Assembly (NCBI RefSeq): GCF_023566055.1
Contig: NZ_JALIQP010000001.1
Coordinates: 310,001 to 374,000 of the forward strand
DNA length: 64,000 nt
DNA from: Halosolutus amylolyticus
Lineage (GTDB): Archaea; Halobacteriota; Halobacteria; Halobacteriales; Natrialbaceae
Reading direction: 5' to 3'
Under the pieces are notes generated by a model that had not been told where the DNA came from, made no database searches, and saw only the letters and a list, made by a program, of their open reading frames with translations. The position numbers were made by a program, and so were the translations under genes. This document shows, one piece after another, positions 1 to 64,000 of the stretch; position 1 is the first letter of the stretch; every line of letters begins with the position of its first letter.

Positions 1-277
1 AAGTCGACGCAGGCACGGAGTATCACGCGGGCGGAGGTCGGCCGGTCATTCCGCCCTCGCAGACACGGTCGGGCCGAATGATACCCGCGCGGTTCGCACT
101 CGGGCGTGCACGCGCAAGAAGGCTTCGTGTCGACTGGGCCCAGAGGGGCTCGGGTTCGACCGATAGCGTGTCACGGGCGACGATCGGCCCGAACTGGTTC
201 GGGGACGGGTCGAGACACCGGCAATCGGCACTTCGCATCGATGCCGATAAACCGTGTGCGTCACAAGGGGCAGATGA
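1..277. other. Leading edge without a supportable gene
   Basis: No reading frame here has a recognisable protein family, and the open frames on both strands are arginine- and proline-rich translations typical of GC-rich antisense noise. The only supported signal is a TATA-like box near 245-253 for the gene starting at 278. The 3' end of a gene lying to the left cannot be excluded. Confidence 0.4.
245..253 (+). promoter_or_regulatory. TATA-like box of the winged-helix gene
   Basis: The AT-rich motif CGATAAACC in otherwise GC-rich DNA is centred about 29 bp before the ATG at 278. This is the spacing expected for a haloarchaeal leaderless transcript and it supports that start over the internal ATG at 308. 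Confidence 0.45.
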
Positions 278-655
278 ATGGTCCGGGACCCGATCGGTGC
301 GGAGTCGATGCCGCCAGCGGAAGAGATCTGCGCTGCGCTCGACGATCCCGATTGCCGTGAGATTATCCGGAATCTCGAGGAACCAATGACGGCTTCAGAG
401 CTCACTTCCCGGTGTGAGATCCCACAGTCGACGCTGTATCGAAAGCTCGAGTTGCTGACCGACGCGACGTTGCTCGAGGAGTCGACCGAGATCAGGCGCG
501 ACGGTCATCACGCGAGCAAGTACTCGGTCGCGTTCGACGAGATCACGCTGGTACTCGACGAGGACCGATCGCTCGCGGTAGAGATCGAACGGCCCGCCCG
601 GACGGCCGACGAGCGCCTCGCCGAGCTGTGGTCGGAGGTGCGCAAGGAGACATGA
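278..655 (+). CDS. Winged-helix (ArsR-like) transcriptional regulator
   Basis: This 125-residue soluble acidic protein has a winged helix-turn-helix at about residues 12-75. The recognition-helix region contains IPQSTLYRKLELL and is followed by a wing with EIRRDGHHASKYSV. It resembles haloarchaeal ArsR-like regulators in which one HTH protein is paired with a small membrane protein. Its stop overlaps the start of the next gene by ATGA (652-655), so the two are translationally coupled. The start at 278 is preferred because a TATA-like box lies about 29 bp upstream; a start at 308 would shorten it by ten residues. No ligand- or metal-binding residues can be assigned. It probably regulates its own two-gene operon, which is inference. 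Confidence 0.75.
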   Translation: MVRDPIGAESMPPAEEICAALDDPDCREIIRNLEEPMTASELTSRCEIPQSTLYRKLELLTDATLLEESTEIRRDGHHASKYSVAFDEITLVLDEDRSLAVEIERPARTADERLAELWSEVRKET

Positions 656-948
656 GCCCGCACCCGAGCGGGACGGCCGAAACGGCGCTCGCGCTGGCAA
701 TCGTCAAGACGCTCGTGCTCGTGGTCGGCAGCGTCATCACCTTCTTCGCGTTCAAGGCCTACCGCCGCACGCGACAGCGTGCGCTCGGATATCTCGCGGC
801 CGGGTTCGGAATCGTAACCCTCGGGCTCGTTCTGGCGGGGATGCTCTACGAAGTGCTCGGCGTTCCCCTCCCGATGGGCGTCCTGCTGGAGAGTCTCCTC
901 GTCCTGATCGGCTTCCTGGTGATCGCCTATTCGCTGTACGTCCAGTAG
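652..948 (+). CDS. Small membrane protein, DUF7521-like
   Basis: This 98-residue protein has three predicted membrane helices at about residues 9-31, 42-64 and 69-95, and a basic loop (KAYRRTRQR) between the first two. It resembles the haloarchaeal DUF7521 family, whose function is unknown and which is commonly found next to a winged-helix gene. The ATG overlaps the stop of the upstream regulator. An upstream GTG at 628 would add eight residues but lies inside the regulator and is less likely. Together the pair looks like a regulator and its membrane partner, possibly an envelope-sensing module; that role is inference. Confidence 0.7.
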   Translation: MSPHPSGTAETALALAIVKTLVLVVGSVITFFAFKAYRRTRQRALGYLAAGFGIVTLGLVLAGMLYEVLGVPLPMGVLLESLLVLIGFLVIAYSLYVQ

Positions 949-1108
949 CCCTCGCAGTCAGCGTCGTCCGTGACCGCAGCGAACTCGTTCTATCGCTCTT
1001 CGGAGACGGAACGAGATCCCCCCGAGGGGTGGGCGTACCGTACTGCCAGAAAAGCGAGACGGGCTATCGATCGGCCGTCCAGGGTCGGCGATCGATCGGG
1101 AACGGAGG

Positions 1109-2572
1109 TCAGCGGTTCAGCGTGTGGATCGCGTGTCCGAGCGCGTTCTCGGCGGCCTCCATTACCGACTCCGACAGCGTCGGGTGGGTGTGGACGGTCG
1201 CCGCGACGTCCTCGACGGTCGCGCCGAGTTCGATCGCCAGTCCGAGTTCGGCGATCAGTTCCGATGCCTCGGGCCCGACGATCTGGGCACCGAGGACGTA
1301 CCCCTCGGACTCGTCGGCGACGATCTTGACGAAGCCGTCTGCGTCGCCGGTCGTCAGCGCACGACCGCTGGCCCGGAAGGGGAACTTCCCGACGATCGTC
1401 TCGAAGCCGGCATCCGCGGCCTCGGACTCGGTCATCCCGGCGGTAGCGATCTCGGGATCGGTGAAGATCGCGGCGGGCATCGCCTGGTAGTCGATCGCCG
1501 CGGGTTCGCCGGCGATCACTTCAGCGGCGACCTGTCCCTCCATGCTCCCCTTGTGGGCGAGCATCGGTTCGCCCGCGACGTCGCCGACCGCGAAGACGTG
1601 GTCCACGTTCGTGCGCGCGCGCGAATCGGTTTCGATGAAGCCCCGATCGTCGGTTTCGACGCCGACCGCCTCGAGATCGAGCGTGTCCGAGACCGGTTCG
1701 CGGCCGACGGCGACGAGGACGTGCTCGGCGTCGAGTTCGAGCGGTTCCGCTTCGACGGCTTCAGCCTGCCCACCGTCTGCCGCGGCCTGCTCGGCGGGCT
1801 CTGCTTCGACGCGGATCCCGTCGCCGTGGTCGTACCACTCCGAGGCGGTGTAGCCGAAGTGGAACTCGATCCCGAGGTCAGTCGCTCGCTGCTTGACGGG
1901 CCGTTTGAGATCGTCGTCGTAGCCCGGGAGGATGCCGTCGAGCATCTCGATGACGGTCACGTCGGTCCCGAGTTTGGCGAAGACGCTCGCCAGTTCCATC
2001 CCGATGTAGCCGGCCCCGACGACGACCAGCGAGTCGGGCACCGAGTCGAGCGCGAGGGCCTGCTTCGAGTCGAGTACGGGTTCGTCGCCGTACTCGAAGC
2101 CGGGGATCTCGATCGGGCGCGAGCCGGTCGCGACGATCGCGTGCTCGAACTCGATGCTCTCCGAGCCCTGGCCCTCGCCGCTGTGGGAGATGCGGGCGGT
2201 GTTCTCGCCGTCGAAGGTGGCAGTTCCCTCCAGCAGGTTGACGCCGTTCGCCTTGCAGAGCTTCTCGACCCCGCCGGTGAGCTGGTCGACGACGCCGTCT
2301 TTCCAGTCGACCATCTTCGCGAGGTCGACGGCGGGATCGGCGTGGATCCCCATCTCTTCCGCGTTGCCGGCCTCGTGGGCGACGTCGGTCGCGGTGATCA
2401 GCGCCTTCGAGGGGATACAGCCGTGGTTCAGGCAGGCCCCGCCGTAGGCGTCCTTTTCGACGAGCGTTACGTCCAGATCGAGCTGTCCGGCACGGATCGC
2501 GGCCACGTAGCCGGCGGGGCCGGCCCCGATGACCAGCACGTCCGTTCCGGTGGTGACGTCTCCGACGACCAT
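1109..2572 (-). CDS. lpdA: Dihydrolipoyl dehydrogenase (E3)
   Basis: This FAD flavoprotein reoxidises the dihydrolipoyl arm of a 2-oxoacid dehydrogenase complex and passes electrons to NAD+. The 487-residue protein has an FAD-binding GAGPAGYVAA near residue 16, the redox disulfide CLNHGCIPSK (Cys47 and Cys52), an NAD-binding GAGYIGMELA near 190 and the C-terminal catalytic His-Glu motif HTHPTLSE near 461. An acidic Ala/Glu-rich insertion in the NAD domain is a halophilic feature. It is the last gene of the pdhA-pdhB-pdhC-lpdA operon, 67 nt after the E2 stop. It could also serve a glycine cleavage system, but no such genes are visible in the window. Confidence 0.95.
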   Translation of the reverse strand: MVVGDVTTGTDVLVIGAGPAGYVAAIRAGQLDLDVTLVEKDAYGGACLNHGCIPSKALITATDVAHEAGNAEEMGIHADPAVDLAKMVDWKDGVVDQLTGGVEKLCKANGVNLLEGTATFDGENTARISHSGEGQGSESIEFEHAIVATGSRPIEIPGFEYGDEPVLDSKQALALDSVPDSLVVVGAGYIGMELASVFAKLGTDVTVIEMLDGILPGYDDDLKRPVKQRATDLGIEFHFGYTASEWYDHGDGIRVEAEPAEQAAADGGQAEAVEAEPLELDAEHVLVAVGREPVSDTLDLEAVGVETDDRGFIETDSRARTNVDHVFAVGDVAGEPMLAHKGSMEGQVAAEVIAGEPAAIDYQAMPAAIFTDPEIATAGMTESEAADAGFETIVGKFPFRASGRALTTGDADGFVKIVADESEGYVLGAQIVGPEASELIAELGLAIELGATVEDVAATVHTHPTLSESVMEAAENALGHAIHTLNR

Positions 2573-2587
2573 CAGTTCGCCCCCGCT

Positions 2588-2632
2588 CTCGTAGTCTTCG
2601 TAATCGTACTCATATTCGTACTCGTAGGTTGG
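2588..2632 (-). repeat. TACGAG-type repeat in the E2-E3 spacer
   Basis: The 67-nt gap between the E2 stop and the lpdA start contains imperfect TACGAG/TACGAA hexamer repeats on the coding strand. In the lpdA frame they would read as a Tyr-Glu tract, but no in-frame start precedes them, and lpdA proteins normally begin where this one is called. The tract is probably an untranslated spacer. Confidence 0.5.
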
Positions 2633-2639
2633 TCTTCCA

Positions 2640-4244
2640 TCACTCGAGCAATAGCAGTTCGGGGTTCTCGAGGTACTCCATCACGGTGTTCGTAAACTGT
2701 GCGCCGACCGCGCCGTCGATCAGCCGGTGATCGAACGACAGCGACAGGGTCAGCACCGATCGCGGCTCGATCGTCTCCTCGCCGTTCCGTTCGACGACGC
2801 GCGGCTTGCGCTTGATCTCGCCGACCGCGAGGATGCCCGACTCGGGGTAGTTCAGGATCGGCGTCGCGTACTCGCCGCCGATGCCGCCGACGTTCGTGAT
2901 CGTGAACGTCGACCCCCGGAGTTCGTCGGGGCTGATCGATCGCTCGCGAGCCTTCTGGACGAGTTCGTTCATCTCCGAGGACAGTTGCAGGAGGCCCTTC
3001 CGATCGGCGTCCTCGAGGACCGGTACCATCAGTCCGACGTCGGTCGCGGTGGCGACTCCGATGTTGTAGTAGTCGCGGTAGACGACCTCCTCGTTTTCGT
3101 CGTCGATAACCGCGTTCATCTCGGGGTACTCCTTCAGGGCCGCGACGACGGCCTTCATGATGAACGGCATGTAGGTCAGCCGGATACCCTGGTCCTCCGC
3201 GCGGGACTTGAGCCGATCGCGGGCCTCGACGAGTGCCGTCACGTCCACCTCGTCGTGGTGGGTGACGTGGGGCGCGGTGTACTTCGACTCGACCATCGCG
3301 TCGGCGATCGTCTTGCGGACGCCGCGGAACGGTTCGCGCCGTTCCCGCTCGCCGGGGGCGAACTCGGTCCCCTTCTCGGCGTCGCCGACCGGTTCGCCGG
3401 CCTCGATCGCCTCTCGATCGGCCTTTTGAGCCTGCCGCTGGGCCTCGGCGTACTCTTTCACCGCTTCCGGCGTGACGAACGCCTCGCCGTCGCGCTCCTC
3501 GTCGGTCGGGACGGCGTCGATGTCGACGCCCTCCTCCTCGGCGAGGCGTCGAGTCGCGGGCGCGGCCAGGGTTTTGTCCCGATCGGCCGACTCGATCCCT
3601 GCTGGCGGGGCCTGGATCCGCTGAGCGCTACCCGCGGTACCGGTCGCTGTGCCGCCGGACTCGGTCGCGGACGTGTCCACGGTCGATTCGGATTCCGCCG
3701 TCGCGCCGTCGTCCGGCGCGGCGGTCTCCGTACCGGCCGCGACTGTACCGCCGCTCGCTGCGGCCTCGACGTCCGCCGCGGTGATCCGACCGCCGGGGCC
3801 GCTCCCCTCGATCGTCGAGAGGTCGATTCCCTCCTCGCGGGCCATCCGACGCACGCGCGGGGGTGCGAAGACGCGATCGTCGGGCGTTTCGACCTCGGCG
3901 GTCTCCGCGCCGGGATCGCCGGCGACGTCGCCCTCGTCGGTGGCCTCGACGTCCTCGTCGACGGCGGGTTCGGCCGCGGCTTCGTCCGCACCGCCTTCGG
4001 CCTCGCCCTCGACGTCGAACGTGACGAACACGTCGCCGACGGGGATCACGTCGCCTTCCTCGTAGTGCAACTCTTTGACGGACCCGTTGACCGGTGCGGG
4101 AACCTCCACGAGGGCCTTGTCGGTCTCGACCTCGGCGATCGGCTGATCTTCGCTGACCTCGTCGCCCGGCGCGACGAGCCACGAGACCAGTTCGCCCTCT
4201 GCGACGCCCTCACCGACGTCGGGGAGTTTGAACTCGCGGACCAT
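2640..4244 (-). CDS. pdhC: 2-oxoacid dehydrogenase E2 acyltransferase
   Basis: This is the core subunit that carries the lipoyl arm and transfers the acyl group to CoA. The 534-residue protein starts with a lipoyl domain (residues 1-75, lipoylated Lys43 in EVETDKALVEV). An acidic linker leads to a peripheral subunit-binding domain (about 126-165, APPRVRRMAREEGIDL). A second, weaker subunit-binding-like segment follows at about 226-270 (AAPATRRLAEEEGVD). The catalytic acyltransferase domain runs from about 300 to 534 and has DHRLIDG with catalytic His506. The start lies 1 nt after the pdhB stop. The acyl substrate (pyruvate or a branched-chain oxoacid) cannot be read from sequence. Confidence 0.93.
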   Translation of the reverse strand: MVREFKLPDVGEGVAEGELVSWLVAPGDEVSEDQPIAEVETDKALVEVPAPVNGSVKELHYEEGDVIPVGDVFVTFDVEGEAEGGADEAAAEPAVDEDVEATDEGDVAGDPGAETAEVETPDDRVFAPPRVRRMAREEGIDLSTIEGSGPGGRITAADVEAAASGGTVAAGTETAAPDDGATAESESTVDTSATESGGTATGTAGSAQRIQAPPAGIESADRDKTLAAPATRRLAEEEGVDIDAVPTDEERDGEAFVTPEAVKEYAEAQRQAQKADREAIEAGEPVGDAEKGTEFAPGERERREPFRGVRKTIADAMVESKYTAPHVTHHDEVDVTALVEARDRLKSRAEDQGIRLTYMPFIMKAVVAALKEYPEMNAVIDDENEEVVYRDYYNIGVATATDVGLMVPVLEDADRKGLLQLSSEMNELVQKARERSISPDELRGSTFTITNVGGIGGEYATPILNYPESGILAVGEIKRKPRVVERNGEETIEPRSVLTLSLSFDHRLIDGAVGAQFTNTVMEYLENPELLLLE

Positions 4245-4245
4245 G

Positions 4246-5232
4246 TTAGAACTCCACGGCGTTCCGGATGCCGTCCTCGACCCGCGCGGCCTCGGGCAGG
4301 TAGTAGTCCTCGAGCGCGTACAGCGGGAACGGCGTGTCGAAGCCGGTGATGCGCTCGATCGGTGCCTCCTGGTGGAGCAGAGCGTTCTCCTGGATCGTCG
4401 CGGTGATCTCTCCAGCCAGTCCGCCCGTCTTCGGGGCCTCGTGGACGACCGCCGCGCGGCCGGTCTTCTTGAACGACTCGACGATGGTGTCCTCGTCCAG
4501 CGGCGAGAGCGTTCGCAGGTCGACGACCTCGACGTCGATCTCGCCCGCGAGGTTCTCCGCGGCCTCGATGGTCGGCCGGGTCATCGCGCCCCACGTGAAC
4601 ACCGAGATGTCCGACCCCTCACGGCGGACGGCGGCCTCGCCGATCGGCACCTCGTAGGGTTCGTCGGGCACCTCCTCGCGGAACGCGCGGTAGATGAGTT
4701 TCGGTTCGAGGAAGACCACCGGATCCGGCGATCGGATCGCGCTCGTAAGCAACCCCTTCGTGTCGTACGGCGTGGAGGGGATGACGACCTTGAGCCCGGG
4801 CTGGTGGACAAACATCGCCTCCGAGGACTCGGAGTGGTGTTCGGGCGCGCGGATCCCGCCGCCGTAGGGGGCCCGGACGACCAGCGGACACGTGTATCGC
4901 CCGCGCGAGCGCGTCCGCAGGCGCGCGGCGTGAGAGACGATCTGGTCGAACGCCGGGTAGATAAAGCCCAGGAACTGGATCTCGGGCACGGGGCGCATCC
5001 CGTAGGCGGCCATTCCGATCGCGGTCCCGACGATGCCCGACTCGGCCAGCGGCGTGTCGATCACGCGGTTCTCGCCGAACTCGTCGTACAGTCCCTCGGT
5101 GGCGCGGAAGACGCCGCCGTTCTTCCCGACGTCCTCGCCCATGACGACGACGTCGTCGTCGCGTTCCATCTCGCTGTGCAATCCGTCGCGTACCGCCTGT
5201 ACCAGGGTGAGATTTTCCGATTCTGCAGCCAT
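4246..5232 (-). CDS. pdhB: 2-oxoacid dehydrogenase E1 beta subunit
   Basis: This is the beta half of the thiamine-diphosphate-dependent decarboxylase that feeds the lipoyl arm. The 328-residue product begins MAAESENLTLVQAV and contains the typical segments GEDVGKNGGVFRAT near residue 30 and ESGIVGTAIGMA near 60, followed by a C-terminal transketolase-like domain with DLRTLSPLD and HEAPKTGG. The ATG at 5232 is chosen because it lies 1 nt after the pdhA stop and matches the family N-terminus; the upstream open frame is arginine-rich antisense-type sequence. It is the second gene of the four-gene complex operon. Confidence 0.95.
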   Translation of the reverse strand: MAAESENLTLVQAVRDGLHSEMERDDDVVVMGEDVGKNGGVFRATEGLYDEFGENRVIDTPLAESGIVGTAIGMAAYGMRPVPEIQFLGFIYPAFDQIVSHAARLRTRSRGRYTCPLVVRAPYGGGIRAPEHHSESSEAMFVHQPGLKVVIPSTPYDTKGLLTSAIRSPDPVVFLEPKLIYRAFREEVPDEPYEVPIGEAAVRREGSDISVFTWGAMTRPTIEAAENLAGEIDVEVVDLRTLSPLDEDTIVESFKKTGRAAVVHEAPKTGGLAGEITATIQENALLHQEAPIERITGFDTPFPLYALEDYYLPEAARVEDGIRNAVEF

Positions 5233-5233
5233 G

Positions 5234-6364
5234 TTAGCCCTCCAGTAGCGCGTCGTCTCCGTGGCGTTCGCGTACCGATTCGAACCACTCGAGCTGTTCC
5301 TGTAATCGTTTGGGCATGCCGTCGTAGACGTGCGCGAAGATTTCCTCGGGGTCAGGTCGTTCGACGGACTCCGCCTCGTCGATCGCCTCGGCGACCTCGT
5401 CCCGGATCCGCCCCTCGATCGCGTCGACGCGCTCGTCGTCCAGGAGTCCGTGATTCCGCAGGAACGTCTCCATCCGCGGGATCGGGTCCTTCTGTTTCCA
5501 GCGCTCGACCTCCTCGTCGTCGCGGTAGACCGAGGGGTCGTCCGCCGTCGTGTGCGCGCCAAAGCGGTACTGGACGGCCTCGATCAGCGTCGGTCGAGTC
5601 GCGCTGCCGGGCGAGTCGTCCTCGAACGCATCCGGGTTCTTGGCCTTCTCGACGGCGTCGCGGGTGACCTTGTACACCGCGAGCGGGTCCATCCCGTCGA
5701 CCTGGACGCCCTCGAAGCCGTAGGCGGTGGCCTTCTGGGCGATCGTCTCGCTGGCCGTCTGGCGCTCCCGCGGGACGGAGATGGCCCACTGATTGTTGTT
5801 ACAGAAGAACACGTTCGGCGTGTCGAAGACGCCGGCAAAGTTCAGCCCCTCGTGGAAGTCGCCCTCGGACGTCGCGCCGTCGCCGAAGTAGCAGAGGAAC
5901 GCCTTCTCCTCGTCGCGGAGTTTCGAGGCCCAGGCCGCGCCCGTCGCGTGCGGGATCTGGGTCGCGATCGGGACGGCGACGGTGAAGATGTTGGCCTCGG
6001 GGGGGATCTGGTTGCCCTGCTCGTGGCCCATCCAGTACAGCAGGGTCCGCTTGAGCGACATGCCGCGAACGAGGGAGACGCCGTGTTCGCGGTAACTGGG
6101 GAAGAGCCAGTCTTCCTGGTCCAGCGCGTGGGCGCTGCCGATCTGGGACCCTTCCTGGCCGGACAGCGGCGGATACGTTCCCATCCGCCCCTGTCGCTGG
6201 AGGCTGACCGCCCGCTCGTCGAAGTGGCGTGCCAGGCGCATCTGCTCGTACATCTCGACGAGTTCGTCGTCCGCCAGGTCGGGGACGTCGGCACCGTCGA
6301 GAACCCGGCCGGTGTCGTCGAGGATCTGTACTCGCTCTCGGGGGTCGCGCTGTATCGTACTCAC
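5234..6364 (-). CDS. pdhA: 2-oxoacid dehydrogenase E1 alpha subunit
   Basis: This is the alpha half of the E1 decarboxylase and the first gene of the operon. The 376-residue protein carries the thiamine diphosphate and Mg2+ motif [18 protein letters not shown] followed by CNNNQWAIS, as in pyruvate and branched-chain E1 alpha subunits. The GTG at 6364 ([12 protein letters not shown]) is preferred. An upstream TTG at 6439 would add 25 residues (MIVNYLRK...) that look like translated promoter DNA. Haloarchaea usually oxidise pyruvate with a ferredoxin oxidoreductase, so this complex may act on branched-chain or other oxoacids. That is family knowledge, not visible here. Confidence 0.93.
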
Positions 6365-6738
6365 GGGTATACCCACCTGCACATACCCAAACGAATTATC
6401 GCTCGCGTTAAAGGATTTTCGTAAATAGTTTACTATCAAAGAGATTCTTGCGGCGCATACTGGGAGGTGTCCGATGATACGACCTCGAATAGCTCGTTCG
6501 TCAGATAATACGGTCTCCGAGAACGAGTTCTCGGAATGTTCGTGAACTAATTATCGGAATAGTGGACGCACGGTCGATCACTCGGGGCGTACAGGCCACC
6601 GATACCGCCAGCAACGCCGGCCAGCGTGTAGAGACGATGGCGTGCTCGATCCGGGACCGTCGATAGTCAGCCGTTACCGGATCGGATCCGACGCCGACGC
6701 CGGAAGCCACTCCGGGACACCGGCGACGACGGGAGACG
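6365..6738. other. pdhA upstream region, no gene
   Basis: This 374-bp gap lies between the operon start and the end of lipA. AT-rich motifs near 6391-6400 (CGATAATTCG on the minus strand) and 6420-6440 are plausible promoter elements for the operon. No open frame with a recognisable family is present on either strand. The separation means the operon can be transcribed independently of lipA even though both point the same way. Confidence 0.5.
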
Positions 6739-7716
6739 CTACTCGGGAACGCCGGTCGCCGCGGATCCGGCGTGGCCGTCGCCACGCGCGTCCGCTCTGG
6801 CCTCCTCGACGCTCTTCCCCTCGCGGAGCACGGCGTCGACGAACAACTCCCCGGCCTTGTACGACGATCGAACCATCGGCCCGCTCGCACAGTACAGGAA
6901 CCCTAACTCCTCCTCGGCGACCCGTCGCCACGTCTCGTACTTGTCCGGGTGGTCGTACCGCTGTACCTCCAGGTGGGATCGCGACGGGCGGAGGTACTGG
7001 CCGAGCGTGACGATGTCGACCCCCCGCTCGCGACAGTCGGCCAGCGTCTGGTAGACCTCGTGGTCGTACTCGCCGTGACCGAGCATGATCGAGGTCTTGG
7101 TGTAGATGTCCGACTCGCGATCGACCTGTTCGAGCACCGACAGCGACTGTTCGTAGCCCGCGCGCCGATCGCGGACGGGGAACTGCAGGCGCTCGACGGT
7201 CTCGACGTTGTGTGCGATCACGTCCGGATCCGCGTCGATGATCTTCCGGACGAGTCGTTCCTCACCCTGGAAGTCCGGGATGAGTACTTCCACGAGGATG
7301 CCGGGGTGGCGATCCTTGATCTCCCGGATCGTCTCGGCGAAGTGGCCCGCACCCTGGTCGGGCAGGTCGTCCCGATCGACGCTCGTCAGGACCACGTAGT
7401 CGAGGCCGATCTCGGCGATGGCCTCGGCGACGTTCGCGGGTTCGTCGGGGTCCAGCGGTTCCATCCCGCCGGTCTCGACGTCACAGAAGTTACAGGCGCG
7501 CGAACAGCGATCGCCCATCAGCATGAACGTGGCCGTCCCGCCCTCGCCGTCGCCGGTCCCCGCGCCACCGGACCAGCACTCGCCGAGGTTCGGACAGTTC
7601 GCCTCCTCGCAGACGGTGTGGAGGTTCCGCTCCCGGAGCGTCTCGCGGATGCCGGTGAATTCCCGGCCCGACGGTGGCCGCATTTTCAGCCAGTCGGGCT
7701 TGCGGGCGGTGTTCAT
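6739..7716 (-). CDS. lipA: Lipoyl synthase
   Basis: This radical SAM enzyme inserts two sulfurs into octanoyl groups on E2-type lipoyl domains. The 325-residue protein has the auxiliary cluster cysteines (Cys36, Cys41, Cys47 in CEEANCPNLGECW), the radical SAM CxxxCxxC at Cys71, Cys75 and Cys78 (CSRACNFC), and the C-terminal RSSY motif. A short Gly-rich insertion lies between the two cysteine sets. The ATG at 7716 (MNTARKPDWLK) fits the family and has a TATA-like GTTTTTCAC about 27 bp upstream (near 7738-7747). Its position directly upstream of the 2-oxoacid dehydrogenase operon supplies the cofactor for that complex. Confidence 0.95.
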   Translation of the reverse strand: MNTARKPDWLKMRPPSGREFTGIRETLRERNLHTVCEEANCPNLGECWSGGAGTGDGEGGTATFMLMGDRCSRACNFCDVETGGMEPLDPDEPANVAEAIAEIGLDYVVLTSVDRDDLPDQGAGHFAETIREIKDRHPGILVEVLIPDFQGEERLVRKIIDADPDVIAHNVETVERLQFPVRDRRAGYEQSLSVLEQVDRESDIYTKTSIMLGHGEYDHEVYQTLADCRERGVDIVTLGQYLRPSRSHLEVQRYDHPDKYETWRRVAEEELGFLYCASGPMVRSSYKAGELFVDAVLREGKSVEEARADARGDGHAGSAATGVPE

Positions 7717-7844
7717 ACCCGAAAATGGCCGCCGAAGGTGAAAAACCATTGTGATCGGCGGGTCGATGCGAACGGTCACGCAGAAGTCGTCTGAACAGTT
7801 CAGCCACCGGAATACTTGCGTGAACAGTTCGAACGGCAGGAAGA

Positions 7845-7853
7845 TTTATTTAA
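7845..7853 (+). promoter_or_regulatory. TATA box of the MATE exporter gene
   Basis: The motif TTTATTTAA is centred about 30 bp before the ATG at 7879 and is the most AT-rich part of the lipA/MATE divergent intergenic region. Transcription should begin only a few bases before the start codon. Confidence 0.6.
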
Positions 7854-7878
7854 TGTGTTTATGTTGACGTAGTAGTAG

Positions 7879-9288
7879 ATGCTCGATCTCGATCGCGACG
7901 AGATCACGGGCGGCCCCATTCCGAAGACCCTCGTGATCCTGGCCGTACCGTTGCTCGTACAGAACCTCGTCCAGGTCCTCCAGCAGGTTATCGACACGCT
8001 CTGGCTCGGTCGCCACAGTCTGGAAGCGGTCGCCGCGGTCGGGTTGACGTTCCCGGTCGTGGGCCTGGTGACCGCGATCGCGGTTGGAGCCGGCGTCGGC
8101 ACCCAGGTCCTCGTCTCCCAGCGCGTCGGCGCCGACGAACTCGCACTCGGCCGCCGGGCCGCGGTCAACGGCGCCGTCGTCGGTCTCGTCGGCGGCACGA
8201 TCGTCGGACTGGCGGTCTGGGCGCTCGCCGGGCGAATCGTGGGCATCTTCGGCGCGCCCGACCTCGTCACCGAGTACGCCACCGCCTACCTCGCGACGAT
8301 CGCGCTCGCGGTCCCCGTCCTGAGCGCGAGCGAGGCGATCGAGTCGAGTTTCATCGGCTGGGGCGACACGCGGGCCGCCCTGTACATCAACGTCCTGGCG
8401 ATCGCGGTGAACCTCGTGCTCGACCCGTTCCTGATCTTCGGCTGGTGGCTGTTTCCCGAACTCGGCGTCGCGGGGGCCGCGGCGGCGACTGGCATCGGCT
8501 ACGGCGTCGGGATCGGGCTCGGGATCGGCATGGCACTGCGGGGCCGCAGCGGGTTCGCTCTCTTGCGAACGGACGTCGACCTCCACCTCGACGACTGCCG
8601 CGAGATCGTCGACGTCGGCTGGCCGACCGCCGGCCAGTACGTCTCGAGCCAGTCCGCACGCGTCGGGATGGTCTGGCTCGTCGCTCTCGTCGGCGGCGCG
8701 GCGGGGCTGGCGGCGTACACGATCGGTGCCCGGGTCGCGACCATCTCGTTCGTCCCCGCGATCGGGCTCCAGCAGGCCGCCCAGAGCATGATCGGCCAGA
8801 ACCTCGGGGCGGAACGCCCCCTCCGGGCGCGGCGAACGACGTGGACCGGCGTCGCCATCGCGAGCGTCGGACTCACGGTCGTCGGCGCGATACAGTGGGC
8901 GATTCCCGGCGCGCTGTCGGCTGCCTTCGTCCCCGACGCGACGCCGGCGGAACTCGCGGTCGCGGCGGAGTACCTGCGAATCCTCGCGTACGGCTACTGG
9001 GCGATCGGCGCGACATACCTCCTGCAGGCGGGGTTCAACGGCGCGCGGCGGACGCGAACGAGCCTGGTCGCCACGCTGTTGCAGTACTGGGTCGTCCGGA
9101 TCCCGGTCGCCGCGGGCGCGGCGTTCCTCCTGAACATGGGCGTGACCGGCGTCTTCTGGGCCGTCACCCTCTCGAACGTCGCGGCGGCGATCGGGCTGGG
9201 GGCCTACTACTGGTCCGAGACGACGACCGGGATGAACGAACGCGCCGCGAAGACCGCCGCCGCGGAGGGTGCCGAGGCCGCGGACTGA
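7879..9288 (+). CDS. MATE-family multidrug/Na+ exporter
   Basis: This is a 469-residue polytopic membrane protein with about 12 hydrophobic helices in two homologous halves, the arrangement of MATE (NorM/DinF-like) cation-coupled exporters. The first half begins PLLVQNLVQVLQQVIDTLWL and the second half contains VGWPTAGQYVSSQSARVG. The length matches the family (450-470). The cytoplasmic termini are acidic. The substrate cannot be deduced. It is transcribed alone from its own promoter, divergent from lipA. Confidence 0.9.
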   Translation: MLDLDRDEITGGPIPKTLVILAVPLLVQNLVQVLQQVIDTLWLGRHSLEAVAAVGLTFPVVGLVTAIAVGAGVGTQVLVSQRVGADELALGRRAAVNGAVVGLVGGTIVGLAVWALAGRIVGIFGAPDLVTEYATAYLATIALAVPVLSASEAIESSFIGWGDTRAALYINVLAIAVNLVLDPFLIFGWWLFPELGVAGAAAATGIGYGVGIGLGIGMALRGRSGFALLRTDVDLHLDDCREIVDVGWPTAGQYVSSQSARVGMVWLVALVGGAAGLAAYTIGARVATISFVPAIGLQQAAQSMIGQNLGAERPLRARRTTWTGVAIASVGLTVVGAIQWAIPGALSAAFVPDATPAELAVAAEYLRILAYGYWAIGATYLLQAGFNGARRTRTSLVATLLQYWVVRIPVAAGAAFLLNMGVTGVFWAVTLSNVAAAIGLGAYYWSETTTGMNERAAKTAAAEGAEAAD

Positions 9289-9404
9289 GCCGACCCGCGG
9301 CATCGTCTTCGCGTGCGTCCCCGCTCGTCCACTCGTTCCGCCCGATCGTCGACAACTGACGCGCTGCAACAGTTTTACGGCGACGAACGGAATAGCAGGG
9401 GCCC

Positions 9405-9923
9405 ATGGCCTCGACGACCGCGGACTGGCTCCACCTCTCGGACGACGAGGCGATCGTCTGGGAGCGTCGCCCGCACCCGATCGCGATGGGGAGCGGCCTC
9501 CCGATCGGGATCGGACTCGCGGTGCTCGGCGTTCTCCTGGCCGGCTGGGGCGCGATCGCGGGGATCGACCTCCTGACGCTGGCCGGAATCCTCGTCGCGT
9601 TCGCCGGTACCGCGCTGGTCCTCGCCCGCTACGTCGTCTGGACGAACACGCGCTACGTCATCACGTCCGACGAACTGTACAAGAAACGCGGCGTCGTCTC
9701 GCGCGACGTCACCCAGTTTCGCCTCGACCGGGTCCAGAACACCAGCCTGCAACAGCCCCCGCTCGGCCGCCTGCTGGGCTACGGCGACCTGACGGTCTAC
9801 ACCGCCGGCTCCGGCGAACCGGAACTGACGTTCGAGCGGGTCCCGAATCCCGATCGGGCCGCGAGCCACCTCAACGAGCAACTCGGCCGATCGTCCGCGA
9901 ACAGGGACCAGACGACCGTCTGA
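9405..9923 (+). CDS. PH domain-containing membrane protein (bPH2 type)
   Basis: This 172-residue protein has two membrane helices at about residues 28-75, followed by a bacterial pleckstrin-homology-like domain. That domain contains NTRYVITSDELYKKRGVVSRD, FRLDRVQNTSLQQPPLGRL and GYGDLTVYTAG, the typical bPH2 signature. The role of these proteins is unknown; they are probably envelope-associated. A TATA-like AGTTTTACGG about 30 bp upstream supports the start at 9405. It appears monocistronic. Confidence 0.8.
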   Translation: MASTTADWLHLSDDEAIVWERRPHPIAMGSGLPIGIGLAVLGVLLAGWGAIAGIDLLTLAGILVAFAGTALVLARYVVWTNTRYVITSDELYKKRGVVSRDVTQFRLDRVQNTSLQQPPLGRLLGYGDLTVYTAGSGEPELTFERVPNPDRAASHLNEQLGRSSANRDQTTV

Positions 9924-10068
9924 CGCCGAGTCCCGGGATCCGACGCCGATCCGACACTGCCCGACTCCGATTTTCAGCGTCCGAACTCGATCCCGGTACG
10001 TGATCGCGTCCCGATTCCGGTGTGAATGACAAGGCCCATTACGGGGAGTGTGGTCCGTCTCCGACACG

Positions 10069-10668
10069 ATGGCACAACAGTCACTGTCGACGACGGGTCG
10101 CGCGCGATCGAACACCGCGAGCGTCGCGGCCAGTGCCGGGACCGGCGTCCTCGCCGCCGCGATCGGCTACCTCCTCACGTACGTCCTGATCGCCGGCGAG
10201 GTCGCCGAGGAGTTCGGCGACGGCATCGCCGAGTGGAAAGCCGTCGCCTGGTACTTCTACAACGCGCACATGGTCGACGTCGAGGCCAGCGGTGCGATCG
10301 GGGGCCTCGGCGGGACGGACACCGTCGACTTCATCGCCCAGTCGAGCAGTACGAGCGCCACGGTGCTGTACCTCGTGCCGCCGCTCGTGCTCGTCGGCGT
10401 CGGAGCGATCCTCGCCTACCAGTGGGACGTTCGCGACCTCGGCGCGGCCGTCGTCGCCGGCGCGCCGGTCGCGATCGGCTACGCCGTGGTCGCGGGTCTC
10501 GGCGCGATCGTGGCCGAGTCGAGCGCCGAGCGAACCTTCTTCGGCATCGAGGCGAGCGGGTCGATCGCGCCCGACCTCGTGCCCGCGATCGTGCTGGCCG
10601 GAATTCTCTACCCGCTCGTGTTCGCGACCGCGGGGGCAGTCCTGGTGGCGATCGTCCGATCGCGGTGA
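10069..10668 (+). CDS. Haloarchaeal membrane protein, function unknown
   Basis: This 199-residue protein has about four membrane segments, near residues 18-45, 103-125, 130-155 and 170-197. The loop between the first two is long and acidic (GEVAEEFGDGIAEW, and later ASGAIGGLGGTDTVDF) and probably lies outside the cell. The ATG at 10069 (MAQQSLSTTG) is preferred over a GTG 21 bp upstream because the N-terminus then matches a typical short polar leader. No enzyme motif is visible. The gene sits alone between the PH-domain gene and the helicase. Confidence 0.7.
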   Translation: MAQQSLSTTGRARSNTASVAASAGTGVLAAAIGYLLTYVLIAGEVAEEFGDGIAEWKAVAWYFYNAHMVDVEASGAIGGLGGTDTVDFIAQSSSTSATVLYLVPPLVLVGVGAILAYQWDVRDLGAAVVAGAPVAIGYAVVAGLGAIVAESSAERTFFGIEASGSIAPDLVPAIVLAGILYPLVFATAGAVLVAIVRSR

Positions 10669-10741
10669 TCGAGTTACGAGGACCTCCCGACCCACGACTC
10701 GAAGGAAACGCCTTTGACCGGTCGCTTCCCGTGTCCGTACG

Positions 10742-13105
10742 ATGGAGGTCGCCGAGGTTCTCCCCGAGTTCGCCGACGCCTTCGCCTTCGAGGAGTTCAA
10801 CCGGATGCAACGCGAGGCCCTGCCGGCCTTGCTCGAATCGGACGAGAACGTGGTCGCGAGCGCCCCGACCGCCTCGGGCAAGACCGCGCTCGCGGAACTG
10901 GCGATCTGCAAGGCGCTCGCCGACGGCGGCACCGCGCTCTTTATCGCGCCGTTGCGAGCCCTGACCAACGAGAAGGAAGACGACTGGGACCGCTTCGAGG
11001 ACCTGGACTACTCGGTCTACGTCGTCACCGGCGAACGGGATCTGAACCCGCGGCGCGCGCGTCACGCGGACATCCTCGTGATGACCCCCGAGAAACTCGA
11101 CTCGGCGACGCGCAAGCACGATTCGCGCCGGTACGACTTCGTCACCGACGTCGACGTCTGCGTCATCGACGAGGTGCACCTGCTCGACGCCGATCGGCGC
11201 GGGTCGGTGCTCGAGGTGACGATTTCCCGCCTGCGACGGCTCTGTGATCCCCGCATCGTGGCGCTGTCGGCGACGATGCCGAACGTGGACGACGTGGCGG
11301 CGTGGCTCGACGCTCCCGCGGAGACGACCTTCGAGTTCGGCGAGGAGTACCGGCCCGTCGACCTCAACGCGGGCGTCAAGACCTACACGCACGGCGAGAA
11401 CACCTTCGCCGACAAGTACCGCCGGCTCTACCGGGCGTTAGACCTCGCTGAGCCACACCTCCGGGAGGACGGCCAGACGCTCGTGTTCGTCTCCTCCCGA
11501 CAGGACACCGTGCAGGCCGCCAAGAAGGCCAGGGACGAGATCGCCGAACGCGACCTCGAGATCGGCCCGCGCGGCGATTACGACTTCCACGCCGAGTCCA
11601 AGGACAAACTCGAGAACGACACGCTCCGGAAGTCCGTCCTCGACGGCGTCGCGTTTCACCACGCGGGCCTCTCGAAGAACGATCGCGACCTCGTCGAGGA
11701 GTGGTTCAAAGAGGGACGGATCGAACTCCTGTTCTCGACCTCGACGCTCGCGTGGGGCGTCAACCTCCCGGCGCGCTGCGTCGTGATCCGGGACACGAAA
11801 CTCCACGACCCGCTCGAGGGCGAGGTCGACATGAGCCCGCTGGACGTGCTCCAGATGCTCGGACGCGCGGGCCGGCCGGGCTACGACGACGTCGGCTACG
11901 GCTGGGTCGTCTGCGACACAGCGGAGGCCGACAAGTACCGCCGCCTCCTCCGGGACGGCAAGGAGATCGAGTCCCGCCTCGCGGAGAGCCTCGAGACCCA
12001 CCTCAACGCCGAAATCGCGATGGGGACCATTACCGACCTGGAGGACGTGATGGACTGGCTCGAGACGACCTTCTACTACGTGCGAGGCCAGTCCAGGCCC
12101 GAGGAGTACGACTTCCCGAACCTCCGCGGGCGCGTCCGCGACTGTCTCGAGGACCTCGTCGATCGCGGCTTCGTCGAGATGGACGACGCCGACCTTTCGA
12201 TCGAGGCCACGGCGCGAGGGATGCTGACCTCGAAGTACTACCTGCGTCTCGAGACGGCCGCGCGGTTCGCGGACCTCTGCGATCGGGTTGGAGAAGACGG
12301 GGCGACACTCGAGACGGGAGACATCCTCGAAGCGGTCGCGACCGCCCAGGAGTTCGACTCCGTCTCCGCCCGCCAGTCCGAACGCGACGCGATCGACGCG
12401 GTGCTGGTCGGCCACGACACCGGCGACCTCGACGCGGGCGATCGGAAGGTGCTTGCGATCCTCCGGAGCGGGGCCAACGGCTCGGTCCCCCCGGAACTGC
12501 GAAGCGACGCGTGGGTGATCCGCCGGAACGCGACGCGACTCGTCTCGGCGCTCGGCGCGTTCCTCGATCGGTTCGCGGGCCCGCACGCGGCGAACCTCGC
12601 CCGGCGGGTCGAGGCCCGCATCGAGAACGGCGTCGCCGAAGACGCGGTCGGACTGGTCGCGATCGACGGCGTCGCCGCCGGCCGGGCGAGCAAACTCTCG
12701 AAAGAGGGGCTGTCGACCCCCGGCGACGTCGTGGCGGCGGGCGTCGAGGGCCTCGTCGACGCCGGCCTCTCGGACGGCGTCGCCGAAGGCGTCTGCGAGA
12801 GCGCCCAGTCGCTCCCCGCGATCGACCTCGAGTGGGGGCAGTTCCCCGACGCGATCGAGACCGGTGAGAACGAGGTCCGCGAGGTCACCGTCAAGAACGT
12901 CGGCGAAGCCGCCCGCGCCGGGATCCGGGTGACAGTCAACGGCGTCGAGATGACGAGCACGAACACCTACCTCCGCGACACCGAGACCGTCCCGGTCGGC
13001 GTCTTCGGGGCGGACGCGGACGTACTCGAGTTCACCGTGAACGTCGCCTTCCCCGAGGAACCGCTCGTCCCGATCGCGGAGACGCGGACGGTCCGGGTCG
13101 AGTGA
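10742..13105 (+). CDS. Ski2/Hel308-like DEAD/DEAH-box helicase
   Basis: This is a 787-residue superfamily 2 helicase. Motif I is APTASGKTALA near residue 42, motif II is DEVHLLD near 145, motif III is ALSATMPN near 178 and motif VI is QMLGRAGRPGY near 375. A winged-helix/ratchet region follows, then a helix-hairpin-helix-like segment (VAIDGVAAGRASKL) near 640. The last 90 or so residues form an extra beta-rich domain (from WGQFPDAIETGENEV) that is not part of canonical Hel308. Haloarchaea often carry this protein in addition to Hel308. A role in repair or RNA processing is possible but not established. The start at 10742 follows a GC-rich leader. Confidence 0.88.
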   Translation: MEVAEVLPEFADAFAFEEFNRMQREALPALLESDENVVASAPTASGKTALAELAICKALADGGTALFIAPLRALTNEKEDDWDRFEDLDYSVYVVTGERDLNPRRARHADILVMTPEKLDSATRKHDSRRYDFVTDVDVCVIDEVHLLDADRRGSVLEVTISRLRRLCDPRIVALSATMPNVDDVAAWLDAPAETTFEFGEEYRPVDLNAGVKTYTHGENTFADKYRRLYRALDLAEPHLREDGQTLVFVSSRQDTVQAAKKARDEIAERDLEIGPRGDYDFHAESKDKLENDTLRKSVLDGVAFHHAGLSKNDRDLVEEWFKEGRIELLFSTSTLAWGVNLPARCVVIRDTKLHDPLEGEVDMSPLDVLQMLGRAGRPGYDDVGYGWVVCDTAEADKYRRLLRDGKEIESRLAESLETHLNAEIAMGTITDLEDVMDWLETTFYYVRGQSRPEEYDFPNLRGRVRDCLEDLVDRGFVEMDDADLSIEATARGMLTSKYYLRLETAARFADLCDRVGEDGATLETGDILEAVATAQEFDSVSARQSERDAIDAVLVGHDTGDLDAGDRKVLAILRSGANGSVPPELRSDAWVIRRNATRLVSALGAFLDRFAGPHAANLARRVEARIENGVAEDAVGLVAIDGVAAGRASKLSKEGLSTPGDVVAAGVEGLVDAGLSDGVAEGVCESAQSLPAIDLEWGQFPDAIETGENEVREVTVKNVGEAARAGIRVTVNGVEMTSTNTYLRDTETVPVGVFGADADVLEFTVNVAFPEEPLVPIAETRTVRVE

Positions 13106-13196
13106 GTATCCACCGCGCGATCGAACCTCACCGCGCGATTGGTCCGGCCACGAACCGTTTTGACGACGGCCCTCCTACGTTCGCCTGGGTGCTACT

Positions 13197-13412
13197 ATGG
13201 ACCGAAACGTCGGCGGTATCGACCGTCAGGGGCGGATCATCGTCGGTGCACTGGCTACGATCGCCGGACTCGCCGCGCTCGCGGGCTACTGGACCGTCGG
13301 ACTCGTCGGGGGCGCGCTGGCGCTCGCGATCGGGGTGATCCTCCTCGCGACCGGGACGACCCAGAAGTGTCCGATCAACGAGGCCGCCGGGATCGACACG
13401 ACCGAAAAATAA
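13197..13412 (+). CDS. YgaP-like DUF2892 membrane protein
   Basis: This 71-residue protein has two membrane helices (about residues 14-34 and 36-57) flanked by the family signature MDRNVGGIDRQGRIIVG and a C-terminal CPINEAAGI containing a single conserved cysteine. It matches the stand-alone transmembrane domain of YgaP (DUF2892), elsewhere fused to rhodanese. A TATA-like CCGTTTTGA lies about 37 bp upstream. It converges with the HAD gene, with the palindromic element at 13442-13522 between them. Confidence 0.85.
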   Translation: MDRNVGGIDRQGRIIVGALATIAGLAALAGYWTVGLVGGALALAIGVILLATGTTQKCPINEAAGIDTTEK

Positions 13413-13441
13413 AGCGGCCGGCCGTGAGCGACCGAGAACAC

Positions 13442-13522
13442 ATACGGACTGCTGTACATCAGTTCCGACGCAACCGCGACCCGTCTGCGGTTGCGCCGGT
13501 ACCTCGGTACAGCAATCCGTAT
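13442..13522. repeat. Palindromic intergenic element, copy 1
   Basis: This 81-bp imperfect palindrome is bounded by ATACGG and CCGTAT and has an inner arm pair GCAACCGC / GCGGTTGC. It is closely similar to the copies at 37038-37119 and 41580-41661. On the minus strand the HAD-hydrolase stop codon reads straight into it as TGATACGG. It could form a large hairpin between two convergent genes and may act as a bidirectional terminator, or it may be a miniature mobile repeat. Confidence 0.75.
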
Positions 13523-14172
13523 CAGCCGGCCAGCCGAAGCACTTCCTCGCGGAGTTCCGCCGCGTCGTCGACGACCACGTCGGCCGGCGAGAGATCGATG
13601 TCGCCGTGGGCGTCGATCCGGTAGGCGACGACGATCGTTCCCGCTCGCGCGGCCGCCTCGATCCCGTTTTCGGAGTCTTCGACGACGACGCACTCCTCGG
13701 TCGGGATCCCGACCTCGCTCGCGGCGTACTCGAAGACGTCGGGCGCGGGTTTGCTCGCGGCCTCGATCTCGTCGGCGCTGATGACCTCGTCGAACGCGCC
13801 TGCGAGATCGAACCGATCGAGCACCAGGCCGATCCAGTCGTGGGGCGAGGAGGAGACCAGCGCCGTGGGAACGTCCCGATCGTCCAGTTCCGCGAGCAGG
13901 TCGTGGAGGCCGTCGAGGGAGTCGACGTGCTCGGTGTAGAGCGTCTCCGCGAAGGCTTCGAACCGATCGATCCACTCCTCGCGCGTGATCGCCGTCTCGT
14001 ACTCCTCGTCGAGGTAGTCGTAAATTTCGCGGAAGTTCATCCCGCTCACCTCCGCGAGGTCGACGTCCGCGTCCGGAACCGCGACCGGGAGCAGTTCCTC
14101 GCGTTCGAACTCGACCCAGTAGTCCTCGCTGTCGACGAGCACGCCGTCCATATCGAACAACACGGCAGTCAT
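13522..14172 (-). CDS. HAD-superfamily phosphatase
   Basis: This 216-residue enzyme is of the phosphoglycolate phosphatase/beta-phosphoglucomutase-like type. It has the nucleophile motif DMDGVLVDSE at residues 6-15, a helical cap (about 20-85), motif II (VSSSPHDW), the motif III lysine in ASKPAPDVFEYA and the motif IV acidic pair VVEDSENGIEAA. The start at 14172 (MTAVLFDMDG) is clear; the open frame extends upstream but has no family similarity there. Its stop TGA overlaps the palindromic element at 13442-13522. The physiological substrate is unknown. Confidence 0.9.
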   Translation of the reverse strand: MTAVLFDMDGVLVDSEDYWVEFEREELLPVAVPDADVDLAEVSGMNFREIYDYLDEEYETAITREEWIDRFEAFAETLYTEHVDSLDGLHDLLAELDDRDVPTALVSSSPHDWIGLVLDRFDLAGAFDEVISADEIEAASKPAPDVFEYAASEVGIPTEECVVVEDSENGIEAAARAGTIVVAYRIDAHGDIDLSPADVVVDDAAELREEVLRLAG

Positions 14173-14240
14173 GTGGTGCGGACTATTCGCCCCGATCGGA
14201 TAGCCGTTTGGCCCTCCGGGCGGTCGATTGTCGACCCGAC

Positions 14241-14885
14241 TTATCCGAAGACCCCGCCACGGCGCTCGTGTTCCATCTCCGTCTCGACTGCCGAGGCGAT
14301 GTCGTCGCCGAACTCCCGTTCGAGCAGCCACAGCGCCAGATCGATCCCGGCGGTGACGCCGCCGGCCGTGAGCACATCGCTGTCGTCCGCGTGCCCGCTG
14401 GCACGCGCTGGACTGGCGGCGGTAGCCGCCCCGTCGACGACGCGTTCCTCGACCACGTTCGCCGCGTACGCCTCGAGATCGTCGAGAGCGACCTGGTGCG
14501 TCGTCGCCGGCCGACCCTCCAGCAGGCCCGCCTCGGCGAGGATCATCGCGCCGGTACAGACCGACGCGATCGTCGCCCCGTTCGCGTAGCGCTCGTCGAC
14601 TGCGTCCGGCAGGACGCCGTCCTCGACGACGGCCCGGACGCCCTCGTTCGCGGTCGTCCATCCGCCGCCCGGCACGATCAGCAGGTCCGGGTCCCCGAGC
14701 GTGCCGTCGGGTTCCACCCGTAGCTGGTGGCTCGCCGTCACCAGGTCGGTCTCCTCGAGCGTGACCAGTCGGACGTCGATCGACGCGCCGGCGTGGGCGC
14801 CGTTCTCGAGCACCTCGTAGGGACCGATCGCGTCGAGTTCGTCGAAGCCGTCGAACAGGACGATTTCCGCCGTGATATCGACCAT
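14241..14885 (-). CDS. DJ-1/PfpI-family protein
   Basis: This 214-residue protein has a class I glutamine amidotransferase-like fold. The N-terminus VLFDGFDELDAIGPYEVL is typical of the DJ-1/PfpI branch that includes isonitrile hydratases and the ligand domains of some regulators. The nucleophile elbow is ASVCTGAMILAEAG, with cysteine near residue 110. There is no HTH domain, so it is a stand-alone enzyme or chaperone. An Ala/Ser/Asp-rich insertion (about 160-175) is unusual. It lies 68 nt upstream of the HAD gene on the same strand and may share its transcript. Confidence 0.85.
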   Translation of the reverse strand: MVDITAEIVLFDGFDELDAIGPYEVLENGAHAGASIDVRLVTLEETDLVTASHQLRVEPDGTLGDPDLLIVPGGGWTTANEGVRAVVEDGVLPDAVDERYANGATIASVCTGAMILAEAGLLEGRPATTHQVALDDLEAYAANVVEERVVDGAATAASPARASGHADDSDVLTAGGVTAGIDLALWLLEREFGDDIASAVETEMEHERRGGVFG

Positions 14886-15004
14886 GTTCGCCTATTGGTC
14901 GATCGAGGAATACGTGTTTCGTAGCGTGTGCAACGGATCGGGGAGGCCGCTCGCCCGTCGATACGAGCGCGCTGGCCGATCGACCACCTCGTCCGGCCGC
15001 TCGA

Positions 15005-16252
15005 TCAGAACGCGCTGTCCGGGTGCTCCCACTCCTCGTAGTACTCGCGCTGGCGATCGGTGAGGTCGTCGACGTCGACGTCTAACGTCTCGAGTTTCCG
15101 GTTGGCGACCGCGCGATCGAGACGATCGGGCATCGCGTACAGGCCCGGCGCGAGTTTCTCGCCGCGGCCCTCTGCGAGCATGTCGCGCGCGGCTTCGAAC
15201 ATCATCGCGAACGTCGTGTCCATCACTTCGGCGGGATGGCCGCTGCTGTGCGGCCCGGTAAGGTTGACGAGTCGCCCCTCCGCGAGCAGGTTGATCCGGC
15301 GCCCGTCGGCCATGTGGTAGCGAGTGACGCCGTCGCGAGGTTCGGTGACGCGATCGGCGGCGTCCTCGAGGGCCGCGACGGCGATCTCGACGTCGAAGTG
15401 GCCGGCGTTCGCGAGGATGACGCCGTCCTGGAGTTCGTCGAAGTGGTCCTCGCGGACGACGTCGCGGTTCCCCGTCGACGTGATGACGTAGTCGGCCTCC
15501 GAGGCGGCCTCGGCCATGCTGGCGATCCGGTGGCCGTCCATGTGCGCTTCGAGGGCCTTCCGCGGGTCGACCTCTGTGACGATCGTCTGCGCGCCCATCC
15601 CGCGGGCCTTACGTGCGATGCCGCGGCCACAGTAGCCGTAGCCGCCGACGACGACGGTCTTGCCCGAGAGCATCGTGTTGGTCGTGATCATCACGTTCGA
15701 CAGCGAGGACTCGCCGGTGCCGTGGACGTTGTCGAAGAAGTGTTTCATCGGCGTGTCGTTGACGCCGTAGACCGGGAACTCGAGGACGTCCTCGTCTTCC
15801 ATAGCCTCGAGGCGGGTGATCCCGGCCGTGGTCTGCTCGCCGCCGCCGATCACCTGCCGGGCGACGTCTGGGTGGTCCGCGTGGACCTTCGCGATCAGCT
15901 CGCAGCCGTCGTCGAGGATGAAGTCGGGTTCGGCCTCCAGCAGTCGGTGCTGGCCGTCGGCCCACTCCTCCTCGGTCATGCCGGCTTCGACGAACGTCTC
16001 GACGCCGTCCTGGTCGCGAAGGGCGTCCACCACCTCGCCCTTGGTGCTGTAGGGTTCGCTCCCGGTGACGAGAACCTCGGCCCCCGCGTCGCGCAGAGTC
16101 TCGATTAGCACGCCCGTCTTCTGCTCGAGGTGGGAGGCCAGCGCGACGCTGTACCCCGAGAGCGGCTGTTCCTCGCCGTACTCGTCGGCGAGCGATCGCA
16201 GGATGGGCGTGTAGTCGCGCGTCCAGGCGAGCGGGTCGGTCTGGTCTGACAT
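15005..16252 (-). CDS. ahcY: S-adenosylhomocysteine hydrolase
   Basis: This NAD-dependent enzyme splits S-adenosylhomocysteine into adenosine and homocysteine, relieving product inhibition of methyltransferases. The 415-residue length fits the shorter archaeal type. Visible motifs are DDGCELIAKVH, GVNDTPMKHFFDN, the NAD-binding GGYGYCGRGIA near residue 205 and NAGHFDVEI. The ATG at 16252 (MSDQTDPLAWTRDY) matches the family N-terminus. It is a single-gene unit, upstream of and parallel to the DJ-1 gene. Confidence 0.95.
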   Translation of the reverse strand: MSDQTDPLAWTRDYTPILRSLADEYGEEQPLSGYSVALASHLEQKTGVLIETLRDAGAEVLVTGSEPYSTKGEVVDALRDQDGVETFVEAGMTEEEWADGQHRLLEAEPDFILDDGCELIAKVHADHPDVARQVIGGGEQTTAGITRLEAMEDEDVLEFPVYGVNDTPMKHFFDNVHGTGESSLSNVMITTNTMLSGKTVVVGGYGYCGRGIARKARGMGAQTIVTEVDPRKALEAHMDGHRIASMAEAASEADYVITSTGNRDVVREDHFDELQDGVILANAGHFDVEIAVAALEDAADRVTEPRDGVTRYHMADGRRINLLAEGRLVNLTGPHSSGHPAEVMDTTFAMMFEAARDMLAEGRGEKLAPGLYAMPDRLDRAVANRKLETLDVDVDDLTDRQREYYEEWEHPDSAF

Positions 16253-16336
16253 ACCGTGGTCAACGTCGTTGCACCATCATAAATCCCGCTGACGGTCAGC
16301 ACGATCGACCGAGGGCACGCCGACGAGGCGAGACAC

Positions 16337-17122
16337 TCAGACGGTCCCGTACCCCTGCAGTCGGAGCCAAACCGACGCGGCCGCGACCGCGAGACCGAGG
16401 ACGACGACCAGCCAGTCGGCCGTCCCGAACGGCTGCCTGTTGTAGAACGATCGCTCGCCGCGGGTGTCGAAGCCGCGCGCCTCGAGCGCCATCGCCTGCG
16501 TCTGGACGTTCCGGATCGCGGTCATGAACACCGGGATCAGGAGCGGGACGTAGCTCCGGAGCAGGGTGATCGGGTTACGTCCGCCGACCTCGTGGCCGCG
16601 TGCGGCCTGGGCCTGTCGCACCGTGTTGGCCGACCCAAGGAACGTCGGGAACAGCCGTAAGGCGGTGCCGACGGCGAAACAGAACGCGTACGGGATGCCG
16701 ATCGATCGCATCCCCGCGACGATCTCCTCGTTTGAGGTCGTGGTCACGAACAGCAGCCCGCCCACGATGAACGCCGCGATCCGTTGGGATCGGCCGAGCG
16801 CGAACAGCACCTCCCGTTCGGTGATCGACCCGAGCGGCGTCGAGAGCAACACGTCCCCGCCGGGGTCGGTGAACGCCGGCCAGACGGCGAAGCCGACGAG
16901 GAACAGCGCGACCACGATGAACGAGAGGCGTTTGAAGTTCGGCCAGCCGCCGACCGCGACGAGCGCGACGAACGAGGCCGCGAGCGGGACGAACACCCAC
17001 AGCGGGTCGCCGAAGGCGTAGGCCGCCACGAACACGCCCAGGAGCAGTCCCATCTTCGAACGCGCGTTCAGGCGGTGGAGGAACGTGTCGCGATCGACGT
17101 ACAGCGACGGCGAGGAACTCAC
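16337..17122 (-). CDS. ecfT: ECF transporter T component (EcfT)
   Basis: This is the transmembrane coupling subunit of an energy-coupling-factor transporter. The 261-residue protein has about five hydrophobic segments and the two EcfT coupling-helix signatures, ARGHEVGGRN near residue 180 and ALEARGFDTRGERS near 224; these Ala-Arg-Gly motifs contact the ATPases. Its ATG overlaps the ecfA stop by 4 bp, so the two are translationally coupled. It is the last gene of the S-A-T operon. Confidence 0.92.
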   Translation of the reverse strand: MSSSPSLYVDRDTFLHRLNARSKMGLLLGVFVAAYAFGDPLWVFVPLAASFVALVAVGGWPNFKRLSFIVVALFLVGFAVWPAFTDPGGDVLLSTPLGSITEREVLFALGRSQRIAAFIVGGLLFVTTTSNEEIVAGMRSIGIPYAFCFAVGTALRLFPTFLGSANTVRQAQAARGHEVGGRNPITLLRSYVPLLIPVFMTAIRNVQTQAMALEARGFDTRGERSFYNRQPFGTADWLVVVLGLAVAAASVWLRLQGYGTV

Positions 17123-19146
17123 GCGCGTTCACCTCCGGTGGCGTCGTCAGTGTCACCGTCGGCGTTTCTCGCGCCGTCGGTATCGTCGTCGTCGCAGTCA
17201 CCGTCATCGCGTCCGCCGTCGGCGCGACTGTCGGCGTCCGACGCGTCCCCGCTCGCCACCGATCCGGTGGAGCGAGCCGTTTCGGTCTCGGACGCCTGCC
17301 CGCCGCCGAGTCCCGCGACGACTTCGTCGACCGAGAGGGCGGGCAGCGCGTCGTCCTGGCCCGTTTCGGTCGCCAGCCGGTTCGAGAGCGCCACCGACTG
17401 CGGCGGTTCGAGTTCCCACCGTTCGAGGAGCGACTCGTCGGCGAACAGTTCCCGCGTCGGTCGATCGAAGACCTTCTCGCCGTCAGCCATCACGACCGTC
17501 CGCGGCGCGTAGCGGGCGACGGTGTGCATGCTGTGGGTGACCATCACGACGGTCACCCCCGCCTCCCGGTTGAGGCGGGCGACGAGATCCATGAACCGAT
17601 CGCGCTGGGTCGCGTCGAGGCCAGTCGTCGGCTCGTCGAAGACGATCGCGTCGGGGTCGGTCGCGAGGATCGACGCCAGCGCGACCCGCTGGCGCTGCCC
17701 TTTCGAGAGGGCGAACGGGTCCGCGTCCTCCAGCCCGTCGAGTTCGACCGTCTCGATGGCGTCTTCGATCGCCCGATCGAGTTCTTCGCCCTCCATGCCG
17801 AAGTTCTCGGGGCCGAACGCGACCTCTTCGCGGACGGTGTCGGCGAAGATCTGGTGGTCGGGGTTCTGGAAGACGTAGCCGACCGAGCGGCCGACCTCGC
17901 TCATCGAGCGGTCCGAAACCTCCTCCCCGCGCCAGCGCGCGCTCCCCGCGTCGGGTTCGAGCAGTCCGTTCAGGTGCTTCGCAAGGGTCGTCTTCCCGCT
18001 GCCGTTGTGACCGACGATCGCGACGACCTCTCGCTCGTTGACCGTGAGGTCGACGTTGTCGACCGCCCGCACCGTCTCCCGATCGGTCTCGTACTCGTGG
18101 ACGATGCCCTCGAGTTCGAACAGCGGTTCGCCGGTGTCGCGTCCGGTGTCGGCCGGTGCGCCGGGGAGCGCCGCGTCGCGACGCGCGGGCGGCGTCCAGG
18201 TGAGGCCGCGATCGAGGACGGCGTCGGCGGCCTCCTCGGGGTACAGCGGCAGGTCCTCACGGACCCAGCCGAGTCGATCGAACACCTCGACGACCGGCGG
18301 CACGGCAACGCGTGCGTTCCGGAGCGCCTCGACGTCGGTGAACACGTCGCGGGCCGGCCCCTCGCGATACACGCGACCGGCGCGAAGCAGGACGGCCCGG
18401 TCGGCCAGTAGCGCCTCCTCGATCTCGTGGGTGACCAGCACGATCGTCTCCGGGCCAGGCCACCCCTCGGGGGCGCTCGCTCCGTCGGCGTCCGCGAGCG
18501 AGCGGATCACCGACAGCGTGTCGTGACTCCCCGCCGGATCGAGGTCGCTGGTCGGTTCGTCGAGCAACAGCAGGTCGGGGTGGTTCGCGACGACGCCGGC
18601 GAAGACGAGGCGCTGTTTCTGTCCGCCCGAGAGCGCGTCCGGCGGGCGTCTGCGCGCGAGATCGTCGAGTCCCGCGATCTCGAGCGCGTGATCGGCCCGG
18701 GGGTCGATATCGGCCGGTGGGATCGCGAGGTTTTCGGGACCGAAGGCGACCTCGCTCTGGACGCTCGTCCCGAACAGTTGTGCCTCGTAATCCTGGAGAA
18801 CCATCCCGACGTCGGCGGCCATCTCCGGCACGCGAGCGGCGGTCGCGTCCCGACCGAGGACATTCACGTCGCCCGCGAACGACCCGGTGATGAAGTTCGG
18901 AATGATCGAGTTGAACGTCCGCAACAGCGTCGACTTGCCGCCGCCGCTGGCGCCCATCACCACGGTGAACGCTCCGGCGGGAACGTCGAGGTCGAGACCG
19001 CGAAGGACGGCGCCGCCGCGCTCGTCCGGGTCGTAGTCCTCGACGTCGGCGAACGAGTCCGCCGGCGGCAGATCGAGGCCGCGCTCGTAGGCGAAGACGA
19101 CGTCCCGCAGAACCGCCGCGTCCTCGTCGGTCGAGTCAGTGTCCAT
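17119..19146 (-). CDS. ecfA: Fused ECF ATPase (EcfA1-EcfA2)
   Basis: This 675-residue protein contains two complete ABC ATPase domains in one chain. Domain 1 (about 10-280) has Walker A GASGGGKST, signature LSGGQKQRL and Walker B LLLLDEPTSDLD. Domain 2 (about 330-570) has Walker A GHNGSGKTT, signature LSKGQRQRV and AIVFDEPTTGLD. Most bacteria use two separate ATPases for this job; fusion is a known archaeal variant. The last 80 residues are a low-complexity acidic Asp/Ala/Gly tail rich in ATPase-free sequence, probably a halophilic extension. It sits between the S and T genes, 40 nt after the first and overlapping the second. Confidence 0.92.
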   Translation of the reverse strand: MDTDSTDEDAAVLRDVVFAYERGLDLPPADSFADVEDYDPDERGGAVLRGLDLDVPAGAFTVVMGASGGGKSTLLRTFNSIIPNFITGSFAGDVNVLGRDATAARVPEMAADVGMVLQDYEAQLFGTSVQSEVAFGPENLAIPPADIDPRADHALEIAGLDDLARRRPPDALSGGQKQRLVFAGVVANHPDLLLLDEPTSDLDPAGSHDTLSVIRSLADADGASAPEGWPGPETIVLVTHEIEEALLADRAVLLRAGRVYREGPARDVFTDVEALRNARVAVPPVVEVFDRLGWVREDLPLYPEEAADAVLDRGLTWTPPARRDAALPGAPADTGRDTGEPLFELEGIVHEYETDRETVRAVDNVDLTVNEREVVAIVGHNGSGKTTLAKHLNGLLEPDAGSARWRGEEVSDRSMSEVGRSVGYVFQNPDHQIFADTVREEVAFGPENFGMEGEELDRAIEDAIETVELDGLEDADPFALSKGQRQRVALASILATDPDAIVFDEPTTGLDATQRDRFMDLVARLNREAGVTVVMVTHSMHTVARYAPRTVVMADGEKVFDRPTRELFADESLLERWELEPPQSVALSNRLATETGQDDALPALSVDEVVAGLGGGQASETETARSTGSVASGDASDADSRADGGRDDGDCDDDDTDGARNADGDTDDATGGERA

Positions 19147-19186
19147 GATATCGAATACAGGTGGATTATAGGTTAAAACAGCGTGG

Positions 19187-20029
19187 TTAGTCGATCAGTT
19201 CGGAGAGTCGCTCGCCGGAGATTGAGGTCAGTCCGAGGAAGATCAAGAACGCGATCGCGCCGAGGGCGATCTGGACGGTCGCGCCGCCCTCGCCGAACGT
19301 CGCCCCCTGATCGGCGGCGAACGGGACGTCCTGGACGCCCATCGAGATAGCGATTCCGACGACGACCCAGGCGATCGCGATCGTCAGCAGTCCGAGCGCG
19401 GCCGTCTGGGCCTGTCCCGTACCAGTGTCCGGCAGATCCTCGTCGTGGAGCAGATCGGTGTAGAGTAGCCCCATCCGCTTGATGCGCGGGTACGTCAGGT
19501 ACAGCAGCGGCGGTCCGAGCACGACCGTCGCGAGCGTGTTGTTCAGGAAGATCAGCGTCCCGAGCACCGAGAAGGGGAAGAGTCCGAGCACCTCGAGTCC
19601 CCAGGCGATGATCGCCGCACACGCCGCCGAGGCCGCGACGGCGACGGCGACGAACTCGACGAGCTGGCGACCGGCGTTCTCGCGGAAGTCGGGTTCGACG
19701 CCGCTCGAGAGGGGACCGAGGTTCCCCCAGAGCTTGTAGCCGAGCATGCCGAAGAAGAAGTTTCCGATGAAGCCGAACAGGCTCCCCGGACCGAACGTAC
19801 CGGCGAAGATGTCGTTGATCAGGTTCCCGATCGCCGACCCCCAGGCCGCCGCCGGACCGAACATGAGGCCAAAGATCACCGGAATGACGTTTCCGGGACG
19901 AACCGCCGTGATCCCCGGGACGAGCACTAACCCGGCGAAGGGAATCAGCAGTGCGGCGTACACTGCCGCCACGACCGCTACTAACATGATCATCCGCGTG
20001 TCCCGCCACATCGTGACAAGTTCTCGCAT
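19187..20029 (-). CDS. ECF transporter substrate-binding (S) component
   Basis: This 280-residue membrane protein has about six to seven helices. The segment AVRPGNVIPVIFGLMFGPAA followed by GNLINDIFAGTFGPGSLFGF resembles QueT/HmpT-type S components, which confer substrate specificity on the ATPase-EcfT module. It is the first gene of the operon, with a TATA box near 20052-20060. The C-terminal part is longer than in bacterial S subunits and adds two helices and the tail SISGERLSELID. The substrate (a vitamin, queuosine precursor or metal) cannot be assigned, and no riboswitch was recognised upstream. Confidence 0.82.
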   Translation of the reverse strand: MRELVTMWRDTRMIMLVAVVAAVYAALLIPFAGLVLVPGITAVRPGNVIPVIFGLMFGPAAAWGSAIGNLINDIFAGTFGPGSLFGFIGNFFFGMLGYKLWGNLGPLSSGVEPDFRENAGRQLVEFVAVAVAASAACAAIIAWGLEVLGLFPFSVLGTLIFLNNTLATVVLGPPLLYLTYPRIKRMGLLYTDLLHDEDLPDTGTGQAQTAALGLLTIAIAWVVVGIAISMGVQDVPFAADQGATFGEGGATVQIALGAIAFLIFLGLTSISGERLSELID

Positions 20030-20051
20030 TGCCTTACAAAGCTCAGAACTA

Positions 20052-20060
20052 CCACTTAAA
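20052..20060 (-). promoter_or_regulatory. TATA box of the ECF operon
   Basis: On the minus strand the motif TTTAAGTGG is centred about 27 bp before the ATG at 20029. The surrounding 60 bp are AT-rich compared with the genome. The transcript is expected to be nearly leaderless, which argues against a long 5' riboswitch. Confidence 0.6.
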
Positions 20061-20149
20061 CGTACCTATTATGAAAGTTACAAATCTGTCGAATCGGGCG
20101 AGAGTAAACCGCTCGGCGCGGGTTCCCAGGGGCAGGAACAGGGGGTCCG

Positions 20150-20929
20150 TCACGAAACGCACTTGGAGACGAGGTCGACGAGTTCCGCGCGCAGATCGAC
20201 GGTCACGGCACCGACGAACCAGTCCTCGCCGGTCGCCGTCCGGAGTCCGCTCTCGGCCGCGAAGAGTTCCCCCAGAAGCTGTTCTTCCCGATCGGGCCGA
20301 TAGGAGACGACGCCGTCCAGTCGTCCCCGGGCGAGGAGCCCCCAGTGAACCGTCGGGCTCCAGCTCTCGAGGCGGCGCTTGCAGCGGTCCTCAATCGCGC
20401 GGTTGATCGCGTCGGAGACCGCACGCCGATCGGGCTGGCGTTTCACGTCGTGGCCGATGACCGAGACGACCGTGGCGGTCGCGGGATCGGCGTCGCGGTC
20501 GGCGCTGACCGGGTGGCCGTTGTACCTGACGCCCTCGCCGCGCCGTCCCACGTACAGGTCGTCGAGCATCGGTACGTAGGCGACGCCCAGAACCGGTTCG
20601 TCGTCGGCGAGGACCGTCACCGCCGAGGCGAACGACGGCAGTCCGGATTCGAAGTTGTTCGTTCCGTCGAGCGGGTCGACGACCCACTCGTACGCGCCGT
20701 TCCCCTCGTGAACGCCCGACTCCTCGGCGTCGATCCGGTGGTCGGGAAACGCCGATCGGACGACCGCGAGCATGCGCTCTTCCGCGCCCGTATCGGCGCT
20801 CGACTTCACGTCGTGTGCGGACCGATCGGCGGACGTCTGCCCGGTCCGGTAGATCTCCCGCAGGTACCGCCCGCCGACGGTACAGGCTTCGATCGCGGTT
20901 CCCTCGATCGCGGAGAGTGTCGACTCCAT
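20150..20929 (-). CDS. Inositol monophosphatase-family phosphatase, divergent
   Basis: This 259-residue member of the Mg2+-dependent IMPase/FBPase fold has the first metal-site motif IDAEESG near residue 66 and the second, WVVDPLDGTNNF, near 81-92. The third canonical motif, WDxAAGxxLxxEAGG, is not seen; the aligned region reads REEQLLGELFAAESGLR. The tryptophan-aspartate pair that helps bind metal and substrate is therefore absent. It may act on an unusual substrate or be partly impaired. It faces away from the MazG-like gene across a 92-bp gap. Confidence 0.8.
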   Translation of the reverse strand: MESTLSAIEGTAIEACTVGGRYLREIYRTGQTSADRSAHDVKSSADTGAEERMLAVVRSAFPDHRIDAEESGVHEGNGAYEWVVDPLDGTNNFESGLPSFASAVTVLADDEPVLGVAYVPMLDDLYVGRRGEGVRYNGHPVSADRDADPATATVVSVIGHDVKRQPDRRAVSDAINRAIEDRCKRRLESWSPTVHWGLLARGRLDGVVSYRPDREEQLLGELFAAESGLRTATGEDWFVGAVTVDLRAELVDLVSKCVS

Positions 20930-21021
20930 AGGTCGAGTCGTTGATCGGTACGTCGCCTTGAACGTTTCTTTCGACAGGTAGAAATCGTGTCATTCTTCGG
21001 GCGACCGATTCTCGAACGGAT

Positions 21022-21330
21022 ATGGACGAACAACAGCGACAGGTCGCCGACTTCGTCGAGGCGCACGGACTCGAGACCCCGCCCGCGTACAGGCTCCTCG
21101 ATCTCGTCTCGGAGGTCGGCGAACTCGCGAAGGACGCGAACGAGTCGACCGACTACGGGAGCACGCCCGAGACGGTCTCGATCGAACCGGACGAGATCGG
21201 CGACGCGCTGTTCGCCCTGCTGGCGATCGCCGACGCGCTCGAGATCGACGCCGAGGAGGCGCTCGAGACGGCCATGGCGAAGTACGACGCCAGAATGGAC
21301 GAGCGCGACACCCCGGGATCGGGGACCTAA
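21022..21330 (+). CDS. MazG-like nucleotide pyrophosphohydrolase
   Basis: This 102-residue all-helical protein has the EExxE...ExxD-type metal site of the MazG superfamily: LVSEVGELAKDAN near residue 32 and EIGDALFALL near 66. Such proteins hydrolyse NTPs, often abnormal ones, to NMP and pyrophosphate. It is the small single-domain form. Its start at 21022 (MDEQQRQVADFVE) is well placed. A short tandem repeat follows the stop. The exact nucleotide preference is unknown. Confidence 0.82.
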   Translation: MDEQQRQVADFVEAHGLETPPAYRLLDLVSEVGELAKDANESTDYGSTPETVSIEPDEIGDALFALLAIADALEIDAEEALETAMAKYDARMDERDTPGSGT

Positions 21331-21334
21331 TGCC

Positions 21335-21372
21335 GGGAGCGGGGGCCTGAAGTGGGAGCGGGGGCCTGAAGT
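21335..21372. repeat. Short tandem repeat (2 x 19 bp plus part)
   Basis: The unit GGGAGCGGGGGCCTGAAGT occurs at 21335-21353 and 21354-21372, and a partial third copy (GGGAGCGG) begins at 21374. It fills the gap between the MazG-like gene and the convergent HD-domain gene. It is probably slippage-derived. Confidence 0.8.
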
Positions 21373-21391
21373 CGGGAGCGGAACCGCGCGG

Positions 21392-22567
21392 TCAGGGTGC
21401 CGGATCGCCGTCGACGTCGAGCACCGTCGCCGCCGCCTCGCGAACGGGCGCGAGGTCGTCGGGCGGGGCGTACACCCCGAGCCGCCAGATCTCGCGCGCG
21501 CAGGCGTCGAGACCGGCGACGAGCGACGATCGCTCCTCGAGTCGGCGCGGCTCCCCGTCGACGACGACCGTCGCCCGCGACTCGGGCGAAGACGGGTCGC
21601 CCGGGCTGTCGAGGATCACCGCCGACGGATCGACGCCCGCCTCGCCCGCGATCTCGCGCTCGAGGTCGCGCGTGCGATCGTACCCGATCTCGACGAACCG
21701 ATCGGGGACGGCCCCCCGCCTGGCCCACAGCGCCCGCTTGTAGAGCGATCGATCGCGGAGGCGACGCGCCAGGTCGCTCGTCGGTTCGTAGTCGGCGAGC
21801 GTCGCCAGCAGTTCCTCGTCGGTCAGCCTCGCGAAGTTCTCGGGAGCGACCTCCCCGTCGGCGAGGAGGCGTTCGCTCGCCCGATCGAGCATCGAACCGG
21901 CGATCCGTGAGACGTGGTGGCGGTAGACGGTCGCGTTCATCAGCGTCCGGGCGATCAGCGCGCTCTCGGCGGTCGCGACGTTGCCGTCGGCCAGCGCGAG
22001 GTCGCCGTCGACGATCCGGAAGGCACGCACCAGCCGCGCGTGGTCGATCGTTCCGTAGGGGACGCCGGTGTGGTGGGCGTCCCGCACGAGGTAGTCCATC
22101 CGATCGACGTCGAGCGCGCCGGAGACGAGATCGCCGAGTGGGCCGCGACCGTCGACCGTCGCGGCGACGGCCGCGGGATCGAGCCCCTGTTCCTCCAGGA
22201 CCGCCCCGAGTTCCGTTGCCGCGAGCAGCCACTCGATCTCGTCGTGGTGGCGACCCAGGTGGCGCTCGATCGCGGCCTCGGTCTGGTGACCGAACGGGCC
22301 GTGCCCGACGTCGTGGACCAGCGCCGCGGCGCGGAGGCGATCGGCGAGCGCCGAGTCGAGGTCGAGCTGGTCGACCGCGTTCGAGGCGAGGTGGTAGACG
22401 CCGAGACTGTGTTCGAACCGGGTGTGGTTCGCGGAGGGGTAGACGAGCTGGACGGTACTCAGTTGCCGGACGTAGCGGAGCCGCTGCATCGGCGCGGTGT
22501 CCAGCAGCGCCTCCGCGACGGGGCCGAGTTCGATGTAGTCGTGGACGCTGTCCTTGATCGTCGTCAT
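21392..22567 (-). CDS. HD-domain phosphohydrolase
   Basis: This 391-residue metal-dependent phosphohydrolase belongs to the dGTPase/SamHD-like HD family. The metal site is visible as HTRFEHSLGVYHLA near residue 49 and AALVHDVGHGPFGH near 86. The sequence YIELGPVAEALLDTAPMQRL at the N-terminus is typical of the YdhJ/archaeal SamHD-type proteins. A downstream segment DRMDYLVRDAHHTGVPYG supports this. Substrates may be dNTPs, but this is inference. It appears to be a single transcription unit convergent with the MazG-like gene. Confidence 0.88.
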   Translation of the reverse strand: MTTIKDSVHDYIELGPVAEALLDTAPMQRLRYVRQLSTVQLVYPSANHTRFEHSLGVYHLASNAVDQLDLDSALADRLRAAALVHDVGHGPFGHQTEAAIERHLGRHHDEIEWLLAATELGAVLEEQGLDPAAVAATVDGRGPLGDLVSGALDVDRMDYLVRDAHHTGVPYGTIDHARLVRAFRIVDGDLALADGNVATAESALIARTLMNATVYRHHVSRIAGSMLDRASERLLADGEVAPENFARLTDEELLATLADYEPTSDLARRLRDRSLYKRALWARRGAVPDRFVEIGYDRTRDLEREIAGEAGVDPSAVILDSPGDPSSPESRATVVVDGEPRRLEERSSLVAGLDACAREIWRLGVYAPPDDLAPVREAAATVLDVDGDPAP

Positions 22568-22654
22568 GGACGATACACTCGTGAGTGGGGCCTTAGCCGC
22601 GGTGGTCTCCGGCGAACGCGAGCGTGGGCCGACGACGCGCGGTCTCGCCGGTGG

Positions 22655-23155
22655 CTACAGCACCGATCGATCGATCTGGTCGTAGGTGGCCTCGAGCGTG
22701 CCCGAGTTGTCGATCACGACGTGGTCGCGTTCGATCGGGTCGAAGGTCCGTTTGAGTTGCAGGTACTGGTCGAACGCGGCGTCGCTGACGGAGTCGGTCC
22801 GGTTCTCGATGCGATCCCTGACGACGTCGACGTCGCAGGTCACGCGCACGAACTGCACTGCGGCGTCCGCTTCGCGGGCGGTCGCGGCCGCCCGATCGCG
22901 AAACCGTTTCGCGCGGAACGTCGCGTCGAGGACGACGTCCGAGCCCGATTCGAGGGCGTCCCGTGCGCACGCGAGAAGTTCCTCGTAGGTCGTGTCGGTC
23001 TCCTCGTCGGTGTAGTCCGGGTCCGGGAACAGCCGTTTTCGAACCTCGTCGCTGCGGTATCGGTCCGCCGGCAGTCGCTCTGCAGTGTAGGCGGACGCGG
23101 CGGATTTTCCCACCCCCGGGAGGCCACAGTAGACGATCAGCGTTGGACGGTGCAC
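22655..23155 (-). CDS. P-loop kinase (AAA_33/zeta-toxin-like fold)
   Basis: This 166-residue nucleotide-binding protein has a Walker A GLPGVGKSAAS at residues 11-21, an Asp-containing RSDEVRKRLF at about 34-43 and a Walker B-like VVLDATFRAKRFR near 74. The arrangement resembles the small P-loop kinases that include polynucleotide 5'-kinase and gluconate kinase-type enzymes. The phosphate acceptor is unknown. It lies between the two HD-domain genes on the same strand. Confidence 0.82.
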   Translation of the reverse strand: MHRPTLIVYCGLPGVGKSAASAYTAERLPADRYRSDEVRKRLFPDPDYTDEETDTTYEELLACARDALESGSDVVLDATFRAKRFRDRAAATAREADAAVQFVRVTCDVDVVRDRIENRTDSVSDAAFDQYLQLKRTFDPIERDHVVIDNSGTLEATYDQIDRSVL

Positions 23156-23258
23156 GGTCTCTCATGGCGGGGACCGGTACTAAATCGAACCGGTTCCGGA
23201 GTCCGTCGGAACCGGCCTCCCGAACTCTCTGAACGCCGTCGTCGCCGGCGTGCCGTCC

Positions 23259-23966
23259 TCACCGGAGCCCCAGCGTCCGTGCCCGCTCCCGGAATAGGTC
23301 CGAATCGGCCACGTTCGACTCGAGCGCGTCCGGATCGTACTCGAGCGGCGGCGACTCGTGGTCGCTCTCGGGCAGGTGAACCGACAGTTCGTGCCGGCCG
23401 ACGGCCGAATCCGCCGCGTCGACCACCGTCAGGTCCGCGGCCGTCACCTCGACGTCGAGTGCGTCCCGGACCGCCCGGGCGAGTCGCTTCTCGGCGTGGG
23501 TGTAGCCGGGGAGACTCCGCTTTACCGGCGCAGGCACGTCCGAGAGGTACGCTTCCGGGGCATCGTGGAGCAAGCCCCAGCGCTGGGCGGCCCGACTGCC
23601 CCCGCGCGCCTCGACCTCGCGGCTCACGTGCACCGAGTGGCGTGCGACGCTGTAGAAGCGCGTTCCCTGGCCGGTGAAGCGGCTGAGGTTCGACAGCGCG
23701 TGGGCGACGTCGTCCAGGTCGATCGCCGCCGGATCGGGATCGAGCGGCGTAATCGTCTCGCCCGATATCGTATCGATCGCGCCGTGGCCGCCGTTCGCGG
23801 CCGCGAGGAGGTCCTGTAACTCCCCCGCGACGGATTCGAACCGGGCCCGGAACTCGTCGTCGCTCCCGTCGGCCGCGTGGAGGTCCTGTCGCAACGCTCC
23901 CAGTTCCGTCTGGAGGTCGCCGATCCGGCGGGAGAGGGGCCCGACGTCGTCGTCCGGTTCGACCAT
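23259..23966 (-). CDS. HD-domain hydrolase, YfbR-like
   Basis: This 235-residue protein has a C-terminal HD hydrolase domain. The metal motif is ARHSVHVSREVEAR near residue 107 with GLLHDAPEAYLSDVPAPVKR near 130, the hallmark of YfbR-type 5'-deoxynucleotidases. The first 65 residues are an acidic coiled-coil-like extension (RIGDLQTELGALRQDLH) not found in YfbR. The ATG at 23966 (MVEPDDDVG) is chosen; an upstream start would add seven residues. It is divergent from the NucS-N/zinc-finger gene. Confidence 0.82.
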   Translation of the reverse strand: MVEPDDDVGPLSRRIGDLQTELGALRQDLHAADGSDDEFRARFESVAGELQDLLAAANGGHGAIDTISGETITPLDPDPAAIDLDDVAHALSNLSRFTGQGTRFYSVARHSVHVSREVEARGGSRAAQRWGLLHDAPEAYLSDVPAPVKRSLPGYTHAEKRLARAVRDALDVEVTAADLTVVDAADSAVGRHELSVHLPESDHESPPLEYDPDALESNVADSDLFRERARTLGLR

Positions 23967-24063
23967 ACTGGTCGTCAGCGGAGACACTCAATAAATGTGT
24001 TCCGTCGTCCGGAACCTCGACGTCACCTGGTCGGTCGCAGCCGGTCACACCACCGTCCGCGGG

Positions 24064-24071
24064 TTTAAGTA
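24064..24071 (+). promoter_or_regulatory. TATA box of the NucS-N/zinc-finger gene
   Basis: The motif TTTAAGTA is centred about 26 bp before the ATG at 24094. It decides the start there rather than at the earlier in-frame start at 23995. Confidence 0.65.
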
Positions 24072-24093
24072 CCAAACCGCGGCCAGACGTCCC

Positions 24094-24864
24094 ATGATCG
24101 ACGACGCGATTCGCGTGCTCGCCGGTGACTGCACCGTGATCACGGACGGAACCGATCGCGAGGAGTATCGCGGCCGGGTGACCACGATCGTCAAACCCGA
24201 CAACACCGTGCTGGTCCACGACGTCGACGGCTACCAGCCCGTCGCGTGGCTCACCCGCGCCGACGCGATATCCAGCGATCGCGCCGACGGCTTCACCCTC
24301 GTGGCGACGAAGGACACCCAGACCCTCCGGATCGCCGCCCACGAACAGGACGGGTTCGCCCACTACCCGAGTTCGGCCGCCGGCACCCCTGTCGGCACCT
24401 GTCCGGCGTGTGACGGCGCGCTCGTGCGATCGTCCGGCGTCCACTGCGTCGGCTGTGGCGACCGGTACGGCGTTCCGTCGGACGCGACGATCCGGGACGA
24501 GCGCTGTGACTGCGACTGCGGGCTCCCGAAGATGCGCGTCGAGCGCGGCCTCGCCTTCACCGTCTGTCTCGATCGCGACTGCGAGTCGCTCGACGACGCC
24601 GTCCGCGAGGCGTTCGATCGGGAGTGGGCCTGTCCCGAATCGGGCTGTGACGGCGACCTCCGGGTCCTCCGCCGCGGCGGCCTGATCGCCGGCTGCGAGC
24701 ACTATCCCGACTGCGACACCGGCTTCGCGATTCCAGCCGGTATCGTCGACGGCGAGTGCGCCTGCGGCCTCCCGACGTTCGAAACGCCGAACGGGACACG
24801 CTGTCTCGACGCCACCTGCGAACGGGTGATCGAGGGATCGATCGGGGCCGCGGGTGACGACTGA
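24094..24864 (+). CDS. NucS N-terminal-like domain with C4 zinc fingers
   Basis: This 256-residue protein begins with a domain (about 1-85) resembling the N-terminal DNA-binding half of endonuclease NucS (DUF91): EEYRGRVTTIVKPDNTVLVH followed by GYQPVAWL. The expected NucS nuclease half is not present. Instead there are several cysteine-rich modules of topoisomerase C4 type, including CPACDGALVRSSGVHCVGC near 109, CDCDCGLPKM near 139, CPESGCDGDL near 178 and CACGLPTFE near 218. The protein probably binds single-stranded or branched DNA. Catalysis is not indicated. The start is set by a TATA box 26 bp upstream. Confidence 0.8.
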   Translation: MIDDAIRVLAGDCTVITDGTDREEYRGRVTTIVKPDNTVLVHDVDGYQPVAWLTRADAISSDRADGFTLVATKDTQTLRIAAHEQDGFAHYPSSAAGTPVGTCPACDGALVRSSGVHCVGCGDRYGVPSDATIRDERCDCDCGLPKMRVERGLAFTVCLDRDCESLDDAVREAFDREWACPESGCDGDLRVLRRGGLIAGCEHYPDCDTGFAIPAGIVDGECACGLPTFETPNGTRCLDATCERVIEGSIGAAGDD

Positions 24865-24944
24865 GCCTCAACTGGACACCCGCCGGACCGGTACCGATCG
24901 TCCACCGGACTGAGCCGCTCGTCCAACCCACCGCGGGCGGGAAT

Positions 24945-25050
24945 GAAAGGGGCTGGCACGATCGACGAACCCCGACGATGTAAGGACCGCAGGAGCGAAG
25001 CGACGAGGACCGCAGCGAGTCGCGGGAGTCGATTCGTGCCAGGGGCTTTC
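24945..25050 (+). ncRNA. Possible structured RNA or hairpin upstream of endA
   Basis: The 278-bp gap before endA holds a potential long stem. GAAAG (24945-24949) can pair with CTTTC (25046-25050), and TGGCACGA (24954-24961) with TCGTGCCA (25034-25041). The loop contains a direct repeat of AGGACCGCAG. It could be a small RNA, a terminator for the upstream gene or a remnant repeat. No promoter is obvious, so this is only a candidate. Confidence 0.3.
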
Positions 25051-25142
25051 AGGATGGGCCACCTCGGTTCGATCACGCTCGAATCGGGCTCACGTGGGAC
25101 TCGATCCGCAGTCACTTAGTGCCCGACGGCAAAGCCACTGGT

Positions 25143-26186
25143 ATGTCACTCGAGGGGCGGTTCGACGAGGACGACGGCGTCGTCCGCGTGGGCGACAATG
25201 CACGCCAGCGGTTCTACGATTCCCGGGGCTACGGCTACCCGCTGGAGGGCAACGAGATCGCCCTCGCACCCGTCGAGGCGGCCCACCTGCTCTTTCGCGG
25301 CGACCTCGCGGCGATCGTCGACGGCGACGATCGGCTGGACTTCCAGTCGTTCGTCGCCCGCGAACCCGGGACGGACTTCGGGGTCCGGTTTCTGGTCTAC
25401 GCGGATCTCCGATCGCGGGGCTTTTACCTCTCGCCGGCGGCGGAACCGTGGGTCGCGAATCCCCCGGACGCCGACTTCGCCGTCTTCCCGCGCGGGAAGG
25501 GGCCGACCGACGGCGAGATCGAGTACCCGCTTCGGGTGCTCGGCGAACGAACCGACGTGCCCGCGAGCGCGCTCTCGGCGGGCGTCCTCGCCGTCGTCGA
25601 CGAAGAGAGCGAGATTACCTACTTCGAGGTGGGCCGGCGCGACCCCTCGGGGGACTCCGCGACCGCGCTCCCCGAGCGCTGTGAGGCCGCCCTGCTCGCG
25701 GATCGGGTCGTCGTCTGGGAGCCGCCGCTGGCCCTGTACGAGGAGACGTTCTACGGCCAGCCGCTCGAGGGCCGAGAGTACGATCGGCCGACGCTCCAGT
25801 GTTCCCTGCTCGAGGCGACCTACCTCGCCGAGCAGGGTGCGATCGACCTCGACCCGGCGACGGTGCGCGAGCGGGGGCGCGACGTCGAGGGCGAGCGATT
25901 CGATCGCCGCCTGCGCGTCTACACCGAACTGCGCGAGCGCGGGGTCGTCCCCAAGACGGGGTACAAGTTCGGCGCGGACTTCCGGACCTACGCGACCGTC
26001 GACTCGGTCGACGACCTCGGACACTCGGAACTGCTCGTTCGCGTCCATCCCGCCGACGCCGTCTTCGAGCCGCGCGATCTGGCGCTCGACGTCCGCCTCG
26101 CCCACGGCGTCCGGAAGACGATGGTCTTCGCGCTCGTGGGCGACGACGGGATCGAGTGGTGGTCGATCGAACGCGTGACGCCCTGA
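25143..26186 (+). CDS. endA: tRNA-intron (splicing) endonuclease
   Basis: This enzyme cuts bulge-helix-bulge junctions in pre-tRNAs. The 347-residue protein is the euryarchaeal tandem-fused form with two homologous halves. The C-terminal half carries the catalytic triad: Tyr in KTGYKFGADFRTY, His in LGHSELLVRV and Lys in VRKTMVFALV. The N-terminal half is the degenerate, structural copy. The ATG at 25143 (MSLEGRFDEDDG) is preferred over a start 24 bp upstream. It is followed at 118 bp by trpS, and in haloarchaea the intron-containing tRNA-Trp is a known substrate of this enzyme. Confidence 0.93.
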   Translation: MSLEGRFDEDDGVVRVGDNARQRFYDSRGYGYPLEGNEIALAPVEAAHLLFRGDLAAIVDGDDRLDFQSFVAREPGTDFGVRFLVYADLRSRGFYLSPAAEPWVANPPDADFAVFPRGKGPTDGEIEYPLRVLGERTDVPASALSAGVLAVVDEESEITYFEVGRRDPSGDSATALPERCEAALLADRVVVWEPPLALYEETFYGQPLEGREYDRPTLQCSLLEATYLAEQGAIDLDPATVRERGRDVEGERFDRRLRVYTELRERGVVPKTGYKFGADFRTYATVDSVDDLGHSELLVRVHPADAVFEPRDLALDVRLAHGVRKTMVFALVGDDGIEWWSIERVTP

Positions 26187-26303
26187 GTGTGACGGCCGAT
26201 CGGTCGTCGCGAGGGCGTGCACTGATTCCTCGCGCCCCGCGACGAATCGGAACCGCGGGCGAAGGCGAAGGCTTTTGCGCTCCGGCGCGCCAAAACGCAC
26301 CTG

Positions 26304-27884
26304 ATGACCGGAGACGACCCACTCGAGGAGTCCGAGTCAGGGGAACCGATGACCGACGGCGGGGCCGCAGGCGCAGACGACGTCGCGCTGGATCCCTGGG
26401 GTTCCTCGAGCGTCTCCGACTACCGCAAACTGTTCGAGGAGTTCGGCATCGAGGAGTTCGACGAGGTTCTCGAGGCGGTGCCGAACCCTCACTACCTGAT
26501 GCGACGGGGCGTGATCTTCGGCCACCGCGACTACCGGCCGATCGCCGAGGCGCTGCGGAACGACGAACCAGCCGCCGTTCTCTCCGGGTTCATGCCCACT
26601 GGCGACCCCCACATCGGCCACAAACTCGTCTTCGACGAGATCATCTGGCACCAGCAACAGGGGGCCGACGCCTACGCGCTGATCGCCGACCTGGAGGCAA
26701 ACTCCGCCCGCGGGATGACGTGGGAGGAGATCGACGAGCACGCGCGGAACTACCTGCTCTCCCTGCTCGCGCTCGGGTTCGACCCCGACGAGGGCGAACT
26801 CTACCGCCAGTCGACCAATCGGGAGGTACAGGACCTCGCGTTCGAACTCGGCGCGGAGGCCAACTTCTCGGAACTCGAGTCGATCTACGGCTTCGACGGC
26901 GAGACCGACGTCTCGCACATGCAGTCGGTCGTCACGCAGATGGCCGACATCCTCTACCCGCAACTCGACGAGCCCAAACCCACCGTGATCCCCGTCGGCC
27001 CGGACCAGGACCCCCACGTCCGACTGGCTCGCGACCTCGCCGAGCGGATGCGCTTTTTCAAGGTGAGCGAGGCCTACGCGAGCTTCGAACTCGAACCCGA
27101 GGAGCGCGCGCTGGTCGCCAACGTCTACGATCGGCTCGATCCCGCCGAGTTCGACGACGACACCCTGCGGTGTGTCCACGTCGCCGAGGCGATCGAAGAG
27201 ACGCCGCTCGAGGACCTAGACGTCGGCGCGGACGTCCTGGGCGCGGTCCTGACGAAACTCGAGGAGGCCGGCATGGAGCCCGTTCGTCCCAGAACGCGCT
27301 TCTTCGATCGGCGGGCGACCGACGAGGCGTTCGACGCGCTGATCGACGCGATCGAGGGCGAGAAGCGCGTCTACGAGAGCCACGTCGACGCCTTCGACCT
27401 GGACGTCGCCGCGGCGGAGGAACTCGCCCGCGAGGTCGAGGTCGAGAACGGCGGCTACGGCTTCCAGCCCCCGTCGTCGATCTACCACCGGTTCATGACC
27501 GGGCTGACCGGCGGGAAGATGTCCTCGTCGATCCCGGCGAGTCACATCTCGTTGCTCGACGATCCCGAGGACGGCTACGACAAGGTGAAAGCCGCGACGA
27601 CCGGCGGCCGCGAAACCGCCGAAGAGCAACGCGAGAAAGGGGGCCGCGCGGACGAGTGTCCCGTCTACGAACTGTACGCCTACCTGCTGTCCGGCGACGA
27701 CGACGAGTTCGCGAAACGCGTCTACGACGAGTGCGTCGGCGGCGAGCGCCTCTGTGGCGACTGCAAGGAACAGGCCGCCCAGCTCATGCGGGAGTTCCTC
27801 GAGGAGCACCAGGAGAAGCGCGAGGAGGTCGCGGACCTGCTCGAGGACGCCGACATCGAACTCGAGTCCCCGCGCCGGCGGTAA
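26304..27884 (+). CDS. trpS: Tryptophanyl-tRNA synthetase, long form
   Basis: This class I aminoacyl-tRNA synthetase charges tRNA-Trp. The 526-residue protein has the HIGH-type motif PTGDPHIGHK near residue 100 and KMSSS in GGKMSSSIPASH near 407. It has an acidic N-terminal tail (residues 1-35) and a C-terminal segment with CGDCKEQAAQLMREF. It is longer than, and clearly different from, the second TrpRS at 50769-51989. It lies directly after endA with a TATA-like GGCTTTTGCG about 33 bp upstream of the ATG, so it can be transcribed on its own. Which of the two copies is the main TrpRS cannot be told. Confidence 0.92.
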   Translation: MTGDDPLEESESGEPMTDGGAAGADDVALDPWGSSSVSDYRKLFEEFGIEEFDEVLEAVPNPHYLMRRGVIFGHRDYRPIAEALRNDEPAAVLSGFMPTGDPHIGHKLVFDEIIWHQQQGADAYALIADLEANSARGMTWEEIDEHARNYLLSLLALGFDPDEGELYRQSTNREVQDLAFELGAEANFSELESIYGFDGETDVSHMQSVVTQMADILYPQLDEPKPTVIPVGPDQDPHVRLARDLAERMRFFKVSEAYASFELEPEERALVANVYDRLDPAEFDDDTLRCVHVAEAIEETPLEDLDVGADVLGAVLTKLEEAGMEPVRPRTRFFDRRATDEAFDALIDAIEGEKRVYESHVDAFDLDVAAAEELAREVEVENGGYGFQPPSSIYHRFMTGLTGGKMSSSIPASHISLLDDPEDGYDKVKAATTGGRETAEEQREKGGRADECPVYELYAYLLSGDDDEFAKRVYDECVGGERLCGDCKEQAAQLMREFLEEHQEKREEVADLLEDADIELESPRRR

Positions 27885-27989
27885 CCGGTTCCGGGAGTCG
27901 CAGTCCGAGGGTTATTCGGCCGTATTCGATGCATATTTTTGACACCACCGGGGGAAATTATATCCCGTATCTGTCCGAAGACTTGGCCG

Positions 27990-29501
27990 ATGAGTCCGGG
28001 CCGATCGGGTGAGCCGTCTCGCGAGCTACTCCGCTGTGCCGACGTTCTCGGCGCGTTCGGCGTGACGGCAGCGGAGGTTCGGGCGTTCGCCGCCCGGGCC
28101 GGATCGACGCCCGGACGTGACGATTCGAGCGCCGAGCGTGCGGACTCGCTCGAGACGGTTCTCGCGGCGCTCCTCGCCGACGCCGACGATCGGACGGCGC
28201 TGGTGCGTCGACTGATCTGCCGGAGCGACCGTGGCTTCTCCTGTCCGGCGCGGTACGACCACGACGCCCTCGAGGAAGCGCTCGCGGGGGTGTTCGAGAG
28301 CGTCGACTGGCTGTTCGAACTGCTGGAGACGCGGGACGGACTCCTCCTCACCGCGGCGGATCCGGTGCGGCGGCGACGCGAGCGAACCATGAGCTATCCG
28401 GCGACGCCGCTCGGAACGAACAACCTGCCGGCAGTCCTGTACGCGATCAACGAGGCCATCCTCCGCGGAACGGACGCCCGCATCCTCCTGTTGTCCACGG
28501 AGGCCGATCGCTGGCGGGCGGCGTTGATCCGCGAAGACGACCTCGATCGGCTCCAGCGCCGGTACGGCCGCCACATCGGGGTGTTCGATCGGCCGCTGCG
28601 CCCGGCAGACGACCTCGCGGCGTACGTTCCCGACGCCAGCGCCGACGCGGACGAGGTGAGCACCGACGGCCCGTGGCCGGCGTGGGCCCACGACGGGGCC
28701 GGAGCGGGAGCGGGTCCCGGCCAGTCCGCGTCCGAGTCCGGCGACGGGAACGGTGCGACCGGCGTTCCGGCCGCCGAAGACGCGGGAGCGCGTGACGACG
28801 GAGCGCGGACCGGGAGCGACGGCGGTGAGGCGACGGTCGACGCGAACGCGGTAGAACGACTCATCGAGGAGGCCGAACCGGACGGCCCGGACCGCATCGA
28901 CGCCGGACGGGCGACGGCGGAACGGGGCCGATCGGGCGACGCGAGCGAGAGCCACCCGGACGACGCGGACGACGGCCGATCGGCCGCACAGGAAACCACG
29001 GTGGACGCCACGAGATCGATCGACGGGTTCGAACTCAGCGGTTCGTCGGCCGTGTCACGGGTTCCCGGTGCGGCGGGCGATCGGGACGAGGCATCCGAGG
29101 ACGGAACCGACGGCCGTGAATCCGCCAGGGAAACCGACGTCTCGACTGCCGACTCCCGGACCACGACCACCGACGGGTGGTCGCTGTCCGGGACGACGAC
29201 GACCGCGCGCGTCTCGAACGACGCGTTCGGGACGGACGACGTGCCACAGTCCGAGGACGATCGCTACCGGGCGCTCGGGGCGGCGCTGACCACGGGTCGA
29301 GACGTCTCGGTCAAGGGGTTGCTCGAGGACGACGAGTTCCTGCCGTCGTTGCCCGCCGCCGAACCCGAGGAGACGCGGCTCACGTTCGAGGACTCGTTCG
29401 ACCCGGACGCGGTCGAAGAGGCGAAAGCCGTCGCCGAGGAGTCCGGGTTCGTCTGGGTCGAATCCGGGTCGATGGAAACGACGCGGATTTCGAACGGGTA
29501 A
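27990..29501 (+). CDS. Haloarchaeal hypothetical protein with acidic linker
   Basis: This 503-residue protein was not recognised. Residues 1-210 form a compact helical/alpha-beta region (FGVTAAEVRAFAARAG; GTNNLPAVLYAINEAILRG; RRYGRHIGVFDRPLRP). Residues 210-360 are a low-complexity Asp/Ala/Gly/Ser-rich linker. The C-terminal part repeats a short motif, FELSGSSAVSRV and WSLSGTTTTARV, ending in METTRISNG. The ATG at 27990 (MSPGRSGEPSREL) is preferred over an upstream start at 27939. There is no signal peptide or membrane segment. It lies between trpS and the pheS leader without an obvious link to translation. Confidence 0.7.
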   Translation: MSPGRSGEPSRELLRCADVLGAFGVTAAEVRAFAARAGSTPGRDDSSAERADSLETVLAALLADADDRTALVRRLICRSDRGFSCPARYDHDALEEALAGVFESVDWLFELLETRDGLLLTAADPVRRRRERTMSYPATPLGTNNLPAVLYAINEAILRGTDARILLLSTEADRWRAALIREDDLDRLQRRYGRHIGVFDRPLRPADDLAAYVPDASADADEVSTDGPWPAWAHDGAGAGAGPGQSASESGDGNGATGVPAAEDAGARDDGARTGSDGGEATVDANAVERLIEEAEPDGPDRIDAGRATAERGRSGDASESHPDDADDGRSAAQETTVDATRSIDGFELSGSSAVSRVPGAAGDRDEASEDGTDGRESARETDVSTADSRTTTTDGWSLSGTTTTARVSNDAFGTDDVPQSEDDRYRALGAALTTGRDVSVKGLLEDDEFLPSLPAAEPEETRLTFEDSFDPDAVEEAKAVAEESGFVWVESGSMETTRISNG

Positions 29502-29545
29502 CCGGGATCCGACGCCGACGCCGACGGCCCTGTCACGAACCCGCA

Positions 29546-29556
29546 AGGTTTTTGCC
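29546..29556 (+). promoter_or_regulatory. TATA-like box of the pheST leader
   Basis: The motif AGGTTTTTGCC is centred about 28 bp before the ATG at 29579. It has the same form and spacing as the pheA promoter in this window (GGCTTTTGCC before 36220). The region directly before pheS has no comparable TATA motif, so pheS is probably transcribed from here. Confidence 0.55.
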
Positions 29557-29578
29557 CCGATCGCGTCATCGATCGCGT

Positions 29579-29665
29579 ATGGCATCCGAATCCCGCGTTC
29601 GTGTCGGTGTCGTTCACCAGCTACCGCACAGGCGTTCGGGATTCGGCTTCTTTTTCGCCCGGTAA
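29579..29665 (+). CDS. Candidate phenylalanine leader peptide upstream of pheST
   Basis: This 28-codon ORF starts with ATG 28 bp after a TATA-like box and ends with TAA. Its last nine residues are SGFGFFFAR, so four of the last seven residues are Phe. It lies 207 bp upstream of pheS in an otherwise gene-free region. In bacteria, pheST and pheA are preceded by Phe-rich leader peptides used for attenuation. After the stop, GGCCGGTG (29670-29677) can pair with either of two downstream CACCGGC sequences (29694 or 29704), giving alternative hairpins. Whether it is translated, and whether attenuation occurs in this archaeon, is unproven. There is no clear T-run for intrinsic termination. Confidence 0.4.
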   Translation: MASESRVRVGVVHQLPHRRSGFGFFFAR

Positions 29666-29872
29666 TCCGGGCCGGTGGACCCGGCGACGGCCACACCGGC
29701 CGTCACCGGCGAAACCGACCGCGACAGGATCGCTGGCGCGGGGACGCGTTGTTCGATCGATCGGCGATCGATCGTCCGTCGCGCGCACGACGGGACCGTC
29801 CCCAGGCGCGTGCCAGCGGCGACCGGAGTCGGAACCGCTAACTGACCCACCCACGGCAATTCAGGTAAGCGA
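29666..29872 (+). promoter_or_regulatory. pheST leader region with alternative hairpins
   Basis: This 207-bp leader contains three overlapping possible stems: CCGGG/CCCGG (29667-29671 with 29680-29684), GGCCGGTG/CACCGGCC (29670-29677 with 29694-29701) and GCCGGTG/CACCGGC (29671-29677 with 29704-29710). Further on, CGATCGATCG occurs twice around a single G (29754-29774). A weak Shine-Dalgarno-like AGGT precedes pheS. The GC content makes some pairing likely by chance. Confidence 0.35.
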
Positions 29873-31399
29873 ATGCAACTTCCCGAATCACAGGTCGCGG
29901 TCGTCGAGGCCGCGAGCGCAGACGAGGCAACGTCCGTCGACGCCCTCGCTGCGGCGACCGAACTCCCACCGGAGACCGTCACCGGGGCGGTCTTCGAACT
30001 GGAAGAGGAGGGACTGGTCGCCGTCGACGAGCGGGTCGACGAAACGATCGCACTGACCGACGAAGGCCGCGAGTACGCCGACACCGACCTTCCGGAGATC
30101 CGGCTGTACGAGGCCGCACTCGAGGCCGGGGCCGACGCCGATCCCGTCTCGATGGGACGGGTCATCGGCGCGTCCGGACTCGAAGGCCCACAGGTCGACA
30201 TCGCGCTCTCGAACTACGCGCGGAAGGGGTACGGCGCGATCGAGGGCGGCGAGATCACTGCCGATCCCGACGCCGATCCGTCGGCTGACGCGGAGGCGAA
30301 CGCGCTCGACGCGCTCGCCGGGAGCGAGGAGACGCCGATCGACGGGGTCGAGATCGACGACGACACGTTAGACCAGCTAGAGCGGCGCGGCCTGCTCGAT
30401 CGATCCGAGACGACGGTCCGCGAGGTGACCCTGACCGAACGGGCCATCACCGAACTGATGGCCGGCATCGAGACCGCGGAGACGGTCGGCCAGGTTACCC
30501 CGGAACTGCTGACCAGCGGCGAGTGGCAGGACGTGGAGTTCGCCGAGTACAACGTCGAGGCCGACGCCGAGCGGTTCGAGGGCGGCAAGGTCCACATCCT
30601 GCGCCAGACGGCAGAACGCGTCAAGGACGTCCTCGTCGGCATGGGCTTCCAGGAGATGGAGGGGCCACACGTCGACGCCGACTTCTGGATCAACGATTGC
30701 CTGTTCATGCCCCAGGACCACCCTGCGCGAACCCACTGGGACCGGTTCGCTCTCGAACAGCCGACCCACATCGACGAGTTGCCCGCGGATCTGGTCGAGC
30801 GCGTCGAGCGCGCACACCGGGAGGGCGTCGGCGACGACGGCGAGGGGTATCACTCGCCGTGGGACGAGGACTTCGCGCGTGCGCTCGCGCTACGCGGGCA
30901 CACGACCTCGCTGTCGACCCGCTATCTCTCGGGCGAGCAGATCGGCGAGATCGAGCCCCCGGCGCGGTTCTTCAGCGTCGAGAAGGTCTACCGGAACGAC
31001 ACGCTCGATCCGACCCACCTGCTCGAGTTCTTCCAGATCGAGGGGTGGGTGATGGCCGAGGATCTCTCGGTGCGGGACCTGATGGGGACCTTCGAGGAGT
31101 TCTACGCCCAGTTCGGGATCACGGACATCGAGTTCAAGCCCCACTACAACCCCTACACGGAGCCGAGTTTCGAGCTGTTCGGCACCCACCCGACGACGGG
31201 CGAGCTCGTCGAGATCGGGAACTCGGGCATCTTCCGCGAGGAGATGCTCGAACCGCTGGGCGTCGAGTGTGACGTGATGGCGTGGGGGCTCGCCCTGGAG
31301 CGCCTGCTCATGCTGATGTACGGCTTCGAGGACATCCGCGACATCCACGGCACGCTCTGTGACCTGGAACTGCTGCGGGATACGGAGGTGACCTACTGA
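29873..31399 (+). CDS. pheS: Phenylalanyl-tRNA synthetase alpha subunit
   Basis: This is the catalytic subunit of the heterotetrameric class II PheRS that charges tRNA-Phe. The 508-residue archaeal-type protein has N-terminal winged-helix tRNA-binding repeats (about 1-190; ATELPPETVTGAVFELEEEG). The class II core from about 225 contains motif 2-like FFSVEKVYRND and motif 3 GLALERLLMLMYG. Phe-binding residues lie around FEFKPHYNPY-type sequence (here IEFKPHYNPYTEPS). The stop overlaps the pheT start (TGATG), so the two subunits are translationally coupled. Confidence 0.96.
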   Translation: MQLPESQVAVVEAASADEATSVDALAAATELPPETVTGAVFELEEEGLVAVDERVDETIALTDEGREYADTDLPEIRLYEAALEAGADADPVSMGRVIGASGLEGPQVDIALSNYARKGYGAIEGGEITADPDADPSADAEANALDALAGSEETPIDGVEIDDDTLDQLERRGLLDRSETTVREVTLTERAITELMAGIETAETVGQVTPELLTSGEWQDVEFAEYNVEADAERFEGGKVHILRQTAERVKDVLVGMGFQEMEGPHVDADFWINDCLFMPQDHPARTHWDRFALEQPTHIDELPADLVERVERAHREGVGDDGEGYHSPWDEDFARALALRGHTTSLSTRYLSGEQIGEIEPPARFFSVEKVYRNDTLDPTHLLEFFQIEGWVMAEDLSVRDLMGTFEEFYAQFGITDIEFKPHYNPYTEPSFELFGTHPTTGELVEIGNSGIFREEMLEPLGVECDVMAWGLALERLLMLMYGFEDIRDIHGTLCDLELLRDTEVTY

Positions 31400-33111
31400 T
31401 GCCAACCGTCGACATCGACCCCGACGAACTGCGCACGTTGACCGGCCGGGAGGAGAAGAGCGACGACGAACTGAAGACGGACCTGTTCGGCCTCGGACTC
31501 GAGTTCGAGGGGCGCACCGAGGACGGGGCGTTCGAACTCGAGTTCGCGCCCGATCGGCTCGATCGGCTCTCCGTCGAGGGCGTGGCCCGGTCGATGCGGT
31601 ACCACTACGGCGATTCTCGCGGCGTCCACGTCCCGTCGACGAATTCGGCGGAGTGGACGATCGAGGTCGACGACTCGGTCCCCGACGAGCGACCGTACGT
31701 CACGGGGGCGGTGATCCGGGACGTCGACCTGGACGAGGACGGCCTCGACTCGCTCATCCAGTTGCAGGAGAAACTCCACGCGACCATGGGTCGCAAGCGC
31801 GCGAAGGGTGCGATCGGGATCCACGACCTGACGATGCTGAAAGGGGCCGCGGCGTCCGACGGAAACCCGACCATCCGGTACGTCGGCGTCGACCCCGAGG
31901 AGGACACGTTCGTCCCGCTCGACGCGGATCGGGAGATGACCCCCGCACAGGTGCTCGACGAGCACCAGACGGGCCAGACCTACGCCGATCTCGTGAGCGG
32001 GTACGATCGCTACCCCGCGATCTACGACGATCTGGGGCTGTTCTCGTTCCCGCCCGTCATCAACGGCCGCCGGACCGAGGTCTCGACCGACTCCCGGGAC
32101 CTGTTCGTCGAGATGACCGGCACCGACCAGTGGACGATCGACAAGATGCTGACCATCGTCTGCTACGCGCTCGCGGCCCGCGGGGCGACGATCGAGGACG
32201 TCGTAGTCGAATACCCCGACCGGGACCTCGTCCGGCCGGACCTCTCGACCAAGACCAAGACCGTCGCCCACGATCGCGTCGAGACCATCCTCGGGATCGA
32301 CCTCGATCCCGACGAGGTGGTCGATCTGGCGGAGCGATCGGGTCTCGAAGCCGAAACGGACGAGAACGACGACGGCGACCTCGTCTACGAGGTGACGCTC
32401 CCGCCGTACCGCGTCGACGTACTCCACCCGCTGGACGTCATCGACGACCTCGGTCGGGCCTACGGCTTCAACGACCTCGAACCGAAGTACCCCGACGTCG
32501 GCACCGTCGGCGGCCGCCACGAGCGATCGCGACTCGAGGACGCCGCCCGCACGCAACTCGTCGGCCTCGGCTTCGAGGACCTGCTGAACTTCCACATGAT
32601 CAGCGCGGACGAGAACTACGATCGGCTCGAGATTTCGCCCGGCGAGGACGTCTACGGCGCCGGCGAGGCCGCGACGATCAAAGAGCCCTACAGCGAGGAC
32701 TACACCATGCTCCGGACGTGGGTGCTCCCCTCCCTGTTGATGGTACTGGAGAACAACACCCACCGGGCCTACCCGCAGGACCTCGCGGAGATCGGCTTCA
32801 CCGCTGAAGTCGACGAGAGCGAAAATACGGGGGTCGCCGAGGGGCGACACGTGGGCGCGGTCCTCGCGAGCCACGACGCCGGGTACGAGGACGCCAAGGC
32901 GCGCCTACAGGCGCTCGCCCGGAACTTCGACGTCGATCTCGAGACGCCGCCGATCGAGCACCCGACCTTCATTTCGGGTCGAACGGCGAGCGTCGTCGTC
33001 GACGGCGAGGAGGTGGGGCTCATCGGCGAGGTCCACCCGAAGGTGCTCGTCGAACACGACCTCGAGGTGCCGGTCGCGGCGTTCGAGTTCGATCTCGACG
33101 CGCTCCGGTAG
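31399..33111 (+). CDS. pheT: Phenylalanyl-tRNA synthetase beta subunit
   Basis: This is the structural and editing subunit of PheRS. The 570-residue length is that of the archaeal/eukaryotic type, which lacks the bacterial N-terminal tRNA-binding and C-terminal ferredoxin-like extensions. It has a B3/4 editing domain (about 90-250; MGRKRAKGAIGIHDL), a B5 domain (about 280-360; IDLDPDEVVDLAERSGL) and a core-like catalytic fold to the end. The ATG at 31399 lies within the pheS stop. It converges on the beta-helix lipoprotein gene, only 1 bp separating the stops. Confidence 0.95.
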   Translation: MPTVDIDPDELRTLTGREEKSDDELKTDLFGLGLEFEGRTEDGAFELEFAPDRLDRLSVEGVARSMRYHYGDSRGVHVPSTNSAEWTIEVDDSVPDERPYVTGAVIRDVDLDEDGLDSLIQLQEKLHATMGRKRAKGAIGIHDLTMLKGAAASDGNPTIRYVGVDPEEDTFVPLDADREMTPAQVLDEHQTGQTYADLVSGYDRYPAIYDDLGLFSFPPVINGRRTEVSTDSRDLFVEMTGTDQWTIDKMLTIVCYALAARGATIEDVVVEYPDRDLVRPDLSTKTKTVAHDRVETILGIDLDPDEVVDLAERSGLEAETDENDDGDLVYEVTLPPYRVDVLHPLDVIDDLGRAYGFNDLEPKYPDVGTVGGRHERSRLEDAARTQLVGLGFEDLLNFHMISADENYDRLEISPGEDVYGAGEAATIKEPYSEDYTMLRTWVLPSLLMVLENNTHRAYPQDLAEIGFTAEVDESENTGVAEGRHVGAVLASHDAGYEDAKARLQALARNFDVDLETPPIEHPTFISGRTASVVVDGEEVGLIGEVHPKVLVEHDLEVPVAAFEFDLDALR

Positions 33112-33112
33112 C

Positions 33113-34897
33113 TCAGAAGCTGTTTCGGATCGTCGCCTCGCTTTCGTCGATCGTCAGCAATTCGAGCGGGCCCGAACCGTTCCCTTCGGCGGATGTATCC
33201 TCTATGGTGACCGTCTCCGCACCGAGACTGAACCCGTACGACGAATTGTCGTCCGCGGTGACGTTCGTGATCGTGTGTTCGTCGTCGCCACCCGTATCCT
33301 GAGCGACGACACCGGACCCGTCCGTCGATCCGGTGATCGTCGAATCGCTGACCGACACCGTCTGCCCGCGGACGTCGCCGCCTTCGACGAGGAGCTGGTG
33401 GCCTCCGTTCTGGAGGAGGTCGACGTTCTCGACCTCGACCGTCTCCCCGCCGACGACGTGAACCCCACGGCCGTACTCGCTGTTGAACCAGCCCGTATTC
33501 CGCACAGTCTGTTCGACCACACTATCGCTGATCGTTACGGACCCGTCGCTGGAACTCTCGATCGAGAGTCCGCTCGTCGTGGCCCCGTTTTCCCGCAGGT
33601 CGACGCCCGAGACCTCCACGGTCTCGGCGACGATCTCGATACCGTGGTTCGAGTTGTCGACGGCCTCGACGTTTGCGACGGTCACCGTATCGTCCCCTCT
33701 CGTCCCGGTGATCTCGAGTCCGCTCCCGCTCGAGTTCTCGACGATGGAGGAGTCGCGGACCGACACCGTCTGCCCGCGGGCGTCGCCACCCTCGACGAGG
33801 AGCTGGTGACCGCCGTTCTGGAGGAGGTCGACGTTCTCGACCTCGACCGTCTCCCCGCCGACGACGTGAACGCCGCGGCCGTAATCGCTGCTGGACCAGC
33901 CAGTGTTGCGTTCCGTCTGTTCGATCGTGCTATCGCTGATCGTCACGGACCCGTCGCCGGAACTCTCGATCGAGAGCCCGCTCGTCGTGGCGCCGTTTTT
34001 CCGCAGGTCGACGCCCGAGACCGTCACGGTCTCGGCGGCGATCTCGATGCCGTGATCCGAGTTGTCGGTGGCCTCGAGGTTCGCGACAGTCACCGCATCG
34101 TCACCCCTGGTGCCGGCGATCGAGAGGCCACTCCCGCCCGTGTTCTCGATGACGGTCGAATCGGTTACCTCCACCGTCTGTCCGCGGACGTCGCCGCCTT
34201 CCACGAGGACCCCGGTGGCGCCGTTTTGCAGCGCCTCCACGCGCTCGAGCACGATCGATTTTCCGCTGGTAACCGAGAGGCCGCCCTCATCGGAGCGGAC
34301 GAACGTCCCGTCCGTGACCGTCACGTTGCCGTCGCTGGACGATTCGATCCTGGCCGGACCCCCGTTATCTTCGAGCGCGACTCCTTCGAGCGAGACGATA
34401 TCGCCGGAAAGATCGAGCGGGAATCCCGAGTTGTTGGACAGCACGACGTCGGTGACGGTTATCTCGGCGACGTCGGTTTCGGTAACGATTCCGCCGGTCG
34501 CGTAATCGACGATTTCGAATCCCTCGATCCGCACGCCGGACGCCGCTACCGTGAACCCCGCCTCGCCACCGGCAGCGATCCCGTCGAGGAACGCCCCGTC
34601 CGGAGCGACCAGCGTCAGTTCCTTGTCGACGGTGACGGCCTCTCCGTACGTCGCCGGTCGGACCTCGACGGTTCCCCCCGGTTCGCTCTCGTCGATCGCG
34701 TCCTGGATCGAGTCCTCGGGTTCGACGACGAGCGTCTCCTCTCCGTTCTCCCGCTCACCTTCTTCCGTTTCAGCGTCCGTGTCGGACGCTTCGGCTTGCG
34801 GTTCGTTTCCTTCGGATTGCTCGTCCGAGTCCGAACAACCCGCGAGACAGAGCGTCGTCATCGATCCGACTCCGGCGAGTACCCCTCTTCGTCTCAT
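33113..34897 (-). CDS. Parallel beta-helix lipoprotein
   Basis: This 594-residue secreted protein starts with a twin-arginine and lipobox signal (MRRRGVLAG, then LCLAGCSDS with cysteine near residue 21), followed by an acidic Asp/Glu linker. A right-handed beta-helix domain fills the rest, with NosD/pectate-lyase-like turns such as GGTVEVRPATYGEAV and repeated VENVDLLQNGG units. It is probably Tat-exported and lipid-anchored at the cell surface. Residues about 270-590 are built from a 136-residue tandem repeat (408 bp). The ATG at 34897 is supported by the signal sequence and a TATA box 28 bp upstream. The ligand is unknown. Confidence 0.85.
   Translation of the reverse strand: MRRRGVLAGVGSMTTLCLAGCSDSDEQSEGNEPQAEASDTDAETEEGERENGEETLVVEPEDSIQDAIDESEPGGTVEVRPATYGEAVTVDKELTLVAPDGAFLDGIAAGGEAGFTVAASGVRIEGFEIVDYATGGIVTETDVAEITVTDVVLSNNSGFPLDLSGDIVSLEGVALEDNGGPARIESSSDGNVTVTDGTFVRSDEGGLSVTSGKSIVLERVEALQNGATGVLVEGGDVRGQTVEVTDSTVIENTGGSGLSIAGTRGDDAVTVANLEATDNSDHGIEIAAETVTVSGVDLRKNGATTSGLSIESSGDGSVTISDSTIEQTERNTGWSSSDYGRGVHVVGGETVEVENVDLLQNGGHQLLVEGGDARGQTVSVRDSSIVENSSGSGLEITGTRGDDTVTVANVEAVDNSNHGIEIVAETVEVSGVDLRENGATTSGLSIESSSDGSVTISDSVVEQTVRNTGWFNSEYGRGVHVVGGETVEVENVDLLQNGGHQLLVEGGDVRGQTVSVSDSTITGSTDGSGVVAQDTGGDDEHTITNVTADDNSSYGFSLGAETVTIEDTSAEGNGSGPLELLTIDESEATIRNSF
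33353..34180 (-). repeat. 408-bp in-frame tandem repeats in the lipoprotein gene
   Basis: Equivalent landmarks such as ACCGTCTG occur at 33357, 33765 and 34173, each 408 bp apart, giving two full units and flanking partial units. The units are highly similar at both DNA and protein level (136 residues each), with differences concentrated in a few codons. This points to recent duplication and a gene prone to length change. Confidence 0.85.
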
Positions 34898-34918
34898 ACA
34901 AAGCGTGTTGTTGTCCCA

Positions 34919-34929
34919 AATATTATAAG
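34919..34929 (-). promoter_or_regulatory. TATA box of the lipoprotein gene
   Basis: The minus-strand motif TTATAATATTT is about 28 bp before the ATG at 34897, in an AT-rich patch. It supports the start called from the signal sequence. Confidence 0.6.
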
Positions 34930-35217
34930 TCAGTTCTGGCCGAATATGGACCGAAGACCCCATTACATATACCTCTGCAAACACATCAATCATAGATTGT
35001 TTGTCGCACGAAATCGGCCGACAGAGCGAATCGCGACGCCGAAGGGGCGAGGGTGATCGCGTTCGGCGGGAAGTCGCGCCTCGCGGGGCAGAAAATCGAT
35101 CGAACCTGTCGTCCGATCACCGTCGAGCATCCGGACCGTCCGCGCCCGGCCGATCGCCGCCGCTACGACTTCGTGACCTCTGATCTACCTGGACCGGGAA
35201 TCGCTCGAATGTGGCAG
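34930..35217. other. Intergenic region, no gene seen
   Basis: This stretch separates the lipoprotein gene promoter from the end of the small AbrB-like gene. The open frames are short and arginine-rich, with no family similarity. A GC-rich 3' portion (35030-35170) could hold a terminator for the AbrB-like gene, but no clear stem with a T-run was found. Confidence 0.4.
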
Positions 35218-35415
35218 TTAAAACTCGTGTTCGACCTCTTCCTCGTCGGCCTTCTGGATGATGATCTTGCCGTCTCGGACCCGGACGAAGACCTCGTCGC
35301 CGATATCCATGCCCGCGACTGCGAGTTCGTCCTCGTGGAGGTTCAGGTGCACGTTGTGGTAGTTGCCGTCTTCGTCTTTCGCACCGCTTGGACTCAGCTT
35401 CTTTTTCCGTACCAT
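35218..35415 (-). CDS. Small AbrB/SpoVT-like protein
   Basis: This 65-residue protein has a basic N-terminus (MVRKKKLSPSG) and an acidic C-terminus. The central sequence VHLNLHEDELAVAGMDIGDEV followed by VRVRDGKIIIQKA fits the swapped-hairpin AbrB/MazE fold: beta strand, helix after a Gly-Asp turn, then two strands. Such proteins are DNA-binding or antitoxin-like, but no toxin gene is adjacent, so a general regulatory role is more likely. The start at 35415 has an ACTTAAGTA TATA-like box about 38 bp upstream. Confidence 0.65.
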   Translation of the reverse strand: MVRKKKLSPSGAKDEDGNYHNVHLNLHEDELAVAGMDIGDEVFVRVRDGKIIIQKADEEEVEHEF

Positions 35416-35694
35416 CGCGGGATTCTATGACGAACTTCGCCGTAGGATGTACTTAAGTGTTTTCGACGGCGCGACGTTCGCAATCGGTTCACTCGGCCCG
35501 ATCGATCGGACCGAGTCGAGACGGGGAGCCAGCGAGCAGAACGAGCGGGCGGAAAAGTGAGCGAGACCCCACACTGTGGAGTTACTGCAGAGAAATGGCG
35601 GGTCGAATACACTTAAAGATACCGGCGCAGTCGGTCGGTTTTGGGGGATATCTTTATGTCGGACCGTGTGCTGAATTGGCATGGAGGCGAAACC

Positions 35695-36003
35695 ATGGTA
35701 CGTGAAGACGGTAAACGGAACTTTGCACTGCGCGAGTCGGACGGCGAAGAGTCGAGCGTCTTTTCCGGAAACACGCCGCGGCAGGCCGCCCTCAAGGCGG
35801 CCCGGCGACTCGACCCCGGATCCAGCGAATCGGACGCCGATCGGGTCGAACTCCGGCTTCGAGAGAAGGGGACCGACAAGGTACACATCTACGACGGCTG
35901 GGCGTGGGAGGAGACCGCTCCCGACGACAAGCCCGACTGGATGCCGAGCGAGATCACGGAGGCAAACGTCTCGAAGAAGGGGATTGAACACCTGGACGAG
36001 TAA
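35695..36003 (+). CDS. mc1: Chromosomal protein MC1
   Basis: This small DNA-bending chromatin protein is known from Methanosarcina and haloarchaea. The 102-residue sequence matches MC1 closely: KRNFALRESDGEESSVFSGN, PRQAALKAARRL, LRLREKGTDKVHIYDGW and PDWMPSEITEANVSKKGIEHL. It binds DNA as a monomer and bends it strongly. The ATG at 35695 (MVREDGKRNF) is preferred. Upstream in-frame starts at 35641 and 35656 would add 13-18 residues lacking MC1 similarity. ATCTTTATG at about 35650 is the probable TATA box. Confidence 0.93.
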   Translation: MVREDGKRNFALRESDGEESSVFSGNTPRQAALKAARRLDPGSSESDADRVELRLREKGTDKVHIYDGWAWEETAPDDKPDWMPSEITEANVSKKGIEHLDE

Positions 36004-36186
36004 CGGGCAGTGACGGCGTTTTCTCCCGATCGGCGGCCTCCGGGGACGACTGGCGAGTAACGTGCCACCGCACAGCGACGGTCGCGTCGAGCGACGGCTC
36101 CCCGCGGAAATCGAACCGCGATCGGCGAATCCGCAAGCGGTGACCGCTACCGGGACCTCGAGGACGAACAGGTCAGTGACTCGACG

Positions 36187-36196
36187 GGCTTTTGCC
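36187..36196 (+). promoter_or_regulatory. TATA-like box of pheA
   Basis: GGCTTTTGCC is centred about 28 bp before the ATG at 36220, a common haloarchaeal promoter form. No leader peptide lies between it and pheA, in contrast to pheST. Confidence 0.5.
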
Positions 36197-36219
36197 CCCA
36201 TCCCTGCTACCCGTACGCG

Positions 36220-37038
36220 ATGACTGTAGTCACGCTCGGTCCCGAAGGGACCTACTCACACCGGGCGGCGAGCGCGCTCGCCGACCGGGACGCGATCGAG
36301 TTCCGCCAGTCGGTGACCGCGATCGTCGACGCCGTCGCGAGCGAGGACCACGATCGGGGCGTGATCCCGATCGAGAACAGCATCGAGGGAAGCGTCACGG
36401 AGAGCCTGGACGCCCTCGCCGAGTACGACGTCGCCGTCGTCAGGGAGATCGTCACCCCGATTCGCCACGCCCTGCTCGCCCAGGGCCCCGGGTTCGACAC
36501 GATCGCCAGTCACTCCCAGGCGCTGGCCCAGTGTCGCTCCTACCTCGAACGGGAGTATCCGGACGTCACGCTAGAGGCGGTCGCCAGCACGGCCCAGGGC
36601 GTCGAGTATGCCCGCGAGGACCCCTCCATGGCCGGGATCGGCCATCCAGCGAACGCCGATAACGGGACCACCCTCGAGGTGCTGGCCGAGGACATCCAGG
36701 ACCAGGACTCGAACGCGACCCGCTTCTTCGCGGTCGCCCCCGCCGAGGAGCGATCGAAAGGCGGCGGCAAGACCTCGCTGGTCGTCTACCCGAACGCGAA
36801 CTACCCCGGCCTCCTGCTGGAACTCCTCGAACCGTTCGCCGACCGGGACATCAACCTGACCCGCGTCGAGTCGCGACCCAGCGGCCAGCGTCTGGGCGAC
36901 TACGTCTTCCACATCGATATCGAGGCGGGACTGTACGAGGCCCGGACGAACGAGGCGATCGCGGACATCGAGACGATCGCCGAGAACGGCTGGGTCCGGA
37001 AACTCGGCTCGTACGATACCGAACACGTCGTCGAGTGA
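36220..37038 (+). CDS. pheA: Prephenate dehydratase
   Basis: This enzyme converts prephenate to phenylpyruvate, the committed step of phenylalanine synthesis. The 272-residue monofunctional form has no chorismate mutase domain. The catalytic domain runs from LGPEGTYSHRAA at residue 6 to NATRFFAVAP near 165, where the Thr-Arg-Phe motif lies. A C-terminal ACT domain (about 185-265) carries ESRPSGQRLGDYVFHIDI, the Phe-binding site for feedback inhibition. It is a single gene. The stop TGA leads directly into palindromic element copy 2. Confidence 0.95.
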   Translation: MTVVTLGPEGTYSHRAASALADRDAIEFRQSVTAIVDAVASEDHDRGVIPIENSIEGSVTESLDALAEYDVAVVREIVTPIRHALLAQGPGFDTIASHSQALAQCRSYLEREYPDVTLEAVASTAQGVEYAREDPSMAGIGHPANADNGTTLEVLAEDIQDQDSNATRFFAVAPAEERSKGGGKTSLVVYPNANYPGLLLELLEPFADRDINLTRVESRPSGQRLGDYVFHIDIEAGLYEARTNEAIADIETIAENGWVRKLGSYDTEHVVE

Positions 37039-37119
37039 TACGGTTTACTGTACGTCATTTCCGGCGCAACCGCGATCCGGGCGGCGGTTGCGCCAGTACA
37101 TCGGTACAGCAATCCGTAT
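37038..37119. repeat. Palindromic intergenic element, copy 2
   Basis: This 82-bp imperfect palindrome has ends ATACGG/CCGTAT and an inner stem GGCGCAACCGC / GCGGTTGCGCC. Its first A is the last base of the pheA stop codon (TGATACGG). It is nearly identical to the copy at 41580-41661. Confidence 0.85.
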
Positions 37120-37196
37120 GAGACGCGGCTACGCGGAGGGGTGCGCGGACAGCGGGCCACACAACAGTTTTCAGCGTCCACGCGGGAGGGACGCGT

Positions 37197-37655
37197 ATGG
37201 TACTCGAGGACGGCGCGGCGGCCCCGACCGTGACGGCACCGAACCAGGACGGCGAGACGATCGAACTGGCGTTCGAAGCGCCGACGGTGCTGTACTTCTA
37301 CCCGAAAGACGACACGCCGGGCTGTACGATCGAGGCGACCCAGTTCCAGCGCGAGCGCGAGACCTACCGCGAGGCCGGCGTGGACGTCTACGGCGTCTCG
37401 ACGGACGACGTCGACTCCCACCGATCGTTCTGCGAGTCCGAAGGACTGGAGTTCGACCTGCTGGCCGATCCCGACGGCGAGGTCGCCGACGCGTTCGACG
37501 TCGAACGGCGGGACAGCGGCGTGACCGCGCGAACGACGTTCGTCCTCGCCGACGGCGAGGTACAGGCCGTCTACGAGGGCGTCGATCCCGACGGTCACGC
37601 GCGCAACGTCCTCCTGGACGCGCTCGACGACGGACTCGTCACCCTGCCGGAGTGA
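37197..37655 (+). CDS. bcp: Peroxiredoxin, Bcp/PrxQ type
   Basis: This thiol peroxidase reduces hydrogen peroxide and organic peroxides. The 152-residue protein has the peroxidatic motif YFYPKDDTPGCTIEATQF with the catalytic Cys near residue 42. The resolving Cys found five residues later in many Bcp proteins is absent; the next Cys (SFCESEG) is near 80, so resolution may use another thiol. The start at 37197 has AGTTTTCAG about 28 bp upstream. It is a stand-alone gene. Confidence 0.93.
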   Translation: MVLEDGAAAPTVTAPNQDGETIELAFEAPTVLYFYPKDDTPGCTIEATQFQRERETYREAGVDVYGVSTDDVDSHRSFCESEGLEFDLLADPDGEVADAFDVERRDSGVTARTTFVLADGEVQAVYEGVDPDGHARNVLLDALDDGLVTLPE

Positions 37656-37754
37656 TAGGTATGAACCGATCGGGTCCCCCGTCGAGGCGGTCGCAGCCGG
37701 ATCGCGATCAGACGATCGGGCCGTCCCGTCGTTCTGTTGTCCTATTGCGGGCAG

Positions 37755-37762
37755 AATTTATC
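37755..37762 (+). promoter_or_regulatory. TATA box of the Hsp20 gene
   Basis: AATTTATC lies about 28 bp before the ATG at 37787, within GC-rich DNA. It supports that start and a short leader. Confidence 0.5.
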
Positions 37763-37786
37763 CCACTCGAGAGCGTACCGGGAGGT

Positions 37787-38206
37787 ATGCGAGGAAATCC
37801 GTTCGACGAAATCGAGGAGATGCTCGACCGCGTCAGTCGACAGGTAGAGGAGGGGATGACGAGCGGCGGCCTCCAGGTCCCGGGCTCGGTGCCGGTCGAC
37901 GTCGCCGATACCGACGAGGAGTACGTCGTGACGGCCGATCTCCCCGGGTACGACACCGACGACATCGACCTGACGCTGTCGGAGGGAACGTTGCGACTCG
38001 AGGCGAACCGGGCCGAAGAGGCGGAGTACGCCGAGGGGCGATACCTCCGGCGCGAGCGGACGCGCACGTCGGCGAGTCGACGGATCCGTCTCCCCGAACC
38101 GGTCGAGGAAGACTCGGTGTCGGCCGGCTACGAGGACGGCGTTCTCACCGTGCGACTGCCGAAAGTCGGCGGCGGCGAGGGCTCGAAAGCGATCGACATC
38201 GAGTGA
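37787..38206 (+). CDS. hsp20: Small heat-shock protein, Hsp20/alpha-crystallin family
   Basis: This ATP-independent chaperone holds unfolding proteins. The 139-residue sequence has a short N-terminal helix (MRGNPFDEIEEMLDRVSRQ) and an alpha-crystallin domain from about residue 38 (VPVDVADTDEEYVVTADLPG) to the signature AGYEDGVLTVRLPKV near 120. The C-terminal IxI-like tail reads KAIDIE. The ATG at 37787 is preceded by GGAGGT immediately upstream and a TATA box about 28 bp away. A fragment of the palindromic element follows its stop. Confidence 0.92.
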   Translation: MRGNPFDEIEEMLDRVSRQVEEGMTSGGLQVPGSVPVDVADTDEEYVVTADLPGYDTDDIDLTLSEGTLRLEANRAEEAEYAEGRYLRRERTRTSASRRIRLPEPVEEDSVSAGYEDGVLTVRLPKVGGGEGSKAIDIE

Positions 38207-38230
38207 GGCGGACAGCAATCCGTACGAGCG
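38204..38230. repeat. Truncated palindromic element after the Hsp20 stop
   Basis: The sequence ACAGCAATCCGTACGAG directly follows the stop and matches the right end (TACAGCAATCCGTATGA) of the full elements. The left half and the central stem are missing. Confidence 0.55.
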
Positions 38231-38254
38231 GCCCGTTTCGATCGGGCGGGATCG

Positions 38255-38677
38255 CTAGCGATCCGAAAGCAGACGTTCGATCGCGTGAGCCGCCTCCTCG
38301 AACGCGGTGACGTCCATGCTGTCGGCGGTGAGGAGGACGCCGACGTTCCCGACGAGTTTCCTGACCACGAAGCCGTCCTCGTGGAAGCGAACGGTGAACT
38401 CGTACTGGCCGATGCCCCTGTCGCCGTCCGCGATCGAGAGCGACGAGCGAACGGGTGCTTCGGCGAAACCGACGAGTTCGAAGTCGACGAGCTGTGATTT
38501 GACGCCGCGGCTGTCGGTCGGCGAGTCGTAGAGATCCTGGCGGACGTACAGGACGTCGAATTCCGAGGGCGTGAAGTAGACGACAGATCGGAGCGTATCG
38601 CCGAGACTCGTCCGGGATGCAGTGACGAGGCTGTCGGCGAGGTCGTCGGTGACGTCGGTGGTGTAGGAGGAAGTCAT
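38255..38677 (-). CDS. Haloarchaeal conserved protein, DUF7522-like
   Basis: This 140-residue soluble acidic protein resembles a haloarchaeal family of unknown function (DUF7522). Conserved-looking segments are TSLGDTLRSVVYFTPSEFDV, FEFTVRFHEDGFVV-type sequence (here YEFTVRFHEDGFVV) and a C-terminal helix FEEAAHAIERLLSD. There is no signal peptide and no catalytic motif. It has been suggested by fold pattern only to be a small ligand-binding alpha/beta protein; this is weak. It is divergent from leuS. Confidence 0.75.
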   Translation of the reverse strand: MTSSYTTDVTDDLADSLVTASRTSLGDTLRSVVYFTPSEFDVLYVRQDLYDSPTDSRGVKSQLVDFELVGFAEAPVRSSLSIADGDRGIGQYEFTVRFHEDGFVVRKLVGNVGVLLTADSMDVTAFEEAAHAIERLLSDR

Positions 38678-38922
38678 GCATACGTCAGGAGGTGCCCGAC
38701 AGTATCAACGGTATCGGTGGGTCCAACGGGGCGGTTTGGTCGTCGAAACCGCCGACCGGCGGTGGCGAGGGCGTGGCGAGAACGGCGGCATCGATCGCCG
38801 GCAGGGAAGTGGACGAGCGTCGGAGAAGCGGCCGTTCCGGAGTTCGGGAGCGATCGAGGCGGCGGGAAAGGTTCGAGATAGTAAGCTATAGGGCGGTCTC
38901 GACTCCAACAATAGGTATTCAA

Positions 38923-41580
38923 ATGAGTGACGCGGGATACGACCACGCAGCGGTCGAACGGCGATGGCAGGAGGCGTGGGACGAGGCGAACGTCTACCGG
39001 ACGCCCGACGACGTCGAGGACCCGACGTACGTCCTCGGGATGTACCCGTACCCGTCGGGCAAACTCCACATGGGCCACGTCCGGAACTACACGATCACCG
39101 ACGCCTACGCCCGGTTCAGACGAATGCGCGGCGACGAGGTGCTCCACCCGATGGGGTGGGACGCGTTCGGCCTCCCCGCGGAGAACGCGGCCAAGGAGCG
39201 CGACACCAACCCGCGGGACTGGACGTTCGACTGCATCGAGACGATGCGCGACCAGATGGACGCGATGGGCTTTGGCTACGACTGGGAGCGCGAGATCACC
39301 ACCTGCACCCCAGAGTACTACCGGTGGAACCAGTGGCTCTTCTCCCGGTTCCACGACGAGGGGCTGGTCGAGCGCCGCGACGCCGAGGTCAACTGGTGTC
39401 CCGAGTGCGAGACCGTGCTGGCCGACGAGCAGGTCGAGGGCGAGGCCGAACTCTGCTGGCGGTGTGACACGCCCGTCGAGACGCGCGAACTCGAGCAGTG
39501 GTTCCTGCAGATCACCGAGTACGCGGACGAATTGCTGGAAGCGATCGACGACCTGGAGGGGTGGCCCAACTCCGTTCGGCAGATGCAGCGCAACTGGATC
39601 GGCCGCCAGTACGGCACGGAACTCGAGTTTCACGTGGACGGCTACGGCGAGGTCGAAGCCTTCACCACCCGCGTCGACACCATCTACGGCGCGACCTTCT
39701 TCGCGCTCGCGCCGGACCACCCGATCAGCGAGGAACTCGCGGCGGAAGACGAGGAGATCCGTCACTTCGTCGAGCACGAGGCCGACCCCGAGGGCGACGA
39801 GCCAAACGGGATCGAGACGGACCTGACCGCGACCAACCCCGCGACGGGTGAGGACCTCCCCGTCTTCGTCGCCGACTTCGTCCTCTCGGACGTCGGCACC
39901 GGCGCGCTGATGGGCGTCCCCGGCCACGACGATCGGGACCACGCCTTCGCGTCGAAGATGGGCGTCGACATCGAGCCGGTCATCGCACCCGAGCCCGAGG
40001 ACTGGGACGGCGAGACGGTTCCCGACACGCCGGACGTGAGCGAGGCGGCCTACACCGAGGACGGCGTCCTGGTCAACTCCGGCGACTACTCGGGACTGGA
40101 CAGCGAAACGGGCCGCGATCAACTGACCGAAGACATCGAGAGCGCGTCGAAGGCGAAACAGTACCAGCTTCGCGACTGGGGGATCTCCCGTCAGCGCTAC
40201 TGGGGGACGCCGATCCCGGTCGTCCACTGTGACGACTGCGGTCCCGTCGTGGTCCCCGAGGAAGACCTGCCGGTCGAACTCCCCGAGTTCATCAACACCA
40301 CCGGGAACCCGCTGGACGCCGCCGAGGAGTGGAAGCAAACGACGTGTCCGGACTGCGGCGGCGACGCGACCCGCGAGACCGACACGATGGACACCTTCGT
40401 CGACTCCTCGTGGTACTTCCTGCGGTACGTCTCGCCCGACCTGGACGAGGCGCCGTTCGACCTGGACCGTGCCAACGACTGGATGCCGGTCGACCAGTAC
40501 GTCGGCGGCATCGAGCACGCCGTGATGCACCTCCTCTATTCGCGGTTCTTCACGAAGGTGCTGGCCGACCACGAGGGCCTGGAGCACCGCGAACCCTTCA
40601 CGAACCTGCTGGCCCAGGGGATGGTCCAGCTCGAGGGCGAGAAGATGTCCAAGTCCAAGGGCAACGTCGTCTCGCCCCAGCGGATCGTCGAGGAGTACGG
40701 CGCGGACACCGCCCGGCTGTTCATGATGCAGGCGGCCCAGCCCGAGCGCGACTTCGACTGGAGCGAGGAGGGCGTCCGATCGACCTACGCCTTCCTCGGC
40801 CGCCTGACCGAACTGGTCGAGGACGTCGCGGCGAACGGCGCCGACGGCCCGGACGACGCCGTCGCCAGCTACGTCGACGCGGAGATCGACGCGACGATCG
40901 CGATCGCGACCGACGAGTACGACGACCTGACGTTCAACAAGGCGCTGCGGGAGACCCAGTCCCTGACCCGGACGCTCCGCCAGTACGCCGAGCACGCCGA
41001 CCCGCACGCCGAGACGTTCGAGCGCGGGCTGTCGGCGGTCGTCCGACTGCTGGCCCCCGTCGCGCCCCACGTCGCCGAGGAACTGTACGAGACGCTCGGC
41101 CACGACGAGTTCGTCGTCGACGCCGCGTGGCCGACCGCCCAGGTCGATCGCGACCACGTCGAGAAGCGCCGCCGACTGGTCGAGAACACCCGCGAGGACG
41201 TCCGCGACATCGTCGAGGTGGCCGGCATCGACGACCCCAGAGAGATCGAGGTCGTCGTCGCGCCCGAGTGGAAGTACGATGCCCTCGAGATCGCGATCGA
41301 GAGCGACGCCGACAACCTGATCGGCGAACTCATGGGAGAGTCGCACATCCGCGAGCAGGGCGACGCCGCGGCCGACTACGGCCAGGACCTGCAGGCCGAG
41401 CGCGAAGCCCTCGAAACGACCCTCGGTCCCGACGCGGAGCACGCGGCGCTGGAGTCGGCTGCCTGGCTGCTCGAGCGCGAGTTCGACGCGCCGGTCCGGG
41501 TTCGACGCGCCGACGAGGTCGACGACTCGGTGCTGAAAAACGCCGAACCCGGACGGCCGGCGATCGAGATCGAGGACTGA
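38923..41580 (+). CDS. leuS: Leucyl-tRNA synthetase, bacterial type
   Basis: This class I synthetase charges tRNA-Leu. The 885-residue protein has MYPYPSGKLHMGH at residues 40-52, characteristic of bacterial-type LeuRS. A zinc-like cysteine pair motif follows (CPECE near 159), then the CP1 editing domain (about 215-420), KMSKS near 574 and an anticodon-binding domain. The C-terminal 200 residues are more like archaeal tRNA-binding sequence, a combination known in haloarchaea. The ATG at 38923 (MSDAGYDHAAV) is chosen; the frame is open another 231 bp upstream but is arginine-rich noise. The stop runs into palindromic element copy 3. Confidence 0.94.
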   Translation: MSDAGYDHAAVERRWQEAWDEANVYRTPDDVEDPTYVLGMYPYPSGKLHMGHVRNYTITDAYARFRRMRGDEVLHPMGWDAFGLPAENAAKERDTNPRDWTFDCIETMRDQMDAMGFGYDWEREITTCTPEYYRWNQWLFSRFHDEGLVERRDAEVNWCPECETVLADEQVEGEAELCWRCDTPVETRELEQWFLQITEYADELLEAIDDLEGWPNSVRQMQRNWIGRQYGTELEFHVDGYGEVEAFTTRVDTIYGATFFALAPDHPISEELAAEDEEIRHFVEHEADPEGDEPNGIETDLTATNPATGEDLPVFVADFVLSDVGTGALMGVPGHDDRDHAFASKMGVDIEPVIAPEPEDWDGETVPDTPDVSEAAYTEDGVLVNSGDYSGLDSETGRDQLTEDIESASKAKQYQLRDWGISRQRYWGTPIPVVHCDDCGPVVVPEEDLPVELPEFINTTGNPLDAAEEWKQTTCPDCGGDATRETDTMDTFVDSSWYFLRYVSPDLDEAPFDLDRANDWMPVDQYVGGIEHAVMHLLYSRFFTKVLADHEGLEHREPFTNLLAQGMVQLEGEKMSKSKGNVVSPQRIVEEYGADTARLFMMQAAQPERDFDWSEEGVRSTYAFLGRLTELVEDVAANGADGPDDAVASYVDAEIDATIAIATDEYDDLTFNKALRETQSLTRTLRQYAEHADPHAETFERGLSAVVRLLAPVAPHVAEELYETLGHDEFVVDAAWPTAQVDRDHVEKRRRLVENTREDVRDIVEVAGIDDPREIEVVVAPEWKYDALEIAIESDADNLIGELMGESHIREQGDAAADYGQDLQAEREALETTLGPDAEHAALESAAWLLEREFDAPVRVRRADEVDDSVLKNAEPGRPAIEIED

Positions 41581-41661
41581 TACGGTTTACTGTACGTCAT
41601 TTCCGGCGCAACCGTGATCCGGGCGGCGGTTGCGCCGGTACATCGGTACAGCAATCCGTAT
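41580..41661. repeat. Palindromic intergenic element, copy 3
   Basis: This 82-bp palindrome is almost identical to the copy at 37038-37119 (only a few base differences). Its first A is the last base of the leuS TGA stop. Its right end abuts a second, different palindrome at 41663. Confidence 0.85.
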
Positions 41662-41662
41662 G

Positions 41663-41743
41663 ATACGGTCCTTGTGATTCGTTACCAGTGATCGCCCGAC
41701 CGGGGCGACGATCACCGGTAACACGTTACAACGATCCGTACGA
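41663..41743. repeat. Related palindromic element, type B
   Basis: This second palindrome has TACGG/CCGTA ends like the type A element but a different core: GTTACC-A-GTGATCG pairs imperfectly with CGA-C-GATCAC-C-GGTAAC. It begins TGATACGG, sharing the boundary TGA with the end of copy 3, so the two are arranged head to tail. Confidence 0.7.
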
Positions 41744-41972
41744 GAAGGTCGGTCGGACCCCGACGCCTCGAGACGGCCACCGATCGGTCGAGACGTCCAC
41801 CGAAACTGAGACGTGCGAACTCCTGTCTGCCGGTGAGTCGCCCCCGGGACCGTTCCGACCCGCGATCGCACCGATTCGTCACCGCCCCGAAGAGAGTCAT
41901 CGGCCGCGACAGTCGTCGTAGTGCTTTATCCCGCTTCCCGTCGTACGACGGAACTCACCCCCGATCGCACGG
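41744..41972. other. Intergenic region, no gene seen
   Basis: No supportable gene lies between the palindromic elements and the DUF2071 gene. A TATA-like CTTTATC at about 41923-41929 is about 46 bp before the ATG at 41973 and would give a short leader. Confidence 0.4.
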
Positions 41973-42773
41973 ATGACTCCCCAACGAACGCGGACGGACC
42001 CACTTCGATGGACGTTCTCGGACCGAGATGCGCCGCCGACAGCCCCGCACGTCGTCTCGATGACCTGGCGAGACGGCCTGTTTCTCCACTGGCCGGTCGC
42101 GCCCGACGACGTTCGGCCACACGTCCCCGACGAGTTGACCGTAGAGACCAGGGACGGGGAGGCGTGGCTCAGCGTCCTTCCCTTCGTGCTCACGAACGTC
42201 GGGGTGCGCGGTTCGCCGCCGATCACGCGGCTCGCGTTTCCCGAACTCAACGTCAGGACCTACGTCCGGTACCGGGGCGATCCGGGCCTGTACTTCTTCA
42301 GTATCGACGTCGGGAGCGCGTTCGTCGCCGCGGCCACCGGCCGCGCGACCAGACTCCCGGTCCACTACGCGCGGATGCGGGTGAGCAGCGGGGGAACCAA
42401 CGAGGACGAGGTCGTGTTCTCGAGCGATCGCAACGCGACGCCGACCGACGTGGGGCCGCTGTCGAGAGACGGACCGCTGGCTCGCTTTTCGGCGACCTAC
42501 AGCCCGGACGGCGACAGCTTCACGGCCGAAGAGGGATCGCTCGCGTACTGGCTCTCGGAACGGCGTCGCTTCTACGCGCCGGGCAACGGCGGCGTGCTGA
42601 CGGGCGAGATCGCCCACGATCCGTGGCCGCTCCAGCCGGCCGAGGTGACGATCCACGAGAACACGATGTTCGCGGCGAACGACCTGCCGATGCCGACCGC
42701 GGAGCCGCAGGCTTACTTCTGTGACGGCCACCGCATGACCGGATCGATCCTGCGCCGACTCCGATCGGACTGA
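41973..42773 (+). CDS. DUF2071 (YqjF-like) protein
   Basis: This 266-residue soluble protein matches the YqjF/DUF2071 family. It contains MTWRDGLFLHWPVAPDDVRP near residue 30, AWLSVLPFVLTNV near 64, FPELNVRTYVRYRGDPGLYF near 88 and SIDVGSAFVAAATGR near 110. The family is widespread, has an acetoacetate-decarboxylase-like fold and no proven activity. The start at 41973 (MTPQRTRTDPLRW) is consistent with the family. It converges with the ornithine cyclodeaminase-family gene, 18 bp between stops. Confidence 0.88.
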   Translation: MTPQRTRTDPLRWTFSDRDAPPTAPHVVSMTWRDGLFLHWPVAPDDVRPHVPDELTVETRDGEAWLSVLPFVLTNVGVRGSPPITRLAFPELNVRTYVRYRGDPGLYFFSIDVGSAFVAAATGRATRLPVHYARMRVSSGGTNEDEVVFSSDRNATPTDVGPLSRDGPLARFSATYSPDGDSFTAEEGSLAYWLSERRRFYAPGNGGVLTGEIAHDPWPLQPAEVTIHENTMFAANDLPMPTAEPQAYFCDGHRMTGSILRRLRSD

Positions 42774-42791
42774 TCGTGGTCGTCGATCGTG

Positions 42792-43787
42792 CTACTGGCC
42801 GTCGGTCTCGATCATCCCGAACGCGTAGCCGTCGTCGCTCTCCGTGGCGTTCTCGTAGGCGACGTGGGCGGCGGCGACGTCCTGGATTGCGAGCCCGGTC
42901 GAGTCGAAGACCGTGACGCCCGTCCCGTCCGTTCGGCCCTCGAGGTCGCCGACGACCAGCTGGCCGATCTCGCCGTAGATGTCGTCGTCCGACAGGACGC
43001 CCTCGCCATAGGGGACGTTGACCTCGCCCGAGTGGGTACACTGCTCGTGGTCGTCGATGACGATCGTCGCCTCGAGCAGGAGGTCGTCCGCGAGTTCGTG
43101 CTTCCCCTCGGCGTCGGCGCCGATCGCGTTGACGTGCGTGCGCTCGCCGACGTCCTCGGGGCCGACGATCGGCTCCTCGACGGGCGTGACGGTCGAGAGG
43201 ACGTCGCAGTGGCCGGCCTCCGAGATGGAGCCAGCGCGGACGTCGAACCGATCGCCGAAGGTCTCGACGAACCGCTCGACGCGCTCCTCGTCGAGGTCGC
43301 TGACGACGACCTCCTCGATCGGTCGCACCTCGCTGATCGCCTCGAGCTGGGTGTACGACTGGACCCCGGCGCCGACGATGCCGAGGCTCGTAGCGTCCTC
43401 GACGGCGAGGTAGTCGGTGGCGACCGCGGCCGCGGCACCGGTCCGTTTCATCGTGAGCGCCGTCCCGTCCATGATCGCGAGCGGGAAGGCGGTCTCGGGA
43501 TCGGAGTAGATCATCGTCCCCAGGACCGTCGGGAGACCGTGGTCGTCGGGGTTGTCCGGGTGGACGTTGACCCACTTGACGCCCGCGGCGTCCCACTCGC
43601 CGGTGTCCAGGTACGACGGCATCGATCGGAAGTCCCCGTTGTACTGGGGGAGGTCGATGTAGGACTTGGGTGGCATCTGTGCGTTCCCGCGTTCGTAGGC
43701 CTCGAAGGCTTCCTCGATCGCGGGGACGACGTCTGCCATCCGCGCGTTCTCGTCGACCTCGCCGCTGTCCAACAGAAGCGTGTTCAT
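42792..43787 (-). CDS. Ornithine cyclodeaminase/alanine dehydrogenase family enzyme
   Basis: This 331-residue NAD(P)-dependent enzyme belongs to the mu-crystallin family. A substrate domain contains MPPKSYIDLP and SMPSYL near residue 55. The Rossmann motif is LGIVGAGVQSYTQLEAI near 134, and DSTGLAIQDVAAAHVAYENA is near the end. Archaeal members act as alanine dehydrogenases, and others as ornithine cyclodeaminases or imine reductases; sequence alone does not decide. It has the start MNTLLLDSGEVDENA at 43787 and its own upstream region. Confidence 0.88.
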   Translation of the reverse strand: MNTLLLDSGEVDENARMADVVPAIEEAFEAYERGNAQMPPKSYIDLPQYNGDFRSMPSYLDTGEWDAAGVKWVNVHPDNPDDHGLPTVLGTMIYSDPETAFPLAIMDGTALTMKRTGAAAAVATDYLAVEDATSLGIVGAGVQSYTQLEAISEVRPIEEVVVSDLDEERVERFVETFGDRFDVRAGSISEAGHCDVLSTVTPVEEPIVGPEDVGERTHVNAIGADAEGKHELADDLLLEATIVIDDHEQCTHSGEVNVPYGEGVLSDDDIYGEIGQLVVGDLEGRTDGTGVTVFDSTGLAIQDVAAAHVAYENATESDDGYAFGMIETDGQ

Positions 43788-44169
43788 GTCGGCGAATATT
43801 GCGGGAAGCTACTTAGTTCAATTGAGTTGTGCTCCGACGGGCGATCCGGTCGCCGGGTCGCGTCCGACCGCTCGATTGACAGTCAGTCGTGCCGATCGTT
43901 ACTCTAGGCATCACGGTCTGGCGATGACGAAGCCCAGGAATAGAGGTCGACGCTGGTGCCTGTACTCGATCGAATACGCGGCGCTCGAAGCGGGATCGGG
44001 GTTGGGCTATGACGAAAGAGAATATGGGTCGATACGAGACCGCGATCGAGCGGTTCGAACGGCAAGACCTCCCACCGCGAGGGCCGCAGGCCGGACTGGA
44101 TCGTCAGCCGGTGAACCGTGGCCCGCATTTCGTGTCGGCGAGTGAGCGATTCGAAGAACCCGAGCGGTG

Positions 44170-44205
44170 CGCGGTTCGAAGCGAGCGAAGCGAGTGAGAA
44201 CCGCG
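44170..44205. repeat. Hairpin CGCGGTTC / GAACCGCG
   Basis: An 8-bp perfect stem (44170-44177 with 44198-44205) encloses a loop with the repeat GCGAGCGAA. Similar hairpins are common between haloarchaeal genes. Confidence 0.5.
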
Positions 44206-44250
44206 GGATTGGGAACGGGGAACGAAGTGATCCGTGAGCGACGCCGTTCA

Positions 44251-44279
44251 CCGAGCGCGTCGCCCCGCGACGCGCTCGG
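44251..44279. repeat. Perfect 13-bp hairpin
   Basis: CCGAGCGCGTCGC (44251-44263) pairs perfectly with GCGACGCGCTCGG (44267-44279) across a CCC loop. It lies downstream of the thermosome gene. Confidence 0.7.
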
Positions 44280-44318
44280 GCCGACGATCGACCCGTAGGG
44301 GAGGGAGGAGGCTTTTAT

Positions 44319-44369
44319 ACTAAATTTTGCCGAGGGCCGGCGAAGCCGGCCCGCAGAGCAAAATTTAGT
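44319..44369 (-). terminator. Thermosome terminator hairpin
   Basis: Arms ACTAAATTTTGC (44319-44330) and GCAAAATTTAGT (44358-44369) are perfectly complementary. Within them GGGCCGGC (44334-44341) pairs with GCCGGCCC (44345-44352) around a GAA loop. The hairpin starts right after the thermosome TAA. The AT-rich outer arms supply T-runs on both strands, so it may terminate transcription in both directions. Confidence 0.7.
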
Positions 44370-44370
44370 T

Positions 44371-46050
44371 TTACATCATGCCGCCCATGCCACCGCCCAT
44401 GCCGCCCATGCCGCCGCCCATTCCGCCTGGGCCGCCGGCGGGCATGTCCTCGTCATCGTCGTCGTCGGAGACCGCGAGGTCGCCGGCGGCGATGACGTCG
44501 TCGATGCGAAGCAGCATGACTGCGGCTTCGGTAGCGGACTCGATCGCCTGGGTCTTCACGCGAAGCGGCTCGTAGACGCCCTCGGCGTCCATGTCGATCG
44601 TGTCGCCGGTGTAGGCGTCGAGCCCGGCCGCCGAGTCGCCGGCGTCGTGGTCGGCGCGGAGTTCGACGAGCGAGTCGATGGGGTCGAGTCCGGCGTTCTC
44701 GGCCAGCGTGCGCGGGATGACCTCGAGCGCGTCCGCGAAGGCCTCGACGGCCAGCTGTTCGCGGCCGCCGACGGAGTCGGCGTAGTCACGCAGGGCCAGC
44801 GAGAGGTTGACCTCTGGTGCGCCGCCGCCCGCGAGGACCTTGCCGTCCTCGAGGGTCGTGCGGACGACGCCCAGCGAGTCCTCGATCGCGCGATCGACTT
44901 CGTCGATGACGTGCTCGGTGCCGCCACGGAGGATGAGGGTGACGGCCTTGGCGTCGTCGACGTCCTCGACGAAGATGCGCTGGTCGCCGGCGATCTCCTT
45001 CTGGGCAACGCTCCCGGCGAAGCCGAGGTCGTCCTCGCTCAGGTCGTCGACGTTCGAGACGGGGCGCGCACCCGTCGCGCGGGCCAGCTGGGACTGGTCG
45101 CTGGACTTGACGCGCCGGACGGCGATGATGCCTTCCTGTGCGAGGTAGTGCTGGGCCATGTCGTCGATGCCGCCGTCGACGAAGACGACGTCCGCGCCGG
45201 CGTCGGCGATCTTGTCGACCATCTCGCGGAGCTGGCGCTCCTCCTGTTCGAGGAACTGCTCGAGCTGGTCGGGGTCGGTGACGTTGACCTCGGCGTCGAT
45301 CTCCGTCTCCTTGATCTCTAAGTCGCCGTCGACGATCGCCACGTTGGCGTCCTCGGCGAAGTAGGGCATGTTCTCCGAGACACGCTCCTTGTCGACGATG
45401 ACGCCCTCGACGAGTTCGGAGTTCTCGATCGAGCCGCCGACGACCTTCTCGACTTTGATGTTGTCGGTGTCGACCTCGCCGTCGTCGGCGACGGACTGGA
45501 CGGCCTCGACGACGAGTCCGGCGAGCAGGTCACGGGAGCTCTCCGCGCCCTTGCCGGTCATCGCGGTGGCGGCGATCTGTTCGAGGACCTCGTCGTCGTC
45601 CTCCTCGACGTCGATCGCGATCTCTTCGAGGGCCTCGGTGGCCTCTTCGGCGGCCTGTCGGTACCCCTGGGCGAGGGTGGTCGCGTGAATGTCCTGGTCG
45701 AGGAGGTCTTCGGCCTGGCTGAGGAGTTCGCCGGCGATGACGACGGCGCTGGTGGTACCGTCGCCGACCTCGTCCTCCTGAGTCTCGGCGACTTCGACGA
45801 TCATGTCGGCCGCGGGGTGGTCGATGTCCATCTCCGAGAGGAGCGTGACGCCGTCGTTCGTGACGACGACGTTGCCCGTCGAGTCGACGAGCATCTTGTC
45901 CATCCCCTTCGGTCCCAGCGTGGTCCGTACGGACTCGGCGACGGCCTTGCCGGCCTGTACGTTCATCGACTGCGCGTCTTTGCCGGACGTCCGCTGGCTT
46001 TCCTCCGAGAGAACGATGAGGGGCTGGTTGCCCATCTGCTGTTGTGCCAT
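44371..46050 (-). CDS. thsA: Thermosome (group II chaperonin) subunit
   Basis: This is an ATP-driven double-ring folding chamber subunit. The 559-residue protein has the ATP-site motifs [13 protein letters not shown] near residue 44 and [10 protein letters not shown] near 96, and [11 protein letters not shown] near 408. The acidic C-terminus ends in a Gly-Gly-Met repeat tail, typical of haloarchaeal CCT proteins. It has a textbook promoter: on the minus strand CTATATAAA lies at 46077-46085 with a CGGAAA-type BRE beside it, about 31 bp before the ATG. Haloarchaea have two or three paralogues; which one this is (A, B or C) cannot be fixed. Confidence 0.95.
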
Positions 46051-46076
46051 AGTCAGCCGAAGGATTGATTGTTATT

Positions 46077-46092
46077 CTATATAAAATTTCCG
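46077..46092 (-). promoter_or_regulatory. BRE-TATA promoter of the thermosome gene
   Basis: On the minus strand, CCGGAAATTTTATATAG contains a BRE-like CGGAAA directly before TTTATATAG. Its centre is about 31 bp from the ATG at 46050. This is the strongest TATA box in the window and fits a heat-inducible chaperonin gene. Confidence 0.75.
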
Positions 46093-46221
46093 GTATCGCA
46101 CCCCTCAGAGGGGGTGAATCGACCGGGGCTGTACCGTCGTTCGAAAACGATCGACGGTTATTTAAGAAGAGATTCGTGCCGAGCGGCAGTTCCGGCCGGT
46201 ACTGGCAGTTCCGACCGGTAC

Positions 46222-47427
46222 TTATCGATCGTCCGCGTCCGCGCGACGCCGGGACAACAGGTAGGAGATGGTCCCGAAGCCCGCGAGCGCGCCGAGCACA
46301 CCCGGTGCCGGGATCCCGTCGGACCCACCGGGGTCGTCGATCGGGTCGTCGTTCGTCAGGGGAAACGCGTCGGCCTCGAGGGCGTACAGCGTCTCGTCCC
46401 AGCTTCCGGCGTAGACGATCCCGTTCGCCGTCGTCGTCGGCGATCGAACCGTGTCCCCGGTCTCGAACGTCCACGCCACCTCGCCCGCCTCGGCGTCGAT
46501 CGCGTACAGGGAGTCGCCGCTGCTCACGATCACGGTGTCGTCGACCAGCGCGGGCGCGGTCAGCACGGAGCCGCTGGTGTCGACGGACCACTGCTCGGTT
46601 CCCTCTGCCGCGTCGAGTGCGTAGACGGTGTCGCTGTAGGTTCCCACGTAGACGGTGTCCTCGACGACGGTCGGGGAACCGACCGTGTTGTCGGCGGCAA
46701 ACGTCCACACCTCCTCGCCGGTCTCGGCCTCGAGGGCGTACAGCGTCTCGTCCGACGCGCCGACGTAGACGACAGCGTCGTGGATCGCCGGGGTCGTACT
46801 GATCGACTCCTCGGTGTCGACGGCCCACGCCTCGTCGCCGGTTTCGGCCTCGAGGGCGTATATCGTTCCGTCGCGGCTCCCGAAATACACGATCCCGCCG
46901 GCCGCGATCGGCGACCCGCTCACCGAGTCGCCGGTTTCGAACGTCCACTCGTTCTTGCCGCTCGCTGCGTCGATCGCGTGGAGGGCGTCGTCGCGGCTGC
47001 CGACGTAAACGATCCCGTCGGCCACCGCCGGTGACGACCGGACGGCCAGTCCGGTCGAGTAGGACCACCGTTCGTCGCCGCCGTCGGCGTCGATCGCGTA
47101 CACAGTGCCGTCGTTACAGCCGACGTAGACGGTTCCGTCGACCACCGTCGGGGAGGATCCGTTCCTGGTGCCGGTCTCGAACGACCACGTCTCCTCGCCC
47201 GATTCGGCGTCGATCGCGTAGACGTGCCCGTCGTTGCTCGGAACGTACACACTGCCGTCGGCGACGTCCGGGGCAGCCTCGATCGCGTCACCGGCGTCGA
47301 ACGTCCACACCGTGCCGTCGGACGACTGCGCGACGGCCGTTCCCGCCGTCACCGAGCCGCTTCCGACGGCGAACGCCCCGCCGAACAGAAGTCTCGAGAG
47401 AAACCCTCGTCGATCGAACTGGCTCAT
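46222..47427 (-). CDS. Secreted PQQ-type beta-propeller protein
   Basis: This 401-residue protein has a Tat signal (MSQFDRRGFLSRLLFGG) and eight or so PQQ/WD-like blades with the repeat pattern TVYVGxxDGTVYAIDAExGE followed by WSFETG. A short Asp/Gly/Pro linker leads to a C-terminal hydrophobic anchor (GVLGALAGFGTISYLL) with Arg-rich end (SRRR), resembling the PGF-CTERM-type surface anchors. It is probably exported folded and attached to the membrane. PQQ-binding residues are not evident, so it may be a scaffold or binding protein rather than a dehydrogenase. Confidence 0.87.
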   Translation of the reverse strand: MSQFDRRGFLSRLLFGGAFAVGSGSVTAGTAVAQSSDGTVWTFDAGDAIEAAPDVADGSVYVPSNDGHVYAIDAESGEETWSFETGTRNGSSPTVVDGTVYVGCNDGTVYAIDADGGDERWSYSTGLAVRSSPAVADGIVYVGSRDDALHAIDAASGKNEWTFETGDSVSGSPIAAGGIVYFGSRDGTIYALEAETGDEAWAVDTEESISTTPAIHDAVVYVGASDETLYALEAETGEEVWTFAADNTVGSPTVVEDTVYVGTYSDTVYALDAAEGTEQWSVDTSGSVLTAPALVDDTVIVSSGDSLYAIDAEAGEVAWTFETGDTVRSPTTTANGIVYAGSWDETLYALEADAFPLTNDDPIDDPGGSDGIPAPGVLGALAGFGTISYLLSRRRADADDR

Positions 47428-47567
47428 CGTTCTAGTACGATACTCGTTAGGAGAAAAACACGTCGATATCCATGAACGTCTCCGGGTGCGTGAGGTCGGG
47501 TCATCCCGGACGAGTACGGGGATCGGGTCGACTCGGATGGGGAGGACGACTCGGACGAACTCGCGAC

Positions 47568-48140
47568 TCAGGACGAACCGGACGAACCGGACGAACCGGG
47601 GAACCGGTGGTACTCCATCCCCTGGTGTTTCATCTCGTTGTGTTTCTCCTCGAGGAAGGAGTAGACCGCGCCGTGTGGCGCCCCGTCCAGTAGCATCTCG
47701 GCCGCGCTGCGGACGGCGTCGACCTGCGGCGGCGTCCCGATGATCCCGAGGGTCGTCCCGTAGATGACGACCGACGCCCCGGAGAGTTCCTCCATGAGTT
47801 CGCGGGTCCGGCCGCCCTCGCCGATGAGTCGGCCCTTCTGGCGTTTCATGTCGTTCTTGTTGCGGGAAGCCGCGTCGATATCGACGACGTCGAACAGCAT
47901 CATGTCGTCCTCGAGCAGCCGGAGCGCCTCCTCGGGCGCGAAGCCGCGACCGATCGCACGGACGATCTCGGGCCCTTTGAGGCCGCGAACGGGGTCGCCG
48001 ACGGTTTCGACGGCGACGGAGCCGTTCTCCGAGTCGATGTCGAGTCGGACCTCGGCTTCCGACTCGATCTCGCGCATCGTCTCGCCGCCCTCGCCGATGA
48101 GAACGCCGATGCGGTCCTGCGGAATCTTCACGTGTTGCAT
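47568..48140 (-). CDS. KH-domain RNA-binding protein (Dim2/Krr1-like)
   Basis: This 190-residue protein has two KH domains. KH1 (about 1-75) has the GxxG motif in IGVLIGEGGETMREIE, and KH2 (about 85-165) has KGRLIGEGGRTRELMEEL. This two-domain pattern matches archaeal Dim2-like proteins involved in 16S rRNA maturation. The ATG at 48140 (MQHVKIPQDRIG) is chosen over an upstream start. The C-terminal tail is Ser/Gly-rich (SSGSSG repeats) from a 9-bp DNA repeat. Elsewhere in archaea this gene neighbours rio1; here rio1 is 5 kb away on the same strand. Confidence 0.9.
   Translation of the reverse strand: MQHVKIPQDRIGVLIGEGGETMREIESEAEVRLDIDSENGSVAVETVGDPVRGLKGPEIVRAIGRGFAPEEALRLLEDDMMLFDVVDIDAASRNKNDMKRQKGRLIGEGGRTRELMEELSGASVVIYGTTLGIIGTPPQVDAVRSAAEMLLDGAPHGAVYSFLEEKHNEMKHQGMEYHRFPGSSGSSGSS
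47571..47600 (-). repeat. 9-bp tandem repeat at the KH gene end
   Basis: GGACGAACC occurs in three consecutive copies (phase 47571) at the 3' end of the KH gene, encoding the Ser-Ser-Gly tail. It is probably slippage-derived. Confidence 0.7.
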
Positions 48141-48240
48141 ACGCCTCAGTATTCGCTCGCCGAGGTTAAGGCCTTGGTCCGCCGGTGACGGGTGGTAGCG
48201 GCTCCCACTTCGGACGGCGTTCGCGATCCGCAATCGGGAC

Positions 48241-48260
48241 CACGCGTACGGATCGTATCA
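48241..48260. repeat. Collapsed palindrome at the phosphoesterase stop
   Basis: On the minus strand the stop codon reads TGATACG followed by ATCCGTACG. This equals the two ends of the palindromic element with the centre removed, matching the stop-codon placement of the complete copies. Confidence 0.45.
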
Positions 48261-48761
48261 CTCCACGACCGATCGGAACCGCACCGTCTCCGAGAGCGTG
48301 TCGACGATCGCGACCGTCCGATCCTCCTCGGAGCCGGGTAGGACGTGCGCGCCGGGGTTGAGCACCGTCGTCCGGCCCACTTCCGAGAGTTCTCGGTCGT
48401 GGTGGTGCCCGTAGCAGACGAAGTCGTACGTCTCGCCGGCGGCGATCGCCTCGACCTCCGCTTTCTGCTCCCCGTGGAGGACGGCGAAGGAGAGGCCGTC
48501 GAACTCGAGATCGGCGAACCGGCCGTGGAGTTCGCTCTCGCCGCCCAGCGACTCGAACGCCGACTGCAGGTTGGCGACGTCGCCGTCGTTGTTCCCCAGC
48601 ACGCCGTGAAGTTCGAACGCGCCGAAGTACGGAACCATCAGCGGCGCGACGAAGTCGCCGCAGTGGACGACGACCTCGACGCCCTCCGCCTCGAAAATCT
48701 CGGTTGCGCGCTCGATCGCCGCGACGTTGTCGTGCGTATCGGAGACGATACCGATGTTCAT
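48258..48761 (-). CDS. YfcE/MJ0936-type metallophosphoesterase
   Basis: This 167-residue calcineurin-like phosphoesterase has SDTHDN near residue 7, HCGDFVAP near 33, GNNDGD near 53 and GHHHDRE near 110, the metal-binding pattern of YfcE and MJ0936. These enzymes hydrolyse phosphodiesters in vitro; the natural substrate is unknown. The ATG at 48761 (MNIGIVSDTH) is preferred over one 48 bp upstream. It lies between the KH gene and the TRAM/NhaC pair on the same strand. Confidence 0.9.
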   Translation of the reverse strand: MNIGIVSDTHDNVAAIERATEIFEAEGVEVVVHCGDFVAPLMVPYFGAFELHGVLGNNDGDVANLQSAFESLGGESELHGRFADLEFDGLSFAVLHGEQKAEVEAIAAGETYDFVCYGHHHDRELSEVGRTTVLNPGAHVLPGSEEDRTVAIVDTLSETVRFRSVVE

Positions 48762-48809
48762 ACGGGTATGCGCGAGGGGAATCGTAAAGAGCGTTGGGCC
48801 GATCGGCAC

Positions 48810-49085
48810 CTAGCCAGCGTAGGAACTCTCGCCGACGACCTCGCGGAACTCGCCGCGGCCCGTCGCGTCGGTCTCGTCAAACGACGTCACCGCGACCCGG
48901 ACCCGCCTGCCGACGTGGTCGGGATCGACGCCCTCGACGTAGAGTCGCGTATCGCCGACGTGCACGATCCCGACGCCGTCGCCGTCGTACTCGCTGAGGA
49001 AGACGTTCACCTCGGTGCCGGGCTCCAGCGAGGGGGTCGTCGATCGGAACGACCACCCGCGGAAGTACTTCCCGAGGAGGCTCAT
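48810..49085 (-). CDS. Small TRAM-domain-like protein
   Basis: This 91-residue protein has a beta-barrel pattern typical of the TRAM RNA-binding domain: LEPGTEVNVFLSEYDGDGVG near residue 20, RLYVEGVDPDHVGRRVRVAV near 46, and a final strand FREVVG. The N-terminal MSLLGKYFRGWSFRS is variable. The start overlaps the NhaC stop by ATGA (49082-49085). Small TRAM proteins are common in haloarchaea and may act as RNA chaperones. Translational coupling to a Na+/H+ antiporter is unexpected. Confidence 0.72.
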   Translation of the reverse strand: MSLLGKYFRGWSFRSTTPSLEPGTEVNVFLSEYDGDGVGIVHVGDTRLYVEGVDPDHVGRRVRVAVTSFDETDATGRGEFREVVGESSYAG

Positions 49086-50632
49086 ACGCGAGCCACCTCC
49101 TCGGACTCGCGATCGATGAGATACTCGCGGCCGAATCCGGTGAGCGCCGCGAAGACGAACACCGCCACCAGGAGCCAGCCGTGGAAGACGAACGGGACGA
49201 CGTCGATCGGGTTGACCACCAGCGAGGCGTCGAACCAGTCGTACGTGTCCGGCAGGTTCTGCATCTCCGAAAAGCCCACCAGCACCCCGCCCGACCACGG
49301 GAAGATGTAGCCGAGCGCGGCCGTCTGGGCGTCCAGGATGTTCGCGCGCCGGTAGCCGTTGATGTTGAAGCGCTCGCCGACCTTCGAGATGTAGGGACCG
49401 ATCGCCACCTCGGCGGCGGTGTTGATCGTGATCGTCGCGTTGATGAGCGCGGCCGAGCCGACCATCGTGAGTTCGGCGTTGCGGACGTTCGTCGCGAGGT
49501 TCTCGAGCGACCAGTCCAGCACCGCCTGGAACGCGCCGCCGCGGATCATGATCTGGGCGGCTGCGATGATGAACAGCACGAGGATCGACAGCGTAAAGAA
49601 CCCGGCCGCACCCTCGACGAGGCTGCCGCCGACGGTCGGATCCTCGGGGACGATCTCGACGATCGGCAGGGTCGAGAGCTGATCCGCCGCGGGGGCGTCC
49701 GCTGGGGCCTCGAAACGGACGATCGCGCTCACGGGCGCGAGCCCGAACAGGAGGTTCGCCACCACGGCGACGACGATCCCCCACGAGATCGCCTCCACGA
49801 TGTGGCGACCGGCGACCGCCGTCACGATGACGATCCCCATCGAGAGCAGGTGGACGAGGCCGAGCGGATCGCTCTCCGCGACGAAGAGCTGCCTGGCCTC
49901 GGCACCGTTGGTGATCTCCGCACCGGGGAGGATCGAACTGGCGACGACGTAGCCGACGAACGCGAGCACCGCGGCGACAATCGCGTACTTGAACCGGGAG
50001 GCGACGACGCCCCCGATGTCCGAGTCCTGCGTGACGGCGCTGACGATCGTCGTGTCGCTGACCGGTGCGAGGTTGTCGCCGAAGATCGCGCCCGAGAGGA
50101 TCGCCCCGAACAGCAACACGGGGTTGGCCCCCAGGAGCACGCCCGCGGGGAAGAACAGCGCGACGAACGCGATCGTCGTCCCGTACCCCGTCCCGATACC
50201 GGTCGCCAGGAGCGCCGCCAGCACGAACGTGATCGCCGGGAACAGCGCCGCGCCGACGCCGGTGAGGTCGGCCAGCCAGACCAGCCCCTCGACGAAGCCG
50301 CCGGTCTGCATCGTCTGGGCGAACATCCCCGCCCAGACCCAGGCGACGATCGCCGTCACCGCGACCGGCTGGGTCATCCCCTCGAAGATCGTGTTCGCGT
50401 AGCTCTTCCAGGACCCTCTCGCGAAGAACATCCCGAGGATGAGCCCCAGGAGGATCCCGAGAACGAGCCCCTCTTCGCTCGAGATACGCAACAGCGCCGT
50501 CTGGACGATCGCCCAGACGACGAAGAACACGATCGGGAACGCGCTCATTCCGCGCCCGCCGTAGAACGTGAGGTCCGTTTCGTCCGGTTCAGTGTCGAAC
50601 TCGTCGGTCGGTCCTGTGCCAGGTGTACCCAT
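49082..50632 (-). CDS. nhaC: NhaC-family Na+/H+ antiporter (copy A)
   Basis: This 516-residue polytopic membrane protein has about 12 helices and NhaC-family signatures: TAIVAWVWAGMFAQTMQTGG, GTGYGTTIAFVALFFPAG and GAIFGDNLAPVSDTTIVSAV (the Gly-Asp-Asn segment is conserved). It has an acidic cytoplasmic N-terminus (residues 1-25). The start at 50632 (MGTPGTGPTD) is preferred over one 27 bp upstream. It is one of two NhaC members in this window; the second, at 54060, is shorter. Exact ion selectivity and coupling are unknown. Confidence 0.9.
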   Translation of the reverse strand: MGTPGTGPTDEFDTEPDETDLTFYGGRGMSAFPIVFFVVWAIVQTALLRISSEEGLVLGILLGLILGMFFARGSWKSYANTIFEGMTQPVAVTAIVAWVWAGMFAQTMQTGGFVEGLVWLADLTGVGAALFPAITFVLAALLATGIGTGYGTTIAFVALFFPAGVLLGANPVLLFGAILSGAIFGDNLAPVSDTTIVSAVTQDSDIGGVVASRFKYAIVAAVLAFVGYVVASSILPGAEITNGAEARQLFVAESDPLGLVHLLSMGIVIVTAVAGRHIVEAISWGIVVAVVANLLFGLAPVSAIVRFEAPADAPAADQLSTLPIVEIVPEDPTVGGSLVEGAAGFFTLSILVLFIIAAAQIMIRGGAFQAVLDWSLENLATNVRNAELTMVGSAALINATITINTAAEVAIGPYISKVGERFNINGYRRANILDAQTAALGYIFPWSGGVLVGFSEMQNLPDTYDWFDASLVVNPIDVVPFVFHGWLLVAVFVFAALTGFGREYLIDRESEEVARV

Positions 50633-50768
50633 TCGTCTTCCCTCGCTAGAACCCGTCACCGGGGTCGTATTTCAAGCTAATCATGAAAATCGAACTGTAA
50701 CGTGCCCGCGCTGGGACTAATCAGGGATTAGCCGCCGCTCCGTAGTCGTAAGCGCCGGTTTCGATCGA

Positions 50769-51989
50769 TCACGCCCGATCGGATGCGGGGATCCCGGCTC
50801 GATCGAGCGCCCGCCGTCGCTCGTCGTCGGTCAGCCGATAGGGTTCGAGTTCGGCCTCGAGCGGCCCCAGTGCCGCGCGCCGCCGCTGGTGGTCGGCGAG
50901 GAAGGCCGTGATCCGATCGATCGTCAGGTCCTTCAAATCGCCGCTGAGCAACTCGCCCGCGCGGTAGTCGGCGGCGATGCGTGCGAGACGCTCGTCGTCG
51001 GGTTCGAAGAAGAATCGCAGGTACTGGAAGGGGACGTCGACGGTCGGATCGCCGCCGTGCTCGCGGTGCGCCGCGAGCGTCGCGCGTCCGCCCGTGTACG
51101 CGTGAGTACGGATCGTCTCCGTGATGGTCTCGGGATCGGCCGTGAGTTCGATCGACGGCGCGTCGCCGGAGGAACTCATTTTCCCCGGCCCGTCGAGGCT
51201 CGGGAGGAATCGGCCGAGCAGGGCCCCCGGCTTGTCGACGGGAAGCGCTTCCTTCGCGGCGACGTCACGGCAGACCCGGACGTGGGGGTCCTGGTCGACG
51301 GCGATCGGGACGAGCGTCGGCTGGCGACCGGCGACGAGTTGCGGTAACAGGAGGTGCGTCGCCTGTACGGCCGGGTAGAACTGCAGGCCGACGGTGTCCT
51401 GCTCCCCGTAGACGGCCTCGACGGTCGCCGGCGTGAGGAACCTGGCGAGCCGAACGGCAATCGGGTAGATCACGTCCGCGTCGGCCGTGTCGATCACGAT
51501 CCGCGTCCGTTCGGGGTCGAAGCCGACGGCGAGGACGTCCCGCAGGTTGTCGCGCGTGTGCTCGCCGATCGACTCGAACGACTGGTCCTTCGCGAGGTAC
51601 TTCTCGTCGTCCGAAAGCGGAACGTAGACCGTTGCACCCGTCTCCTGCTGGAACCGCTTCGCGAGATACAGCGGGAGGACGTGGCCGAGATGCATGGGAC
51701 CGGAGGGGCCCCTGCCGGTGACGATCGCGTGGGATGCGCCCGACTCGGCGGCCTCGAGGTAGCGATCGACGTCCCGGCCGGCGTAGAAGATCCGCCGGCG
51801 GAGCATCGGATGATCGGGGAACCGTCGGCTCTGTTCGTCTGTGAGCGGGTCAGCCCCGAAACGCTCGAGGAGTTTCTCGTAGTCGATCTCGCCGTCGACG
51901 GCGTAGGGCGTGACGGTGAAATCGTCGGCGTCGGCGTTCGAGTCGGATGTCGGGTCGGTGCTGTCGGGTGTGTCGGTGGGCTCTGGCAT
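50769..51989 (-). CDS. trpS: Tryptophanyl-tRNA synthetase, archaeal/eukaryotic type
   Basis: This 406-residue class I synthetase resembles the eukaryotic/archaeal TrpRS. It has VTGRGPSGPMHLGH at residues 90-103, SDDEKYLAKDQSF near 130, AVDQDPHVRVCRDVA near 240 and GKMSSSGDAPS near 271. The order of these segments matches human-type TrpRS. The ATG at 51989 (MPEPTDTPDS) starts a 25-residue acidic leader; an upstream start is less likely. It is distinct from the longer trpS at 26304. One of the pair may be condition-specific. Confidence 0.92.
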   Translation of the reverse strand: MPEPTDTPDSTDPTSDSNADADDFTVTPYAVDGEIDYEKLLERFGADPLTDEQSRRFPDHPMLRRRIFYAGRDVDRYLEAAESGASHAIVTGRGPSGPMHLGHVLPLYLAKRFQQETGATVYVPLSDDEKYLAKDQSFESIGEHTRDNLRDVLAVGFDPERTRIVIDTADADVIYPIAVRLARFLTPATVEAVYGEQDTVGLQFYPAVQATHLLLPQLVAGRQPTLVPIAVDQDPHVRVCRDVAAKEALPVDKPGALLGRFLPSLDGPGKMSSSGDAPSIELTADPETITETIRTHAYTGGRATLAAHREHGGDPTVDVPFQYLRFFFEPDDERLARIAADYRAGELLSGDLKDLTIDRITAFLADHQRRRAALGPLEAELEPYRLTDDERRRALDRAGIPASDRA

Positions 51990-52215
51990 TCGATTTCGGA
52001 GGGTCGACTGCGGCGGCTGGAAGGCGATTCGAGTCCGAAAACGAGCGGAGGGAGCGATCGCCGCCGTGAGCGCCGGGTTAGGCCGCGTCGCCCGTCGCAG
52101 CGACACTGTCCGCTCTCGAGGGACCCTGCCAGCGCCACGGGCACTCGAGAGCGGACGTCATCGGGCGAACGTCGGTTCGGCTCGATAAAGAGTGTTTTGC
52201 CCCGTTCGAGCGCGA

Positions 52216-53058
52216 CTACGGCTCGCCCGCTCGATCGCGGAGAAACTCCCGCGTGAGCGCGCCGACCTCGGAGCGGAACTCGTCCATCTCAGCGCCGTTC
52301 CCGCCGTGGTAGAGCCGTCGGTGAGCCTCCCTGAGGATATCCTCGAGGACGCGATCGTACAGCGTCTCGAACGCTACGGGCCGGCCCTGGTCCTCGAGTT
52401 TCGCTGCGAGTTTCTCGAGCCGATCACGGGTCGCGTACCTCGCTGCCAGTTCCTCGGCCGACGCGTCGACCGGGGACGGTTCGTCGGCATCCTCGGCATC
52501 GGGGTGGAGAAGCTTCGCGCGCTGGCCCCGTTTGTTGCGAATCACGACGCCTTCGGCGGGGCCGTCGTACCACGCCGACTGCGGGACCGTGTACGAGTCG
52601 GGGTCGAAGTCCCGGGCGCGGCGCTCTCGTTCGAGGACGTTCACCGACTCGAGACCGATCCCGTCGAAAATCGCGTCGACGGCGTCTGGCGGGCGGAACG
52701 CCTCCGCGTCGGCCGACCAGACGTCGAAGCCGAGAAACGACGGGATCCGATCCCACTCGTAGGCGATCGTCTGGTAGTGGGTCGCCGCCCCGAAGAAGAC
52801 GACGTCCTCGACGTCGTCGACGGCGTTCCGGAGCGCCTCGCGGTCGAGGGTTTCGCGAACGTGGCGAACGGCGTGCTGGTACGGCTCGGGCACGTCGTCG
52901 TCGTAGACGCGGGTTCGATCGCCGAACTGGACGAGTCCCGACTCCCGAAGCTGGAAGCGGAGGTGTGCCCCGTCGATCTTCTCGAGGAGCCACAGATGCC
53001 CTTCGAAGAGGTCGTCCGGAGCAGCGTCGACCGGCGGGACGATCGGGTACTCCTTCAT
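52216..53058 (-). CDS. RNA ligase-family protein
   Basis: This 280-residue covalent nucleotidyltransferase is of Rnl2-like type. Motif I is EKIDGAHLRF with candidate adenylated Lys27. Further signatures are FLGFDVWS near 115 and the motif IV-like AEGVVIRNKRGQRAKLLHP near 200, where the last Lys is motif V. RNA ligases seal nicks in tRNA or other RNAs; the archaeal examples are mostly uncharacterised. It lies 2 nt downstream of rio1, so both are almost certainly co-transcribed. Confidence 0.85.
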   Translation of the reverse strand: MKEYPIVPPVDAAPDDLFEGHLWLLEKIDGAHLRFQLRESGLVQFGDRTRVYDDDVPEPYQHAVRHVRETLDREALRNAVDDVEDVVFFGAATHYQTIAYEWDRIPSFLGFDVWSADAEAFRPPDAVDAIFDGIGLESVNVLERERRARDFDPDSYTVPQSAWYDGPAEGVVIRNKRGQRAKLLHPDAEDADEPSPVDASAEELAARYATRDRLEKLAAKLEDQGRPVAFETLYDRVLEDILREAHRRLYHGGNGAEMDEFRSEVGALTREFLRDRAGEP

Positions 53059-53060
53059 CG

Positions 53061-53930
53061 TCACTCGCGCGACGGATCCGGCTCGGGGCTCGTCACGAAC
53101 TCGAGCAGTTCGTCGGCGTCGGCGTCGAGCCCCTGCCGGGAGAAGAAACTCGCGACGTTCCGGCAGTCCCGTTCCAGGAAGCCGCGGCTGTTCGGATGAT
53201 GGACCGTGACCGCCTGCCCGAGGTCGATCACCACGAGCTGGCCCTCGTGGAAGACGACGTTGTACTCGCTCAGGTCGCCGTGGACGATCCCCGCCGCGTA
53301 GAGCCGGCGCATGTACTCGCGCATGACCTCGTAGGCCGTCTGCGGGTTCTCGACGTGGACCTCGCCGAGTCGCTTCGCGCGGCCGTCGTCGTTGCCGATG
53401 TACTCCATGACCAGGACGTTGCGCTCCGACGCGATCGGTTCGGGTACCCGAACCCCGGCCTGCCTGGCCCGCTCTAAGTTCGCCAGTTCCTTCTTCGTCC
53501 AGGCGAGGACGACGTCTTTCTTCTTGCCGCCCAGGCCCTCGAAGCGCGGGTCGCCCTCGAGGTAGTCGCGCATCTGCCGGAAGTTCGAGGCGTTGATCCG
53601 GTAGACCTTGACCGCGACCTCGCGGTCGTCGCCCAGCGCGTGGTAGACGTTGGCCTCCTTGCCCGTCGACAGCGGCCCGCCGAAGGCCTCGACGTAGCCG
53701 TCCTGGACGAGTTTGTACAGCGCCGCGAAGGTCGCGTCGTCGAACACCGACTGCTCGACCTTGAACTGGTCGGCGTCCTTGATCCGTTCCTCGAACTGTT
53801 CGAACTCCCGATCGCGCTTGCGGGCGATCCGGTCGGCCTCGGTATCCGAGACGTCGATCTCCTCCCACTCGTCGCCCGGCGTGTCGACCTCCTCGAGGTC
53901 GACCAGTCCGAATTCCGTTCCCTCTCCCAT
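53061..53930 (-). CDS. rio1: Rio1 serine/threonine protein kinase
   Basis: This atypical kinase/ATPase is required for small ribosomal subunit maturation. The 289-residue protein has the RIO1 P-loop STGKEANVYHAL near residue 88, the ATP Lys in VAVKVYR near 106, the catalytic loop HGDLSEYNVVF near 217 and the metal motif VIDLGQAV near 236. The N-terminal acidic region and C-terminal tail are short. It is the first gene of the rio1-RNA ligase operon; trpS follows 226 bp further on. Confidence 0.95.
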   Translation of the reverse strand: MGEGTEFGLVDLEEVDTPGDEWEEIDVSDTEADRIARKRDREFEQFEERIKDADQFKVEQSVFDDATFAALYKLVQDGYVEAFGGPLSTGKEANVYHALGDDREVAVKVYRINASNFRQMRDYLEGDPRFEGLGGKKKDVVLAWTKKELANLERARQAGVRVPEPIASERNVLVMEYIGNDDGRAKRLGEVHVENPQTAYEVMREYMRRLYAAGIVHGDLSEYNVVFHEGQLVVIDLGQAVTVHHPNSRGFLERDCRNVASFFSRQGLDADADELLEFVTSPEPDPSRE

Positions 53931-54022
53931 CTACTCGATCCTAGGCGTCCCAACGGGTAAAGTACCGGGTCCGGCCGGCGAGTCGCACCGGTCACTGCGA
54001 CGTAGAGTATCGAATGGAGACA

Positions 54023-54033
54023 TATTTATATTG
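54023..54033 (+). promoter_or_regulatory. TATA box of NhaC copy B
   Basis: TATTTATATTG is about 32 bp before the ATG at 54060 and is the only AT-rich patch in the rio1/nhaC divergent gap. Confidence 0.65.
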
Positions 54034-54059
54034 CTGTAGAAAACACGGGACACGCTTTC

Positions 54060-55523
54060 ATGGTACTGGATTTCACCCCGAAAACGTACGACGAAATCCC
54101 CCCGGACAAGCGACCGTCACTGGGGGAGGCGCTCGTTCCGATTGCGGGGATGATACTGTTCCTTTCGGTCGGGATGATCTGGCTGGAAATGGACCCGCAG
54201 ATGCCGCTGCTGTGGGGGATCGCCTTCGCGGGGCTACTCGGGTGGTACTACTTCGGCTACACCTGGGACCAACTCTACGACGGGATCGGTCGGAGTATCC
54301 TCACGGGGCTACAGGCCATTCTCATCCTGTTCGTCATCTACATGCTCATCTCGGCGTGGATCGACTCCGGGACGATCCCGACGCTCATGTATTACGGGCT
54401 GGAGTTCCTGTCGCCGCAGATCTTCCTCCCGTTTACCGTCGTCCTCTCGGCGATCGTCGCCTTCGCGATCGGGTCGTCCTGGACGACGGCCGGGACGCTC
54501 GGCGTCGCGATGATCGGGATCGGCTCCGGGCTCGGGATTCCGGAGGCGATGACGGCCGGGGCCGTGCTGTCGGGGGCCTACACCGGCGACAAGAACTCGC
54601 CGCTCTCGGACACCACGAACCTCGCCGCTGCGGTGACGAACACGGAACTGATGGACCACATCCGGGCGATGCGCCCCGGCACCCTGATCGCGTTCGGGAT
54701 TTCGCTCGTGCTGTTCGTCTTCCTGGGTCTGAGCGCGAGCGGGACGGTTCCCGTCGATCGCGTCGCCGAGATCCAAAACGGACTCGCGAGTAGCTACGTG
54801 ATCTCGCCGATTACGTTCCTCCCACTGGTCATCACGTTCGCGCTCGCGTTCTACGGGTTTCCGGCGTTGCCGTCGCTCGGGGCCGGCATCTTCGCCGGCG
54901 TCGGGGTCAGTATTGCGGTCCAGGGGGTCGGCTTCGCCGCCGCCTGGGAAACCGTCCACAACGGAACGAGCCCCGAAACCGGTGTCGACCTCACGAACGA
55001 ACTGCTCGCGAGCGGCGGCCTCTCGGGCTCCGTGTGGGTCGTGTCGATCGTCGTCGCCGCGCTGGCGCTGGGCGGGATCCTGCAGGAAACCGGCGTGCTG
55101 GCAGCGATCGCGTACCACATCGGACGGGCCGTCAGTAGCGTCGCGGGCCTGACGGCCGGAACGGCCGCGGGAACGATCGCGATGAACTTCCTTGCCGCGG
55201 AGCAGTACATGGCGATCGTCGTTCCCGGCATGACCCTGCAGAACCTGTACGACGAGTACGACCTCGAGAGCCGAAACCTCTCTCGAGCGGTCGAAGCGTC
55301 CGGGACGACGACGTCGGCGTTCGTCCCCTGGGGATCGGGCGGCGTCTTCATGGCCTCGGCGCTCGGCGTGCCGGTGATCGAGTACGCCCCGTACTACTTC
55401 TTCGGGATCCTTTCGCCGCTGGTACTGATCGTGATGGGCGCGACCGGGTGGCGGATCTTCTACAAGGAGCACCCTGCGGAAGAATCGGCACCGGAGACGG
55501 CCACGACGCCGTCCGTCGACTGA
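54060..55523 (+). CDS. nhaC: NhaC-family Na+/H+ antiporter (copy B)
   Basis: This 487-residue membrane protein has about 12 helices and NhaC motifs: AIGSSWTTAGTLGVAMIGIG, GAVLSGAYTGDKNSPLSDTT and FLAAEQYMAIVVPGMT. It is closer to canonical bacterial NhaC than copy A at 49082. It lies directly after a strong TATA box, divergent from rio1. Two different NhaC genes within 5 kb suggest specialised roles, for example different pH or ion ranges. Confidence 0.92.
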   Translation: MVLDFTPKTYDEIPPDKRPSLGEALVPIAGMILFLSVGMIWLEMDPQMPLLWGIAFAGLLGWYYFGYTWDQLYDGIGRSILTGLQAILILFVIYMLISAWIDSGTIPTLMYYGLEFLSPQIFLPFTVVLSAIVAFAIGSSWTTAGTLGVAMIGIGSGLGIPEAMTAGAVLSGAYTGDKNSPLSDTTNLAAAVTNTELMDHIRAMRPGTLIAFGISLVLFVFLGLSASGTVPVDRVAEIQNGLASSYVISPITFLPLVITFALAFYGFPALPSLGAGIFAGVGVSIAVQGVGFAAAWETVHNGTSPETGVDLTNELLASGGLSGSVWVVSIVVAALALGGILQETGVLAAIAYHIGRAVSSVAGLTAGTAAGTIAMNFLAAEQYMAIVVPGMTLQNLYDEYDLESRNLSRAVEASGTTTSAFVPWGSGGVFMASALGVPVIEYAPYYFFGILSPLVLIVMGATGWRIFYKEHPAEESAPETATTPSVD

Positions 55524-55647
55524 GATCACCTGCCTCGGCCGGCCGCTCGAGAGCGAGGTCGGCGACTGTTCTTTGACGTCGCTCCTCCGCCCGCTCCAGT
55601 CACGGACCCCGCCTAGACTTATTTCCGTGCTCGTGGTGGGCCACATC

Positions 55648-57102
55648 ATGAGTGATGCTAGCACGACAGACGACGTCGAACCGGACCACGACCACGAACA
55701 CCACCACGACCACGAGGGACCCGGCTATTCGACGCCCCAGGCCGCCATCGAGGAGAGCGAGCGGGAGAAACTGGCGTACGTAATGAGTCTCTATGTCGGC
55801 ACCGACGTCGACGAACCGGACTTCGTGGCCGTCGTCGACCTCGATCCCGAGTCGGACACGTACTGCGATATCGTCGATCGGATCGAGATGCCCAATCGCG
55901 GGGACGAACTCCACCACTTCGGGTGGAACGCCTGTTCCTCGTCGTGTCACGTCGAGGGGCTAGAGCGGCGCCACCTGATCGTCCCCGGTCAGCGGTCCTC
56001 GCGGCTCCACGTGATCGACACGAAAGACCGCCGGAACCCCGAACTGGTCGAGGTGATCGAACCCGAGGAGGTCTTCGAGTACGACCTCTCGGCTCCGCAC
56101 ACGGTCCACTGTGTTCCGGACGGGAAGATCCTGATCAGCATGCTCGGCGACGCCGACGGCGAACTGCCGGGTGGCTTCCTCGAGTTGAACGACGACTTCG
56201 AGATCGAGGGCCGGTGGGAGCCGCCGGGCGAGATCGAGATGAACTACGATTACTGGTACCAGCCCCGCCAGAACGTGATGGTCTCGACCGAGTGGGCCGC
56301 CCCCAAAACGTACTACCCCGGATTCGACCTCGACGACGTCGAGAACGGCGAGTACGGCCAGCGAATCCACTTCTGGGACTGGGAGAACGGCACCGTCGAG
56401 CAGACGATCGACCTCGGCGAGGAGGGATTGATCCCGCTCGAAGTCCGATTCCTCCACACGCCGGAATCGACCCACGGGTTCGTCGGAGCCGCCCTGTCGT
56501 CGAATATCTTCCACTTCTGGCGGGAGGAGAGCGCGGCGCCACGCGCCGCGGATGAGGCGAGCGGCGACGAGCCGCGAGCCAGCGGCGAGTACCGCGTCGA
56601 GAAGGCGATCGACTTCGAGAGTCGCGAGCACGACGACTGGGACATGCCCGTTCCCGGGCTCACGACCGACATCCTGCTCTCGATGGACGATCGGTACCTG
56701 TTCGGTTCGAACTGGCTCCACGGCGAGGTCTGGATGTACGACGTCTCGGATCCCGCGAACCCGCGACGAGCCGACACCCTCTCAGTCGGCGGCACCTTCG
56801 GCGAGGTGCAGGAAGTACAGGGTCGCGAGCTGGCCGCCGGCCCGCAGATGCTCCAGCTCTCGCTCGACGGCGAACGGCTCTACTTCACGACGTCGCTGTT
56901 CTCGTCGTGGGACGACCAGTTCTATCCCGAGGAAGCCGAGCGGGGATCGGTCATGCTGAAAGCCGACGTCGATCCACGCAACGGGACGATGACCCTCGAC
57001 GAAGACTTCCTCGTCGACTGGGGCGAGTGCCCGGCGGGTCCGGCCCGCGCCCACGAAATCCGCTGGCCCGACGGCGACTGCACGAGCGACGTCTGGCAGT
57101 GA
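55648..57102 (+). CDS. Selenium-binding protein (SBP56/methanethiol oxidase family)
   Basis: This 484-residue beta-propeller protein belongs to the SELENBP1/MTO family, in which copper-dependent methanethiol oxidase activity is known. Family segments include DELHHFGWNACSSSCHVEG near residue 85, SRLHVIDTKDRRNPELVEVI near 119, APHTVHCVPDGKI near 150 and DDRYLFGSNWLHGEVW near 350. A His/Asp-rich stretch (DHDHEHHHDHE) near residues 13-23 may bind metal. The ATG at 55648 is chosen over an upstream start. Two ferredoxin-like genes follow in the same orientation, the first overlapping or 8 bp away. Confidence 0.9.
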   Translation: MSDASTTDDVEPDHDHEHHHDHEGPGYSTPQAAIEESEREKLAYVMSLYVGTDVDEPDFVAVVDLDPESDTYCDIVDRIEMPNRGDELHHFGWNACSSSCHVEGLERRHLIVPGQRSSRLHVIDTKDRRNPELVEVIEPEEVFEYDLSAPHTVHCVPDGKILISMLGDADGELPGGFLELNDDFEIEGRWEPPGEIEMNYDYWYQPRQNVMVSTEWAAPKTYYPGFDLDDVENGEYGQRIHFWDWENGTVEQTIDLGEEGLIPLEVRFLHTPESTHGFVGAALSSNIFHFWREESAAPRAADEASGDEPRASGEYRVEKAIDFESREHDDWDMPVPGLTTDILLSMDDRYLFGSNWLHGEVWMYDVSDPANPRRADTLSVGGTFGEVQEVQGRELAAGPQMLQLSLDGERLYFTTSLFSSWDDQFYPEEAERGSVMLKADVDPRNGTMTLDEDFLVDWGECPAGPARAHEIRWPDGDCTSDVWQ

Positions 57103-57110
57103 GCCCGGCG

Positions 57111-57494
57111 ATGGCTCGCTACGACGTCACTCTCGACCGGGTCGGCGGCCCGACACGGACGATCGAGGTCGACGAAGACGAGACGGTACTCGAGGCCTCA
57201 CGGCGGAGTGGGATCCCGTTACCGTACGGGTGTCGGACCGGCGCGTGCGGTACCTGCGTGGGTCGGTTGCTGGCGATCGAGGGGGCGGAGAGCGGTGGCG
57301 GCGCAACCGACGCGGATGGAGCGCCGATCGACGTCGCGGACGCGTTCGCGTACCGACGCGAACCGCGAGCGCTGAAACCCCGCCATCGGAACGACGGCTA
57401 CGTCCTCCTGTGTATCGCCAGGCCCCGGGCGAACAGTCGAGTCGCCGTCGGCTCGCGGGTACAGACGGAACTGGTCGACAACCCCTGGAAGTGA
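57111..57494 (+). CDS. [2Fe-2S] ferredoxin-like protein, copy 1
   Basis: This 127-residue plant-type ferredoxin has PYGCRTGACGTCVGRLL with Cys41, Cys46 and Cys49, and a fourth ligand Cys101 in YVLLCIARP. The 51-residue spacing between the third and fourth cysteines is longer than usual (about 29) because of a Gly/Ala/Asp-rich insertion. It starts 8 bp after the SBP56 stop; a GTG at 57099 overlapping that stop is an alternative start. It is probably an electron partner for the upstream enzyme, by neighbourhood only. Confidence 0.87.
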   Translation: MARYDVTLDRVGGPTRTIEVDEDETVLEASRRSGIPLPYGCRTGACGTCVGRLLAIEGAESGGGATDADGAPIDVADAFAYRREPRALKPRHRNDGYVLLCIARPRANSRVAVGSRVQTELVDNPWK

Positions 57495-57612
57495 CGGCGG
57501 AGGGAAAAGCGGCGATCGGTTCGGGCGCGTACAGTCTTTTCTCTCCGTCCACCGTAGAAGGCGGTATGGGCGCGGAGAACGCGGACGCACGACCGCGAAC
57601 GGGGACCGAGCG

Positions 57613-58023
57613 ATGACCAGCCACGACGTGACGCTGGAGTGGCCGGACGGCCGAAGCGACACCGTGACGGTCGAGCCCCGGGAGACGGTACTCGAGGCGG
57701 CCCTGCGGGAAGGGATTCGCTTACCGTACGACTGTCGGGAGGGGACCTGTACGACCTGCGTGGGTCGACTGCTCGCGGTCGACGGGGACGATTCTGCCGC
57801 CGGTGGCGGAGGCGGGTCGGACGCCGACGACGCGAAATCCAGCGACCGCAGATCGATCGACGCCGCGACGGCGTTCGACTACCGACGCCCGCCGGCGGCG
57901 CTGACGGAGCGAGAGCACGCGGACGGCTACGTCCTGCTGTGTATCGCCCTGGCACAAGCGGACTGTCGCGTCGCGGTCGGGCCGCGGATTCGCGCCGAAA
58001 TCGGCGACAGCCCGTGGGGATGA
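57613..58023 (+). CDS. [2Fe-2S] ferredoxin-like protein, copy 2
   Basis: This 136-residue paralogue of the preceding gene has the same N-terminal architecture: PYDCREGTCTTCVGRLLAV with Cys41, Cys46 and Cys49, and the fourth cysteine Cys110 in YVLLCIALA. The third-to-fourth spacing is 60 residues, with a longer Gly/Ser/Asp insertion than copy 1. The two lie in tandem with a 118-bp gap containing a possible promoter, and probably arose by duplication. Confidence 0.87.
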   Translation: MTSHDVTLEWPDGRSDTVTVEPRETVLEAALREGIRLPYDCREGTCTTCVGRLLAVDGDDSAAGGGGGSDADDAKSSDRRSIDAATAFDYRRPPAALTEREHADGYVLLCIALAQADCRVAVGPRIRAEIGDSPWG

Positions 58024-58109
58024 TACTTCTCCCGGCGCGATCGTCGGGGTTTCTCGCGTTGCGTCTCGGTTCGGGAGACCGCCGGGAGAAGCGAGTACAA
58101 TACTGTTAA

Positions 58110-60260
<2,151 letters not shown>

Positions 60261-60285
60261 GCGGCGCACCCGACGCGAGTGACGG

Positions 60286-60474
60286 TCAGCCGAGGCGGCT
60301 GCCGATCACGACGATCGCGATCGCCGCGGCGACGACGCCCAGGGTCGTCGGAACGAGTTGTCCGCCGCCCCACTCCCAGCCGAAGACCTGGGTACCGACG
60401 ATCGCGATGAGCGCAACCGCGACCCCGATCGCGGTGACGATCGGGGACGAGTTCCGTCCGAGGGAATATAGCAT
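60286..60474 (-). CDS. Small two-helix membrane protein
   Basis: This 62-residue protein starts MLYSLGRNSSPIVT at 60474 and has two hydrophobic helices (about 12-30 and 40-60). An earlier start at 60519 would add 15 residues with no support. It converges with ligA, 25 bp between the stops. It is similar in style to the many small haloarchaeal membrane proteins of unknown function. Confidence 0.65.
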   Translation of the reverse strand: MLYSLGRNSSPIVTAIGVAVALIAIVGTQVFGWEWGGGQLVPTTLGVVAAAIAIVVIGSRLG

Positions 60475-60565
60475 ATGAGTAACGTAATCGCGACAAAAGA
60501 TAATCCTTCGGGCGATCACGCCGGTCCCGGGTCGCAGGTGCCGAAAGCGGGAGCCAGGCGTCCAC

Positions 60566-60712
60566 CTACCTGACGCGAACGAGCCGATCGCACCAGCACT
60601 CCGGACACCCCGACTCGTTCGTATCGGCGGTACAGCCGCAGTTCGCGCATTTGAATACCGGCGTCTGGCGGAGTCGGTACAGCCGTCCGAGGTACGTCTC
60701 GAGGGATTTCAC
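60566..60712 (-). CDS. 48-residue zinc-finger micro-protein
   Basis: This short ORF starts with GTG (VKSLETYLGRLYRLRQ) and has two Cys-x2-Cys knuckles: CANCGC at about residues 22-27 and CPECWC at about 36-41. It ends in DRLVRVR and TAG. The basic N-terminus and paired knuckles resemble haloarchaeal small zinc-binding proteins of unknown function. It is too short for standard gene finders at a 60-residue cut-off and is upstream of and parallel to the small membrane protein. A promoter was not clearly seen. Confidence 0.6.
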   Translation of the reverse strand: MKSLETYLGRLYRLRQTPVFKCANCGCTADTNESGCPECWCDRLVRVR

Positions 60713-61312
60713 GTCGATCCGTAGCCGTGCCAGCTACGATGCCGGCCACGCAGGAACCCGGTATAAGTTTCGTGGCTAGTATTGGTTTTCACACAATAGA
60801 TGCGCAGACAGTATCCAGCTGTTCGAGGTGCAAGGAACCGATATTCTCGGCGTACTGGGCACAGAACTGGATACTTCTTTCAGTTCAGACAACTCATGCG
60901 GTCGAACGGCGATCGACAGGTCCGATAAGATCGACACGTCCGATCCGATAACGCACCGATCGACGACTTCACACTTTGGGAACCGGATATAGACCCACAA
61001 ATTAGAGATATAAACATATTTTTAGTTGTTATAAATATTCGGTAAGATCTCAAAACCACAAATTCCCATACTTATTAGCCGCTATAACCATATTTCATCC
61101 GCAAATACTCACATTTCCACCCGGTCCACACCCCATATCAATAACACTATAGATATAGAAACAGTAGTTTAGTTTTATGTTCTCGGGAGATTCTTGGAGA
61201 TATCATTCACGCGATGGTAGCTCGATGGAGTCGGCAATAGCGGGAGTCGAGCGAGACACGGTGTGTGAAGTCCCGGTCTCGAGGAGACGGTGAGGCCAGC
61301 ACGGACAGGAAG
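60713..61312. other. AT-rich gene-free stretch
   Basis: No gene was recognised in this 600-bp gap. From about 60,970 to 61,200 the sequence becomes strikingly AT-rich, with runs such as TATAAACATATTTTTAG and TTATAAATATT, unlike anything else in the window except parts of 62.7-63 kb. It may be foreign DNA, a scar of a lost mobile element, or a regulatory region. No inverted-repeat IS ends were seen. Confidence 0.5.
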
Positions 61313-62416
61313 TCACCGAAGATCGAGTTGATCTTCGACGAGTTCGTGGAAGTGATGAACAGCGTGTTCGTTCGGTCCGAACCGGCCCTGCTGAAGCGCG
61401 CCCGATCGAACCCCCTCGTGTTGCCGTTCCACGAGTTCGAAATCCTCTCGCTGCAACTGGAGACTCCGTTCGACGATTTCGGATCGCTCGTCAGTGAGTT
61501 CGTCGTCTTCGAAGTAGTAGTGGGCGGTCAGGCGCGTCGTTTCCGGCCCGCGAGGATCGATCCGATAGACGGCACAGCCTCGCCCCTCCTCGTAGATATT
61601 GATCGTCGTATTCGGCCAGAGGAAGTAGAATCTGGACTCCCCGACGACGGATCCCTCGTCGTCCGTGATCGGCCCGTACTGGGTCGAGTGATACTCGCCG
61701 ACCTCGACCGTGTACTCGTCCATGTCGACGGCCCGAACGAAGTCGGGATGGTTCGAGTGGCAGTGATCGCACTCGAGATAGTTACTGACCATGATCTTCC
61801 AGTTGCACTCGAGGTCCGTCTCCCGCCGCTGTGCGAGCCGAAGCGCGCCGACCCCTCGATCGGCCAGTTCTCCAGGAATCCGACCTACGAGCTCGTCGAA
61901 CGGGGTCGGATCTGATGCAACGTTCACGAACACGAACGGACCGAGCGTGTCGACCGCCAGCGAGTGGAGACTGTTTTCACAGCTGTCCGGCCCATCGACC
62001 GCCGCATCGTCGAGGTCGGGATTGCGAACGGCCGTCGAGAACGCCTTCGGAGCCGTGCAGAACTCGCCATTCGTGTCGAACGTCCAGTTGTGGTACGGGC
62101 ACATGATACGCTCGGTCCTGCCCGTACCGTCGAGCATGCGGCTGCCACGGTGCGGACAGACGTTGTAGAACGCCCGAATCGACCCATCCTCGGCACGAAT
62201 GACGAGGACGGGCCGGCCCGCGATCTCCGCCGTGAAATAGTCGCCTGAACTGGAAATTGCGCGTCGGCTGCCAGCGTACTGCCAGCTATCGGCGAAAATC
62301 GTCGATCGTTCGCGATCGAAGACGTCCTCGTCGACGTGGACGAACGTTGGAAGCGTGTACGTATTGCCGCCGTCGTCACTGAGCGGGACTGTATCGGACT
62401 CTTCCCATCGTGCCAT
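61313..62416 (-). CDS. Rieske non-haem iron oxygenase, alpha subunit
   Basis: This 367-residue ring-hydroxylating/choline monooxygenase-type oxygenase has the Rieske ligands Cys87 and His89 (NVCPHRGSRM) and Cys106 and His109 (IMCPYHNW). The mononuclear iron site is SNYLECDHCHSNH with His218 and His223. The substrate (an aromatic acid, choline or a betaine) cannot be read from the sequence. No ferredoxin or reductase gene is adjacent. The start at 62416 (MARWEESDTV) is set by a TATA-like AACTATTATG about 30 bp upstream; longer starts up to 62704 add unrelated sequence. Confidence 0.9.
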   Translation of the reverse strand: MARWEESDTVPLSDDGGNTYTLPTFVHVDEDVFDRERSTIFADSWQYAGSRRAISSSGDYFTAEIAGRPVLVIRAEDGSIRAFYNVCPHRGSRMLDGTGRTERIMCPYHNWTFDTNGEFCTAPKAFSTAVRNPDLDDAAVDGPDSCENSLHSLAVDTLGPFVFVNVASDPTPFDELVGRIPGELADRGVGALRLAQRRETDLECNWKIMVSNYLECDHCHSNHPDFVRAVDMDEYTVEVGEYHSTQYGPITDDEGSVVGESRFYFLWPNTTINIYEEGRGCAVYRIDPRGPETTRLTAHYYFEDDELTDERSEIVERSLQLQREDFELVERQHEGVRSGALQQGRFGPNEHAVHHFHELVEDQLDLR

Positions 62417-62440
62417 ACACCGACACACATGCAACTGTCT

Positions 62441-62450
62441 CATAATAGTT
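62441..62450 (-). promoter_or_regulatory. TATA-like box of the Rieske oxygenase gene
   Basis: AACTATTATG on the minus strand is centred about 30 bp before the ATG at 62416. It supports the shorter start. Confidence 0.55.
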
Positions 62451-62793
62451 TCGTCGCCACAGCCACGACGGACGGCCCGAGCACCCGGATCGACAGTCGT
62501 GCATTCGGGGCTTGTCGGTCCAGACACTACGTCACCCGTTCCGACAGGAACGGCGTGTGCCATCGTCGTTCCCTCGAACTGCCCTCCCGCAGAAGCATCG
62601 TGTAACGGATCGCCACCACGTCGATATCGACGACTCGTCGCGCGCCACGGCATTCGCTCGCGAGCGAGCCGAAATGACGGTTCGTACTCGTCGATACTGG
62701 CCACTCAACGGCCTAATACAATATAAGATATACCAGGGCCCTCCAGGGAAACCGGCCGAATCGTTTCGTAATACGACTCTTTTTTAAGGAGTA

Positions 62794-62859
62794 ATGGTTG
62801 GCGCCAGCCAACATGATAGTAACTACCACACGGACGACGGCACCAATTCTATACATTAG
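62794..62859 (+). CDS. Possible 21-residue ORF with strong Shine-Dalgarno
   Basis: AAGGAG lies 3 bases upstream of the ATG of a 21-codon ORF (MVGASQHDSNYHTDDGTNSIH). The terminal codons overlap the palindrome at 62852-62869. No homologue is recognised. The ribosome-binding site is unusually good for this window, but the length and composition make it a weak candidate; it may be a truncated remnant. Confidence 0.2.
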   Translation: MVGASQHDSNYHTDDGTNSIH

Positions 62860-62869
62860 TACTAATGTA
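62852..62869. promoter_or_regulatory. 18-bp perfect palindrome, candidate operator
   Basis: TACATTAGTACTAATGTA is its own reverse complement. AT-rich dyads of this length are typical binding sites for homodimeric regulators. It is 436 bp from the Rieske start and 483 bp from the IclR start, so the target gene is uncertain. Confidence 0.5.
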
Positions 62870-63317
62870 AAAGCATGACGGGCGAGCGGTATCGTACCCG
62901 GTTGGACGACAGCCCACGGTAGCCTACTCACTGGAGCGGATGGTACGTCCCGTTTCCACATAGCATACTTTTATAACTATTGGGTGTCGCGTCGCGGATC
63001 GGTCGACGGAGCTCGAGACGATCGAACGTCACGGGACGGGATTCCCGTCGAGCACAGCACCGCAGGGCCGCCCCGTGTTCGAACGCCGGCCGGGACACTC
63101 GAAAACGCGTTCGGGTCCGGAACGGACCCGCCGGTATCGCCGTCGGAATGGGAGAGAGGCGATCGACCGGCAGTTGGGCGGTTGGTTCCGACGGGATGAC
63201 AGTGGACGGGTGGTTCGACGGGGATCGATCCCGTTCGATATTTCGAGACTGAACGGGAACGATTCGGTTCGGAGGAAGCGACTACCGGAGTCAGCGGCCG
63301 TTTCGATATGGGAAACC

Positions 63318-63328
63318 ATTATATTGGT
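63318..63328 (+). promoter_or_regulatory. TATA box of the IclR gene
   Basis: CATTATATTGG is centred about 29 bp before the ATG at 63352. Confidence 0.6.
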
Positions 63329-63351
63329 AGCCGTCCCATCGGGGATAACGC

Positions 63352-64000
63352 ATGTCCGAAAACGGGGCTCACGAATCGGTCAAGACGACCGAACGATCAC
63401 TCGACGTCGTCCGTGTCGTGCAGGAACGGGGAGGGGTACGGATCAGCGATATCGTCGAGGAGTTCGACATGGCCAAAAGCACGGCGTACAAGCACCTGCG
63501 AACGCTCGAGTCTCGCGGATACCTCGTCAAGGAGGGCGAGCAGTACCACATCGGCCTCAAGTTCATGAACCGCGGGGAGTACGCGAGAACGCGGAAACCC
63601 GCGTATCGAATCGCCGAGGACATCGTCGACGATCTCGCCGATCGAACCGAGCACGAGGTCGACTTCCTCGTCGAGAACGATGGCCGGAGTATCGCCGTGC
63701 ACTTTTCGTACGATCCGACGAACCCGTTCCAGGACATGAACGCCGATCCGACGAACAAGCACTGGCGAAAGGGGACGTACTACCACCTGCACTGTATCGC
63801 CGCTGGCAAAGCGATTCTGGCCCACCTCCCCCGCGAGGCGGTCGAGGCGATCATCGAGCAGTGGGGGCTCCCCGCCCGGACGGAACGGACGATCACCGAC
63901 CCCGACGAGTTGTTCGCCGAACTCGAGACGATCCGGGAGCAGGGATACGCGTACTCGGAAGGCGAGTACACGGACGGAATGGCGGCGATCGCGATGCCGG
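63352..64000 (+). CDS. IclR-family transcriptional regulator (cut by window end)
   Basis: The first 216 residues of an IclR-type regulator are visible and the 3' end lies beyond the window. A winged helix-turn-helix (about 10-70; VRISDIVEEFDMAKSTAYKH and LRTLESRGYLVKEG) is followed by the IclR effector domain (YYHLHCIAAGKAILAHLPRE near 145; EQGYAYSEGEYTDGMAAIA near 198). IclR proteins bind DNA as dimers and respond to small metabolites. It may control the divergent Rieske oxygenase gene, by location only. The ATG at 63352 has a TATA box 29 bp upstream. Confidence 0.9.
   Translation, partial: MSENGAHESVKTTERSLDVVRVVQERGGVRISDIVEEFDMAKSTAYKHLRTLESRGYLVKEGEQYHIGLKFMNRGEYARTRKPAYRIAEDIVDDLADRTEHEVDFLVENDGRSIAVHFSYDPTNPFQDMNADPTNKHWRKGTYYHLHCIAAGKAILAHLPREAVEAIIEQWGLPARTERTITDPDELFAELETIREQGYAYSEGEYTDGMAAIAMP

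Follow-up and report, generated by a model that had tools for sequence, protein, structure and literature searches.

A conserved leader ORF with a terminal Phe codon run upstream of haloarchaeal pheST, a probable ribosome-mediated sensor, and a parallel Trp leader upstream of trpS2

Bacterial pheST and pheA are controlled by ribosome-mediated attenuators with Phe leader peptides, as in the trpL type. In a stretch of 64 kb of the Halosolutus amylolyticus genome (the window) a short ORF ending in a run of Phe codons lies upstream of the genes for phenylalanyl-tRNA synthetase. This raises the question of whether an archaeal synthetase operon could be controlled by a leader peptide. The features of the locus are listed below.

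29542..29553, + strand: P1, BRE/TATA-like leader promoter (CGCAAGGTTTTT), placed by the T-run-to-ATG spacing and the Haloferax volcanii start site
29579..29665, + strand: leader ORF, 28 codons, leaderless, ending GFGFFFAR-TAA, with orthologues in 125/167 haloarchaeal pheS upstream regions
29586..29595, + strand: 5' arm of hairpin H1 (CCGAATCCCG; codons 3-6), a perfect 10-bp complement of 29637-29646
29637..29646, + strand: 3' arm of H1 (CGGGATTCGG; SGFG codons, directly 5' of the Phe run), placed by complementarity and covariation
29648..29656, + strand: Phe codon run TTC TTT TTC with T5C within it (29651-29656), read from the sequence
29670..29720, + strand: hairpin H2, with an outer stem (29670-29675/29715-29720) and a covarying inner stem (29681-29687/29703-29709), placed by covariation and a covariance-model match
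29830..29842, + strand: P2, BRE/TATA-like pheS element (CGGAACCGCTAAC), conserved, a putative promoter
29873..31399, + strand: pheS, phenylalanyl-tRNA synthetase alpha (Pfam PF01409, E=4e-79)
31399..33111, + strand: pheT, phenylalanyl-tRNA synthetase beta (Pfam PF17759, B5)

The leader ORF starts with the ATG at 29579 and its product is MASESRVRVGVVHQLPHRRSGFGFFFAR, followed by TAA (29663-29665). When the sequence was re-read, the 28-codon ORF of the initial annotation, with SGFGFFFAR before the stop, was present as claimed, as was pheS 207 nt downstream, at 29873; Pfam matches confirmed the identity of pheS and pheT. It was the sole mini-ORF with a Phe run on both strands of the window. Such a mini-ORF occurred in 0.01% of simulated regions of matched dinucleotide content, and in combination with a TATA box in 0/20,000. 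On its 5' side the leader is adjoined by a 520-codon ORF (27939-29501, + strand) with no Pfam match.

For comparison 80 named haloarchaeal pheS loci were fetched together with two same-genus genomes, and the Phe leader was present in 70/83 of the first loci compared. Upstream regions of pheS were added from 90 more genomes spanning the class Halobacteria; the locus set does not include H. volcanii under its own name. By strict criteria, which score as negative a few loci with shifted or divergent leaders (L044, L077, L284), the leader was found in 125/167 distinct haloarchaeal pheS upstream regions. No leader was detectable at about a quarter of the haloarchaeal pheS loci. Leaders were mostly 25-28 codons long. 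The C-terminal Phe run was the best-conserved part of the peptide, while the remainder drifts, and the run was retained even in strongly diverged leaders such as MAPDTAARTNRLAAAGRGVGFFFA and MATGPATTPQAPYPTTDRDGSAFFFPRR. Most leaders had three or four Phe codons within their last 9-10 codons, the arrangement of cognate codons expected of an attenuator. The run was spelled with mixed TTC and TTT across leaders, indicating that selection is on the codons rather than on the letters and excluding simple nucleotide conservation. Lack of conservation in relatives had been named as grounds for dropping the leader; alignment showed the opposite: the start and stop codons, the distance to the promoter, the Phe run and the RNA structure are all kept across the class Halobacteria. 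Judged by comparison of sequences, the leader is a real, conserved, coding-type ORF. No credible Phe leader was found at 23 pheS loci of non-haloarchaeal Halobacteriota. One contig labelled Candidatus Pacearchaeota (L005, PWGL01000012.1) carried a leader and a Natrialbaceae-type pheS 90% identical to that of the window, and is probably mis-binned. Matches to pheS were split in two, by a different frame or a short gap, at G006 C4:54937-56514 and G011 C1:935395-936896; these may be sequencing errors or genuine breaks.

The TATA-like box noted upstream of the leader was located as TTTTT at 29549-29553, 30 nt ahead of the ATG. The first T of the box was 29 or 30 nt ahead of the start codon in 68/70 leaders, which is the geometry of a leaderless mRNA. 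In H. volcanii dRNA-seq the 5'UTR of pheS (HVO_2948), of 150-250 nt, is reported to hold a uORF of 26 aa with a pI of 5.9 (PMC4983044, Table 2). The sole start site mapped there for pheS is the one at the uORF, and no additional one is marked at pheS itself (PMC4983044, Table 2). This map suggests that the leader and pheS share one transcript. The orthologue that we infer from this match to be Haloferax-like also has 26 aa and a pI of 5.9, and begins 212 nt before pheS.

The statement that pheS has no closer promoter fails at the sequence level, as P2 (29830-29842) is conserved before pheS with or without a leader. A P2-like element was present at 97/125 leader-bearing and 33/42 leader-lacking pheS loci. 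Applying the box-to-start spacing of P1, a P2 start is predicted about 5 nt upstream of the ATG of pheS, giving a near-leaderless pheS mRNA, and P2 transcripts of pheST could bypass the leader. A start directly before pheS had been put forward as an argument against the leader. Promoter-like sequence was found there, but the start mapped in H. volcanii is at the uORF only (PMC4983044).

Two hairpins were found around the Phe run. In H1, across the class, CCGAATCCC in codons 3-6 pairs with GGGATTCGG in the GFG codons. The arms were paired in 96.4% of cells in an alignment of 61 distinct sequences, compared to 15-65% for slid versions, and covariation was above that of 500/500 shuffles. Some paired changes altered both amino acids, as with CTC at codon 3 and GAC (Leu, Asp), or AGC and GCG (Ser, Ala). 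Another compensating change was Ser to Pro with GGA to GGG. In the window H1 ends one base 5' of TTCTTTTTC.

H2 is located downstream of the ORF, its GGYGGA strand starting 7-13 nt past the leader stop in most loci and its 3' end lying approximately 50-165 nt before pheS. Its purine internal loop (GGA/GAA, tandem G-A) was invariant (69/69 loci); four of these loci were left out of the H2 alignment because their 3' anchor was misplaced. The inner stem varied freely in sequence with its pairing retained: 87.6% of cells were paired compared to 69.8% in shuffled alignments, and covariation was 0.454 (0.157 shuffled; reached in 0/500). H2 was the most strongly covarying element. RNAalifold predicted it independently. 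A covariance model found one strong copy in the genome of the window, at the pheS leader, and matched 50/116 genomes at a strict cut-off with one copy each, rarely two. No conserved pairing of H2 with the pheS start was noticed. The initial annotation had described two mutually exclusive pairings of GGCCGGTG with CACCGGC sites. Both exist in the sequence of the window, but the structure conserved in the class is H2 instead, and the exclusive hairpins were rejected as a class-wide feature, the apical CACACCGG partner occurring mainly in the Natrialbaceae sequences of alignment A1. A T-box or other Rfam family was also rejected, the only match being a chance one to mir-646 (E 0.07) far under the gathering score. 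A kink-turn (L7Ae site) was rejected as the internal loop of H2 is symmetric and has no three-nucleotide bulge.

A T-run had been reported as absent. This must be qualified, as the Phe codons themselves read TTCTTTTTC; a scan for bacterial-type terminators found no terminator-like site before pheS and none 3' of H2. T5 or longer was present in the Phe run of 36/75 GFxFFF leaders, against approximately 7 expected from pheS codon use, and TTT made up 21% of their Phe-run codons against 4.7% in pheS. Conservation of a T-run rather than of Phe was ruled out as the sole cause because TTC TTC TTC was the commonest form (31/75). Since about half of the GFxFFF leaders lack T5, a U-tract is no strict requirement, and the Phe codons are treated as a hypothetical terminator. 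The motif most used for intergenic termination in H. volcanii is reported to be a T stretch (T5C), which was confirmed in vivo, and hairpins lie ≤10 nt upstream of 503 termination sites (PMC7237163). In Methanococcus aCPSF1 is reported to bind U-tracts (PMC8716108).

A second leader was found in the same window, on the other strand.

52078..52161, - strand: Trp leader ORF MTSALECPWRWQGPSRADSVAATGDAA upstream of trpS2, with an H1-type hairpin (34 loci)
50769..51989, - strand: trpS2, second tryptophanyl-tRNA synthetase (Pfam PF00579; ORF frame)

WR, WRW, WRWW or WQWRW was present in the leaders at nearly all trpS2 loci inspected. A hairpin, TCCGCTCTCGAG/CTCGAGAGCGGA or TCCACTTCCC/GGGAAGTGGA, carried the Trp codons in its loop; across 34 loci it was 96.4% paired and showed double changes. 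The 3' arm was in another reading frame in L305 and L320 and past the stop in L290, which indicates that the RNA and the Trp codons are kept separately. At one trpS2 locus (L316) a stop codon was inside the leader. In Natrialbaceae the 3' arm could alternatively pair with a downstream TCCGCTC, which is followed by TTTTC. The plasmid trpS genes of Haloferax mediterranei, H. larsenii and Natronorubrum aibiense, to which the trpS2 of the window is related, have a leader of 23 aa that contains two or three Trp codons. The H. volcanii tryptophan--tRNA ligase (HVO_A0127) is reported to be preceded by a 23-aa uORF (PMC4983044, Table 2). It and the 26-aa uORF before HVO_2948 are almost certainly the orthologous leaders. 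The Trp leader evolved separately from the Phe leader, and its presence in the same window makes the leader-peptide reading more general. No convincing leaders were found before pheA/PDT, trpC/IGPS, TyrRS or the first TrpRS in the sampled Natrialbaceae, and no clear leader upstream of Ile/Leu/Val-type synthetases. In four genera a 13-codon leaderless uORF, MVGVRFTGA(L/S)AR(F/Y), was conserved before a likely ThrRS gene (L324-L327), with a GTAGGTG/CACCTAC hairpin and a single Thr codon (ACA).

The attenuation proposed for pheST is supported by this conservation and by the trpS2 parallel, and the locus would respond to Phe supply. The leader is likely to be a ribosome-mediated sensor of charged tRNA-Phe controlling pheST in cis; its putative working parts are a stalling ribosome, a switch between H1 and H2, and an output step. 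Transcription from P1 would give a leaderless mRNA, and translation of its first 28 codons would begin immediately. With Phe-tRNA plentiful, the ribosome would pass the Phe codons and reach the stop; there H1 could fold again in its wake, the U-rich run of Phe codons would be exposed and the ribosome would clash with the outer stem of H2. With Phe-tRNA short, it would halt on the Phe codons, covering the 3' arm of H1 and the U-tract and leaving H2 free, and more transcripts would run on into pheST. The favoured output is transcription read-through, where H1 and the Phe-codon U-tract would act as an archaeal terminator masked by the stalled ribosome; we are less sure of this output than of the sensor. 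Folds were calculated over 61 leaders after masking 27 nt for the ribosome, the footprint size given in PMC12482152. A simulated ribosome on the Phe codons lowered P(H1) from 0.61 to 0.01 while H2 stayed at 0.63. On the stop, P(H1) was 0.61 and H2 was modestly weakened, from 0.61 to 0.37. In this model the position of the ribosome could act as a switch. Weighing against the sensor reading are the modest computed effect on H2, the possible bypass from P2, the leaders that lack T5, the haloarchaeal loci with no detectable leader, and L221 and L223 (two genomes of one genus), which have lost H2 and P2.

Other readings of the locus were weighed against these data. It is possible, though we would not favour it, that the same sensor acts through H2 and that stalling alters the translation of pheS or the stability or processing of its mRNA, not termination. 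The strong covariation of H2, the lack of a terminator-like site after it and the absence of T5 from about half of the leaders would all fit. So would L221 and L223, where only 35-37 nt separate the stop of the leader from pheS, a distance suited to translational coupling. Such an output is harder to reconcile with the distance of H2 from pheS and with the lack of any noticed pairing between them, and the P2 elements suggest that pheS is translatable from a near-leaderless mRNA. Those same elements, kept at loci with and without a leader, allow a reading where pheS is in practice transcribed from P2, with P1 giving a separate, small transcript that interferes with pheST or does not act on it. 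This we consider unlikely: no additional pheS start site is listed in the H. volcanii dRNA-seq data (PMC4983044), L221 and L223 retain the leader without P2, and the Phe codons would stand beside the Phe enzyme by mere coincidence.

An operator made of RNA only, with H2 binding PheRS, tRNA or Phe (autoregulation or a riboswitch) and the ORF secondary, is slightly more improbable again. The invariant tandem G-A loop and the essentially single strong copy of H2 per genome suit it, but it leaves the Phe run, the promoter spacing and the reading frame unexplained, the leader persists without H2 in L221 and L223, and no Rfam family matches. We give little credence to the leader peptide as a functional small protein, even though the H. 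volcanii uORF was published as such by Babski et al. (PMC4983044) and the start and C-terminus are conserved: its middle is not conserved, its N-terminal changes track H1 pairing and it has no Pfam match. In addition, the trpS2 analogue may stop before the 3' arm (L290) or hold that arm in another frame (L305, L320). The initial annotation had also allowed for a chance ORF. Class-wide conservation and the simulation rule this out for practical purposes, and no point in its support was left after the comparison.

The sensor reading has parallels in bacterial Phe attenuators. In both, a short ORF ahead of an aminoacyl-tRNA synthetase operon contains several cognate codons in a row, and in both, according to the fold model for the haloarchaeal case, a stalled and a terminating ribosome would expose different hairpins. 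The haloarchaeal leader differs in being on a leaderless mRNA with an archaeal promoter, in having its Phe codons after and not inside the first hairpin, and in the second promoter-like element (P2) before pheS. It also has no bacterial-type terminator before pheS, the candidate terminator being the Phe-codon U-tract. T-box riboswitches likewise control aminoacyl-tRNA synthetase genes by tRNA charging, but they recognise the tRNA through direct RNA-RNA contacts and have no translated leader. The T5C motif and upstream hairpins resemble archaeal aCPSF1/FttA U-tract termination (PMC8716108; PMC7237163). In the available text of these papers the known sites are gene ends, and a ribosome-masked terminator within a codon run is not described (PMC8716108; PMC7237163). 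The uORFs of Babski et al. (2016) share the long 5'UTR and the start site at the uORF (PMC4983044). In the available text of that paper they are reported only as small proteins in long 5'UTRs, and cognate Phe or Trp codons, hairpins, conservation and attenuation are not discussed (PMC4983044). No archaeal leader-peptide attenuator was found in the open literature searched. What appears to be new in the searchable literature is the logic of Phe/Trp sensing, together with the hairpins and the conservation across the class; the H. volcanii uORF had already been recorded as a small protein.

A fuller reading is offered tentatively. Haloarchaea may have separately built attenuation on leaderless mRNAs, where the U-rich Phe codons would be both sensor and terminator, the stalled ribosome would mask a U-tract that otherwise recruits aCPSF1/FttA, and a parallel Trp leader would serve trpS2. 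If true, archaea would gauge amino acid supply through ribosome position, by a Phe leader found class-wide and by an independent Trp leader. The idea could be tested directly in Haloferax volcanii, for which a start site has already been mapped, and if true it would offer a simple in vivo test of archaeal transcription-translation coupling and U-tract termination.
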